Positions 1-38,917 of a DNA stretch of 38,917 bases are shown here, one piece after another. A model generated the notes under the pieces. The model had not been told where the DNA came from and searched no databases. It saw only the letters and a list, made by a program, of their open reading frames with translations. Numbering within the stretch: position 1 is the stretch's first letter; each line of letters starts with the position of its first letter. Made by a program: the position numbers and the translations under genes. The stretch comes from a virus. The DNA lies in IMG/VR virus record IMGVR_UViG_3300046822_000034, positions 1 to 38,917 of that record. One strand, given 5' to 3'.

Positions 1-127
1 GACTTAAAATCCGCCGGGGGCAACCCCATGCCGGTTCGATCCCGGCTCCGGGCACCAAGGGCTTAGGGCGGATATCCACAGGTGAGCCAAAACACGGCTG
101 TGCAGTTTTTGTGCATCGGTCACTCAG
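1..127. repeat. Terminal direct repeat, left copy
   Basis: Bases 1-127 are identical to 38791-38917. The repeat contains the 3' part of a tRNA-Leu gene (1-57), about 40 bp of non-tRNA sequence, an integrase arm-type repeat (99-119) and the stop codon of the first leftward gene (120-122). Because phage-side sequence beyond the tRNA is present in both copies, the simplest reading is a circular molecule opened at attP with a 127-base overlap, not a prophage bounded by attL and attR. The true circle would then be 38,790 bp. Confidence 0.9.
99..119 (+). promoter_or_regulatory. Putative integrase arm-type site, P' arm
   Basis: This is the partner of the repeat at 38701-38721, on the opposite side of the attP core, with the same TGTGCA-N5-TGTGCA layout. 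It also appears at 38889-38909 because it lies inside the terminal repeat. Confidence 0.5.
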
Positions 128-464
128 CGGGCCCAATCTTCCCCGCCTCCTTCTCAGCAAGGATGGCCGCGACTTCCCGCCGCAGCCTGTCCTGATGCCG
201 GATCACCCATTGCTCCATGCCTGCCCTACCCGTCCACTGGGTCTCGCATTGGCGGGTCTTGTGTTGGCTGCGGTCTAGGTGACGATCCAGCACAACGTAC
301 CATTTCAGGTTGTCCACGCGCTGGCTGATCCGGGCGACACACTGCCCATCCAGGCAAATCGTGTCCGGGATCTGGGCATAGCTGGCGGCCTGGCGCCACT
401 TGAAGTCGGAGGGCAATTCCATGCCGGGGAGGATACGCCTCCCCGTCTCAGGGTCTGCGATCAA
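120..464 (-). CDS. Conserved phage-type hypothetical protein, last gene of the late operon
   Basis: A 114-residue soluble protein with a basic, helical C-terminal half; I do not recognise its family. It starts at TTG (464), overlapping the upstream stop codon as TTGA, which mirrors the coupled starts used throughout this operon. An in-frame ATG at 422 would give 100 residues. A perfect 7-bp hairpin (GGGGAGG/CCTCCCC, loop of 5) lies in the coding strand just before that ATG. The stop codon is in the attP terminal repeat, so this gene closes the late operon. A role in tail or host interaction is possible only from position after the fibre genes. Confidence 0.6.
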   Translation of the reverse strand: MIADPETGRRILPGMELPSDFKWRQAASYAQIPDTICLDGQCVARISQRVDNLKWYVVLDRHLDRSQHKTRQCETQWTGRAGMEQWVIRHQDRLRREVAAILAEKEAGKIGPAE

Positions 465-976
465 AGGTCCGTGTTGTACTCAAGCCTTACGTTCATGTCA
501 GTAGACACTGGCGTGTTAACACCGTCGCTGACCGTGCACCGCTTCACTGCGGTCAAGGCCGTGTTCTTCCCAACCGAGGCCGAGAAGGTCGGTGAAAAAT
601 TGTTTGCGCCAGGAGTTGGGATGGCAGTCGATCCCGACAGATGCGCCCAGGTGCATGTGTAGGAGCCGCTGCCCCCCGACGCGAACACCGTGCCAGAACC
701 TGAAACTGTGAGGCTGGAGGGGGCTGGCTCATTGCGAAACTGCGACCCTATTGCGGCACTGTTGCTTACGGTCAAGCCGCCACCGCCGCCGCCCGCCCCC
801 TGACCCAGGAAATGCGAGAACGAGATGGGTCCGCTGGTTGGAATGCCGGAGTTGCCTGCATTGTTGGGCACCCTTGGGCCGCCCCGGTAATAGTCTTGGA
901 GGTTGAATGGAAGGGACCCACCATACTGCTGCCGGATCATCTCAGAGGAAATTGGGAATACAGACGGCAACGCCAT
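461..976 (-). CDS. Putative tail-tip/virion protein with Gly-rich hinge and Ig-like C-terminus
   Basis: 171 residues. The N-terminal 60 residues (MALPSVFPIS..., YYRGG, IPTSGPISFSHFLG) are of a type I know from many phage virion proteins, where a short module with the pattern 'IPxSGxISFSxF' precedes a glycine linker. Here the linker is GAGGGGGG at about 60-68. The remainder is Ser/Thr/Gly-rich beta sequence with two cysteines, like an Ig-fold decoration. The start codon shares one base with the stop of the tail-fibre gene, so both are likely made together. The precise role in the particle is inferred. Confidence 0.65.
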   Translation of the reverse strand: MALPSVFPISSEMIRQQYGGSLPFNLQDYYRGGPRVPNNAGNSGIPTSGPISFSHFLGQGAGGGGGGLTVSNSAAIGSQFRNEPAPSSLTVSGSGTVFASGGSGSYTCTWAHLSGSTAIPTPGANNFSPTFSASVGKNTALTAVKRCTVSDGVNTPVSTDMNVRLEYNTDL

Positions 977-1998
977 TAGCCCCTCCCTGCCTTCTCAAGC
1001 TCCAGGACCCGGCGCGATAGCGCGATAAGACCTACCAGTGCGGCATTCCCATAGGCTACAGAAAGCTTGCCGTCAGGATCCGCCGATACCACCTCTGGCA
1101 GCGCCTTGCGCAGACTCTGCGCCGACACGCCAGCCTGCCTTTCGCCCGTATCAGTGCGCTCGTAGGTGCCAAACTTCACCGCAGCCAGCCGCTCAATCAG
1201 GTCACTAGGCAAGACCTCCCATCCAGTTTTGAAGCCCTCATCGGAGGTTGACGTGATGTTGCCAGTGACCGTGAGATTGCCAGCCGTGTCCAGCGTGAGC
1301 CTGTCGCCGATGCTGCCCGCGTTGACCCGCCATGAGTCTCCCGTGCCATACATCGTCCATTGGCGCCCAGATGTGCGGTCCTGAGCCAGAAAACCGGCAT
1401 CACTGCCGTTGCTTAGAACCAGGGCGGATGTGGTCATGCGCCCTGCGGAGTTGATCGACACTTCACCCGTTGCAGCATCTCGACCATTCGGACGTAGGAA
1501 GACACTACCCGATCCGCTTGCGGCGACAACTGCTGCCGTGGAAGCCGACAACCAGTAGCCCGTCGAGCTAATGGCGTCACCACCCATATAGCGCCCGCCC
1601 GGGGATAGGACCCACACACCCGCCGAGATGCAACGGAACGCTAGAACATCTCCGGGGACGACGGCATAGTTAACGCCGCCAGGGAGCAGTATCCCGGAAG
1701 AATTGACGATTGTGAGGGAGCCTGAGAATCGAATTTCACGCCTGCAGCCGGGAAACCCAGTTCCAAGACTGTTGATCGTGGATGAACCCGTTACGCTGAC
1801 AAACTCGCCATCTGCGGATGCGATATCCACCGTAGAGGCCGAGGCGATGGTGGCCGATGCGACAGCATTGGTCGACCTCACGATTGCCGCATGCGACCGC
1901 AGGTAGTTGTCGAGATTGTTGCCAATAGCCTCGGTGCCGGTCGGGAAATTGGAGCTAGCCAGTGTGGCAAGGTCGGCCATGCTGTTAGGTACGGGCAT
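976..1998 (-). CDS. Tail fibre protein with C-terminal S74 intramolecular chaperone
   Basis: 340 residues. The N-terminal 35 residues probably attach to the tail. The middle is low-complexity Ser/Thr/Ala/Gly beta-rich sequence typical of trimeric fibres. The C-terminal 90 residues match the peptidase S74 chaperone domain: SDEGFK at 252-257 places Ser252 and Lys257 five residues apart, as in the autocleaving endosialidase chaperone, followed by LAAVKFGTYER and a terminal coiled-coil segment. The domain would trimerise the fibre and then release itself by cleavage before Asp253. A good ribosome site (GGAGGCG) precedes the ATG at 1998, and an intrinsic terminator lies just upstream, so the fibre may be expressed at a different level from the ejection proteins. 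Confidence 0.85.
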   Translation of the reverse strand: MPVPNSMADLATLASSNFPTGTEAIGNNLDNYLRSHAAIVRSTNAVASATIASASTVDIASADGEFVSVTGSSTINSLGTGFPGCRREIRFSGSLTIVNSSGILLPGGVNYAVVPGDVLAFRCISAGVWVLSPGGRYMGGDAISSTGYWLSASTAAVVAASGSGSVFLRPNGRDAATGEVSINSAGRMTTSALVLSNGSDAGFLAQDRTSGRQWTMYGTGDSWRVNAGSIGDRLTLDTAGNLTVTGNITSTSDEGFKTGWEVLPSDLIERLAAVKFGTYERTDTGERQAGVSAQSLRKALPEVVSADPDGKLSVAYGNAALVGLIALSRRVLELEKAGRG

Positions 1999-2010
1999 TT
2001 CGCCTCCAAC

Positions 2011-2033
2011 AAAAAGGCCCCGTGAAGGGGCCT
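2011..2033 (-). terminator. Intrinsic terminator between ejection-protein and tail-fibre genes
   Basis: Read leftward, AGGCCCC-TTCAC-GGGGCCT is a perfect 7-bp stem with a 5-base loop, followed by TTTTTG. It sits 12 bp before the tail-fibre start codon, so fibre expression would need readthrough, antitermination or a separate promoter. Confidence 0.85.
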
Positions 2034-2077
2034 GGATAATGATAAAATCCGGCTGTCAACCCCTGTCCGAGGCGGGC

Positions 2078-2320
2078 ATGCCAACTTGGCTACTAGCGCT
2101 GATCGTTAAGCCGCTGCTTTTCGTGGGGATCGCCTTTCTTTACTGGCTGGTCGCCATCAAGGGCAGCGAGTGGATTGGAAGGCTGATCCCTAGCAAGAAA
2201 TGGCGCCGCATCCTCACGGAGCCCCGCTATGACTTCAATTGGAAGAACCCACGGCGAGAGCCGTACCCGACTCACCGCCCATCGCGGTTAGAACGCCCTG
2301 AATCGCGCGACGGTCGCTAG
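2078..2320 (+). CDS. Small membrane protein on the opposite strand within the late region
   Basis: 80 residues. The N-terminal hydrophobic segment (LLALIVKPLLFVGIAFLYWLVAI, about residues 5-27) is one long or two short transmembrane helices, followed by a basic, Pro/Arg-rich cytoplasmic tail. It is the only convincing + strand gene between 1 and 29.4 kb and overlaps the 3' end of the antisense ejection-protein gene by 86 bp. The ATG at 2078 has GAGG six bases upstream; an ATG at 2039 would add 13 residues. A TGATAAAAT extended -10-like sequence is at 2040-2048. Short phage membrane proteins of this 'LLALIxKPL' type occur downstream of tail genes in other phages, but I know of no assigned function. 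It may be a separately expressed accessory gene. Confidence 0.65.
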   Translation: MPTWLLALIVKPLLFVGIAFLYWLVAIKGSEWIGRLIPSKKWRRILTEPRYDFNWKNPRREPYPTHRPSRLERPESRDGR

Positions 2321-4154
2321 CACTGGCGCGGCGCAGCACTTCCTGCGCACGGGCTGGGTCGGTCAGGATTTCGACCAACTGACGGTTAACGCGGTCCCGG
2401 CCAGCACTGCCCAACATGCGGATCACGCCGGAACCTGGGATGCTCACGCCCAACTCTTGCACTGCGCCGATGATGTCGCCGTTCGTTGCCAGCTTCTGGA
2501 ACGTATCCGAGCCACTGCCCCGCCCAGCTGTATCGGTGAACGCCTGACGGGCAAGGTCGTCGTTGACGTTGCCAATGGTGGCAAGGTCTGATGGCTGGAA
2601 GACATTCTTTGCGGATGCCTTGGTGAAACCGGTTGCGCTGGCGGCAATTTGATCCAAATTGCGGACACTCCTGCCGAAGGCGGCTGGGGTAAGGGCCTCC
2701 AAGTCCGTGTAGGCATCGTTCTGGCTTGCACTACTGCGCTTCAGTAGCTCCTGCCCAGCCTGCATCCGGTTGATCGGCTCAGATGCTGACCGGTAGGCGT
2801 CGAGGTACTGCGGGAAGCTCGGTGCCCGCTGCGACAGGTTCTGATCGATCATCTCCCGCATCTGGATCAGTTCCCGGCTCGCTGCACGGGCCGAAGCATC
2901 GTCACCGGCCACTCGGCCATTGAGCAGGTCACCGATGTACTTGCGGACGTTGTACAGGCCACCAACAGAGTCGCCCGTCTGATCCAGGGCGCGGGACACC
3001 GCATTGGTTGCGCTCTGTACGCTGGGGTTGCCTGCCCCGGATCGGGCAATCTCACGGATACCCTGCCGAAGCTGGCTCATGCCGCTGGACGCAGGCATCA
3101 TCAAGGCGCTTGCCTGCTGGTTCCTCGCCAATGTATCTGCGCCCTCGGCAAAGGCCTGTTCTCGGAGGCTTTCCGTGGATGCGTTCCGGGCAGCCTCTGC
3201 CGCCGCAATGTCCGCCTCATCGCCGGCAAACCCACGGATGGCCCCAACACGCGCCGCATTGTTGCCACGGCGCAGGAGGTCAAACGGAGCGCCCTCCTTG
3301 GCTGCGACGGTACGCTGGAGCTGAGCGATGCCCGGGTCCAGAGTCTCCTCGGCCAGCGTGCGCTGGACGCCAGGCACCGCCGATGGGGCGCGGTTTGCGA
3401 GCGCGGAAGGATCGGCAGCAAAGCCACGCACAACCCGCGCAGCGGTCGCCTCGGCGCCCTTCTGGGTGAACGGGGCGGTGACGCCACGCACTGCCCGCAA
3501 TGCGCCTCCAGCAGCCGCAGGCACAGCCGCACCGATAAGGCCGCCAGCACCGCCGAGGCCAGTGTTAACTGCTCGATCCCCCTCGCTGGTAGCGGGCTGG
3601 ACGTAACCCAGTAGACCGCCCTGAATCGCATTGCCGCGAACGGTCGTGGGGAGCAACGTGGCAGCTGCGCCGGAGCCGCGTGCAGCCAGGCCGGGGCCAA
3701 CCACCTGAGCCAGAACGCCAGCAGTGTTCCCAAGGAATCCAGCTGGCGTAGAGGTCAGGTCTTCATCGATGGCGCGGCGCTCAGATGCCAGATTCTGCAG
3801 GTATCGCTGCGGCGAACGCCACGCGTCGTTAACGCTCTGGATGCCGCGACGAAACCCATCGTTGCCGACCCCGCTATTGATGATCGCGTCACCGATTCCC
3901 GTAACTCGGGTGCCCTGGTCTACAGTTGCCTGAGCCACGCCGGTGACCGTATCGACCAGCGACTTGCCAACACCAGCGCGGAAACGGTCAAACGAACTCA
4001 TGCCATCCGTGGCACGAGGGCGAGGCTCCATCTTCGAGGCAGCCTTCGGCTGGCGCTGTGCCGCGATAGCCTGGGCCAATGCGCGGGCATCTTCCGTGTT
4101 GCCAGCCGCATCGGCTGCTACAAGCGCACGTTCCAGTTCAGCGAGGGTCGCCAT
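2235..4154 (-). CDS. Ejection (internal virion) protein, P22 gp16-position
   Basis: 639 residues, close to the 609 of P22 gp16, and third of three consecutive large proteins before the tail fibre, as in the P22 order 7-20-16. The sequence is Ala/Gly-rich and mostly helical. Glycine-zipper-like hydrophobic stretches at about 140-230 (AGVLAQVVGPGLAA, GGAGGLIGAAVPAAAGGAL) could insert into or line a membrane channel during DNA ejection. A charged helical C-terminal half follows. No enzymatic motif is seen. It directly abuts the stop of the upstream gene (TAA-ATG). The role is inferred from synteny and composition. Confidence 0.7.
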   Translation of the reverse strand: MATLAELERALVAADAAGNTEDARALAQAIAAQRQPKAASKMEPRPRATDGMSSFDRFRAGVGKSLVDTVTGVAQATVDQGTRVTGIGDAIINSGVGNDGFRRGIQSVNDAWRSPQRYLQNLASERRAIDEDLTSTPAGFLGNTAGVLAQVVGPGLAARGSGAAATLLPTTVRGNAIQGGLLGYVQPATSEGDRAVNTGLGGAGGLIGAAVPAAAGGALRAVRGVTAPFTQKGAEATAARVVRGFAADPSALANRAPSAVPGVQRTLAEETLDPGIAQLQRTVAAKEGAPFDLLRRGNNAARVGAIRGFAGDEADIAAAEAARNASTESLREQAFAEGADTLARNQQASALMMPASSGMSQLRQGIREIARSGAGNPSVQSATNAVSRALDQTGDSVGGLYNVRKYIGDLLNGRVAGDDASARAASRELIQMREMIDQNLSQRAPSFPQYLDAYRSASEPINRMQAGQELLKRSSASQNDAYTDLEALTPAAFGRSVRNLDQIAASATGFTKASAKNVFQPSDLATIGNVNDDLARQAFTDTAGRGSGSDTFQKLATNGDIIGAVQELGVSIPGSGVIRMLGSAGRDRVNRQLVEILTDPARAQEVLRRASASDRRAIQGVLTAMGGESGTALAVGSSN

Positions 4155-5807
4155 TTAGCGGGCTCCGTATTTCTTCAAAAGGGAATCAATCTGGCTATTG
4201 CTGCCTGCACCCTGCGGAGGTGCAATAGCGCCGCCCGCTGCCGAACGCATCGCCTGCTCAACCACTGCACGGTTCCGTGCCTTCTGGGCGATAACTTCCG
4301 GAGAATCCCCAAGCACGGGGAAGTAGTTCTTGTACTCGTCGTCCGCTTCCTTGACGCCGATTGCAGCACCGGATTCCTTACGCAGGTTGGCGCGGATCCA
4401 GTTCATGGCAGCCTGCTGGTACTGCTGACCCTTCGCAGTGGTGGCCGCGCGGCCAATGGGAGCAATGGCACCGCCAACCAGCGGGATGTTGTCGATGCCA
4501 GCGCCAACACGATCACGTAGATTGTTGGGGTCATATCCAGCATCGGTGAGGGCATTCAGCTCCTGCGTAGAATTCACCATGCGCTGGTAGAAGCCAGCCG
4601 CATTGCGCTCGCCCTCAGTGGTCTTGCCAGCCGGGATGTACGTCGTAGTGCCATCCCCGTTGTCGATGACCTGACCAGCCCCACCGGCCGGAGTGTCACG
4701 CGGCTTGTTAACGATCTGAATCTGCCCGGTCGGCCCAACCTGTGCCACGGTGCCCTGCGGTAGGCCGATGGCCGCCACGTCCTGCGCCGAAAGGGTGCGA
4801 TAGCTCTCTCGCTGTGAATCAGCCTTGGGAGGACGGCGGCCAATCTGCGGGGTGCCCTGCCCGCCCTGAGTGCGGCCCAGCACCTTCGGGACATAGGCGC
4901 GGGTCTCTGCCGGAGCATTGGCAAGCACCGCGTCCACGTTGCCGCCGTGCGTCTGCATAGCGCGGTCCACGTTGCCCGGACCCCAGTTGTATGCGGCCAG
5001 AGCCAAGCGCGGGTCGCCGTACTGGCGGAGCATTGCCTGCAGGTAATCCTTCCCCACGCGCTCCATCTCAGCCGGAGACTGATCGCGAGCAGCCGTCACG
5101 CCATAGCCCGGATCGCGGAGAGTGCCGGGCATCGTCTGCATGGTGCCCATGGCGCCTTTGGCCGACACGGCGGCCGGATTCCCACCGGACTCAACCTGCA
5201 TCACGGCCTGCTCAAGGCCCGGCAGCATATCTGCGCCCAGCAAGCCAGCCCTCGGGGTCTGCGGCTGCGTTGCATCCGGCGCCAGAAGGCCGCCGCTGAT
5301 TGGGTTGCCCTGCAGATCACGAATCTCGCGGGTGTCCTTGTTAACCCACACGTCCAGCAGACCACCGGGCGTACCGTCGCCAACCTGCTGGAGCTGCCAA
5401 TCGTTTTGCGGCTTCGGTGTCACATCCTTGCGGAATGCTGCTGCGCCAACCGGGTCAACGGCGGCCCACTTGCCCCACGCCTCCTGATTCAGGCTGCCAT
5501 CTGCGTTGAGCGCGCCCTGCTGTGCGGCCTCAATGGCTGCGTTACGCTCCATGCCCTGACGGGTGCGCCCGAGAATCTCGTTCTTGTACCGAGCGTTCTC
5601 GGCATCGGCCACGCCCTGGTTCGCGGACAAGAGGCCACTCTGGATGCCGTTAGCCAGTGCTCCGCCGAAGCTGCCACCCGATGGCTTCAGTAGCCCGAGG
5701 CCAAGGGACAGGAGGCTCTGACGACCAATAGCGTTCCGGTCGGCCTCGCCAAGGCTGTTTGCCTGCGGGATGAACCGGCCAAGCAATCCGCCATAGTTGA
5801 TCGCCAT
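4155..5807 (-). CDS. Ejection protein with SLT lytic transglycosylase domain
   Basis: 550 residues. Residues about 197-312 form a soluble lytic transglycosylase (goose-lysozyme-like) domain: catalytic Glu206 in VESGGNP, GAMGTMQTMPGT at 218-229 and AYNWGPGN at 272-279. The enzyme would cut peptidoglycan locally during genome entry. The N-terminal region is Gly/Leu/Gln-rich and the C-terminal 230 residues are helical. The ATG at 5807 shares one base with the upstream stop (TGATG) and has GGGGGA eight bases upstream, so I prefer it to the GTG five codons earlier. It occupies the P22 gp20 position, between the gp7- and gp16-like genes. Confidence 0.88.
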   Translation of the reverse strand: MAINYGGLLGRFIPQANSLGEADRNAIGRQSLLSLGLGLLKPSGGSFGGALANGIQSGLLSANQGVADAENARYKNEILGRTRQGMERNAAIEAAQQGALNADGSLNQEAWGKWAAVDPVGAAAFRKDVTPKPQNDWQLQQVGDGTPGGLLDVWVNKDTREIRDLQGNPISGGLLAPDATQPQTPRAGLLGADMLPGLEQAVMQVESGGNPAAVSAKGAMGTMQTMPGTLRDPGYGVTAARDQSPAEMERVGKDYLQAMLRQYGDPRLALAAYNWGPGNVDRAMQTHGGNVDAVLANAPAETRAYVPKVLGRTQGGQGTPQIGRRPPKADSQRESYRTLSAQDVAAIGLPQGTVAQVGPTGQIQIVNKPRDTPAGGAGQVIDNGDGTTTYIPAGKTTEGERNAAGFYQRMVNSTQELNALTDAGYDPNNLRDRVGAGIDNIPLVGGAIAPIGRAATTAKGQQYQQAAMNWIRANLRKESGAAIGVKEADDEYKNYFPVLGDSPEVIAQKARNRAVVEQAMRSAAGGAIAPPQGAGSNSQIDSLLKKYGAR

Positions 5808-6703
5808 CAGCCATTCCCCCACAGAGAGGCCAGGATTGCCGCATAACCGGCTGCGTTCTGGCCTGCACTGGTGTAGTTCGGGTTGTCCCCGGTTGTCGTG
5901 TTGGAGCTGGAGCCGCCACGGATCGAGTTAAGCGCGTTGGTCAGGATGGCATTGTTGTTCTTGTCCCAGTCTCGCCACTCGTTGAACTGGGCGCGGTCAT
6001 CATCGATGGCCTGCTGGTTCAGTAGCTGCTGCATCGAGCCCTGCTTAAGGAGCTGGTTGGAGTCGTTGTAGCCCATCTGCTGCAGCTGCGGCAGGAAGCC
6101 CAAAGCCGACTGGCGGAACTGCTGATCCTGGTTGTAGAGCGAGGAATTGCGGTTTAGCGCCGACTCGGCGAGCTGTGCCTGACGGTCATAGTCCGCATTG
6201 CGGTACTGGTAGTTCGTGTCGCTCAGCTGCTGTGCGAGGTTCTGCTGGCCCTGCGATAGCGCCTGCTGCATGGCCGAGCCGCCGTAGGCGCCGCCAGAGT
6301 TGAATTGAGCCAGTTGCGTCGGCAGCGTCGAGTCCGTGTAGCGCTGGGTGATGTCCCGGCCAGCTGCATCGATCATGTTGCCCAAGTACGGGTTTTCGCC
6401 CGCGTACTGGTTCTGCTGGCCGATGTACGGGTTGGCGTACTGGCCGCCGATCACGCGGTTAACGTAGTCGTTGGCGTTGGCCTGCGTCTGACCGTTCTGC
6501 GCGGCGTTCGCACGGTTCATCGTGAACGCGTCTTCCTGGTCCTGCGAGAACCCCGCGACTGTGGGGCCGCCATAGCCCACGTAGGGGCGCTGCGACAGCT
6601 TCCCAGCCTGGTTCAGCGCCTGCTGGAAGTAGCCGGTCGCCCAGGCTGGCGGGTCGTTCGTGCTGACAGTGGTGTTGGTGGTTTTCTTCTTACCGGAACT
6701 CAT
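5807..6703 (-). CDS. Gln/Asn-rich ejection or internal virion protein, P22 gp7-position
   Basis: 298 residues, very rich in Gln, Asn, Ala and Tyr. A short basic N-terminus (SSGKKKTT) is followed by a Trp/Phe-containing segment (PPAWATGYFQQALNQ) and long stretches likely to be helical. It is first of three putative ejection genes and its start overlaps the GNAT-like gene stop (ATGA). No catalytic motif is seen. The composition is typical of proteins packed in the capsid and ejected with DNA. Function is inferred from position and composition. Confidence 0.65.
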   Translation of the reverse strand: MSSGKKKTTNTTVSTNDPPAWATGYFQQALNQAGKLSQRPYVGYGGPTVAGFSQDQEDAFTMNRANAAQNGQTQANANDYVNRVIGGQYANPYIGQQNQYAGENPYLGNMIDAAGRDITQRYTDSTLPTQLAQFNSGGAYGGSAMQQALSQGQQNLAQQLSDTNYQYRNADYDRQAQLAESALNRNSSLYNQDQQFRQSALGFLPQLQQMGYNDSNQLLKQGSMQQLLNQQAIDDDRAQFNEWRDWDKNNNAILTNALNSIRGGSSSNTTTGDNPNYTSAGQNAAGYAAILASLWGNG

Positions 6704-7113
6704 GCCAGCGGCACCTCATAGGTGGCGGAAACGAGCTTGAATCGCTTGGCCCAGCCTTTGCGGGGGGATTCAAGAGTCAGTTTTGGCGCCCCGAGCTGCT
6801 GGGCGATCTGTTTGATGGCGGACAGGCCGTAGTCGAAGGATTCGTCCGTGCCGGAGATGGCGTTCTCGGCGATCCAGATGTGCAGGCACCGCTCCTTACT
6901 GAATTCCTCCGCAGGCTGCGTGAGGATGAACAGCGAGCGGTACTCGCCGCGCTCGTAGACGAGATGCGCGATGGCCGAGGAGGTCGCCAGCTGGAGGTAC
7001 ACGTCCTCCTTGATCCAATCAGGGGTCGTGGCCTCAATCACCGAATCCAAGGCAGCCGAAACCACCGGCCAGTGAGCGCGGAGCTCAGCCGGTTTCACGA
7101 TCACTAGTTCCAT
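6700..7113 (-). CDS. GNAT-fold-like virion protein (T7 gp13-like)
   Basis: 137 residues (MELVIVKPAELRAHW...). The pattern of an N-terminal helix pair, a central strand (YRSLFILTQP), the strand LHIWIAEN, a helix (FDYGLSAIKQIAQQLG) and a final strand fits the acetyltransferase-like fold found in T7 gp13-type podovirus virion proteins. It sits where P22 has gp14. The acetyl-CoA loop is not convincingly conserved, so it may be structural. The ATG at 7113 forms a TGATG overlap with the upstream stop and has a G-rich ribosome site. The fold assignment is by recognition only. Confidence 0.55.
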   Translation of the reverse strand: MELVIVKPAELRAHWPVVSAALDSVIEATTPDWIKEDVYLQLATSSAIAHLVYERGEYRSLFILTQPAEEFSKERCLHIWIAENAISGTDESFDYGLSAIKQIAQQLGAPKLTLESPRKGWAKRFKLVSATYEVPLA

Positions 7114-7424
7114 CAAGCCCCCGTCAGGTATCGGCATTGCACCCATGTGCCGGGAGCACCTGCAGCTACGCAGCGCCAGCCATGGATGATGTATTTGCTG
7201 CCAGCAGAGCCAAGCTCGGCCGGGGCGCTGTTGAGGATGAAATCCCCAAGGTTGTAGTTGACCGCGCTGCCCGTTGGGGCGGCCGTCGCAGCATTCGTCA
7301 CTGCGACGACCTGCCCCTCAGAGAGCTGGTTGAGCTGGGTTATAGCCCCTCGCCACTCACCCGCCAGGTGGCGAATCAACTGCACAAGATCAGCGGGCAG
7401 GCGAAGCTCGGTGTTAACTCTCAC
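7113..7424 (-). CDS. Small tail/head-completion protein of unknown function
   Basis: 103 residues starting at GTG (7424), which overlaps the upstream stop as GTGA, with GGGGAGA eight bases ahead. The first 40 residues form a helix (LVQLIRHLAGEWRGAITQLNQLSEGQ); the rest is beta-rich with two cysteines (WRCVAAGAPGTWVQCRYLTG). It follows the gp10-like plug gene, the place of the tail needle gp26 in P22, but is much shorter than that needle and shows no long coiled coil. Likely a virion component. Confidence 0.6.
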   Translation of the reverse strand: MRVNTELRLPADLVQLIRHLAGEWRGAITQLNQLSEGQVVAVTNAATAAPTGSAVNYNLGDFILNSAPAELGSAGSKYIIHGWRCVAAGAPGTWVQCRYLTGA

Positions 7425-8887
7425 TCTGCCGTCTCCCCATTGATCGCCAGCGAGAATCCGTTGATCGCCATACGGCCGGGGAAATCGAGCCGGAAGCTGT
7501 GCCAGTGTGAGGACTGTCGGAAATCGAACCGATTGCGCTGCATTGGAACCGTAACCCCCTGAATCCGGCTTGCGCCAAGATCCTCGCGGTAGAAGTTCGT
7601 CATCTGCGCAGTTGCCGGCAGCGTCCTGAATCTCGGCTTGAACCGGTTGACGAACACATAGCTATCCATGTCGCCGACATCGCCGGTCATCAGCCAGGAT
7701 GGCCCCGGCTCCCCGGTGATTGTCTTCAGCACGCCGCCCTGAATCACGGCCGGAGCCATCGAGTCAGCCAGCCAGAAACTGGAGTCATAGGCGATGTTCG
7801 GCAGGTCATCGTAGGTGGAATAGAGCGTGCCCAGCCCGTCATAGGTGATCTGGCCGCTTGAGTACAGAAGTGCAGCCTCTACCCCGATTGCCTGCTTACC
7901 CCACTGGTTCGTGCGGTAGTTGTAGATGATGCAGGCGTCCAGCTCGCCGGAACTGGCAACGCTGGGGTAGTACCAATACACAAGGTCGCGCGGGATGTCG
8001 GCCACGCCGAAAATCCGCTCCTTGTACTGCTGATTGAGGTTGGCAAAGAACCACTCTCGGACCGGAGTAGCCGGGCTGTTAAACGTCGCGCCACCAATGG
8101 GCCGAGGCACGGTGCCGTCATAGACGTAGAAGTCAGATGGACCGATGAAGAACTGCTGCGTGCCCACGACCACAACCGACTCATTGCCCGAGCAGCCGAT
8201 GTCGCCCGGCACACGGTCCCACTGCCACACCAGCGGAGGGCCAACGTAGCGCCCCAGGTACATTGACGTGTCCTTGTAGGCCACGATGTCGCTACCCAGC
8301 GCAGCCCCTGCCTTGATGGCGCCAGGAGAGTCCAGCAGGCGGCCATAAGCACATTGAGTGGCTGCAGCGGCCGTCCACGTTGCCTGATTCCGGATGCCCG
8401 AGCAGTGCCAGCCATCGGGCGCGTCGCCGTATTGGGCCTGCGACACGTTAAGGGCCATGACAAAGCCAGCGGCCGTCACAATGATGGACGCAGCCGGGGA
8501 GGTCGCAATGTCGGTGAACGCCGAGCCCGGAACTGCCTGCCCAATCACCTCAGTTCGGTTGCATGCCAGCACATTGTTGCCGAACACGGCCCAGCGCATC
8601 CGATTGGTGCCTGAGTAGCCGCCAGCACGCGATCGGTCCACCCACGCACCACCAGACGCCTCCTCAATTCGCGGACCATCGGCCACAAGGACGCGTTTGG
8701 TCCCGTCCAGCAGCTGCGCAATGAAGGCGCTATTCGCCGGAGAGGCGAGAGCTGGATAGTTGGCGCTGACCAGAGAGTTGGCCGCAGCCAGCCCAAAGGT
8801 GGTTGGAATGATCGAGTTGCAATCGGTCAGGATGCCGGGGGTTTCCGGGTCGAGGTCCGGCGCAAAGCCGATCAGCTGTGCGCGCAT
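7421..8887 (-). CDS. P22 gp10-like packaged-DNA stabilisation / tail hub protein
   Basis: 488 residues, near the 472 of P22 gp10. The sequence is rich in beta strands, Gly, Trp and Tyr (DSYVFVNRFKPRFRTLP, WQWDRVPGDIGCSGNESVVVVG), consistent with the beta-propeller-like plug that closes the portal channel after packaging. It follows the head-tail adaptor and precedes small tail proteins, as gp4-gp10 do in P22. Its start shares one base with the adaptor stop codon. The assignment rests on length, composition, order and recognition, not a catalytic signature. Confidence 0.7.
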   Translation of the reverse strand: MRAQLIGFAPDLDPETPGILTDCNSIIPTTFGLAAANSLVSANYPALASPANSAFIAQLLDGTKRVLVADGPRIEEASGGAWVDRSRAGGYSGTNRMRWAVFGNNVLACNRTEVIGQAVPGSAFTDIATSPAASIIVTAAGFVMALNVSQAQYGDAPDGWHCSGIRNQATWTAAAATQCAYGRLLDSPGAIKAGAALGSDIVAYKDTSMYLGRYVGPPLVWQWDRVPGDIGCSGNESVVVVGTQQFFIGPSDFYVYDGTVPRPIGGATFNSPATPVREWFFANLNQQYKERIFGVADIPRDLVYWYYPSVASSGELDACIIYNYRTNQWGKQAIGVEAALLYSSGQITYDGLGTLYSTYDDLPNIAYDSSFWLADSMAPAVIQGGVLKTITGEPGPSWLMTGDVGDMDSYVFVNRFKPRFRTLPATAQMTNFYREDLGASRIQGVTVPMQRNRFDFRQSSHWHSFRLDFPGRMAINGFSLAINGETAE

Positions 8888-9498
8888 CAGGGTGTGGCTC
8901 CCTTCAGGGTTTGGGATGGCGCATTGCCATACCGTTCGTAGTCGTCGCCGGATACGAGCCGGTCAAGAATCGCCTTGTACTGGGTAGCCCACAGAACCGT
9001 GCGCTCGTCGTCGCGGGTGTATGGGGACGCTTCAACCAGTGCGGCATACAGGTAGATGCCAGGCTCCTCAGTGAGAAGCCACGTCTGCTGGTTAGAGGCG
9101 CTGAGCGACGGAACCTTAGTCCAGTACACCAGCGAGTACGGGATGTCCCGCTGCCCACCGGCAAGCTCAATGCTGCCATTAACAACCGTGTAGCCCAATG
9201 GCAAACCGCTGCCTATGGGATAAACCGGCTCGTTCACTTCGGTCAGAGGGAAAATCTCGTACTGGCCGCCCGCAAACGTCACCTTCAGTGACAGCGTGCC
9301 GGTGTAGTCGTCCGGAATCGGAATCAGGCCTGCAGTGGCTGTACCGGCAACTCGTGCCTGCATGCGGCGAACCCGCAGATCACGATTGATACGGGATTCG
9401 GCCAGCTGGATGAAGTCTGGGATAACCGAGGTGAGGTCAGCACGCGCCAGCCAGTTGGCCACCGACGCCTGCAGGGTCGCATAGTCAACAATCGCCAT
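8887..9498 (-). CDS. Head-tail adaptor protein
   Basis: 203 residues. It opens with DYATLQASVANWLARADLTSVIPDFIQLAESRINRDLRVRRMQ, the helical start I associate with podovirus adaptor proteins that bind the portal (gp4-like / SU10-adaptor type). A beta region follows (IPDDYTGTLSLKVTFAGGQYEIFPLTEV), then a helical end with WATQYKAILDRL. Twelve copies would extend the portal ring towards the tail. It is coupled by a TAATG overlap to the upstream gene and by a TGATG overlap to the gp10-like gene. Confidence 0.75.
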   Translation of the reverse strand: MAIVDYATLQASVANWLARADLTSVIPDFIQLAESRINRDLRVRRMQARVAGTATAGLIPIPDDYTGTLSLKVTFAGGQYEIFPLTEVNEPVYPIGSGLPLGYTVVNGSIELAGGQRDIPYSLVYWTKVPSLSASNQQTWLLTEEPGIYLYAALVEASPYTRDDERTVLWATQYKAILDRLVSGDDYERYGNAPSQTLKGATP

Positions 9499-9785
9499 TA
9501 GACGCGCCCCTTCCAGATGCGGAACCCGGACAGATCCGGGTCATTGAGGATTGCCCGGATGTGCTTCTCGTCCACCATGAACTCATGGAAGGAGATGCCA
9601 GTGCGGGCGATGTAGTTCTCGATTACGGCCTTGGGAATCTTGGCCGCGTGCTTCATTTCGGACGATCCGACCTCACCCGCGTTACGGAGCCGGGTCACGT
9701 GGTCAAGGATTGGGGCCACGTCCTGCGAGCGGCGCTCAATCAGGTCATCGCCATCAAGGCGCAGGCCGGTAGTGATGAGGTCCAT
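9498..9785 (-). CDS. Conserved head-region protein of unknown function
   Basis: 95 residues. The pattern 'SQDVAPILDHVTRLRN ... KHAAKIPKAVIENYI ... HIRAILNDPDLSGFRIWKG' belongs to a family I recognise from head gene clusters of many tailed phages, always small and just before the adaptor; its role is not known to me. It is soluble, with no membrane segment. The start overlaps the upstream stop (TAATG). Confidence 0.65.
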   Translation of the reverse strand: MDLITTGLRLDGDDLIERRSQDVAPILDHVTRLRNAGEVGSSEMKHAAKIPKAVIENYIARTGISFHEFMVDEKHIRAILNDPDLSGFRIWKGRV

Positions 9786-10138
9786 TAGGTCACCGTGATC
9801 GCGGCTGATACGCCAGGGAGTCGCTGCGGCACAGTTGCCGTCAGGGTTACTTGCCCCGCCCCGGTAATGGACAGGCCAACAAACGTGGCAATCCCCGCTA
9901 CGGCAAGGACTGTCGTGGTGCCGTTGAGTGAGCCGCTGGAGACTGAAAGGGTCACTGGGCCGGTGTAAGTGAGGTCAATCGCACCAACGGAGTTAAGAAC
10001 CTGCACAATTGGCTGGGTGACCATCACGACACCCGAAACGGCCACTGACACCAGGTTCGTAATAGCTGCCGATCCCTGCCAGCACCACATGCGCCCGTCC
10101 ATCTGGCAGAACGTGACTGTCAGCGCCAAGGCCGTCAT
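9785..10138 (-). CDS. Ig-like (Big-type) small virion protein, candidate capsid decoration
   Basis: 117 residues. From residue about 30 it is a run of Val/Thr/Ser/Gly beta strands (SVAVSGVVMVTQPIV, LTYTGPVTLSVSSGSLNGTTTVLAVAGIATFVGLSITGAGQVTLTATV) matching a bacterial Ig-like fold with the characteristic 'G.ATF..L.ITGAG..TLTAT' C-terminal half. Such domains decorate phage heads and tails and bind surface sugars weakly. Its ATG directly follows the upstream TGA. Location behind the capsid gene suggests head decoration; this is inference. Confidence 0.65.
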   Translation of the reverse strand: MTALALTVTFCQMDGRMWCWQGSAAITNLVSVAVSGVVMVTQPIVQVLNSVGAIDLTYTGPVTLSVSSGSLNGTTTVLAVAGIATFVGLSITGAGQVTLTATVPQRLPGVSAAITVT

Positions 10139-10411
10139 TCAGTACACCGCCACGAGACCGGTCGCGGTCGTATTGGTGGCGCGCACCTGAAGGACGCGGA
10201 ACGGCAGCATGGTGCCAGCCAATACAGCCACGGTCAGGACCGGGCCAGAGCCTGCTGGCAGCACGGAAATGTTGCCAGCGCCGCCGCAGTACACGGCCGT
10301 GGCTTGCGAGAACGTATCCACGTCCGAGGGCGTAATCGCCAGCGCGTTGTCCGGCAGCGTTGGGCACTGAGGGCTAACGGTCGTGGGGTTATCGAGGTTG
10401 ATCTTTGCCAA
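10139..10411 (-). CDS. Small capsid-associated spike/decoration protein
   Basis: 90 residues. The core TPSDVDTFSQATAVYCGGAGNISVLPAGSGPVLTVAVLAGTMLPFRVLQVRATNTTATGLVAVY matches a recurrent phage pattern ('D...f...t.alYvG.aGni.v......v.f..v.aGt.lPvrv..V.atgTtAt.ivaly') that I know from genes next to the major capsid gene. It uses a TTG start at 10411 with GGGAGAA five bases upstream; no ATG is well placed. An intrinsic terminator separates it from the capsid gene, so its level is probably lower than that of capsid. Confidence 0.65.
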   Translation of the reverse strand: MAKINLDNPTTVSPQCPTLPDNALAITPSDVDTFSQATAVYCGGAGNISVLPAGSGPVLTVAVLAGTMLPFRVLQVRATNTTATGLVAVY

Positions 10412-10426
10412 GGGGTTCTCCCAAAG

Positions 10427-10452
10427 AAAAGGGGCGCCCCGAAGGACGCCCC
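10427..10452 (-). terminator. Intrinsic terminator after the major capsid gene
   Basis: Read leftward, GGGGCG and CGCCCC pair around a ten-base loop and are followed by TTTTC. It starts about 20 bp after the capsid stop codon. It would limit readthrough from the highly expressed capsid gene into the downstream head and tail genes. Confidence 0.75.
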
Positions 10453-10470
10453 AATTGGCTTGCTAATCGA

Positions 10471-11406
10471 TCAGGTCAGATCGCGGATCTGCGCGTGGGC
10501 GTCCTTGTTGTCCATCTGCAGGCCGTACTCCCAGGTAATCAGCATCTTCTCGGCATCGCCCGTCTTTGCCAGCGGCTTGCGCTCGACGTTACGCAGGGTC
10601 TTGAACGAGACATGCTCCAGGTCGACCAGGTACGCAGCAGCATCCTGGAAACGATCCGGGACGATCTTTAGGGCGCCGAAGTCGGTCACATACACGTCGA
10701 ACGCAGCGTGCAGCTTGCCGCTGTCAGCGTCTTCGTAGCGGGTGGCGTTACCAGCAAAGGACGATGCGATCACCTTGTCGGACGGACGGACCAGCAGCAT
10801 GGTCGGCGCACCGCCAGCTACATATGCCGTCTGCATCGCCGACTTCACCAGCGCTTCGGAGAAGGCGCGAGGCGTACCAGCAACAGCGGCGGTGTTGGTG
10901 GACGGGACGGGGAACACACCGGCACCGGCGCCCACCGAGCCCTGGGTGATCCAGCCAGCCAGACCACGGGTCTGACGAGCGGTGCCCACGGCGCCAGCGT
11001 TAAAGGTGCCGTTCTGGATCAGAGCGGTTTCAGCGTCGCGCTTCAGCTCGGAGAGCTTCTTCTTGGTCTGCCACGCAATTTCGGACTTGCGGCCAGCCTT
11101 GTCCACGATCTCCTCGGTATCCGAGATCACGAAGTTCTTGGTGCTGATCTGCGCGTAGTTGCCCCAGCGCGTGGTCGGGGTCACGGCAGTGAAGGACGCC
11201 ACGTCGTCGCCTTCCAGCTGCGCGTTGTTGGCCGCAGCCGCCAGTGCATCGGTCTGCCATTCGAAGTAGCGGGCCGAGGCCTTGGACTTCTTCAGGGCCG
11301 AGTAGAACGGGGTATCGGTCGGCGAAATGATGTCGATGACATCGGAGAGGTCTTCACGCTGGCCGATAGCGGCGTAGGTTGTGAAGGTGTTTGCAACAAT
11401 TGCCAT
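10471..11406 (-). CDS. Major capsid protein, SU10 family (HK97 fold)
   Basis: 311 residues. The N-terminus AIVANTFTTYAAIGQREDLSDVIDIISPTDTPFYSALKKSKASARYFEWQTD and the body (AQISTKNFVISDTEEIVDKAGRKSEIAWQTKKKLSELKRDAETALI) match the SU10-type major capsid family (formerly DUF5309). The C-terminal part includes SFKTLRNVERKPLAKTGDAEKMLITWEYGLQ. It forms the icosahedral shell around the scaffold made by the preceding gene. A strong ribosome site (AAAGGA) precedes the ATG, and a terminator follows, consistent with high expression. Confidence 0.9.
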   Translation of the reverse strand: MAIVANTFTTYAAIGQREDLSDVIDIISPTDTPFYSALKKSKASARYFEWQTDALAAAANNAQLEGDDVASFTAVTPTTRWGNYAQISTKNFVISDTEEIVDKAGRKSEIAWQTKKKLSELKRDAETALIQNGTFNAGAVGTARQTRGLAGWITQGSVGAGAGVFPVPSTNTAAVAGTPRAFSEALVKSAMQTAYVAGGAPTMLLVRPSDKVIASSFAGNATRYEDADSGKLHAAFDVYVTDFGALKIVPDRFQDAAAYLVDLEHVSFKTLRNVERKPLAKTGDAEKMLITWEYGLQMDNKDAHAQIRDLT

Positions 11407-11409
11407 GGA

Positions 11410-12381
11410 TCAGGTTCCTTTGAGCATGAGCGCGCGATGCACGTCATCGGGCTTGCCAGAGCGCTTGGCCTTGGCAAGTGCCTCCTGGTACGTGGAGCGC
11501 TGCGTATCGGTTTGAGGTTTAGGCGCGCCCGGAGTCAGCGCCTTGCGCGGCTCGGGCTTCGCTTGCTTGGCCTTGGCGGCCTGGAGTTGGGACTGGTGCT
11601 GATCCCAGAGCGCGGCCTTGCGGCCGATCAGCAGTGCGCGGTGATCGAACAGTTCAGACAGGTCGCTCTCGCTGTACCCGGCGCTCAGCAGGGTCTGCGC
11701 GATCAGCTTCTGTTCGGCCGTAGCCACTGCCGGGTCTTTCCACTCGGGCAGCTTTTCCTGCAGCAACTTGCGCTCACCGTGACGCCATTCCTGCTGCTCT
11801 CGCTGCTCGTCTGCCTGCTGGGCATGACCGAGCTGTTCGCGCTGCTGGACGGCTTGCTGGTAAACGCTGACGCGCTGCTGGAACTCGGCATTGCGGGCCA
11901 CCCACTCAGCGGGGTCGGTCCGTGCCAACTCAACAAGTGCCTCCTGGTCTCCGATAAGCTGCTTGTGCATTAGGGACAGCGATACATCGAGCTGGTTGGC
12001 GTAGTGACTACGCTCCGCCCGGATCTGTTCCGCTTGTTCCTGTGCCGCCCGCCTGGCTTCCGCGACTTCGGCAGTCTTGCGTCGGTAGTCCGCATCAAGC
12101 ATCTGATTGCGGTACACCTCGGGGAGCTGGGACTTCTTGAGCGTTACGGTCTTGCCGTCCAGCTCAAAGCTCAGCTCCTCGTCTTGTGGCGATTCGGCCT
12201 CCTCTTCTACTTCCGGATCAGGCTGTGCGGGATCGCCGCTCTCTTCCGCCTGTTCCGGCTGCTCTTCTTCCTCTTCGGAGGCCTCTGACTCGCCCTTTGC
12301 CAGCAGGGCGGCCATCACAGCGTCATCGTTGGAGACTTCGCCGTTGTCATTGGCGAGTTCCTGATTCTCAGGTTGACTCAT
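11410..12381 (-). CDS. Scaffolding protein
   Basis: 323 residues. A very acidic, Glu-rich N-terminus (about 20-70) is followed by long helical, Gln/Glu/Arg-rich coiled-coil sequence and a basic, Lys-rich C-terminal tail (QAAKAKQAKPEPRK...AKAKRSGKP), the classical make-up of podovirus scaffolds whose basic end binds coat protein. It sits between portal-side genes and the capsid gene, ending 3 bp before the capsid ATG. No protease motif is visible, so it may leave intact. Confidence 0.85.
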   Translation of the reverse strand: MSQPENQELANDNGEVSNDDAVMAALLAKGESEASEEEEEQPEQAEESGDPAQPDPEVEEEAESPQDEELSFELDGKTVTLKKSQLPEVYRNQMLDADYRRKTAEVAEARRAAQEQAEQIRAERSHYANQLDVSLSLMHKQLIGDQEALVELARTDPAEWVARNAEFQQRVSVYQQAVQQREQLGHAQQADEQREQQEWRHGERKLLQEKLPEWKDPAVATAEQKLIAQTLLSAGYSESDLSELFDHRALLIGRKAALWDQHQSQLQAAKAKQAKPEPRKALTPGAPKPQTDTQRSTYQEALAKAKRSGKPDDVHRALMLKGT

Positions 12382-12395
12382 TTGTGTTTTCCCAT

Positions 12396-12420
12396 AAAAA
12401 AAGCCCCCTTTCGGAGGCTT
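12396..12420 (-). terminator. Intrinsic terminator upstream of the scaffold gene
   Basis: Read leftward, AAGCCTCC-GAAA-GGGGGCTT forms an 8-bp stem (one G-U pair) closed by a GAAA tetraloop and followed by seven T. It ends 15 bp before the scaffold start codon. The strength suggests that the scaffold-capsid pair is transcribed by readthrough under antitermination or from its own promoter. Confidence 0.9.
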
Positions 12421-12442
12421 TGGTGATCCATCTGCGGGCGGG

Positions 12443-12760
12443 TTAACCGATCAAGGTTCCCGTGCACAGCAGGACAGTGAATTTGTCGCCCCGAACCACC
12501 GGGCAACCGAACGATGGCCTCACGTAGACGGCCGGGAACTGGTCAAACGGAACGGTGATGCGACCGAACATGCCGTGTTCGGCTTCTATCTGTTGAAGTA
12601 GCTGCTCAACGTCTGCCCAGCGCGCTGGGCCAGCGTGGCTTTCGCCATGACTCCGGTCTCCAGCACCGATGTCAGGTGCGCCCTCGCCTTGTGCAGGCAC
12701 TTGAGCGTCAGGAACAACTTTTCGCGGCCTTCCGCGTCTCTTGCCGGGCTGCTCTGCCAT
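12443..12760 (-). CDS. Hypothetical protein overlapping the upstream gene
   Basis: Open for 105 residues from an ATG at 12760. It starts with a basic AT-hook-like run (KRRGRPRK), then a proline/glycine-rich segment, then a more protein-like end (VEQLLQQIEAEHGMFGRITVPFDQFPAVYVRPSFGCPVVRGDKFTVLLCTG). The first 58 codons overlap the preceding gene in another frame and the ATG has no ribosome site, so the real product may be shorter; an ATG at 12571 would give 42 residues. The C-terminal part is likely translated. I cannot assign a function. Confidence 0.4.
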   Translation of the reverse strand: MAEQPGKRRGRPRKVVPDAQVPAQGEGAPDIGAGDRSHGESHAGPARWADVEQLLQQIEAEHGMFGRITVPFDQFPAVYVRPSFGCPVVRGDKFTVLLCTGTLIG

Positions 12761-12873
12761 TGGTTGATCAACTCCTGTTCCACGATCTCGAACGCCTCGA
12801 CCAGCAACGGGTCGGTCAGCAGCTGGTTGGCGCGCTCGCCGCGTGCAATCTCAAACTCGGCCTTGTCGTTCAC
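12586..12873 (-). CDS. Conserved small head-module protein
   Basis: 95 residues, helical: MNDKAEFEIARGERANQLL, then LLVEAFEIVEQELINQWQSSPARDAEGREKLFLTLKCLHKARAHLTSVLETGVM. This is a recurrent small protein found between portal and scaffold genes in many tailed phages; its role is unknown to me. The start overlaps the portal stop by four bases (ATGA), so it is coupled to portal translation. Confidence 0.65.
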   Translation of the reverse strand: MNDKAEFEIARGERANQLLTDPLLVEAFEIVEQELINQWQSSPARDAEGREKLFLTLKCLHKARAHLTSVLETGVMAKATLAQRAGQTLSSYFNR

Positions 12874-15035
12874 GGCTGCACCTCCCGCGCAATCTCCTCA
12901 TCCGCTGCCGCAGTAGCCGCGTTGCTGGTTTTGGTGCTTGCCGAGATGTTCGCCTTCTGGATCTGCGTGGCAGAGTCGAGCTCGGCCTTCCAGCGCCGGA
13001 ACTCCATTTCCTGAAGGCGCCCTTCGTTCTCGTACTGCAATTTGAGTGCAGCCAAATCGGCCTCGTTCTGGATCCGCAAGCGCTGAATTGCGGCCTCATT
13101 CTGGCGATCAAGCTCGTTGCGCTCTGCCTCCATGCGGGTCTCAAGCGCCGCCTGGTTTGCCTGCGCCTCCTGACGCATGCGCTCGACCTCAATATCGATT
13201 TGGCCCTTGGTCTGAGCCAATTGCATCTGCCCCTGCAGCTTCATCTGCTCAAGCATCACCTCGGGCGGCGGGCCTTCCGGTTGCGGCGGCTGAGGCTGGC
13301 TGAAATAGCGTTCCGGCTCGTGGTAGCCCATGGCCTTCACGAGGTCCGTTGCGGTGTTCAGCAGGTTCTCCGGGGTGACAATGCCCACCTCCATCAACCG
13401 GCCCTGCGCCTCACCGAGCATCGTCAGGTTGGCGATCTGCTGGCGCTTCTCGGTAGTGCCCACACCCACGTTCACCCGCAAGTGGAAGCCGTTCTTCCAC
13501 TCACGCGGGTTGACCTCCAGCCAGCGGCCATTGATCTGGATCTGCGCCGGACGGTCCTGATACTGCGTGACTTCCTTCAGGACGAGCCTGTAGATGCGTT
13601 TGACGAGCGTTTCGGCCAGTACACGGGCGATCAGTCGGATCCGCTGGGCACCGCTGTTCATGAGCGCCTGGACGCCCTCGGAGCCGACATTGCTCTTGCT
13701 CAGGCTGTCGGCGGTCATCGCCGAATTGGCCTCAGTGACGCCGGTTCGGGTGTCGCGCACCTGGTCGATGGCCTGCATGACTGCAAGGCCTGCCTCCGCC
13801 ACGAAGGGGACGGTGACCTCACGCATGGCGTTGGCTGACTTGACTCGAACAATGCCACCCGGGCGCGGGTTGAGCAGGTCGTCCAGATTGACCTGACCTT
13901 CCAGCACTTCGGTGCGGGGGTTGTTGGACAGGTAGACGTTATCCAGCACCTGACGGCTAAGGGCGGTCTTGATGCGCTGCAGGTCCTCAACCAGGTCGTA
14001 CAGACCCAAGCCGACGACCTTGTAAGGCATCAGGATGGGCGTACCCAGCGCGAAGGGGTGATCGTCGGTCACCTCGTTCTCATGGATGTACGTACCGGCC
14101 TTGACCACACGGCGCAGCTCGGCAATCCCGTCGTCGTTGGTATCGACGCGGATATAGGCCTCGGTGACGATGATCTTCTGCTGACTCTTATCGCCCTCGT
14201 CAGCGTTGAAGTCCCAGCTGCCGTCATAGTCGTGGCGGGCCAGCTCGTCGCCCTCGTAGCGATAGGCGCGGCCACGGGGCAGCTTGTTAACCTCGTCCCT
14301 CGGCCAGCCCTCGGAGATCAGGTCAGACGCGGTGCGCTCGACCTCATGGGCCACGAACTCGGCCGATTCCAGGGTACGGGCATCCTTGTTAACGCGGAAC
14401 TCTTCTGGCGGAACACCCTCAACGCGGAACTTGACCTTCTCGGCCTTGCGCTTTGCGACCACCTCAAACTCGACGGCCAGTTCGGGCGGCATGCCCTCGA
14501 CCATGCCAGCGGGCGGCTGCTCGCCGTACGGGATGACCTCGACCACCTCGATGTCAGGGTCGTTCTGCAGCGCCTGGACCTCAGCGATGGACAGACCCTC
14601 GTAGCGCTCCTCCTCCTCCTCCCAAGACTTGTCGCACCACACCTTGACCACGCCCATGCGGGCGATCAGGGCTTGCTTGATGGCGTCATGGAAGGTGATG
14701 AAGCCCTCGTTCTCCTCGTAGATCACGTGGTTGACGTAGGAGGTGGCATCTTCGGCCGACTGCTCGTCACCCGGACGGCGCGGCTTGAACGTCACCACGT
14801 CATCGGCGCCAGTCAGCGCCTCCATGATCCCTGGCATCGCCCACTCGACCGTATCCATCAGGTCTTTGGAAACGACCCGCGAGCGGCCATCTACAGTCGG
14901 CGGGGCCAGCTCACCCTTGGCCTCGCCAAGGTAAAACTCCATCGCCCGCTCACGCTGCTGCGAAAACAGGCTATCGGCGCCAATGCCGTTGTCGCACTGA
15001 CGGTCAATCAGCGCGCACAGTTCAGAATCACGCAT
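12870..15035 (-). CDS. Portal protein
   Basis: 721 residues, matching the roughly 725 of the P22-type large portal. N-terminal helical region, then beta/stem parts (KVWCDKSWEEEEERYEGLS, IVTEAYIRVDTNDDGIAELRRVV) and the portal crown. The last 150 residues are Gln/Glu/Arg-rich coiled coil (EVMLEQMKLQGQMQLAQTKGQIDIEVERMRQEAQANQAALE...), like the P22 barrel. The dodecamer forms the DNA channel at one capsid vertex and docks the terminase. It shares one base with the TerL stop codon (TGATG). Confidence 0.85.
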   Translation of the reverse strand: MRDSELCALIDRQCDNGIGADSLFSQQRERAMEFYLGEAKGELAPPTVDGRSRVVSKDLMDTVEWAMPGIMEALTGADDVVTFKPRRPGDEQSAEDATSYVNHVIYEENEGFITFHDAIKQALIARMGVVKVWCDKSWEEEEERYEGLSIAEVQALQNDPDIEVVEVIPYGEQPPAGMVEGMPPELAVEFEVVAKRKAEKVKFRVEGVPPEEFRVNKDARTLESAEFVAHEVERTASDLISEGWPRDEVNKLPRGRAYRYEGDELARHDYDGSWDFNADEGDKSQQKIIVTEAYIRVDTNDDGIAELRRVVKAGTYIHENEVTDDHPFALGTPILMPYKVVGLGLYDLVEDLQRIKTALSRQVLDNVYLSNNPRTEVLEGQVNLDDLLNPRPGGIVRVKSANAMREVTVPFVAEAGLAVMQAIDQVRDTRTGVTEANSAMTADSLSKSNVGSEGVQALMNSGAQRIRLIARVLAETLVKRIYRLVLKEVTQYQDRPAQIQINGRWLEVNPREWKNGFHLRVNVGVGTTEKRQQIANLTMLGEAQGRLMEVGIVTPENLLNTATDLVKAMGYHEPERYFSQPQPPQPEGPPPEVMLEQMKLQGQMQLAQTKGQIDIEVERMRQEAQANQAALETRMEAERNELDRQNEAAIQRLRIQNEADLAALKLQYENEGRLQEMEFRRWKAELDSATQIQKANISASTKTSNAATAAADEEIAREVQP

Positions 15036-16573
15036 CAGGCGGTTCCCAAGTTCGGATAGGACAGCTCACGGCTGTAGGAGCTGTCTTGGACAGGCTCGGA
15101 GAACGTCAGCGCTACGGCATCCCAGCCGTCAGGGCTGCGGACACCTCGGCGACGCATGTCTTCTTTCTTCTCAAGCTGAAGGCGGCTACGGCTGTCGTAC
15201 TTGTAGCCAGGGCCGCATGCCTCAGCTTGCAGTCCGTCCTCGTCAGGGATGTCGGCGCCCGCCACGTCTTCCAACCACTCGCGCGACTTCATCCATATCT
15301 CAGAGCGGCGATTGAGCGGGCCGGGGATCTCGGTTCCGTCGTTAGCGAGCTTGGGCGGCTCAAGAGGCGCCGAGCCGAAGTTGACGGCCCTCACGATCTC
15401 GCCGTAGCCCATTTCCTTCAGGCGGTCGTAGATTCCAGCACCCAAGCCGCCAACGTCGATAAACATCCGAGCGGGCTTCTCGGCCTCAATTACCTGCTTT
15501 GCCCAGCCCGCCACCTGCATCGTGTCCAGCTTGTGCCGGCGCTCAACCTGCAACACCTTGCGCCCCCGGCGTCGCGCCATAGCGGACCCGTCATCACCAA
15601 AGCGCGAGGGATCCAGGCCGATCACCAAGGGGCCGGAAGGTTCATGTGCAGCCTTGCGGGCCCGCACCACCAACTCCGGCTTGATGTAGCTGTCGTGCCC
15701 CGACATCTGGAATGCCTCGGCAGCGGTGGCCGGGTATTCCTGCTTAAATAGGTTGGCATCCTTTAACTCAATGATCTTGGCGCGGCGCCAAGCCATCTGC
15801 TGGTCATCCAGCTCATATGCGTCCTTGTAGTCACGCTCCTCCTCGCTGAGCGTGAACCCATCTGGCACAGCCTTCCGATACTCGTCCTGCCAATACCAGG
15901 GCACGAACACTGCGATGTAGTCGCCCTCGCCAGCCTCTGCGGCCTGCCACATGACGTGGAACAGGTTGCCCACGCCGTTAGCCGTGGTCTCAAGGATGAT
16001 CTCCGTACCCTCTTCGTCGGGTACAGCCTGCAGCACGCCCGCCGCGTGCGTTTCGGCGTGCGGCCAGAAGGCCACCTCAGACCCATGGAATAGCTGGATC
16101 GTGCTAGAGCGACCCACGCCCTTGGTGCCTGCTGTGCCAACCTTGTAGCCACTGTCCAGACCCGAGAATGCCAGCTCTTTAGCGTTCGCCGCACTGGTCA
16201 CTGGGCGCACAAATTGGGGGCAATGCTCGTGATACCTGTTCACCATCTCAAACAGGTTCTGCGTCGCTTGATCCTCGTGAGTGAGGATGAAGGTCTTTAC
16301 GCCACGACTGAAGGTGGTTCGGTGATAGAACCGCGCGCCAACGTACGTCGAGCAGCCCTGCTGGCGTCCTTTTAGGAGTAGCGCCCTAACCCTTCCAGTC
16401 TTGGCCCGCTGAGCCTCTAGCTGGGTGTGAATGTGACGCTGAGCCTTGTTGAGATCGAACCGCTCCACCTTGCCGCTCTTGGTGCGGATACTCATGCAGT
16501 TACGAGCGTAGAAATCGAAGTCGTCCCGGAGCCTCAGCCGCGTCTCACTTGAGTCCGCGCAGCCACTGCTCAT
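15035..16573 (-). CDS. Terminase large subunit
   Basis: 512 residues from the ATG at 16573 (AGAGGA eight bases upstream). ATPase domain: Walker-A-like KGRQQGCST at 68-76, the Walker-B-region acidic residue Glu166 in FHGSEVAFW, and coupling motif ETTANG at 195-200. RNase-H-like nuclease domain: Asp321 in VIGLDPSRFGDDGS, Asp373 in MFIDVGGLG and Asp485 in PDGWDAVALTF. It drives DNA into the prohead and cuts the concatemer. The GRQxG-ST loop resembles headful-type terminases, so pac-type packaging is likely. It overlaps terS by 29 nt. Confidence 0.92.
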   Translation of the reverse strand: MSSGCADSSETRLRLRDDFDFYARNCMSIRTKSGKVERFDLNKAQRHIHTQLEAQRAKTGRVRALLLKGRQQGCSTYVGARFYHRTTFSRGVKTFILTHEDQATQNLFEMVNRYHEHCPQFVRPVTSAANAKELAFSGLDSGYKVGTAGTKGVGRSSTIQLFHGSEVAFWPHAETHAAGVLQAVPDEEGTEIILETTANGVGNLFHVMWQAAEAGEGDYIAVFVPWYWQDEYRKAVPDGFTLSEEERDYKDAYELDDQQMAWRRAKIIELKDANLFKQEYPATAAEAFQMSGHDSYIKPELVVRARKAAHEPSGPLVIGLDPSRFGDDGSAMARRRGRKVLQVERRHKLDTMQVAGWAKQVIEAEKPARMFIDVGGLGAGIYDRLKEMGYGEIVRAVNFGSAPLEPPKLANDGTEIPGPLNRRSEIWMKSREWLEDVAGADIPDEDGLQAEACGPGYKYDSRSRLQLEKKEDMRRRGVRSPDGWDAVALTFSEPVQDSSYSRELSYPNLGTA

Positions 16574-16850
16574 GGGTTTGTTCCTCTGTGGACACATGCC
16601 CCTCAACTCGGGACAACTTCGGAGCCGCAAACTCCGCCAGCTTTACAAGCAGATCGAGCGCCTTCCCAGGATCTGGCTTGGCGTTATCGCTGCCATCGCC
16701 GTCCGCCACCTCGGCCAGCCAGCGACGAACGTTGTCTGCGTTATCTTCAAGCAGCTGACGGACCGTCTCTCGGAACTCAGCACTCACTTTGTTGGAGACG
16801 CCCTTCTGGCGACCGCCAGTCTTGGGCAGCCCCTTCGGACGTCCTGCCAT
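16545..16850 (-). CDS. Terminase small subunit (putative)
   Basis: 101 residues. A basic N-terminus (AGRPKGLPKTGGRQKGVSNKVSAEFRETVRQLLEDN) of a type common in small-terminase-like proteins encoded just before TerL, then a helical region (ALDLLVKLAEFAAPKL) that could oligomerise. It would recognise the pac site and load TerL. The assignment rests mainly on position; the sequence is short and lacks a clear helix-turn-helix. Confidence 0.65.
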   Translation of the reverse strand: MAGRPKGLPKTGGRQKGVSNKVSAEFRETVRQLLEDNADNVRRWLAEVADGDGSDNAKPDPGKALDLLVKLAEFAAPKLSRVEGHVSTEEQTHEQWLRGLK

Positions 16851-16873
16851 TTCTAGTTGCCTCTAGTTCAGAT

Positions 16874-17038
16874 TCACGGAGCCGGATTGCCCCAGTTCGC
16901 ATCAAGCCAGTAGGTCAGCGCGGCGAAGGTCTCAAACACCACGCACTGCTCCGGCAAGGTGTTCTTCTCGGGGCCAACACTCCAGCCGTTCTGGGTCTTC
17001 GTCAGGACGATCTGCTTACCATTGAGCCAAGTCGGCAT
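16874..17038 (-). CDS. Small conserved-looking protein between TerS and the next gene
   Basis: 54 residues (MPTWLNGKQIVLTKTQNGWSVGP...CVVFETFAALTYWLDANWGNPAP). It has a clear ribosome site (GGAGAGG, 4-5 bases from the ATG) and fits tightly between its neighbours, with 9 bp to the gene above and 23 bp to TerS. The pattern is a short beta hairpin plus a helix with several aromatics. It has no hydrophobic helix and I do not recognise a family. Confidence 0.65.
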   Translation of the reverse strand: MPTWLNGKQIVLTKTQNGWSVGPEKNTLPEQCVVFETFAALTYWLDANWGNPAP

Positions 17039-17047
17039 TGCCTCTCC

Positions 17048-17698
17048 TTAGTTGATGTTCAAACCACGTCGATTGATCTTTTCCAGGAACGAGCCGCGAG
17101 CGCCGCCCGGACCCATGCCACTGCTTGGGCTGAAGCTGCCTGTCTGCATTGCTCGATTGGCACCAGCGCTACCGCCACGCCCTGCGCCACCACTGGCAGC
17201 GTTTGCGCCTGGCGAGTAGTTGCCGAAGTTGAGGTTCGATCCCTGCCCCTCTTGGATGCCCTGGCCCCACGTGCTTGCCGGCGACCAGTTGCCGGGAACG
17301 CTTGCCATCCCATTACCAAACTGGGAGTTGCCGAAGTTGTTAACCGATCCCTGACCCTGCAGGTGGCCGGCCCATGTGCCGCCTGGTGACTGGGATGGAA
17401 AGCCCAGGTTCTGCGCGGATGGGAGCGTGATCGCGCTTGGCACACCAGCAACAGGAGCGGCCACAGGTGCCTGAACTGGATTTCCAGTGTGGTCAATCAC
17501 ATATCCGGCCCCTCTACGGACGAGTGCGCCCGCTGCAGGGCCGAAGAATGCACTCGCGCCCAGCCCAGCAATAGCTCCAGCGATGCCTTTACCAATGTTG
17601 CTGTACTGCCCGGTATCCCTGTTGTAGTTCGTGCCCGGCAGGATGCGGTCAACCACGCGCCCGAAGAAGTTCCGAGCGCCGCTAGGCTTATCAGCCAT
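17048..17698 (-). CDS. Gly/Asn-rich putative virion protein
   Basis: 216 residues. The N-terminus holds RNFFGRVVDRILPGTNYNRDTGQYSNIGKGIAGAIAGLGASAFFGPAAGALV, with a glycine-zipper hydrophobic segment at about 34-62 that could associate with membranes. The rest is low-complexity Gly/Asn/Ser/Gln (FGNSQFGNG, NFGNYSPGANAASGGAGRGG). Composition resembles internal or ejection proteins, although it lies upstream of the terminase genes. Good ribosome site (GAGGGA). No catalytic motif. Confidence 0.6.
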   Translation of the reverse strand: MADKPSGARNFFGRVVDRILPGTNYNRDTGQYSNIGKGIAGAIAGLGASAFFGPAAGALVRRGAGYVIDHTGNPVQAPVAAPVAGVPSAITLPSAQNLGFPSQSPGGTWAGHLQGQGSVNNFGNSQFGNGMASVPGNWSPASTWGQGIQEGQGSNLNFGNYSPGANAASGGAGRGGSAGANRAMQTGSFSPSSGMGPGGARGSFLEKINRRGLNIN

Positions 17699-17707
17699 CT
17701 CTATCCC

Positions 17708-17908
17708 TCAGTTGAGCCGCGCTGTGTCGGCCTGCTTGTCGCAAATGTCTGCCGCCTGCCGCAGCAACTGGGCTACCGCGCTCATCGGGACCTTGCGGAA
17801 GATGACGTGCACGTTGCCCTCATCGACCAGGCGCAAGGCCACGCCAAATGAACCGCCGTCTTGGCACTCGTCCACGAACTCGACGCCCTTGGCGTCCATC
17901 TTGTTCAT
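17708..17908 (-). CDS. Hypothetical small protein next to the spanin genes
   Basis: 66 residues, soluble, beta-strand then helix (GSFGVALRLVDEGNVHVIFRKVPMSAVAQLLRQAADICDKQ). The start overlaps the o-spanin stop by four bases (ATGA). An in-frame ATG at the fourth codon is an alternative start. Family not recognised. Confidence 0.55.
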   Translation of the reverse strand: MNKMDAKGVEFVDECQDGGSFGVALRLVDEGNVHVIFRKVPMSAVAQLLRQAADICDKQADTARLN

Positions 17909-18198
17909 CGGTGCTTGTCCAGACAGTCGGCGGTAGCCGCTCTCTTATTCTCGCTATCGGTGAACGCCCACACAGCCCCCACGTACAGGGCGCGCCAGAT
18001 GCGCCAGTCCGTCGTGTTCTCAGGGGGCGGGGGCTCCATCGCAGGACTTCTCTCCCCGCACCCGGCAGGCGGCACGTAGGGCTGCTTTGTGTGCCTGCTC
18101 AGCAACCCGCATCCCGCCATCGTTGGCAGGAGGAGCAGCAGGGTTAGCGCCCTCACGTAATGACCGGTCGTCGGCCTTGGCTCGTTTCTGGACTTCAT
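17905..18198 (-). CDS. o-spanin (Rz1-like outer-membrane lipoprotein)
   Basis: 97 residues from the ATG at 18198. A type II signal peptide (VRALTLLLLLPTMAGC) with lipobox ending at Cys30 is followed by a periplasmic segment with a proline run (MEPPPPEN). It lies in a different frame from the i-spanin gene and shares 179 nt with it, the classical overlapping Rz/Rz1 arrangement. With Rz it would span the periplasm and fuse the inner and outer membranes in the final step of lysis of a Gram-negative host. Confidence 0.8.
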   Translation of the reverse strand: MKSRNEPRPTTGHYVRALTLLLLLPTMAGCGLLSRHTKQPYVPPAGCGERSPAMEPPPPENTTDWRIWRALYVGAVWAFTDSENKRAATADCLDKHR

Positions 18199-18385
18199 AG
18201 CCTTCAATCCCGATCCGTTCCTGCGTGCCACGGCTGATATCGTTTGACTTGGCCGTCTCCTTGGCCTGCTGGCGCAGCTCCCGGTTGTCCTCTCTGGCTT
18301 CCGAACCACCGCGCCAATACAAGAGACCGGCAATAGTCATAAGGGCGATAAATAGCCACACATGACGATTCAGTAACCATGGCAT
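18020..18385 (-). CDS. i-spanin (Rz-like inner-membrane protein)
   Basis: 121 residues. One N-terminal transmembrane helix (VWLFIALMTIAGLLYW, residues 9-24) is followed by a charged helical periplasmic domain (EAREDNRELRQQAKETAKSND...). Its 3' half encodes the lipoprotein Rz1 in another frame. Size and topology match lambda Rz-type spanins. It is twelve bp downstream of the small membrane gene. Confidence 0.8.
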   Translation of the reverse strand: MPWLLNRHVWLFIALMTIAGLLYWRGGSEAREDNRELRQQAKETAKSNDISRGTQERIGIEGYEVQKRAKADDRSLREGANPAAPPANDGGMRVAEQAHKAALRAACRVRGEKSCDGAPAP

Positions 18386-18397
18386 GTACGCACCTAT

Positions 18398-18544
18398 CTA
18401 CGAGGTAACGGCGTGAAGTAGAGGCTTAGCCAATTCCCAAACCAGCGGAACCAACCACAGAGCAAGTCCCACTATTGCCGCACCAACTAGGCCGGCGAAG
18501 ATCAAGCAAGCGGTGAATGCACCATCAAGCCCAGATCCGTACAT
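18398..18544 (-). CDS. 48-residue membrane protein in the lysis cassette
   Basis: MYGSGLDGAFTACLIFAGLVGAAIVGLALWLVPLVWELAKPLLHAVTS. One long hydrophobic segment (about 10-36) could form one helix or a tight pair. An AAGGAG ribosome site is well placed. It sits directly before the spanin genes. It could be a second holin, an antiholin or a lysis regulator; nothing in the sequence decides between these. Confidence 0.65.
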   Translation of the reverse strand: MYGSGLDGAFTACLIFAGLVGAAIVGLALWLVPLVWELAKPLLHAVTS

Positions 18545-18556
18545 ATCAAGACTCCT

Positions 18557-18850
18557 TTAGATGGCCACTCGACTCAACAACTCAGTAATGCGGCGATGGG
18601 CGGCGTAGACGCGAGCCCCCTGCTCATGCACTGCCTGGGCAACGAGACTGCGAGCCGGTTCAGGCGCGTCTCCCTTACATGTCGATTCGTTCAAGCAAGG
18701 GACAAGAATCGGAGCAAGCGCCTGTTCCAGCCTCGAAATTTCATAGTCAAGCTGGGCAAGCTGTGAATCAGTACAGACAATCCGGTCTCGCACACTGTCT
18801 TTCTCAAATTCAGCAGGCTTGGCATCGCCGCCAGTAGACTGAAGAGCCAT
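18557..18850 (-). CDS. Hypothetical helical protein of the lysis cassette
   Basis: 97 residues, mainly helical (DSQLAQLDYEISRLEQALAPILVPCLNES...ARSLVAQAVHEQGARVYAAHRRITELLSRV). Three cysteines are present (26, 52, 58). There is no signal peptide or membrane segment. A strong ribosome site (AAAGGAGAA) precedes the ATG. Twelve bp separate it from both neighbours. No family recognised. Confidence 0.55.
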   Translation of the reverse strand: MALQSTGGDAKPAEFEKDSVRDRIVCTDSQLAQLDYEISRLEQALAPILVPCLNESTCKGDAPEPARSLVAQAVHEQGARVYAAHRRITELLSRVAI

Positions 18851-18862
18851 AGAGTTCTCCTT

Positions 18863-19417
18863 TCAGATTTTTGCCCACTGTTTGGGGCTGAATGCCAGCG
18901 CGTAGGAAATGCAGAAGTGAACGATCGGTCCTGCGTAGACCGCGCTCACCACGCTCACCAGCTGGCCACTTTCATTGAACACACCCGCGCCTGAGTCTCC
19001 CCGGCCGCAGGTGATGTCCAGAACCATTGCGCCGCCGTACCACCCAGCCATGTAGCCGTAGCGGTACAGCTGATCGAACCCATCAACATTGCCCACGAAC
19101 GAAATGGCGTCACCCTTCTTCGGGGTCGGGCCACGCTGAGCCCACTCGGGGAAGCGCTTGTCCACCCACAACAGGGCATGGTCTCGAGCGTCGGTCTCGA
19201 TGCGCCGAACCGTCACCCGCTTGTCGCCGATGTAAACAACCGTGTCCGCATCGCCAACGCAGTGCTTGGCGGTCAGCAGCACATCCTTTGCGATGGCTGT
19301 TGCGCTACATAGGCCGCCGTCCTGCGTCCCGATGCGGTAGGTGTACCGCTCAACTGACGGGCGCGCTCCTGCGCAACCAGCCAGTGAGGCCAGTAAAAGG
19401 ACGGCCAGGATGCGCAT
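18863..19417 (-). CDS. Trypsin-like serine protease lipoprotein
   Basis: 184 residues. A type II signal peptide (RILAVLLLASLAGC) gives lipidation at Cys15. The S1/trypsin catalytic triad is complete in order and spacing: His52 in LLTAKHC, Asp79 in ARDHALLWV and Ser142 in CGRGDSGAGVF. The GDSG motif and a Cys37/Cys53 pair across the His loop fit a chymotrypsin fold of small size. It would act in the periplasm, anchored to a membrane. The ATG shares one base with the endolysin stop codon (TAATG), so it is translated with the lysis genes. Possible roles are cleavage of envelope proteins during lysis, processing of a lysis protein, or exclusion of other phages. Confidence 0.8.
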   Translation of the reverse strand: MRILAVLLLASLAGCAGARPSVERYTYRIGTQDGGLCSATAIAKDVLLTAKHCVGDADTVVYIGDKRVTVRRIETDARDHALLWVDKRFPEWAQRGPTPKKGDAISFVGNVDGFDQLYRYGYMAGWYGGAMVLDITCGRGDSGAGVFNESGQLVSVVSAVYAGPIVHFCISYALAFSPKQWAKI

Positions 19418-19875
19418 TACTTGCCCTCGCAGAGGTTCCGTTCAGCAGCTCGACGGTTAACCAGTCCCTTGACTCGCTTGCCTCCTGCGTAAACCCATTT
19501 GTCCAACTCGACGCACCATGCAGGGCCGCGCTCACCACTATTGATGCGGCGGACCAGAGTCGACTTGCAGGCGGCGCCCACGCCGACGTTGTAGGTCCAG
19601 CTCAGGATCGCAGCCCATTCCCGCTCGCGCATCGGCTGCTTGATGCACTGGCTAATCCCGGCAAGATAGCTGCCAAGCCGACTGTTCAGCTGTTCGGCGC
19701 ATTCCTGTTCGGTGTAGTGCTTCTTGGTTGGGCGGCCGGTATCCCCGTAGCAGTAGGTGGCAACGCCAACCATGTCTACGTACGGAGTGGGCGAATAGCC
19801 CTCCCACGGCTTGACCAGCGCCAGCGTCAGCGCCAGCACGCCAGCAGCCGAGCCGCCGATGATCTTGCCCTTCAT
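19417..19875 (-). CDS. SAR endolysin, GH24 phage lysozyme
   Basis: 152 residues from the ATG at 19875. An N-terminal weakly hydrophobic segment (KIIGGSAAGVLALTLALVK) after a short basic start is typical of a signal-arrest-release helix. The catalytic triad follows exactly: Glu25 in KPWEGY, Asp34 in YVDMVG and Thr40 in ATYCYG, with the E-8-D-5-T spacing of T4/P21-type lysozymes. A cysteine (Cys42) beside the active site and others downstream may take part in disulphide-controlled activation. The start overlaps the holin stop by four bases. Confidence 0.88.
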   Translation of the reverse strand: MKGKIIGGSAAGVLALTLALVKPWEGYSPTPYVDMVGVATYCYGDTGRPTKKHYTEQECAEQLNSRLGSYLAGISQCIKQPMREREWAAILSWTYNVGVGAACKSTLVRRINSGERGPAWCVELDKWVYAGGKRVKGLVNRRAAERNLCEGK

Positions 19876-20063
19876 TTCGCCCGAGCCTCTTTGCGCCACT
19901 TCCAGATGAGGTATCCGATCTGTGCGGCCAGGTAGATCAGGGTTGCCGCGCCTACGAGGAATGTCATGTCGATGGCCCCGCCCACTGACGCAGCCACGAC
20001 CGCCAGCGGCGGTGCACTCTTGGCCGCAGCTGCGCCAGCCGCGTTAACCATCTCTTGATTCAC
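19872..20063 (-). CDS. Holin (putative)
   Basis: 63 residues starting at GTG (20063; AGGGGA upstream), with an alternative ATG four codons later. Two hydrophobic segments (about 19-32 and 33-53: PPLAVVAASVGGAID and FLVGAATLIYLAAQIGYLIW) and a basic C-terminus (KWRKEARAK) fit a small two-helix holin. Because the endolysin has a SAR helix, a pinholin that depolarises the membrane would suffice. It is coupled to the endolysin by an ATGA overlap. Confidence 0.75.
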   Translation of the reverse strand: MNQEMVNAAGAAAAKSAPPLAVVAASVGGAIDMTFLVGAATLIYLAAQIGYLIWKWRKEARAK

Positions 20064-20365
20064 ACTCGATCCCCTGTTGCATTAAAAGGTGCCCAGCGCT
20101 GCGCAAGGCAGGCATCCACGGCTCTATGGTCCGGGGCTGGGCATGGAAAAGGTTGCTCCGGTCGAGCGCACATCTGCCGGAACCGATATCCGGCCTCAAG
20201 GCGTAGCGGCTATGCGGTCGACGGGAGCAATGAGGTTGCGGTGGCCGGTGCTGATCCCGGCTAGTGGGGCGGACCCCTCGCCCATCGCGTTTCCAGACGC
20301 TCAGGCTTGGCTGTCGGGCTGGAACCCGGCGCGAGCAGCTATTCCGCGCATTCACCGCAAAACTG
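20064..20365. other. About 300-bp gap between the Ntn-hydrolase and holin genes
   Basis: No convincing gene is seen on either strand, although one leftward frame stays open by GC bias with Arg/Ser/Pro-rich composition. There are a few short GC-rich inverted repeats (for example GGGG-TCCG-CCCC at about 20268-20279) but no U-tract and no good -35/-10 pair. It is the longest gap in the leftward operon and precedes the lysis module, so it may hold a regulatory or packaging element. Confidence 0.4.
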
Positions 20366-20797
20366 TTACTTCTTCCGCTTCTTCGGAAGCTTGTAGACCT
20401 GGATCGGCTCGCTTGAGCCCGGATCCGTCTTGCATGTGGCGCGCACCGCGTCCTTCGCACTGAACCCATGGTGCATCAGCGCCATAGCCGCCGCGCTACC
20501 GCAGCCAATCGCTGCCAGGTCGTCCATAATCGGAAACTCCGGGAATCGCTCACATGCAATCCATACCGTTCCGTCCGGCTTGAGGATGACCAGCTCTGCG
20601 TCTTCAAACTCCGGCGCATCTCCCTGTCCGCCGCCGAGCAGCCAAGCAATCGCCGCGTAGGCTTTCGACCACGATCCGCAGCCGCCTACACAGCCGCCGC
20701 CCGGCAGCTCAAAAATCTTCTGTGCCCGGTGGATCGTCCCCGACGACAGCTGGGTGTCCGCCGCCATGACCCCATCCTTGACTGCGATGGTCGTCAT
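20366..20797 (-). CDS. Proteasome/HslV-like Ntn-hydrolase
   Basis: 143 residues. The N-terminus MTTIAVKDGVMAADTQLSS...HRAQKIFEL follows the pattern of proteasome beta and HslV subunits: a nucleophilic Thr after the initiator Met, Asp14 and Lys27, then IFELPGGGCVGGCGSW. Removal of Met would expose Thr2. A C-terminal basic tail (PKKRKK) ends the protein. No ATPase partner is encoded nearby, so it may act alone or be a structural or dead homologue. It is coupled by ATGA to the phosphoesterase gene. The fold is recognised; the substrate is unknown. Confidence 0.7.
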   Translation of the reverse strand: MTTIAVKDGVMAADTQLSSGTIHRAQKIFELPGGGCVGGCGSWSKAYAAIAWLLGGGQGDAPEFEDAELVILKPDGTVWIACERFPEFPIMDDLAAIGCGSAAAMALMHHGFSAKDAVRATCKTDPGSSEPIQVYKLPKKRKK

Positions 20798-21927
20798 GCC
20801 GCCCCCTCAAACATCGCCGCGTTAACACGGGATCGAGCCACCTCCCCATACTCCCGGTGGAACACCACCGCCTGCATGGTCCGGGCCGAGCGCCAGCCAC
20901 CGTTGTTGGCGTACGCATCCTTCGCGGCCAGAGTGCTGAAGCTCTCCACCGAGCAGCCTGGGAATTCCTTCTTGCTTTCGTGGTGAATATGTCCCTGCCA
21001 CCAGTATCGGTGCAGGCAGTCGCCCCAATCCTTTGCACGGTCTGCAGCCATCACGCCCGGAAGCTTCTCCGGCTTGCAGGTGTGCCCGTGGTGCATGCCA
21101 ATCAGCACCTTGCCGAACCGGTGGTAATTGAACACTGACGGGTTAACGTCAACCGTAACCCGTGGTTCGCGCTCGTAGACCGTTGCAATCAAGCGGGCCA
21201 GCCACAGCGCACCAGTCTCATCATGATTTCCGACCACATTCACCACGTGGGCGAACTTGTGCTTTGAAAGTGCTGATTCGATGCACTGGCGCATTGTGGC
21301 CACCGCGACGTCGATCACCTTGGCGTACCGGCCATCAGCGTCCAGCATGTGACCGGAACGAGGGGTCTTCGCCTCCATGCTGTCGTAATGCAGCATGTCG
21401 CCCAAATTCACGACCAGCGCCGTTTCAGTCGCCGGAGCAGCATCCACCAGCGCTGCCATAGCCTCACAGTGAACACGCCGAGCGATCTGCAGGTCCCAAT
21501 CCTCGCCAGTCTCGGCGCGCCATGAGGACATGCCAATGTGGGGGTCGCCGATGGGATACCCGACCATCAGGTCAGTTCGCCAGCAACCTCTGGCCTTGCG
21601 CGGGGCAACCTTGGGGAGATCCCCCGCCATGGCGTGAACGGCTGCCTCTAGGGCCTCCCGAACTCGCTCAGAATCCTGCGTGGTCTTGACCCACTGAGAC
21701 TTTACAGACCCATCGTCTCCATACAGGGTCGAAGTGCCTTTGACCTGGAATCCTGGAGCCACCGGATGAACCATCTGGTGATCCGGCGACCAGCCGCCGC
21801 GAGCCGCAAGCACCGGGTCATCTTGGTCCTGCGGGCGCACAACGCCAAACTTGCCGCAGGCCTTACAGAAGCACCGACCTGTGCCGTTCTTCGTAGCTCC
21901 ATCTGCTCCGCAACGAGGGCATTTCAT
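20794..21927 (-). CDS. Calcineurin-like metallophosphoesterase with zinc ribbon
   Basis: 377 residues. An N-terminal zinc ribbon (Cys3, Cys6, Cys21, Cys24) precedes a metallophosphoesterase domain with its full motif set: GDPH at 127-130, GD at 176-177, GNHD at 233-236, GMHHGH near 277-282 and GHIHH at 312-316. These bind two metal ions and hydrolyse phosphoesters in nucleic acids or nucleotides. The zinc ribbon suggests a nucleic-acid partner. Located among nucleotide-metabolism-like genes, it may trim DNA or cyclic nucleotides; the substrate is not evident. Confidence 0.82.
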   Translation of the reverse strand: MKCPRCGADGATKNGTGRCFCKACGKFGVVRPQDQDDPVLAARGGWSPDHQMVHPVAPGFQVKGTSTLYGDDGSVKSQWVKTTQDSERVREALEAAVHAMAGDLPKVAPRKARGCWRTDLMVGYPIGDPHIGMSSWRAETGEDWDLQIARRVHCEAMAALVDAAPATETALVVNLGDMLHYDSMEAKTPRSGHMLDADGRYAKVIDVAVATMRQCIESALSKHKFAHVVNVVGNHDETGALWLARLIATVYEREPRVTVDVNPSVFNYHRFGKVLIGMHHGHTCKPEKLPGVMAADRAKDWGDCLHRYWWQGHIHHESKKEFPGCSVESFSTLAAKDAYANNGGWRSARTMQAVVFHREYGEVARSRVNAAMFEGAA

Positions 21928-22319
21928 TAGTCACCCGTGTCGGTTCGTGGGAGGTTTTTGTTGCTAAACAAATGCTGAAGCTGCGCGACCGTACCGGGTG
22001 TTGGCCGGTCGTCGTGGAGCATCCCCACCCCGCCCGCGTCCAGCAGCAGTGCGAAACATGCCATCGCGTGGGCTAGGTGGTGAACGCCCGAGTCCTCGGC
22101 GCACTCCTCACCATCCCAGTAGGCATCGAGGTGGCGCTGGGCCGCCGCGACGTAAACCGAAATGCTGATCTTGGAATCTCGCCAGTTGTATGGGCCGTAC
22201 TTCCGCGCCCCGTCAGCCAGTGCCAGTGCCAGGTAGTGCTTGGCACTCGGTGGTACGAGATGCAGGGGAACCTTGGCCGCCCCAATCGCCGTCTTGGGGT
22301 TGTTGTCGGGATAGGCCAT
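21927..22319 (-). CDS. dATP/dGTP diphosphohydrolase-like (MazG-type) protein
   Basis: 130 residues from the ATG at 22319 (GGAG six bases upstream). The motif order NPKTAIGAAKVPLHLVPPSAKHYLALALADGARKYGPYNWRD...VAAAQRHLDAYWDGEECAEDSGVHHLAHAMACFALLLDA matches the phage dATP/dGTP diphosphohydrolase N-terminal family (formerly DUF5664), an all-alpha MazG-like fold with paired acidic residues (EECAED) for metal. Relatives support 2-aminoadenine DNA in some phages, but no PurZ-like gene is visible here, so a general dNTP-pool role is more likely. Confidence 0.75.
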   Translation of the reverse strand: MAYPDNNPKTAIGAAKVPLHLVPPSAKHYLALALADGARKYGPYNWRDSKISISVYVAAAQRHLDAYWDGEECAEDSGVHHLAHAMACFALLLDAGGVGMLHDDRPTPGTVAQLQHLFSNKNLPRTDTGD

Positions 22320-22333
22320 GGTCTGCTCCAACG

Positions 22334-22360
22334 AAAACGCCCCAGCGGGTGCCGGGGCGT
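22334..22360 (-). terminator. Intrinsic terminator downstream of the GIY-YIG gene
   Basis: Read leftward, ACGCCCC and GGGGCGT pair perfectly around a ten-base loop and are followed by TTTTC. It lies between the early/middle block that ends with the Q-like and GIY-YIG genes and the late block, the position of lambda tR', so it may be the target of late antitermination. Confidence 0.8.
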
Positions 22361-22383
22361 GGGTCGTGCGCGATGATAGGAAG

Positions 22384-22911
22384 TTATGCGACTTGAAGTG
22401 GAGCGCGCAACTCCACTGTCAGCCGATATTTATTGTAGGCAGCCACCTTCGCTTTTTTCTGAGCAGACTCCCAGGTCTCTTGCTTCTTCCTAACGGCAAT
22501 GCGGGTGTCTTCGTCGGTCACGTCCTTTAGGTCGATTCCGCCAATTGCATCCATGACCTTCTCGATCAGTGCGTGCAGAGAATCCTTTGCCTCTTGTCCC
22601 CACTCCAGCCGAAACCATTCGCCAGTGACCGAGTGATCCTTCAATGCCTCATGCATTGCTACCTCGGCGCTCCTGGCGGTCCGGCGACTACTGCAGCGGA
22701 ACGCGATCACCCTACGAATTGGGATGGGGCATCCGGTTTGGACATGCCTCGCCCGCTTACCTGGGAACTCACTGATTCCAACCTTGATGTACATCGGGCC
22801 TTCGCCGTCCTTGGCGAACATGACATAGAGGCAGCACTCTTTCGGGTCAAGCTCTCGCATGATCCTTGCCGCTTCCACCTGCTCAAGGCGGCTCTCGCTG
22901 AAAATGAACAT
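22384..22911 (-). CDS. GIY-YIG-superfamily protein (T5orf172/MUG113 type)
   Basis: 175 residues. Residues about 27-102 match the T5orf172 branch of the GIY-YIG fold: LYVMFAK, YIKVGIS (41-47), GKRARHVQTGCP (51-62), AEVAMHEALK (Glu83, His87) and GEWFRL (97-102). The C-terminal 70 residues are helical and charged. It may cut or bind DNA; free-standing members are common in phages and often of unknown role. It shares one base with the Q-like gene stop codon (TGATG). Confidence 0.75.
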   Translation of the reverse strand: MFIFSESRLEQVEAARIMRELDPKECCLYVMFAKDGEGPMYIKVGISEFPGKRARHVQTGCPIPIRRVIAFRCSSRRTARSAEVAMHEALKDHSVTGEWFRLEWGQEAKDSLHALIEKVMDAIGGIDLKDVTDEDTRIAVRKKQETWESAQKKAKVAAYNKYRLTVELRAPLQVA

Positions 22912-23600
22912 CAGGCGGCCTCCCTCCTCAGTGCCGCCTCAAGGGCGCGCCCAGCTTCCGCCTCAGCATCCCTCATCTTCACAAACAGCCACTCGTACAC
23001 CCGCCTCCAACGCTTAGGGAAATCGGAAGGATCAACCTTGATGGCGGCGGCTCGCCATGCATCGAGGATCTTTGCTTCCCCGCTGCCATCGCAGTGCTTG
23101 CAAACAGAATTCTCTCCGCGATCCTTCCCGGTCCCATTGCAGGAAGTGCAGCGGTGCCCATGGATTTCACTGACAATGGCCCTGGCGATCAGCGGGAGCC
23201 GCTCAGCGGTATTGTTCGGCCAGCATTCACCACGAATCACCGCCAGCCGGGACCGGCATCGGTCAACCTCTGCTCGGGCTTCGGCACTCACCGAGTTACC
23301 ACCCCACAGAATCGCGGCTTCGGCCAACTGAAGGTCAAGGCTAGCCTGCGACACACGCCGGGACTGCCGCGTCAGCTCGGGACCAACGGTAGCCATTACA
23401 GAATTCCGCAGCCCATTGGCCCGGATCGCAGCACCCCACGGCCACCAGCAAGCCTCAAGCACCTCGCGCCCCAACCCTGCAGGTACAAATGCCAGGGCCG
23501 CCGCAATGTCCTGATTGGTCAATTCAGCAATTCCACCGTGGCCGGTATCGAATTTGACCGTTGTCGGGTTCAACCTCGCCAGCTTCTCACGAACGTCCAT
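22911..23600 (-). CDS. Q-type late antiterminator candidate with zinc finger
   Basis: 229 residues. A DnaJ-like zinc finger, CTSCNGTGK...CKHCDGSG with Cys151, Cys154, Cys167 and Cys170, is embedded in helical sequence, as in the phage antitermination Q family. It is the last regulator-like gene before the lysis and head genes on the same strand and is followed by a terminator in tR' position. If correct, it would bind near the late promoter and load onto RNA polymerase. The zinc finger alone is not decisive. Confidence 0.55.
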   Translation of the reverse strand: MDVREKLARLNPTTVKFDTGHGGIAELTNQDIAAALAFVPAGLGREVLEACWWPWGAAIRANGLRNSVMATVGPELTRQSRRVSQASLDLQLAEAAILWGGNSVSAEARAEVDRCRSRLAVIRGECWPNNTAERLPLIARAIVSEIHGHRCTSCNGTGKDRGENSVCKHCDGSGEAKILDAWRAAAIKVDPSDFPKRWRRVYEWLFVKMRDAEAEAGRALEAALRREAA

Positions 23601-24024
23601 CGCTCTTTACCCCCTGAGATAGGAATTCACGGACGAGCAGCGCGAAGGCCTCAAGGCCAATGTCTGCCGTGTATCGGAAGGAGTCCTTCCACTCTTGTCC
23701 GGCAGTCCATGCCTCGTTCAGCGGAACAACGAAACGCCAGCGGTCGTACAGGGTTCGGTTGGGGAGGCGGTAGGCCAAGCAGGGGATTGCGCCCCGCACG
23801 ATTGCCGCCACCCTCGCCTGTTCCCACCATGGCCCCAGCGTGATGCGTGCTTGGTTCTTGCACTCGATCAGGTAGGGGCCGATCAGTTCCTCGATGTCTC
23901 CGTGCTGGGCCTGCTGGTACTGCTTGAGCTGGCGGGTAGCCTCGATTCCCAGGTATTCCCGCAGTAGGCCACACAGTTCCCGCTCGGCTCGAGCGCCCTT
24001 CGATCTGGAGTAGGAGCCGGTCAT
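23587..24024 (-). CDS. PD-(D/E)XK nuclease, Holliday-junction-resolvase-like
   Basis: 145 residues from the ATG at 24024, which has a strong GGAGGAAGA site and overlaps the upstream stop (ATGA). The pattern SRSKGARAERELCGLLREYLG, GDIEELIGPYLIECKNQ and a downstream helix-strand (WWEQARVAAIVRGAIPCLAYRLPN...WRFVVPL) is that of a PD-(D/E)XK nuclease: the acidic Asp in GDI and the Glu-Cys-Lys triad. Phage members in this Nin-like position are annotated as Hjc-type resolvases that process branched recombination or replication DNA before packaging. Confidence 0.7.
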   Translation of the reverse strand: MTGSYSRSKGARAERELCGLLREYLGIEATRQLKQYQQAQHGDIEELIGPYLIECKNQARITLGPWWEQARVAAIVRGAIPCLAYRLPNRTLYDRWRFVVPLNEAWTAGQEWKDSFRYTADIGLEAFALLVREFLSQGVKSDGRS

Positions 24025-24188
24025 TCTTCCTCCACAACTCTTAGTGGAGCAGGCCATACCTGACGCCCTGCGTAGTCCTCCACCCTAAGCGTCCCGGGAT
24101 TGCACTCGGCATTTGCCACTGCATCGGCGTCATCCCGCAGCAGCAGCGGATAGAAGCCTTCAGCTCGCCTGAAAATGTAGTGATTCAC
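24021..24188 (-). CDS. Small hypothetical protein in the Nin-like block
   Basis: 55 residues from GTG (24188), which overlaps the upstream stop (GTGA) and has GGGAGG five bases ahead. The sequence NHYIFRRAEGFYPLLLRDDADAVANAECNPGTLRVEDYAGRQVWP looks like a folded beta-helix domain. No family recognised. Confidence 0.6.
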   Translation of the reverse strand: MNHYIFRRAEGFYPLLLRDDADAVANAECNPGTLRVEDYAGRQVWPAPLRVVEEE

Positions 24189-24634
24189 GCCGCCTCCCTG
24201 CACTCAGCATGGAGCGCATCGACCAGCTCGCCGAATCCGGCCTCACGCAGGTACTCGTCCTGCACCTCCTGCCATGCCTCGGTGCCGCGTGACTGGATAT
24301 GCGGCAGAACGTCAGCAGTCCAGCAGCGGAAGTCCTTGGCGAACTTGAACGACGGGCCATAGACCTCGCGCATTTCGTCGTCACCCCAGAACATCACCGG
24401 GATACCGTCGTGGTGCCAGTCGCCCAGTGCCACTACTGCCCACTGGCCGATCTGCTTCTGGCCGTGGAGGTCGCCAATATTCCTGTGGTGGACTCGGGTA
24501 TGCCCGCACTGTCCCGCCTTCTTACGCTGCATGCCGTGATCCACACGCCACCGGCACACGATGCAGCCCAGCGAACGGGCCGCGTCCTGGTATGCCTGCT
24601 CGATCTTGTTTGGCTTGCCAATTGCGCGCCTCAT
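24185..24634 (-). CDS. Ref-like RecA-dependent nuclease (HNH-type)
   Basis: 149 residues. It shows Cys24-x-x-Cys27 (GCIVCRW), a Cys/His segment (QCGHTRVHHRNIGDLHGQKQIGQW) and a second His pair in ALGDWHHDGIPV, matching the P1 Ref-type recombination-enhancement nucleases with a degenerate HNH metal site. Such enzymes cut displaced strands at RecA filaments. It sits in the recombination block with NinB and the resolvase-like gene and is coupled by ATGA to the preceding gene. Confidence 0.7.
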   Translation of the reverse strand: MRRAIGKPNKIEQAYQDAARSLGCIVCRWRVDHGMQRKKAGQCGHTRVHHRNIGDLHGQKQIGQWAVVALGDWHHDGIPVMFWGDDEMREVYGPSFKFAKDFRCWTADVLPHIQSRGTEAWQEVQDEYLREAGFGELVDALHAECREAA

Positions 24635-24801
24635 GACACGCCACCGGATTCACCCGCCCTGCTCCAGCCAGCCGTCCATGCAATCCCCGGCTTGCCGATG
24701 TAGGGGTTCTCGGAGATCGGCTTGCCGCAGAGCCTCGCTGAGTAGCCCTGATTGAACGGATAGGCGTACTCGGCTTTCGTCTTGTAGTCGGAGAAGTCCA
24801 T
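24631..24801 (-). CDS. Ribosome-modulation-factor-like microprotein 1
   Basis: 56 residues (MDFSDYKTKAEYAYPFNQGYSARLCGKPISENPY...AWTAGWSRAG). The pattern 'GY.A...GK....NPY......W..GW..A' is that of the Rmf/CrpP-like family, whose founder dimerises stationary-phase ribosomes. It overlaps both neighbours by one to four bases (TGATG and ATGA), so it is a genuine operon member. In a phage it could act on ribosomes or serve as a small nucleic-acid-binding protein; the family match is by eye. Confidence 0.6.
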   Translation of the reverse strand: MDFSDYKTKAEYAYPFNQGYSARLCGKPISENPYIGKPGIAWTAGWSRAGESGGVS

Positions 24802-25133
24802 CACTTGCCCTCCCCAGCGAGGTCGGCGCGGATGTAGTGGACGAAGCGGTCATTGCTGGCATCTGAGACAAAGTCTTTAATTGCCGTAACGTCGGCAACT
24901 GCACCGTTACGTCCAAGAAGAACCCACACCTCCTCCGGCCCAACCGGCTCGGAGACGATTGCGTACGTCAGATGCATCCAGTCCCAATCGGGATCCATGA
25001 AAGTTCCGTGATTCCTCCACTCCGACCGGCCGATGACGTGTTCGCGGTAGACAACCCTCCGCCCCTCAGCAGCAAGCCGCATGACCTCGGCCTTCCCCGC
25101 CGTAGTGCTGGTGTCGATCTGTTCGAGGTTCAT
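24801..25133 (-). CDS. Hypothetical protein in the Nin-like block
   Basis: 110 residues from the ATG at 25133 (GAGAGG site; ATGA overlap with the upstream stop). The sequence MNLEQIDTSTTAGKAEVMRLAAEGRRVVYREHVIG...WDWMHLTYAIVSEPVGPEEVWVLLG...DRFVHYIRADLAGE suggests a mixed alpha/beta fold. A related arrangement ('T..GK..VM.lAAeG..v......') is common in small phage proteins without assigned function. Confidence 0.6.
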   Translation of the reverse strand: MNLEQIDTSTTAGKAEVMRLAAEGRRVVYREHVIGRSEWRNHGTFMDPDWDWMHLTYAIVSEPVGPEEVWVLLGRNGAVADVTAIKDFVSDASNDRFVHYIRADLAGEGK

Positions 25134-25339
25134 GCTGCCTCTCTCCATTCGTGAACGTAGCAACACCCAATTACCTTTCCGCCATCCAGTAGCAGACACC
25201 TCGAAAATGGAACTAGCGCCATACGCAAACAGGTCAATCCAAAAGGTGTTTGCTTAGCCCACTTCTTAGTTACCTCGCCGTCAAAGTCACGGAGATAGAC
25301 AACCTTTCGCCCGAATAGTCCTGCAATCCACTTTTCCAT
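25130..25339 (-). CDS. Hypothetical protein between the Nin-like genes
   Basis: 69 residues (MEKWIAGLFGRKVVYLRDFDGEVTKKWAKQTPFG...LLDGGKVIGCCYVHEWREAA). The short antiparallel pattern suggests a small beta-rich fold. Start and stop both overlap neighbours (TGATG above, ATGA below). No family recognised. Confidence 0.6.
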   Translation of the reverse strand: MEKWIAGLFGRKVVYLRDFDGEVTKKWAKQTPFGLTCLRMALVPFSRCLLLDGGKVIGCCYVHEWREAA

Positions 25340-25788
25340 CACGCTGCCCTCTGCTTGTTCTGCGGCTCGGGGAACTCCAACCACACGCCAAGCCGCTGGT
25401 AATGGCGCTGGACTGATTCCAGGTATTGCGAAAGCTGCGGAGTGGTCATCAGCGACGTGACCGGGAACCACTCCATCAGGATCAACTTGTCTTCGTAGGC
25501 CATCGGCTTGACGGCCTTGTCGTACTTGGCGCGGAACTCGTCGTCCTCGGCGCGGAGGATCGGCACGCCCATGGTCAGCTTGCAGAAAGCCTTGACGCCC
25601 AATGCCGTGTCCTCGCGGGTCTCGCGGGCGACCTGCTCGTACCACGCGTGGGAAATCGCGTTCTGATCGAGGCTCCGCGCCTTCCCGTGCGTGATGCTCA
25701 CCGTCAGGTACTTGCGGTCCTTGAACTGCTCGCGGAGCTGGCCGATGACCGACTGCAGGGAGACATCGGAGTTGACGATGATCTTCAT
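25339..25788 (-). CDS. ninB: NinB/Orf-type recombination protein
   Basis: 149 residues, the usual NinB length. The hallmark RSLDQNAISHAWYEQVARE (38-56), the following GVKAFCKLTMGVPILR, and TSLMTTPQLSQYLESVQRHYQRLGVWLEFPE match lambda NinB/Orf, which binds single-stranded DNA and SSB and supports RecF-pathway-like phage recombination. It is coupled to a membrane microprotein above and another small gene below. Confidence 0.88.
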   Translation of the reverse strand: MKIIVNSDVSLQSVIGQLREQFKDRKYLTVSITHGKARSLDQNAISHAWYEQVARETREDTALGVKAFCKLTMGVPILRAEDDEFRAKYDKAVKPMAYEDKLILMEWFPVTSLMTTPQLSQYLESVQRHYQRLGVWLEFPEPQNKQRAA

Positions 25789-25940
25789 TTCGCATCCTCT
25801 GGTGCGATGTACCGGTAATAGGCGCTAGATACGAACGCGCCCAACACCCAGGCACACCAATGCCCGTCTCCCAAGGCGGCTACCAACAGACCGGGGATGA
25901 GGGAGATGACGTACAAGAAAGTGAAGACAAGCGCCTTCAT
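25785..25940 (-). CDS. 51-residue membrane protein
   Basis: MKALVFTFLYVISLIPGLLVAALGDGHWCAWVLGAFVSSAYYRYIAPEDAK. Two transmembrane helices (about 3-22 and 28-42) are joined by a short loop. Both ends overlap neighbours as ATGA, showing it belongs to the operon. Function unknown; a role in the inner membrane during infection is all that can be said. Confidence 0.65.
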   Translation of the reverse strand: MKALVFTFLYVISLIPGLLVAALGDGHWCAWVLGAFVSSAYYRYIAPEDAK

Positions 25941-26245
25941 GCCGACACCTCCTGCAGGCTGTCCATCAGCTGCTGGAAGGTGAATCCGCTCGGGGCTGAG
26001 CCTTCGGGGAGGATTGGCTCTAGGTTTGAACTGGGGGGTGCGAACCTTCGCGCTCCATTGCGACCTAGACGCATGGGGCAGCGTTCACTACCCCACTCAT
26101 CTGGCGCAACCCGAACTTCACAGCGCGGATCCCCTATGTCAGCCTCTGATATAAAGCCAACAACACGCCCTTCACTACCGGCCAGTTCGGGCCAGTTTTC
26201 TGAGCGAAGAATCCGCACCCTCTGCCCCACGAAGAACTTAGCCAT
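25937..26245 (-). CDS. Hypothetical protein with SH3/KOW-like N-terminus
   Basis: 102 residues from the ATG at 26245. The segment AKFFVGQRVRILRSENWPELAGSEGRVVGF has the hydrophobic-Gly pattern of KOW/SH3-like beta barrels. The rest is Pro/Ser-rich and ends in a helix (FTFQQLMDSLQEV). It overlaps the upstream stop as TGATG. Possible nucleic-acid or protein binding; unproven. Confidence 0.6.
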   Translation of the reverse strand: MAKFFVGQRVRILRSENWPELAGSEGRVVGFISEADIGDPRCEVRVAPDEWGSERCPMRLGRNGARRFAPPSSNLEPILPEGSAPSGFTFQQLMDSLQEVSA

Positions 26246-26415
26246 CACCGCTTCCTCTTGATCTGCTCGTCTCGTTCGTCCCACCCAGCCAGCCACGCCT
26301 TGCGCAGCTCCAGCCCATCCAAGCCCATCGCGTAGAACGGCGGGCTACGCTCCTTGTGTGCGTCGCGCATCCACCGGCCTGACTGGCGGGCGCGCTCGAG
26401 TTCGTAGGGGGCCAT
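26245..26415 (-). CDS. Ribosome-modulation-factor-like microprotein 2
   Basis: 56 residues (MAPYELERARQSGRWMRDAHKERSPPFYAM...LRKAWLAGWDERDEQIKRKR). The pattern 'A...G...A...G...PF......KAWLAGWDE' again recalls the Rmf-like family, and it is the same length as the one at 24631-24801. It overlaps both neighbours as TGATG. The two copies are divergent, so if related they duplicated long ago or arrived separately. Confidence 0.6.
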   Translation of the reverse strand: MAPYELERARQSGRWMRDAHKERSPPFYAMGLDGLELRKAWLAGWDERDEQIKRKR

Positions 26416-27683
26416 CAGAAGTCCCTCCCGAGGTCGGCGAAGCGCATCGTTTCCTGCAGGAAGGCGACCTTCTTGAAGCCGGTCGGGCCGTGCCGGTTCT
26501 TCTCAATCAGCACTTCGGCCACGCCCTTGTCGGGCGAATCGCGGCTGTAAACTTCGTCGCGGTAGAGCATCACGATCTGATCGGCTTCACGGGTCAGTTC
26601 GTCGCTGTTGGCAAGATCACCAGCATTTGGCCGCTTGTCGGGACGGGCCTCGACGGCAGCCTTTACCTGGGCCAGCGCGACTACCGGAATGTTCAGGTCG
26701 CGCGCAAGGTTCTTCATGCCGATGGCAACCTCGGAGACCTCTTGGATTCGGTCGCGGCAGCCTGGAACCTTGATGCGCTGTGCATAGTCGATGTACAGGG
26801 CGCCGATACCGTGGCTGTGCTTCCACTTGCGGGCAATACCAATTAGCTCGTCCAACGTCACGGCGGAGCGGTCGTAGATCCATAGGTCGCGGGTCAGCGC
26901 CTTTGCCATACCCGACTGCATCCGGGACCAGTCCTCGTCCTCAAACTGACCTGACCGCAGACGCGATGCCGGGACGGAGGAAACCATCGACAGACGGCGC
27001 AGTGCCATCTGCACCGCAGGCTGCTCAGCGGAGATGATTCCCGGTCGGAAACCGGCGTTTGCTGCCGCCTCCACCAAACCGCCCAGGAAGGCCGTCTTGC
27101 CCATCGCAGGGCGACCCCCTACCACCGTCAGGTCGGAGTTGTGCAATCCGCCCAGAATGTCATCCAGAGCGCTCAGGCCGGTGGTGATGCCGGGGAGCTT
27201 CCCACCACTCGCATGAGCAGCCTCTACGGCGCGCCATGCCTGTTGCATCGCCTGCTTGCCGGTGTACTCGCACAGAGTCACCGTCGAATTGAGTTTCAGC
27301 AGCGCCGCAATCGCCTCATCGACCGCGCCATCCTCGCCAGCCTTTGCCGCCGACTGGAGATTCAGCGCGATGTTCATGGCCTCACGACGGCGCCAGTTCT
27401 CGCGGACGATCCCGGCGTAGACCATGACTTGGGACGAACCCGGCTGGGTAGCCGCCAAGCTGCAGGCGAATTCGAACAGGTCCGGGTTTGCCTCGCCCAC
27501 CGTTACCGCATCGGCAGGCTCCCCGGCCAGCACGCGGTCGCGGATGATCGAGAACAATTCAGACCGGGCGCGACTGGTGAACTGTCCGGCGTCGAGGATT
27601 GTCTGGACATCGTGCAGCCGGTCATTGGCTTGCAGCAGCGAACCCAGCACAGCCTCTTCGGCGAAGGTCGGAGTGATGCTCAC
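26415..27683 (-). CDS. dnaB: Replicative DNA helicase, DnaB family
   Basis: 422 residues. The N-terminal DnaB-type helical domain (about 1-130, EEAVLGSLLQAN) and a RecA-like motor with Walker A GRPAMGKT at 190-197, catalytic Glu220 in ISAEQP, Walker B LYIDYAQ at 296-302, and later VVALAQV and LYRDEVY...AEVLIEKNRHGPTG. The helicase unwinds phage DNA after loading by the preceding replication protein, with which it overlaps by four bases (ATGA), as in many lambdoid O-P or O-DnaB pairs. Confidence 0.9.
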   Translation of the reverse strand: MSITPTFAEEAVLGSLLQANDRLHDVQTILDAGQFTSRARSELFSIIRDRVLAGEPADAVTVGEANPDLFEFACSLAATQPGSSQVMVYAGIVRENWRRREAMNIALNLQSAAKAGEDGAVDEAIAALLKLNSTVTLCEYTGKQAMQQAWRAVEAAHASGGKLPGITTGLSALDDILGGLHNSDLTVVGGRPAMGKTAFLGGLVEAAANAGFRPGIISAEQPAVQMALRRLSMVSSVPASRLRSGQFEDEDWSRMQSGMAKALTRDLWIYDRSAVTLDELIGIARKWKHSHGIGALYIDYAQRIKVPGCRDRIQEVSEVAIGMKNLARDLNIPVVALAQVKAAVEARPDKRPNAGDLANSDELTREADQIVMLYRDEVYSRDSPDKGVAEVLIEKNRHGPTGFKKVAFLQETMRFADLGRDF

Positions 27684-28360
27684 AGCTCCCTCCTCCCGCC
27701 GCCAGCCTGATGCAGCTGGACAACCTTTGTCGGCAGCTTCGCCCAGTTCTCGCGGATTGCCTCCATGAACGCAGCGTCCCAGTCGGCGTAGGTGTAACCC
27801 TTCGCCGTCGCTTTGGCCCGGAACGATTCCAGGTGCTGGTCAAGTCGGTCATGCCCTTTCTCGGCTGCCCACGCCTTCACTCGGTCGGAAACCGAGAAGC
27901 CGTTAGGCAGAGGGCTCTTCGAGGGTGCGCGCTTGCGCGGCTGCTCTTCTTTCTCTTTCTTCTCTTCTCTTCTCTTCTCTTCTCTGGTCCGCAATTTGTC
28001 CGCATCGCAAGCGGACTCTTTGCGGACGCTCCTCTTCCTGTCTGCATCCTGCGCGCGGCGTTTGGCAGAGGCTCCGTTATGCGTGTCAAACTCAGGCAGC
28101 ACAAGGCTTTCGCCGTCTACATCAAGCCAGCGAACGGCAACCATGGCAGCCGAGAATCCGGGCCAGCGAAGAAGATCATCCAACGCTTCGGCGCTGTAGC
28201 CCTCCAGCTTTCCGTCAACTGAGTGCGCATCAAACAGACACCACACGGACATAAGTCCGCCGACAGTCCTAAGTGTGTCCGCTTTCAATGCGGACGAAAT
28301 GCGGACAACCTTGGGATGCGTAAACAGGTCTGCTCGCATCTTGATCCAGTCCCCGGCCAT
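27680..28360 (-). CDS. Replication initiation / helicase-loader protein carrying the putative origin
   Basis: 226 residues. The N-terminus MAGDWIKMRADLFTHPKVVRISSALKADTLRTVGGLMSVWCLFDAH... is the winged-helix start of phage O-like replication proteins. A charged linker (about 110-145, REEKRREEKKEKEEQPRKRAPSK) is followed by a C-terminal helicase-binding-type domain with GYTYADWDAAFMEAIRENWAKL. The gene contains two symmetric iteron clusters and a polypurine tract, placed as in lambda O, so it likely binds its own coding DNA and loads the DnaB-type helicase encoded next. Confidence 0.75.
   Translation of the reverse strand: MAGDWIKMRADLFTHPKVVRISSALKADTLRTVGGLMSVWCLFDAHSVDGKLEGYSAEALDDLLRWPGFSAAMVAVRWLDVDGESLVLPEFDTHNGASAKRRAQDADRKRSVRKESACDADKLRTREEKRREEKKEKEEQPRKRAPSKSPLPNGFSVSDRVKAWAAEKGHDRLDQHLESFRAKATAKGYTYADWDAAFMEAIRENWAKLPTKVVQLHQAGGGRREL
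27944..27986 (-). repeat. Polypurine tract with TTCTC pentamer repeats
   Basis: Almost pure pyrimidine on the + strand, including at least five TTCTC units (about 27957-27985), and pure purine on the coding strand. It encodes the Glu/Lys/Arg linker of the replication protein. A strand-biased purine run directly beside origin iterons resembles the easily unwound element of lambda ori. Pentamer gain or loss would shift the reading frame. Confidence 0.8.
27987..28027. other. Origin iteron cluster 1 (proximal to polypurine tract)
   Basis: Four GTCCGC hexamers occur as GTCCGC-5-GTCCGC-7-GCGGAC-5-GCGGAC (27987, 27998, 28011, 28022): direct pairs 11 bp apart facing each other across a 7-bp centre. 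This exactly symmetric array abuts the polypurine tract inside the replication-initiator gene. It fits an initiator-binding origin as in lambda O. Function is inferred from architecture. Confidence 0.6.
28255..28306. other. Origin iteron cluster 2 (N-terminal coding part)
   Basis: The same hexamer is found at 28255, 28266 (degenerate, GTCCTA), 28277, 28290 (inverted) and 28301 (inverted). The last four have the same 5-7-5 spacing as cluster 1, with one extra copy 11 bp to the left. It lies near the start of the replication gene, 250 bp from cluster 1. Confidence 0.55.
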
Positions 28361-28542
28361 TACGCGACCTCCCCAAGGTCAAGCTGCGGCGAAGGCATCC
28401 GCCGCTTCTCAGCACGCGCCATTTCGGCAGCGCGCAGAGAGTTGAAGTGCGCCAGTTCCCACTCGGTGAGCGGAGGGGCAGCCAGCAGTTCCTCGATGTT
28501 AGGAATGGGCAGGCCCTCCATGACCCTGGCGATGTGCTTCAT
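28360..28542 (-). CDS. Small hypothetical protein before the replication gene
   Basis: 60 residues (MKHIARVMEGLPIPNIEELLAAPPLTEWELAHFNSLRAAEMARAEKRRM...). Mostly helical with a basic stretch. Its start overlaps the upstream stop (TGATG) and its stop overlaps the replication gene start (TAATG). No family recognised. Confidence 0.55.
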   Translation of the reverse strand: MKHIARVMEGLPIPNIEELLAAPPLTEWELAHFNSLRAAEMARAEKRRMPSPQLDLGEVA

Positions 28543-28745
28543 CAGTGACGGCTCCGCAGGTACTCCTCACTGCAGCCGGAGCAGAAGCGGAACACGGCGC
28601 CATTGCTTGCTACATGGCACGGGTGTTCTTCGCACTCAGGGCAGATCGGGGTCGGGGCTACAGGGCGGTTAACGTGGGCCTCGATAGCCAGTTCACGTTC
28701 CGTGGTCTCGCGCTCGCTGGCGCGGTCGAATTCGTCGGCGCTCAT
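28542..28745 (-). CDS. Small zinc-finger protein, TraR/DksA-like pattern
   Basis: 67 residues. An N-terminal helix rich in Glu/Arg (ADEFDRASERETTERELAIEAHV) precedes four cysteines in CPECEEHPC...CSGC. The helix-then-zinc-finger order resembles short phage TraR/DksA proteins that enter the RNA polymerase secondary channel, but the finger spacing is not canonical. It is translated between a CII-position regulator and the replication genes. Confidence 0.5.
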   Translation of the reverse strand: MSADEFDRASERETTERELAIEAHVNRPVAPTPICPECEEHPCHVASNGAVFRFCSGCSEEYLRSRH

Positions 28746-29116
28746 GCAACTTTCCTCATGGTGTGGGAGGCGATCTGAGCGATCCGGTCCACTTCACGAG
28801 GGATCCCGGTGGCAACGCGCAGCGCCATCTGGAGGTCCCGGTACTGGCGGACAACGTTCCAGCCAGTAGCCGAGCAGAAACGGGCGAGCATCTTGCTGGT
28901 CATGGTTCGCTGGCCCTGCTTCATGAGGGTCAGGTAGACCTTGCTGATGCCCATCCGGGCAGCAATCTCGGCCTGAGTCAGGCCGCTGAGGACGATGCCA
29001 ACAGCGATGGCGTCCTCCTCCGACTCGCACATACGAACAGTCTTCTCGTCAGCCATCCGGGGCTGGGGAAGGCTTGAAAGCACTGGGAATTCACGCTGGA
29101 TTACGTCCGTTTTCAT
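28742..29116 (-). CDS. Helix-turn-helix regulator in the cII position
   Basis: 124 residues. An XRE-like HTH covers GLTQAEIAARMGISKVYLTLMKQGQRTMTSKMLARFCSATGW at about 45-87, followed by a helical C-terminus (NVVRQYRDLQMALRVATGIPREVDRIAQIA). It is second in the leftward operon after cro and beyond a tR1-like terminator, where lambdoid phages place cII. It may activate the repressor or integrase genes or act as a second Cro. Three TCCGTT repeats overlap its start. Confidence 0.65.
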   Translation of the reverse strand: MKTDVIQREFPVLSSLPQPRMADEKTVRMCESEEDAIAVGIVLSGLTQAEIAARMGISKVYLTLMKQGQRTMTSKMLARFCSATGWNVVRQYRDLQMALRVATGIPREVDRIAQIASHTMRKVA

Positions 29117-29131
29117 CCGTTCACTTCCGTT
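29106..29131. repeat. Three TCCGTT direct repeats at 10-bp spacing over the cII-like start
   Basis: TCCGTT begins at 29106, 29116 and 29126, one helical turn apart, spanning the ribosome site and start codon of the cII-position gene. The hexamer also occurs inside the repressor operator 29409-29422. It could be a regulator-binding or translational-control site. Confidence 0.5.
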
Positions 29132-29149
29132 AACAAACTCGATTGGGCG

Positions 29150-29182
29150 AAAAAGAAGGCCCGCCCCACGAGGGAACGAGCC
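29150..29182 (-). terminator. tR1-like terminator between cro and the cII-position gene
   Basis: Read leftward, GGCTCG pairs with CGGGCC (one T-G pair); an inner CCC/GGG pairing closes the loop, and TTCTTTTT follows. Placed between cro and the next regulator, it resembles lambda tR1 and would limit early leftward transcription. Confidence 0.55.
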
Positions 29183-29200
29183 GAGAGAGAAATGGATCAG

Positions 29201-29395
29201 TTACGCAGCACGGGACCGCTCCTGTCCGGAGCGCTCCGCCAGGTCAACCAGTGCCCTACCCAAGGGGTAATTCGGGACCATCTGTCCATGGCGGATACGG
29301 TTGATGGTCGATTGGCCGACGCCGACCAAAGACCCAATGGCCTTCTCAGTCAGGCCGGACTCGCGGAGCATTTCGATGGCGGTTGAAGGGTCCAT
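29201..29395 (-). CDS. Cro-like repressor
   Basis: 64 residues from the ATG at 29395. The HTH is in LTEKAIGSLVGVGQSTINRIRHGQMVPNYPLGRALVDLAERSG, covering nearly the whole protein as in Cro. It is divergent from the repressor gene across a 76-bp operator region. The predicted start site of its promoter falls at about 29396, so the mRNA is expected to be leaderless or nearly so; there is no Shine-Dalgarno sequence. Confidence 0.75.
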   Translation of the reverse strand: MDPSTAIEMLRESGLTEKAIGSLVGVGQSTINRIRHGQMVPNYPLGRALVDLAERSGQERSRAA

Positions 29396-29403
29396 GAGCA
29401 CCG

Positions 29404-29432
29404 ATGCTATTCCGTTCCGAATTATCGTGCAA
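29404..29432 (-). promoter_or_regulatory. Leftward early promoter (PR-like)
   Basis: TTGCAC (-35, 29427-29432) and TAGCAT (-10, 29404-29409) are separated by 17 bp on the minus strand. Operator 29408-29423 fills the spacer, so repressor binding would exclude RNA polymerase. Predicted transcription starts about one base before the cro ATG. Confidence 0.6.
29408..29423. promoter_or_regulatory. Repressor operator (cro side)
   Basis: TATTCCGTTCCGAATT contains ATTCCG-TT-CCGAAT, differing by one base from the perfect palindrome ATTCGG-TT-CCGAAT seen at 30907-30920. It lies within the spacer of the leftward promoter. Confidence 0.65.
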
Positions 29433-29440
29433 GGATTTCA

Positions 29441-29454
29441 ATCCATTTCCGAAT
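29441..29454. promoter_or_regulatory. Repressor operator (cI side, weaker)
   Basis: ATCCATTTCCGAAT matches 11 of 14 bases of the palindrome at 30907-30920, with an intact right half-site CCGAAT. Its centre is 32 bp (three helical turns) from the cro-side operator. It probably governs repressor autoregulation. Confidence 0.45.
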
Positions 29455-29471
29455 TTTTCCCGACGAACGGT

Positions 29472-29951
29472 ATGCCGGATGATCCCGGTATGCATGACAC
29501 CGATCTAATCCGTAACAACATCAAGCACCTGCTAAACATCCGTGGCCTTTCGGAGGCAGAGGCTGCTGACCGGGCGGGCATCAACCAGCCTTGGCTGAAC
29601 CGCTTCCTCCGCAAGGACATCAAGAAGGCAAATCAGGAGAAGATGGCCCAGATCGCTAAGGCCCTCGGCGTTTCCGCTGCCGACCTTACTTATTCAGACT
29701 TGACTGGGCTGACGGACCAGCCTGCGTCTCAGCCCGTGGGATCGGAACGCGCCATAGTCGAAGCCGCAGTGAGATTGGTCAGGGAGCTAGAGGCAATGTC
29801 GCCGGAGCCCCTGCCCCAGGAGACCTACGGAGAGCGCCTGTACATCGCCATGAAGGTTATTCGCGATGAGGGCGCTGCAGGGATCTTGGACGAGATGGCG
29901 TTGATGCCAGCACTGCGCAGATTCGCGGCGGAGCTTCGCAAGACGGGGTGA
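29472..29951 (+). CDS. CI-like lysogeny repressor without a peptidase domain
   Basis: 159 residues from the ATG at 29472 (an ATG at 29490 would give 153). The HTH covers [66 protein letters not shown], about residues 11-75. The C-terminal 80 residues are helical and contain no S24/LexA-type Ser-Lys dyad, so RecA-driven self-cleavage is unlikely. No good ribosome site precedes either ATG, as is common for repressors. Operators lie directly upstream and again before the rightward operon. Confidence 0.75.
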
Positions 29952-29955
29952 GGAC

Positions 29956-30318
29956 ATGACGATCAGTGACGAGCGGTTGAAGGAACTGGCTACTGAGATG
30001 GCACAAGCAATGGGCATGAAGCCCAAGGAGCGCCGTGGTCCGACGCTCGTCCGTGGGGGCAAGGTCATTGCCTTCCAGCGCGCCGGGCTGGACGGAACCA
30101 CTCGGGACGTGATCTACAGCCGTATCCGTGACCTGTCGCGCATGTACTGGCTGGCCTGGCTGGTACGTCAGGAGACGGGTCATGTCCGAGGGGTCATGGA
30201 GTGCCTGACCGACGACGAGCTACTTGCCTTGAAGGAAAAGATGGAACGCGCCCGGGAATGCCGGGTAGAGGGGATCGGCTTCGACGAGGCTGGTCTAGTG
30301 CGGGAACAGGTGATCTAA
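29956..30318 (+). CDS. Hypothetical protein co-transcribed with the repressor
   Basis: 120 residues. N-terminal helix ([17 protein letters not shown]), a basic segment ([26 protein letters not shown]), and helical C-terminus ([45 protein letters not shown]). It begins four bp after the repressor stop with GAGGAC ahead. Genes in this position in lambdoid phages are expressed in lysogens and often influence superinfection or repressor activity. Family not recognised. Confidence 0.6.
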
Positions 30319-30336
30319 CGAACAGGGGAAGTTGAA

Positions 30337-30828
30337 ATGAGGAAAGTTCTATGGGCGGGCGCAATGGTGCTTGCCCCACTGTGTGCGATAGCAGCCCCGG
30401 GCGACCCAGCTTTCAACGAGGGCGATTGGTCTGCCTACGATGGGCAAAACAATGTGTCCGTACTTACAACTGATAAGTCTGAGTCTACCGGGCTCGGGCT
30501 GGTCTGCAGTAAAAGCACGGATATTTGCTCTTGGAACATCATGGGGGCACCGGACGCATGCCGTCCTGGGCATCGCACCCCAATCTTGCTTCTTGGAGAG
30601 GGTGTAGCTGCCGTCGGCTCAGAGATGGCATGCGACATTGTTGATCCGGAGGCATCCTCCTTTGAACTCAAGGACACCGACGCGATCACTGGTCTTGTTA
30701 CAGCGTCTGAGAAGGTTACGGTAGCAATTCCAACCGATAGCGGATTCGACTTGGTGGAGTTCAAGACGCGCGGATTTGCAAAAGCTCTCGTCAAGGCCCA
30801 TCGGGACAAGGGCACGCCCGCCAAGTAA
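30337..30828 (+). CDS. Secreted protein in the immunity operon (lysogenic-conversion candidate)
   Basis: 163 residues. A type I signal peptide MRKVLWAGAMVLAPLCAIA (likely cut after Ala19) leads a mature protein with four cysteines in two close pairs (VCSKSTDIC, APDAC and MAC), consistent with disulphides in the periplasm. It has a strong ribosome site (GGGGAAG), follows the repressor on the same strand, and ends before a 13-bp hairpin. A lysogen-expressed periplasmic protein could block entry of related phages or alter host surface properties. No family recognised. Confidence 0.65.
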   Translation: MRKVLWAGAMVLAPLCAIAAPGDPAFNEGDWSAYDGQNNVSVLTTDKSESTGLGLVCSKSTDICSWNIMGAPDACRPGHRTPILLLGEGVAAVGSEMACDIVDPEASSFELKDTDAITGLVTASEKVTVAIPTDSGFDLVEFKTRGFAKALVKAHRDKGTPAK

Positions 30829-30832
30829 GAAT

Positions 30833-30863
30833 GAACGGTAGGTAGGACTTCTACCTACCGTTC
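30833..30863 (+). terminator. Perfect 13-bp hairpin at the end of the immunity operon
   Basis: GAACGGTAGGTAG and its exact complement flank the loop GACTT, starting five bp after the stop codon of the secreted protein. There is no U-tract on either side, so it may be a transcript-end stabiliser, a Rho-dependent stop or a protein-binding palindrome. It also separates the immunity operon from the rightward promoter. Confidence 0.55.
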
Positions 30864-30883
30864 GTCGGCTGACGCCAAGAAAT

Positions 30884-30897
30884 ATTCCGTTCCGTAT
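30884..30897. promoter_or_regulatory. Repressor operator upstream of rightward promoter
   Basis: ATTCCGTTCCGTAT matches 12 of 14 bases with the perfect palindrome at 30907-30920, and its centre is 23 bp from it. It shares the left half ATTCCG with the cro-side operator. Confidence 0.55.
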
Positions 30898-30925
30898 TGA
30901 CTGGCTATTCGGTTCCGAATATCGT
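30897..30925 (+). promoter_or_regulatory. Rightward early promoter (PL-like)
   Basis: TTGACT (-35, 30897-30902) and TATCGT (-10, 30920-30925) are 17 bp apart. The perfect operator at 30906-30921 fills the spacer, the same geometry as the leftward promoter. The expected start is near 30932, about 44 bases before the first gene of the rightward operon. Confidence 0.6.
30906..30921. promoter_or_regulatory. Perfect repressor operator (rightward operon)
   Basis: TATTCGGTTCCGAATA is a 7-2-7 perfect palindrome and the best member of the operator set. It lies inside the PL-like promoter spacer. Confidence 0.7.
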
Positions 30926-30975
30926 TCTCCCAACGCCGCAGCACACCCACTCCCGGGGCGAGGCTAGGAGACGAG

Positions 30976-31683
30976 ATGAGCCAGGAAGTCCTCACCGCAT
31001 TCCACTTCGTCGCAGACACCCTCCGCGATGGCCGCCCGGTTCCGGCCGATGGTGAGCTGCTGATTCACGACGGAAAGGTCGAGCTTTGCGCTCAGGGCCT
31101 GCACGCGAGCATCGACCCGTATGACGCGCTGACCTACGCCCCCGGCAACGTTCTTTGCCTCGTGGAGTTGAGCGGCAACATTGTTCGCGGTGACGACAAG
31201 GTGGCCGCAAGCGAGCGCCGCATCATCAAGCGCATCGATGCCGAGCCGTTGATGCGCGAATACGCCCGCTGGTGCGCGCTGCAGGTCGTTGAACTGTGGG
31301 ATGCGCCGGAAGTGGTTCGTCAGTATCTGACGACAGGCGATGAGTCGCTCCGGGTCGCCGCACGGGACGCCGCAGGGGACGCCGCATGGGTCGCCGCACG
31401 GGACGCCGCAGGGGACGCCGCATGGGCCGCCGCATGGGACGCCGCATGGGACGCCGCACGGGACGCCGCATGGGACGCCGCATGGGACGCCGCACGGGCC
31501 GCCGCAGGGGCCGCCGCAGGGGACGCCGCATGGGACGCCGCATGGGACGCCGCATGGGTCGCCGCATGGGTCGCCGCACGGGACGCCGCAGGGGACGCCC
31601 AGCGTGCGCGCTTCAACAAGATGGTTCGCGGCGCTTTCGGCCTTCCTCTGGAAGGTTCGTTGACCGGCAAGGCGGAGGGCTGA
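30976..31683 (+). CDS. Phage protein with N-terminal DUF7666-like domain and AAWD repeats
   Basis: 235 residues. The N-terminal 120 residues (AFHFVADTLRDGRPVPADGE...CAQGLHASIDPYDALTYAPGNVLCLVELSGNIVRGDDKVAASERR...LQVVELWDAPEVVRQYLTTGDESLR) match a phage family usually carrying Ala-rich tails. Residues about 127-206 are twenty four-residue repeats of (D/V/A)-A-A-(R/G/W), expected to form one long helix with Trp and Asp at fixed faces. It has a good ribosome site (AGGAGA) and is first in the rightward early operon. Function unknown; the tail length probably varies. Confidence 0.75.
   Translation: MSQEVLTAFHFVADTLRDGRPVPADGELLIHDGKVELCAQGLHASIDPYDALTYAPGNVLCLVELSGNIVRGDDKVAASERRIIKRIDAEPLMREYARWCALQVVELWDAPEVVRQYLTTGDESLRVAARDAAGDAAWVAARDAAGDAAWAAAWDAAWDAARDAAWDAAWDAARAAAGAAAGDAAWDAAWDAAWVAAWVAARDAAGDAQRARFNKMVRGAFGLPLEGSLTGKAEG
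31354..31593 (+). repeat. Twenty tandem 12-bp repeats (GNCGCCGCANGG)
   Basis: The array spans exactly 240 bp. Each unit has the form G-(A/T/C)-C-GCC-GCA-(C/G/T)-GG, and only those two positions vary. Both changes alter the amino acid (Asp/Val/Ala and Arg/Gly/Trp). All other bases, including the synonymous third positions, are unchanged. Confidence 0.95.
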
Positions 31684-31686
31684 GCC

Positions 31687-32007
31687 ATGGCCTTCTTGAA
31701 TCCCGCCCACGCCGAAGTGACCTACGACGGGCGCGTGTATCCATCCCCCGCCCTGCAGGACCGCACTGCCGAGGCGGTTGAGTGGCTGACCACTTCACCG
31801 AGCCTGATGAGCGAGCTGGTGCTGACTGAACCAGAACTTGCCGCGATGTCTTCGGCGATGAAGTCGGACGACGCGATTGAGTTCCTGCGCCTGTACCGCG
31901 CTGCGATGGACCGTCACGTTGAGGACGAGCTGGACGAGTTGAAGGACCGGGCCGGTATCAAGTCCGATTTTGAGGCAGCTACTGAGCTTCGGAGCATCCA
32001 CTCATGA
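31687..32007 (+). CDS. Hypothetical early protein
   Basis: 106 residues, mostly helical and acidic (EAVEWLTTSPSLMSELVLTEPELAAMSSAMKSDDAIEFLRLYRAAMDRHVEDELDELKDRAG). It begins three bp after the repeat protein stop and overlaps the next gene by four bases (ATGA). Not recognised. Confidence 0.6.
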   Translation: MAFLNPAHAEVTYDGRVYPSPALQDRTAEAVEWLTTSPSLMSELVLTEPELAAMSSAMKSDDAIEFLRLYRAAMDRHVEDELDELKDRAGIKSDFEAATELRSIHS

Positions 32008-32273
32008 GCGCTCAGATTGGTGTACTGGCGGCAATCGATGCGGCCATCGAAGGGATCCAAGGCGAGGACTATGCATGCCCAGATCTAGAAGACGCCTATG
32101 GCGCAGTCGTAGATCTGATCGAGGCGGTTGAGGCATACGCCAAAGCCGAGGCCGCTCTGGCTAATCGAGAAATCGAAGGCATGAACGCAGAGAGCCTTGA
32201 TCGCCTGCAGCCCCGAGTCCACGCCGCCCGTCTCGATCTCGAAAACGCCCTCGCCCGCGTCAAAGGAGCCTGA
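32004..32273 (+). CDS. Hypothetical helical early protein
   Basis: 89 residues, almost entirely helical (AYGAVVDLIEAVEAYAKAEAALANREIEGMNAESLDRLQPRVHAARLDLENALARVKG), likely a coiled-coil hairpin. It is coupled to the preceding gene by ATGA. No family recognised. Confidence 0.6.
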   Translation: MSAQIGVLAAIDAAIEGIQGEDYACPDLEDAYGAVVDLIEAVEAYAKAEAALANREIEGMNAESLDRLQPRVHAARLDLENALARVKGA

Positions 32274-32274
32274 A

Positions 32275-32478
32275 ATGGTCATCCAGTTCCCAGTACAGAC
32301 CGACTTCCAGCTGCACATGCTGCAGAGCATCCGCGCCCACTGCGCTCGCAACGGGCTGGATCGCCGGAAGGCTGAGCGCGACTTCATGGCCGCTGGCTGC
32401 ACGAAGCAGGCGCAGAACGAGCTGTGGGAGTCGACCCGTCAACACAACCTGGGCCATGGGCCGAAGGGGGCTGCGTGA
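32275..32478 (+). CDS. Small hypothetical protein
   Basis: 67 residues from the ATG at 32275 (AAAGGAGCC ahead): MVIQFPVQTDFQLHMLQSIRAHCARNGLDRRKAERDFMAAGCTKQAQNELWE.... Helical and soluble, with two cysteines. It starts one base after the upstream stop. Confidence 0.6.
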   Translation: MVIQFPVQTDFQLHMLQSIRAHCARNGLDRRKAERDFMAAGCTKQAQNELWESTRQHNLGHGPKGAA

Positions 32479-32675
32479 TCGGAACCCAACAGATAGACAA
32501 GCCATCGATTGGCGAGCTGCGTCATCTCGCACACGAGTGGGCAAATCGGGCTGCACTGGCTGCAGCAGGACATGCAAGAGGTCTTGGCTGGCGCGCAGTG
32601 AAAGAGCGAGCCGAGAACAGAGATAGGGCCAAGAAGACGTTCCTATCTGCGCTAGAAAAGGTGATGGCCCCATGA
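32475..32675 (+). CDS. Small basic hypothetical protein
   Basis: 66 residues from GTG (32475), which overlaps the upstream stop as GTGA. Helical (IGELRHLAHEWANRAALAAAGHARGLGWRAVKERAENRDRAKKTFLSALEKV) and basic, so it might bind nucleic acid. No family recognised. Confidence 0.6.
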   Translation: MIGTQQIDKPSIGELRHLAHEWANRAALAAAGHARGLGWRAVKERAENRDRAKKTFLSALEKVMAP

Positions 32676-32779
32676 CCCGCTTCCTCCGTTCCCCCTACGC
32701 CCCTCTGGCAGCAATGGCGCTGATCGCGGCCTACCTGCTGCTGAAACTAACCCTGATCGTTAATGGAGTTGTGTCGTGA
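32672..32779 (+). CDS. 35-residue single-pass membrane microprotein
   Basis: MTRFLRSPYAPLAAMALIAAYLLLKLTLIVNGVVS. A basic N-terminus then one transmembrane helix (about 11-29). Both ends overlap neighbours (ATGA at the start, GTGA at the end), which supports translation despite its size. Confidence 0.6.
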   Translation: MTRFLRSPYAPLAAMALIAAYLLLKLTLIVNGVVS

Positions 32780-33126
32780 GCTACGACAAATCTGACTACT
32801 ACGCGGAGTGCGTGGATATCGCAGCTGATGAAGTCGGGCTGAAGCTGACAGCTGAGCAGGCCAAGTACATCGGCGAAGCCGTGGAGGGCGCTGTGGAGAA
32901 CGTTGGTATGGCCTTCTATTCACCGCCAGCGTCTGAGCGATACGAACAGATCGAGCGCGAGTGGGAGGCCAAATACAAGGCGCTCCAGAAGGAGTTTGAG
33001 AAGTATCAGGGCAATGCGGAGACAGCGGTAAAGATTGCCCTTCGGCAGAGTCGCGACACCAACGTATCAATCGGCGAGCACGGCGAGGTTATCCGCTACG
33101 ACGGACGGAGCGACCGCATCCAATGA
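32776..33126 (+). CDS. Hypothetical early protein with coiled coil
   Basis: 116 residues from GTG (32776). The N-terminal SYDKSDYYAECVDIAADEVGLKLTAEQAKYIGEAVEGAVENVGMAFYSPP looks like a small helical domain; ERYEQIEREWEAKYKALQKEFEKYQGNAETAVKIALRQ is a coiled coil. No family recognised. Confidence 0.6.
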   Translation: MSYDKSDYYAECVDIAADEVGLKLTAEQAKYIGEAVEGAVENVGMAFYSPPASERYEQIEREWEAKYKALQKEFEKYQGNAETAVKIALRQSRDTNVSIGEHGEVIRYDGRSDRIQ

Positions 33127-33296
33127 CCACTTTCGCCAACCTGGCATCTGATTTCGACCGCCTCTTCCCCGCCATCCCGAAGCCCGATCCGCTGTGTGGC
33201 GGAAGTGCAGAACGGTGGTGCCTTCGCTGCTTCCACGAAGTAGACGCCGACGAGACGAACCATGGCCCTTGCGCACAGGGGGATTGCGATGAGTAA
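33123..33296 (+). CDS. Small cysteine-rich protein
   Basis: 57 residues, coupled by ATGA to the previous gene. Five cysteines, including the close pair WCLRC and the later PCAQGDC, suggest a zinc-binding site. It overlaps the start of the next gene by eight bases. Not recognised. Confidence 0.55.
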   Translation: MTTFANLASDFDRLFPAIPKPDPLCGGSAERWCLRCFHEVDADETNHGPCAQGDCDE

Positions 33297-33591
33297 GCAC
33301 ACGCCGGGGCCGTGGGTGGTAACCCCGCATCCAGATCAGAACGTGGATGTGTTCGCCGTCGGCGAGGTTACGGACGAAGCTTTCCAGTACGGGCTTTCGC
33401 ACACCATTTGCTACCAGAACGCGGAAGCCAACGCCCGCCTGATCGCCGCCGCGCCGGAGCTTCTGGAAGCGTTGACCAGGCTAGAAGCCGAACTGGTTGA
33501 GGACAAGTACGGCGAAGGCTACGAGCCATTGCAAGGCGAGAACATGGCGCTAGCACGATCCGCCATCGCCAAAGCCACTGGAGAAGCCTGA
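33289..33591 (+). CDS. Phage early protein of the 'SKHTPGPW' type
   Basis: 100 residues. SKHTPGPWVVTPHPDQNVDVFAVGEV and NAEANARLIAAAPELLEALTRLEAELV form a very common phage early-protein pattern (short beta domain then the 'NARLIAAAPELLEAL' helix), often found in accessory operons. No biochemical role is known to me. Confidence 0.75.
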   Translation: MSKHTPGPWVVTPHPDQNVDVFAVGEVTDEAFQYGLSHTICYQNAEANARLIAAAPELLEALTRLEAELVEDKYGEGYEPLQGENMALARSAIAKATGEA

Positions 33592-33812
33592 TGCGCACCC
33601 ACTACCTGGTACTGGCTTCGTGCGTTGCTGCTCTGCTGGTGTGCGTGTTGCTGGCATGGGTCAGCAAGCAGATTGAACGCTACGACCTGACTTTCATCTT
33701 CTGCGGGCTGGCGATATCGGCCGTCCTGTTCGGCGCCGACGAGCTGCACATCATCCGCAGGAAGCGCAAAGACCGATTCAAGCAGCCGCCGCTCACCACC
33801 GAGCGGGGCTGA
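33591..33812 (+). CDS. Two-helix membrane protein
   Basis: 73 residues starting in a TGATG overlap. Helices at about 5-22 (YLVLASCVAALLVCVLLAWV) and 33-50 (LTFIFCGLAISAVLFGAD) are followed by a basic tail (IIRRKRKDRFKQ). Inner-membrane location is expected. Function unknown. Confidence 0.65.
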   Translation: MRTHYLVLASCVAALLVCVLLAWVSKQIERYDLTFIFCGLAISAVLFGADELHIIRRKRKDRFKQPPLTTERG

Positions 33813-34062
33813 GTTCTACGGAGGGAATGCGGAGTGGTGATCCGCAGTGTGCGAACGAAGGCTGAGTAACCCGTCCTCCGCAAGAGGAACGGGCTTCCGG
33901 GTCGGGGACGACCGCTTAGAAAACATCGTCTAGTGGCTCAGCGGGAACCATAAGAACCGTGCGCGCAGTTCGTACATGCAGAAGCCGGAACCACACCACC
34001 GGCCCCTCCACCCAACCCCCGCCGTGTCGCTCAAAAGCGCTGGCACCCACATAGAGGCAGAC
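33813..34062 (+). other. 250-bp non-coding gap with two hairpins
   Basis: No gene is seen. TGCGGA/TCCGCA pair around seven bases at 33828-33846, and CCCGTCCTC/GAGGAACGGG pair (one bulged A) around five bases at 33870-33893, followed by CTTCCGGG without a proper U-tract. The second may be a weak terminator or attenuator dividing the rightward operon before the recombination genes. A structured RNA is possible. Confidence 0.45.
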
Positions 34063-34134
34063 ATGGCCGAGTACGACCCCGCGCCCACCGGCGACGAAGA
34101 AATCGAACAGGCATATCAGGAGAAGTACGGATGA
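34063..34134 (+). CDS. 23-residue leader-like microprotein before the ERF gene
   Basis: MAEYDPAPTGDEEIEQAYQEKYG. The ATG has GAGG seven bases upstream and the stop overlaps the ERF start (ATGA). Its composition is acidic and protein-like, so it may be a real microprotein or serve to couple ribosomes into the ERF gene. Confidence 0.45.
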   Translation: MAEYDPAPTGDEEIEQAYQEKYG

Positions 34135-34745
34135 GCGTTCATAAGAAACTGATGGAAGCCCGTATCAAGCTGGCCGGCTCCGATCTAAAGAAGACCGGAG
34201 AGAACAAGTTTGCTGGGTACAAGTACTTCGAACTGGGCGATTTCCTGCCGACTGCTCAGGCAATTTTCAATGAGTTGGGACTGTGCGGGATTGTTTCGTT
34301 CACCAGGGACATCGCCACACTGACGATCACCTGTGTGGATGGCGGTGGCGAGTTGTCACTCACCTCTCCGATGGGATCAGCTGCACTCAAGGGCTGCCAT
34401 GAAGTGCAGAACATCGGCGCCGTGGAAACCTATCAGCGTCGCTACCTGTGGGTGTCGGCCTTTGAGATTGTTGAACATGACGCCTTGGATGCCACTACGG
34501 GTAAGTCTGCTCCTGTGAAGAAGGTGACGCCGACTGATGGCGCCTGGGATTCCATGAGCGAAGAGGCGCAGGCATGGCTGCAGGATCACGCAGATCACAT
34601 CATTTCTCTCGGCGCAGACCGTGCAGAAGACATTTCCGAATACCTCACGTCGCTCAACTTGGCGTCAGAGGAAAAGATCGCACTTTGGACCCGTCTGGAT
34701 AGCAAGATCCGCGCGGCCATCAAGAAGCAGGGAGAGAAGAAGTGA
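34131..34745 (+). CDS. erf: ERF-family single-strand annealing protein
   Basis: 204 residues, the length of P22 Erf. MSVHKKLMEARIKLAGSDLKKTGENKFAGYKYFELGDFLPTAQAIFNELGL, then the family hallmark IGAVETYQRRYLWVSAFEIVEHDALDA at 95-121. The protein anneals complementary single strands for phage recombination and genome circularisation. The C-terminal 80 residues are helical. It is followed immediately by an SSB-like gene; no separate exonuclease gene is visible in this operon. Confidence 0.85.
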   Translation: MSVHKKLMEARIKLAGSDLKKTGENKFAGYKYFELGDFLPTAQAIFNELGLCGIVSFTRDIATLTITCVDGGGELSLTSPMGSAALKGCHEVQNIGAVETYQRRYLWVSAFEIVEHDALDATTGKSAPVKKVTPTDGAWDSMSEEAQAWLQDHADHIISLGADRAEDISEYLTSLNLASEEKIALWTRLDSKIRAAIKKQGEKK

Positions 34746-35080
34746 GCGACGTGAAATTCATTGGCGGCCTGAACTTTAAGGCCAAGAACCCGAACGCCCC
34801 GGACTATGTGATCTGCAAGGGCTCGATCAAGCGCGCCGACCTGATTGCATGGCTCAACAGCGAGCAAGGCGACTGGATCAACTTCGACGTGAAGGAGTCG
34901 AAGGGCGGCAAGTTCTACGCAGCAGTGGACGACTGGAAGCCGAACCAGGGTGGCGGCACCAGCTCCCGCAAGGGCGGTCAGGAGCAGCGCGAGCGGCCGC
35001 AGCGGGCTACGGAGAATGCGCCGCGCGATGAATTCGCCGACGACGATATTCCATTCGTGACCATGCAGGGGGGCTGGTGA
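34742..35080 (+). CDS. SSB-like single-stranded-DNA-binding partner of the ERF protein
   Basis: 112 residues starting at GTG (34742) in a GTGA overlap. The N-terminal 70 residues (DVKFIGGLNFKAKNPNAPDYVICKGSIKRADLIAWLN...GDWINFDVKESKGGKFYAAVDDWKP) suggest a small OB-like beta domain. A disordered Gly/Arg/Gln linker then leads to DEFADDDIPF, close to the DDDIPF acidic tip of bacterial SSB, though followed here by seven more residues. It probably binds single strands or competes for SSB-interacting proteins. Confidence 0.65.
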   Translation: MSDVKFIGGLNFKAKNPNAPDYVICKGSIKRADLIAWLNSEQGDWINFDVKESKGGKFYAAVDDWKPNQGGGTSSRKGGQEQRERPQRATENAPRDEFADDDIPFVTMQGGW

Positions 35081-35355
35081 TGAATCCCATGGTGGAAGCG
35101 GCATTGAATACGGTGGAAGTGATCGAGTCTAAGAACTCCGAGCTATCGGCAGAGGTAGCCCGCCTGCGCGCTGAGGTGGAGGGGCTGCGGGATGCACTCG
35201 CACCGTTCGCAGAGTTTGCGCTGATCCGTACAGCAGCCGGAAAGACCTCGCCAAAAAAGGGCGCCGTCTATTCAGTGCATACACGCTTGGGTGAGGCGGA
35301 AATCACCGCTGAGGATTTTGAGGCTGCATTCAACGCAATGGGAGAAGGGAAATGA
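35080..35355 (+). CDS. Coiled-coil early protein
   Basis: 91 residues from the ATG at 35080 (TGATG overlap, G-rich ribosome site; an adjacent GTG gives one residue more). The helix VEAALNTVEVIESKNSELSAEVARLRAEVEGLRDALAPFAEFA is a clear coiled coil, followed by a small domain. This design is common in phage accessory operons and has no assigned function. Confidence 0.6.
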   Translation: MNPMVEAALNTVEVIESKNSELSAEVARLRAEVEGLRDALAPFAEFALIRTAAGKTSPKKGAVYSVHTRLGEAEITAEDFEAAFNAMGEGK

Positions 35356-35726
35356 CCACCGACAAGACCCCCGCCACCCTGGCTGTCGATGTGCTGGCGG
35401 CGCTTGATGCACTGTGGCTTGGCGGCCTGACGCCTGCTGAGTTCATTGAGGTCCGTTCCGCGATTGTGGATCTCCTCTCGACTGAGCATTTCGACACAAG
35501 CGATGGATCTGTACTCATGCAGGCTTTGCTTGACCCTAAGAACCAGCCAAGCCAGTTCGGCACGGTTCCGGTCGAGTACTTGGAGCGGAGCGAATCTCTG
35601 ATCGATGGCCTCCTTCTCCAGTTCAAGAAGACTGGGTGCAGCTGCACCTGCCCTGACGCCGAGTGCTGCGGCTTTGCTCGCGCCGAGACTTACATGGCCG
35701 CCCGCGTCAAAGGAGAATCAGCATGA
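35352..35726 (+). CDS. Hypothetical protein with cysteine-rich C-terminus
   Basis: 124 residues. A helical N-terminal part (TLAVDVLAALDALWLGGLTPAEFIEVRSAIVDLLSTEHF...) and a C-terminal GCSCTCPDAECCGFARAETYM containing five cysteines within ten residues, a probable metal site. ATGA overlaps at both ends. Confidence 0.6.
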   Translation: MTTDKTPATLAVDVLAALDALWLGGLTPAEFIEVRSAIVDLLSTEHFDTSDGSVLMQALLDPKNQPSQFGTVPVEYLERSESLIDGLLLQFKKTGCSCTCPDAECCGFARAETYMAARVKGESA

Positions 35727-36697
35727 GCAACGACAAGACCCTGGCGACCGTGAAGCACGGCGGATGCGTGCAGTTGGGCACGTCGGAGCGCGAGCGGTTT
35801 GAGGCGTACGCTCGCCAGGATCCTCGATACTTCAATGTCGCGCGCTCGGGTGAGGGCTATTACTACCCAGCCACTCAGGACGCATGGGCCTCATGGCAAG
35901 CGGCCCTCTCCGTCATTCTTTCCACTGGCGGGCAGGATGCGTTGAAGGCGCTGGTAGCGAACTGGCGAGGGTATGCCGACAAGCACGAGTTGAACGCCCT
36001 TGAAGCCGACAGCATCGGTGACATGCCGGACACCGTCAGCAGGCTCGAAACGACGTCCAAAGTTTTCCGGCAGGCGGCAGTAGAGCTTGAAACCGCCCTC
36101 TCCGCCCAGCCCTCCCCGGGTGGTCAGGATGCGCGTGCGCAGTTCGAGGAGTATCGGGGCGGCGATTGCGAGCGTGACGCGCAGGGCTACTACACGAACG
36201 CTCGCACCGCTCAGGATTGGGCGATGTGGCAAGCAGCCCTCGCCGCCCGCCAGCCGGTGTGCCCAACCGTAAAGGATTCGTTGACCGTTGGCGGTGGGCA
36301 GCCGGTGGCGTGGCTTGTCCATTGGTCCGATATGCCGATGGAATCGCCCGAGGTGACAAGAAGCGCATCTCGCATCGCGGAGGTGAGTGCGCTGACCAAC
36401 CCTCCGCGCATCATGCCGCTCTACGCCGCCCCGACCGCGCAGAAGTCCGCGCAGGCCGTGGACCTGGGGCCGTCAATTCCTTCGGAGCTGGCCACTGTCG
36501 CTGCAGCGCTAAAGCGGTTCGATGAGTGCGCGGAGGACAGCGGCAGCGAGGGCTGCGACATTGGCCGCGCCTGGTTCGATGCGCTGACCACTATGGGGTT
36601 GCTGAGGCGCACACAGCGCTCTCCCGCCGTATGGACGATGACAGCGGAAGGCGAGCGCCTGCTGGCCCTGATCGACAGTCAGGCGGTGGGCAAATGA
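35723..36697 (+). CDS. Phage early protein with duplicated domain and winged-helix-like end
   Basis: 324 residues from the ATG at 35723 (AAAGGAG upstream). Two related modules: FEAYARQDPRYFNVARSGEGYYYPATQDAWASWQAAL near residue 25 and FEEYRGGDCERDAQGYYTNARTAQDWAMWQAAL near residue 150, both with the phage pattern 'FE.y....Y......TQ.aW..WQAAL'. The C-terminal 70 residues (AWFDALTTMGLLRRTQRSPAVWTMTAEGERLLALI) look like a winged helix that could bind DNA. Unknown function. Confidence 0.65.
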   Translation: MSNDKTLATVKHGGCVQLGTSERERFEAYARQDPRYFNVARSGEGYYYPATQDAWASWQAALSVILSTGGQDALKALVANWRGYADKHELNALEADSIGDMPDTVSRLETTSKVFRQAAVELETALSAQPSPGGQDARAQFEEYRGGDCERDAQGYYTNARTAQDWAMWQAALAARQPVCPTVKDSLTVGGGQPVAWLVHWSDMPMESPEVTRSASRIAEVSALTNPPRIMPLYAAPTAQKSAQAVDLGPSIPSELATVAAALKRFDECAEDSGSEGCDIGRAWFDALTTMGLLRRTQRSPAVWTMTAEGERLLALIDSQAVGK

Positions 36698-36873
36698 TCC
36701 GCCGCCTACTGTGCGCGATCCGTGGCCACGCCGGAATCGACAACAACGGACACTGCAAGAAGTGCCGCGCCGAAGTTGACTGCCTCCCGCGCAAGTGGAA
36801 GAAGGCTGCGACTGAGCGGTCGGTTCGAGCTGTGCGCGATCTCCTGCGCAGGACCGGAGGGACCAATGGCTGA
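36694..36873 (+). CDS. Small zinc-binding protein, DUF1660-like
   Basis: 59 residues (MIRRLLCAIRGHAGIDNNGHCKKCRAEVDCLPRKWKKAATERSVRAVRDLLRRTGG). The LLC-x-x-x-GH...C-x-x-C arrangement resembles short prophage DUF1660 proteins. The C-terminal half is basic and helical. ATGA overlap with the previous gene. Confidence 0.6.
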   Translation: MIRRLLCAIRGHAGIDNNGHCKKCRAEVDCLPRKWKKAATERSVRAVRDLLRRTGGTNG

Positions 36874-36904
36874 CCAGCTGCTCACCACCGCGCAGGAGGA
36901 CCGC

Positions 36905-37153
36905 ATGACCTGGAAGCCGATCAGCAGCGCGCCGAGGGATGGCGGCAAGCAATTCCTAGCATACGACTCGTTTGGGTTCGTAGCCGTGTGCACATTCATA
37001 GATGGCGTCCTGTGTGTTGCTTGGGATGGATCACCTTTCACAGATGCAGAGATATGGCAGCCAATTGTTGAGCCGGACGAGGGTGATTTCCAGCTCAACC
37101 CGACAGCCAAGGCAATCCGCAAACTGACGAAGGAGACCGACGATGGACGTTGA
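36905..37153 (+). CDS. DUF551-like phage protein
   Basis: 82 residues from the ATG at 36905, which has a perfect AGGAGG six bases upstream; an upstream ATG at 36866 lacks such a site. MTWKPISSAPRDGGKQFLAYDSFGFVAVCTF...WDGSPFTDAEIWQPI is the typical 'W.PI..AP.DG..vL' domain of small phage proteins of unknown role. Confidence 0.65.
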   Translation: MTWKPISSAPRDGGKQFLAYDSFGFVAVCTFIDGVLCVAWDGSPFTDAEIWQPIVEPDEGDFQLNPTAKAIRKLTKETDDGR

Positions 37154-37445
37154 GCAGAGGGTGCGGGAAATGTTGGCCCATGTATTTTCATGCGACCCGG
37201 AAGAACTGTCCAAGGACGAGGTAAGGGCCGCCCGGGCGGTTCTCGCCTACCAGGCTGCCCTCACGCCGCCCGAGGGCTACGTGCTTGTTCCGGTGGAAAC
37301 CCAGAAGGATGCCGAGCGGTTCCAGTGGCTCAAAAAGTGCTCGAGGGAGCAGTACCTGTTGGCTCGCGGAATGTTCGGGCTCGCAGACGATGTAATCGAT
37401 ACCGTTATCCGCGATGAAGCCAAGGAGGCATCCAATGGTAAGTAA
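37143..37445 (+). CDS. Hypothetical early protein
   Basis: 100 residues, overlapping the previous gene by 11 bases. The first 50 residues (EQRVREMLAHVFSCDPEELSKDEVRAARAVLAYQAA) recall acyl-carrier-like or coiled-helix folds but without a conserved serine site. GYVLVPVETQKDAERFQWLKK is a frequent motif in phage accessory proteins. Confidence 0.6.
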   Translation: MDVEQRVREMLAHVFSCDPEELSKDEVRAARAVLAYQAALTPPEGYVLVPVETQKDAERFQWLKKCSREQYLLARGMFGLADDVIDTVIRDEAKEASNGK

Positions 37446-37590
37446 GCCGTTCGTTGCTGGGTGGGCGCTGATGGTGATCGCCGCGTGTGGAAATTGCCCA
37501 TGGTGGGCCAATGCCGTTATAGGTGGGTTCGGCCTATTGGTCGTACTTAGCACCTACACCAATGAGGAGGTGCCGGATGGGCGCGGCTGA
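37435..37590 (+). CDS. 51-residue membrane protein
   Basis: MVSKPFVAGWALMVIAACGNCPWWANAVIGGFGLLVVLSTYTNEEVPDGRG. Two hydrophobic helices (about 6-18 and 24-40) linked by a CxxCPWW-like turn. AAGGAGG lies seven bases ahead of the ATG. It overlaps both the preceding stop and the following excisionase start. Confidence 0.65.
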   Translation: MVSKPFVAGWALMVIAACGNCPWWANAVIGGFGLLVVLSTYTNEEVPDGRG

Positions 37591-37930
37591 GAAGTTGATG
37601 ACCCTGGCGCAGGCGGCTGAACACTGTGCCTGCCATCCTCGGACCCTTCGCCGAGCCATCGACATTGGCGAACTAGCCGCCTGCCGGCTGGGGCAGGGGA
37701 AAAAGTCAGATCGAATCCATCCCGTTGACCTGGCCGTGTGGCTGGGCAAGTGCAAGGTAAAGACCCAATGCCAGTCACCAAGCGTGCCAATGGCCACTAT
37801 CAAGTTACAGTCGGACACGGTGGAAGAACGCATCGCAAGACTTCTCGACTCTGGTCGTTCAAGGACGCGAAAGAGTACGAACGCAAGTACCTCACCGCGC
37901 TCAAGGACACTGCGGCTGGTCGAGAACTAG
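37577..37930 (+). CDS. xis: Excisionase-like DNA-binding protein (MerR/HTH_17 type)
   Basis: 117 residues from the ATG at 37577 (GAGGAGG six bases ahead). Residues about 8-62 (MTLAQAAEHCACHPRTLRRAIDIGELAACRLGQGKKSDRIHPVDLAVWLG) form the winged-helix excisionase motif. The last 54 codons run through the integrase gene in another frame and are Ser/Arg/Thr-rich, so they may be recent or non-functional. Immediately before int, it is the expected directionality factor that favours excision by bending attP/attR DNA. Confidence 0.7.
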   Translation: MGAAEKLMTLAQAAEHCACHPRTLRRAIDIGELAACRLGQGKKSDRIHPVDLAVWLGKCKVKTQCQSPSVPMATIKLQSDTVEERIARLLDSGRSRTRKSTNASTSPRSRTLRLVEN

Positions 37931-38697
37931 AGCGACTGATCTCCGAAGGGGTGGAGAAGTTCCTTACGGATCACGTCCCGCGCTTACAGTCAAAGACCAA
38001 GACGATGGCCCATATCCGTGCGCTGATGCCCTACTTATCAGGCAGAAAGATGAGGGAGGTCGCCCAGGTCTGGGCAGAGATCAAGGCGGCGGAGATTGGG
38101 AAGGCTCCGGCTACAGTGAACCACAAGGGCCGCATCCTACGGCAGATCAGTAGGATGGCGTGGCGCGAGTGGGGATGGTTGGAACGGCCAGCCGCGATTG
38201 GGCTGCTGCCGGAGAAGCCGCGTGAGACGTTCCTGACCACCGAACAGGTGGAGGCATTGGCGCGGGCTTGCCCCAACGCTGCGGCAGGGGACTACGTGCG
38301 GCTGGCGGCCTATACGGGGATTCGGCGCGGCCACCTGTTGCGCCTGACAGCCCACGACGTGCGTGGCGGGTTCATCCACCTAGATCGAACCAGCAAGACG
38401 CGGACGCTACAGTTGGTGCCGCTGCATCCAAGGGTCACAGGGATCGCGGAGCGGCTACCGCTGGGGGCCTCAGACGATCAAGTGCGGGATTCGTGGTCCA
38501 AGGCGCGCGAGGCGTGCGGCTTGCAACACGTCCGCTGGCACGATCTGAGGCACACCTGTGCGTCGTGGTTGGTGCAGGCCGGTGTACCCCTGCACACGGT
38601 GTCGGAGGTGCTTGGGCATAGCTCCATGGCGATGACGCGGCGCTATGCTCACCTGTCGCCGGAACACCTGTCAGACGCTATCCGAAAGATGGCCTGA
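37768..38697 (+). CDS. int: Tyrosine integrase
   Basis: 309 residues from the ATG at 37768 (an in-frame ATG 30 bases earlier is possible). An N-terminal arm-binding region and core-binding helical domain precede the catalytic domain: Arg186 in YTGIRRGHL, Lys210 in TSKTRTL, His258-x-x-Arg261-His262 in WHDLRHTCASWL, His284 in LGHSSMAMTRRYAHL and nucleophile Tyr293. It recombines attP with the 3' end of a host tRNA-Leu gene. It reads into attP, stopping 93 bp before the core. Confidence 0.92.
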   Translation: MPVTKRANGHYQVTVGHGGRTHRKTSRLWSFKDAKEYERKYLTALKDTAAGRELERLISEGVEKFLTDHVPRLQSKTKTMAHIRALMPYLSGRKMREVAQVWAEIKAAEIGKAPATVNHKGRILRQISRMAWREWGWLERPAAIGLLPEKPRETFLTTEQVEALARACPNAAAGDYVRLAAYTGIRRGHLLRLTAHDVRGGFIHLDRTSKTRTLQLVPLHPRVTGIAERLPLGASDDQVRDSWSKAREACGLQHVRWHDLRHTCASWLVQAGVPLHTVSEVLGHSSMAMTRRYAHLSPEHLSDAIRKMA

Positions 38698-38700
38698 TCC

Positions 38701-38721
38701 TGTGCATTTGTTGTGCACCGA
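38701..38721 (+). promoter_or_regulatory. Putative integrase arm-type site, P arm
   Basis: This site begins 3 bp after the integrase stop codon. It holds two TGTGCA hexamers 11 bp apart and matches 17 of 21 bases with the element at 99-119 on the other side of the tRNA core. Paired repeats flanking an attP core are typical arm-binding sites for the N-terminal domain of tyrosine integrases. The function is inferred from symmetry and location. Confidence 0.5.
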
Positions 38722-38748
38722 ACAATGCAGAATCATCAAAATTGTTCG
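38719..38748. other. Inverted repeat downstream of integrase
   Basis: CGAACAAT and ATTGTTCG form a perfect 8-bp inverted repeat around a 14-base loop, starting 22 bp after the integrase stop. There is no clear U-tract. It could be an Xis or other accessory-protein site in the attP arm, or a weak transcript end. Confidence 0.4.
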
Positions 38749-38764
38749 TTAGCAGTCAATTGCC

Positions 38765-38777
38765 AATCAATAACTTA
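38765..38777 (+). promoter_or_regulatory. IHF-binding consensus in the attP P arm
   Basis: AATCAATAACTTA matches the IHF consensus WATCAANNNNTTR at every specified base. It lies in an AT-rich stretch between the integrase gene and the tRNA core, where IHF is expected to bend DNA in the integrative complex. Confidence 0.6.
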
Positions 38778-38790
38778 GCCGCACTCGTGT

Positions 38791-38847
38791 GACTTAAAAT
38801 CCGCCGGGGGCAACCCCATGCCGGTTCGATCCCGGCTCCGGGCACCA
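38791..38847 (+). other. attP: attP core: 3' end of tRNA-Leu(UAA)
   Basis: These 57 bases, also at 1-57, form the 3' part of a class II tRNA. They show an anticodon stem-loop with CTTAAAATC (anticodon UAA), a long variable arm with paired GGGG/CCCC around a short loop, a T-arm with GGTTCGATCC, the acceptor 3' strand TCCGGGCA and an encoded CCA. The 5' half of the tRNA is absent, so this is not a functional tRNA gene. A tRNA 3' end next to a tyrosine-integrase gene is the usual phage attachment core, which restores the host tRNA on integration. The core probably starts at its first base; its right edge (about the CCA) cannot be fixed without host sequence. Confidence 0.85.
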
Positions 38848-38917
38848 AGGGCTTAGGGCGGATATCCACAGGTGAGCCAAAACACGGCTGTGCAGTTTTT
38901 GTGCATCGGTCACTCAG
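38791..38917. repeat. Terminal direct repeat, right copy
   Basis: This is an exact copy of bases 1-127. Its first base is the point where the sequence departs from the phage P-arm (the preceding bases are ...actcgtgt) and enters tRNA-Leu sequence. See the left copy for the circularity argument. Confidence 0.9.

Follow-up and report, generated by a model that had tools for sequence, protein, structure and literature searches.

The window, which is the whole 38,917-nucleotide stretch of viral DNA that was analysed, carries a late operon on its minus strand, in which an exonuclease-like gene, an HslV-like peptidase gene, a holin gene, an endolysin gene and a protease gene are followed by two small open reading frames (ORFs) of 97 and 48 codons, an i-spanin/o-spanin pair, and then packaging and head genes. 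The holin is small (63 aa; 19872..20063, minus strand; phrog_920 holin, 1.1e-10), and the endolysin is of the lysozyme type (19417..19899, minus strand; phrog_7, E=2.9e-49; Pfam Phage_lysozyme, 2.8e-36). Endolysin translation would start at a GTG at 19899 or at an ATG at 19875, the latter giving a protein that begins MKGKIIGGSAAG; its N-terminal hydrophobic segment, as read from the sequence only, appears SAR-like. The endolysin stop codon and the start codon of the protease gene (18863..19417, minus strand) overlap as TAATG, and a GAGGG just upstream is a plausible ribosome site for the protease.

Between the protease and the spanins of the window lie a soluble, coiled-coil-like ORF of 97 aa (18557..18850, minus strand), which had no family match in Pfam or PHROGs and among the relatives occurs only in two phages (L004 and L005), and a 48-aa ORF with a single membrane segment (18398..18544, minus strand), which is also present in L004. 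Both are missing from L002, L003 and L026. The i-spanin (121 aa; 18020..18385, minus strand) is Rz-like, having an N-terminal membrane segment and a periplasmic helix, and its sequence is too divergent to give a match in PHROGs or Pfam. The o-spanin, an Rz1-like lipoprotein with the lipobox MAGC (17905..18198, minus strand), was found by an overlap detector; it overlaps the i-spanin in another frame, and this arrangement is kept in L002-L005 and L026.

A Q-like antiterminator gene upstream (22911..23600, minus strand; phrog_127, 1.2e-15) is probably the switch of the protease's late operon. We found no promoter-like site between positions 17500 and 21000, and the only two terminator-like sites there are both on the strand opposite to the protease. 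Because an integrase gene is present (37738-38697; best identity below 40% among the matches listed), we regard the phage as temperate. Just upstream of the lysis cassette is the gene for the HslV-like N-terminal-nucleophile peptidase (20366-20797, minus strand; phrog_1040, 9.6e-31), which is common to L003-L005 and L026 and constitutes a second peptidase beside the lysis genes. Elsewhere in the window, a 555-aa virion or tail protein (4155-5822, minus strand; phrog_2013 and phrog_669) contains a lytic transglycosylase-like domain and probably serves entry.

The protease and its predicted structure

The protease gene encodes 184 aa with matches to the Pfam families Trypsin_2 (E=3.8e-11; 44.4 bits against a curated cut-off of 27.6) and Trypsin (E=3.1e-7). 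Its N-terminus, MRILAVLLLASLAGC, is a lipoprotein signal with a positive n-region, a hydrophobic h-region and a lipobox cysteine at position 15 (LAGC15). Residue +2 after this cysteine is Ala (not Asp), which fits outer-membrane sorting by the E. coli rule, a rule that may not be that of the host. The catalytic residues H52, D79 and S142 occur in triad order within TAxHC and GDSG motifs; in a 38-sequence alignment reaching down to ~20% identity, H52 and S142 show no variation and D79 has a conservation of 90% or more. Judging from chymotrypsin-type spacing, disulfides probably join C37 to C53 and C137 to C169. The gene is under purifying selection (dN/dS 0.12-0.17 for the window against L002-L005, which are 79-91% identical) and its GC3 (0.74) is like that of the endolysin gene (0.75), and the ORF is therefore not due to chance.

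AlphaFold2 modelling with the 38-sequence alignment gave a pLDDT of 88.2 and a pTM of 0.83; with the five close relatives alone the pLDDT was 39, and a usable model was obtained only after remote relatives were added. The best PDB matches of the model were V8 protease, DegP and DegS (E ~1e-9; 1.7e-9), pointing to a predicted chymotrypsin-like (double beta-barrel) fold. Both Pfam and the model indicate that the 184 aa constitute the protease domain alone, with the C-terminal PDZ domain of HtrA/DegP-DegS type absent. As a globular enzyme encoded beside a separate Rz/Rz1 pair, the protease does not fall within the spanin class.

A preliminary description of this DNA had proposed an intact His-Asp-Ser S1 protease with a lipoprotein signal, translated directly after the endolysin and placed before the spanin pair. 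Pfam, the alignment, the model and the LAGC15 lipobox bear out the first of these proposals, and the TAATG overlap, with GAGGG upstream, is real. The gene order also stands; immediate adjacency to the spanins does not, as the 97-aa and 48-aa ORFs intervene.

Conservation among close relatives

The close family has six members, comprising the window and five IMG/VR phages with identities down to 51%. Four of these relatives (L002-L005) were found through the protease itself, at 79-91% identity, and the fifth, L026, was reached through its i-spanin (48% identical) and was then found to carry the protease (51%). The triad and the lipobox are kept in 6/6 members, and all six proteases have endolysin/holin genes on one side and the spanin pair on the other, with a spanin coming directly after the protease in L002, L003 and L026.

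The genes upstream of the protease are of two kinds. The window, L004 and L026 have the phrog_7 lysozyme, and L003 and L005, as well as, by sequence, the partial L002, have a different, non-SAR-like module composed of a phrog_3108 protein and a membrane/coil ORF. PHROGs lists phrog_3108 as of unknown function; by its position, this protein would be the endolysin of the L003/L005-type phages. In L003, the phrog_3108 protein (L003:5083-5556) and the membrane/coiled-coil ORF (5559-5852) stand where the holin-lysozyme pair would be, and are probably an unrecognised endolysin and a holin-like or spanin-like partner. The protease keeps its place before the spanins whichever of the two unrelated endolysin modules stands upstream, and we therefore place its link with the spanin step and not with SAR endolysins, the association that had been suggested earlier. 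Large terminases of different types lie beside the conserved lysis region in L002 (L002:3371-4642; 423 aa) and L003 (L003:8452-9780; 442 aa), which shows that modules have been exchanged at the other end of the cassette too.

The L005 copy (L005:6001-6555) has GDSDAG in place of GDSGAG beside the nucleophile, a substitution that may weaken or alter activity in that one phage. No trypsin-like gene occurs in L044, which is more distantly related through its spanins, and the protease is therefore dispensable there. When the protease was searched by tblastn against 50,697 phage genomes, a single match was obtained, in a Rhizobium phage (31%), and the same search against plasmids gave no match. The sole match in genome contigs (L006) was discarded as a false positive, its frame reading as a TRAP-type solute-binding protein.

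A remote protease family beside lysis genes

The window protease matches the profile of phrog_9683 over residues 21-165 (E=4.5e-12). To gather a remote family without regard to lysis genes, we used as the query five aligned phage proteases, one of KZY1 and four of Rhizobium/Sinorhizobium phages. The family obtained comprises 41 loci (L046-L086), whose proteases nearly all carry an export signal or a membrane segment at the N-terminus. PHROGs assigns members of this set to phrog_9683 (L059, 2.4e-52), a "protease" in its category "other". Lipoboxes occur in the proteases of L059, L061, L065, L066, L080, L083 and L085.

At 31/41 loci, a peptidoglycan hydrolase gene precedes the protease on the same strand by no more than 5 kb, and at 25 of these by no more than about 1.7 kb. 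After clustering at 60% identity, every member has such a gene upstream in 16 of the 20 evaluable lineages, against an expectation of roughly 10-20% for lineages under random placement in genomes of such size; the corresponding binomial probability (3e-13 to 1e-8) is approximate, given the shared descent of lineages and the fragmentary state of many contigs. The automatic spanin detector, which missed most remote-family loci, some with clear lysozymes among them, placed an overlapping i/o-spanin pair just upstream of the protease at 9/41 loci, downstream at 0/41, and at either minus-strand control position in 0/46. The order in L068 is holin, SAR lysozyme, Rz, Rz1, a coil-membrane ORF and then the protease, and this order recurs in L066, whose protease is a lipoprotein; the o-spanin stop and the protease start overlap in both L074 and L079. 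The ORF between spanins and protease, an XhlA/hemolysin-like coil-plus-membrane protein, was seen at L068:1764-2024, L061:4563-4934 and L077:4639-4899. Two exceptions are the virulent Rhizobium phage phiM9, whose protease is beside head genes and away from the lysis genes, and KZY1, whose protease is distant from the annotated lysis genes.

Some further S1 proteases were set apart as different. That of L039 (L039:2828-3493) is membrane-anchored, DegP-like and encoded between the portal and major capsid genes, and those of L087-L098 have no export signal and have DnaJ-type neighbours. A 308-aa trypsin-like protease in L038 (L038:3881-4807), 31% identical to that of the window, has a signal peptide and C-terminal membrane segments and is followed by a 258-aa membrane coiled-coil ORF; the neighbours in L038 may be lysis genes too.

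The link between the protease and lysis genes is thus well supported. An intact fold and triad, a lipobox, a position in the cassette and purifying selection coincide with recurrence beside lysis genes in two remote families. The proposal in the preliminary description that the protease is a lysis-module part is strengthened by the 6/6 cassette position and by the independently sampled remote family; only a minority of homologues are unlinked to lysis genes. Such a protease is not unique, as S1 phage proteases already form phrog_9683. As a whole, the earlier interpretation is partly supported.

Proposed role and alternative explanations

On balance, we lean towards the view that the protease is a late, outer-membrane-anchored periplasmic enzyme that assists, as an optional accessory, in the final disruption of the envelope. 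The following account of its activity, its place at the outer membrane, the timing, the substrate and the consequence for lysis is inferred. Expression would be late, with the protease and the endolysin made together by translational coupling. The product would be exported and then lipidated on Cys15, and the Ala at +2 would probably sort it to the inner face of the outer membrane, leaving the stand-alone S1 domain facing the periplasm. There, at the last step of lysis, the one that depends on spanins, it would cleave proteins of the periplasm or of the outer membrane, of which the most plausible are those that tie the outer membrane to the peptidoglycan or that crowd the periplasm. The outer membrane would then give way, releasing progeny faster or more completely. 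Because trypsin frees Braun lipoprotein from sacculi, an established bench practice, tether cutting is plausible for hosts with Lpp. Against a lysis role stand (i) the absence of such a protease from L044, (ii) the unlinked phiM9 and KZY1, and (iii) the GDSDAG motif read in L005.

We think it unlikely that the protease instead acts in superinfection exclusion or receptor shedding, degrading a phage receptor or an exposed envelope protein, late or on debris, such that progeny are not re-adsorbed or competitors are excluded. The lipoprotein anchor and late timing would fit, and there is a precedent in T5 Llp, a lipoprotein by which the phage blocks its own receptor (PMC10269795); however, Llp works by binding and not by proteolysis, barrel receptors would be poorly reached from a periplasm-facing anchor, and the protease is among lysis genes, translationally coupled and without a promoter-like site of its own.

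Processing or control of lysis proteins, in which the protease would trim or activate a spanin, the holin, the endolysin or a host endolysin inhibitor, seems to us distinctly unlikely. Spanins are its constant neighbours in the window family, as well as in L074 and L079, which would suit a spanin substrate, but the spanins of most phages need no protease, and L044 has a related spanin pair without one. Endolysin and holin types vary among family members, and neither is therefore a fixed target; of the earlier suggestion that a lysis factor is activated, the part concerning the SAR endolysin has for this reason become unlikely.

Alternatively, the gene could be cargo for lysogenic conversion: the prophage would express an envelope protease that benefits the lysogen and whose gene resides in the lysis region. 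Cassette neighbours at large, lipoprotein genes near the lysis genes included, can be cargo, as lambda bor is, which counts both for this explanation and against a lysis role, and the presence of an integrase marks the phage as temperate. Nevertheless, we hold cargo to be improbable: the start of the gene overlaps its neighbour inside a late operon, no promoter-like or terminator-like site lies beside it on its own strand, and its position is conserved down to 51% identity. That the protease is a chance hitch-hiker in the cassette with no constant function, as its presence in few sequenced phages and the altered motif of one member (L005) might suggest, is highly improbable and is disfavoured by the purifying selection (dN/dS 0.12-0.17), by a triad intact at 51% identity, and by the linkage counts, the linkage recurring in independent lineages.

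Returning to an accessory role in envelope disruption, we tentatively postulate, at rather less than even chances, a generalisation: that lysis by phages of Gram-negative hosts has a fourth enzymatic component beyond holin, endolysin and spanin, widespread but optional. This would be an S1 "lysis protease", anchored in the envelope, which removes protein tethers so that the outer membrane can rupture and which was recruited beside lysis genes in many lineages, on either side of the spanins. Of the steps of phage lysis, disruption of the outer membrane is the one least understood; it is ascribed only to spanins, or else to cationic peptides of the disruptin type. If the generalisation is true, host envelope proteins would be a further barrier that some phages digest, with a protease kept while endolysins are swapped and found beside lysis genes in about twenty lineages. 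It would offer a hypothesis on the function of a family that PHROGs at present places under "other", and the protease could suggest an enzyme that aids endolysins against Gram-negative cells.

Comparison with known systems

Like the window protease, phrog_9683 (Rhizobium phage 16-3 p036-like) has the S1 fold, the triad and an N-terminal export signal, often with a lipobox and usually with lysis genes close by. The window protease is a divergent branch relative to that family (about 20-27% identity), being shorter, having extra cysteines, and preceding the spanins, whereas the phrog_9683 proteases follow them. DegS and DegP (HtrA, S1C) and V8 (S1B) share the predicted chymotrypsin-like fold, and DegS and DegP are periplasmic; in contrast to these enzymes, the window protease has no PDZ domain, has a lipoprotein anchor and is encoded by a phage late gene. 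Among the envelope proteins of lambda, Rz/Rz1 and Bor are likewise late or linked to the cassette, and two of them (Rz1 and Bor) are lipoproteins, but they include no protease; in the lysogen, Bor is expressed in its own right.

In the largely open-access journal literature searched, there was no prior description of an envelope S1 protease as a part of a lysis cassette with spanins or Rz1, and the words "serine" and "trypsin" are absent from the text of a 2025 survey of viral lytic proteins. Passages of a study of Caulobacter describe LypABC, trypsin-like serine peptidases that are required for the phage-like lysis of gene transfer agents, the LypC serine being essential (PMC13236601). Unlike the window protease, LypABC is a multidomain, CARD-NLR-like host system outside a phage lysis cassette, for which those passages report no envelope signal (PMC13236601); as a host system of several domains, it offers no more than a parallel in concept. 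Phage S1 proteases are already known and catalogued in PHROGs, where they are not assigned to lysis; what is new is that the phrog_9683 family, gathered by protease sequence alone, also adjoins lysis genes.
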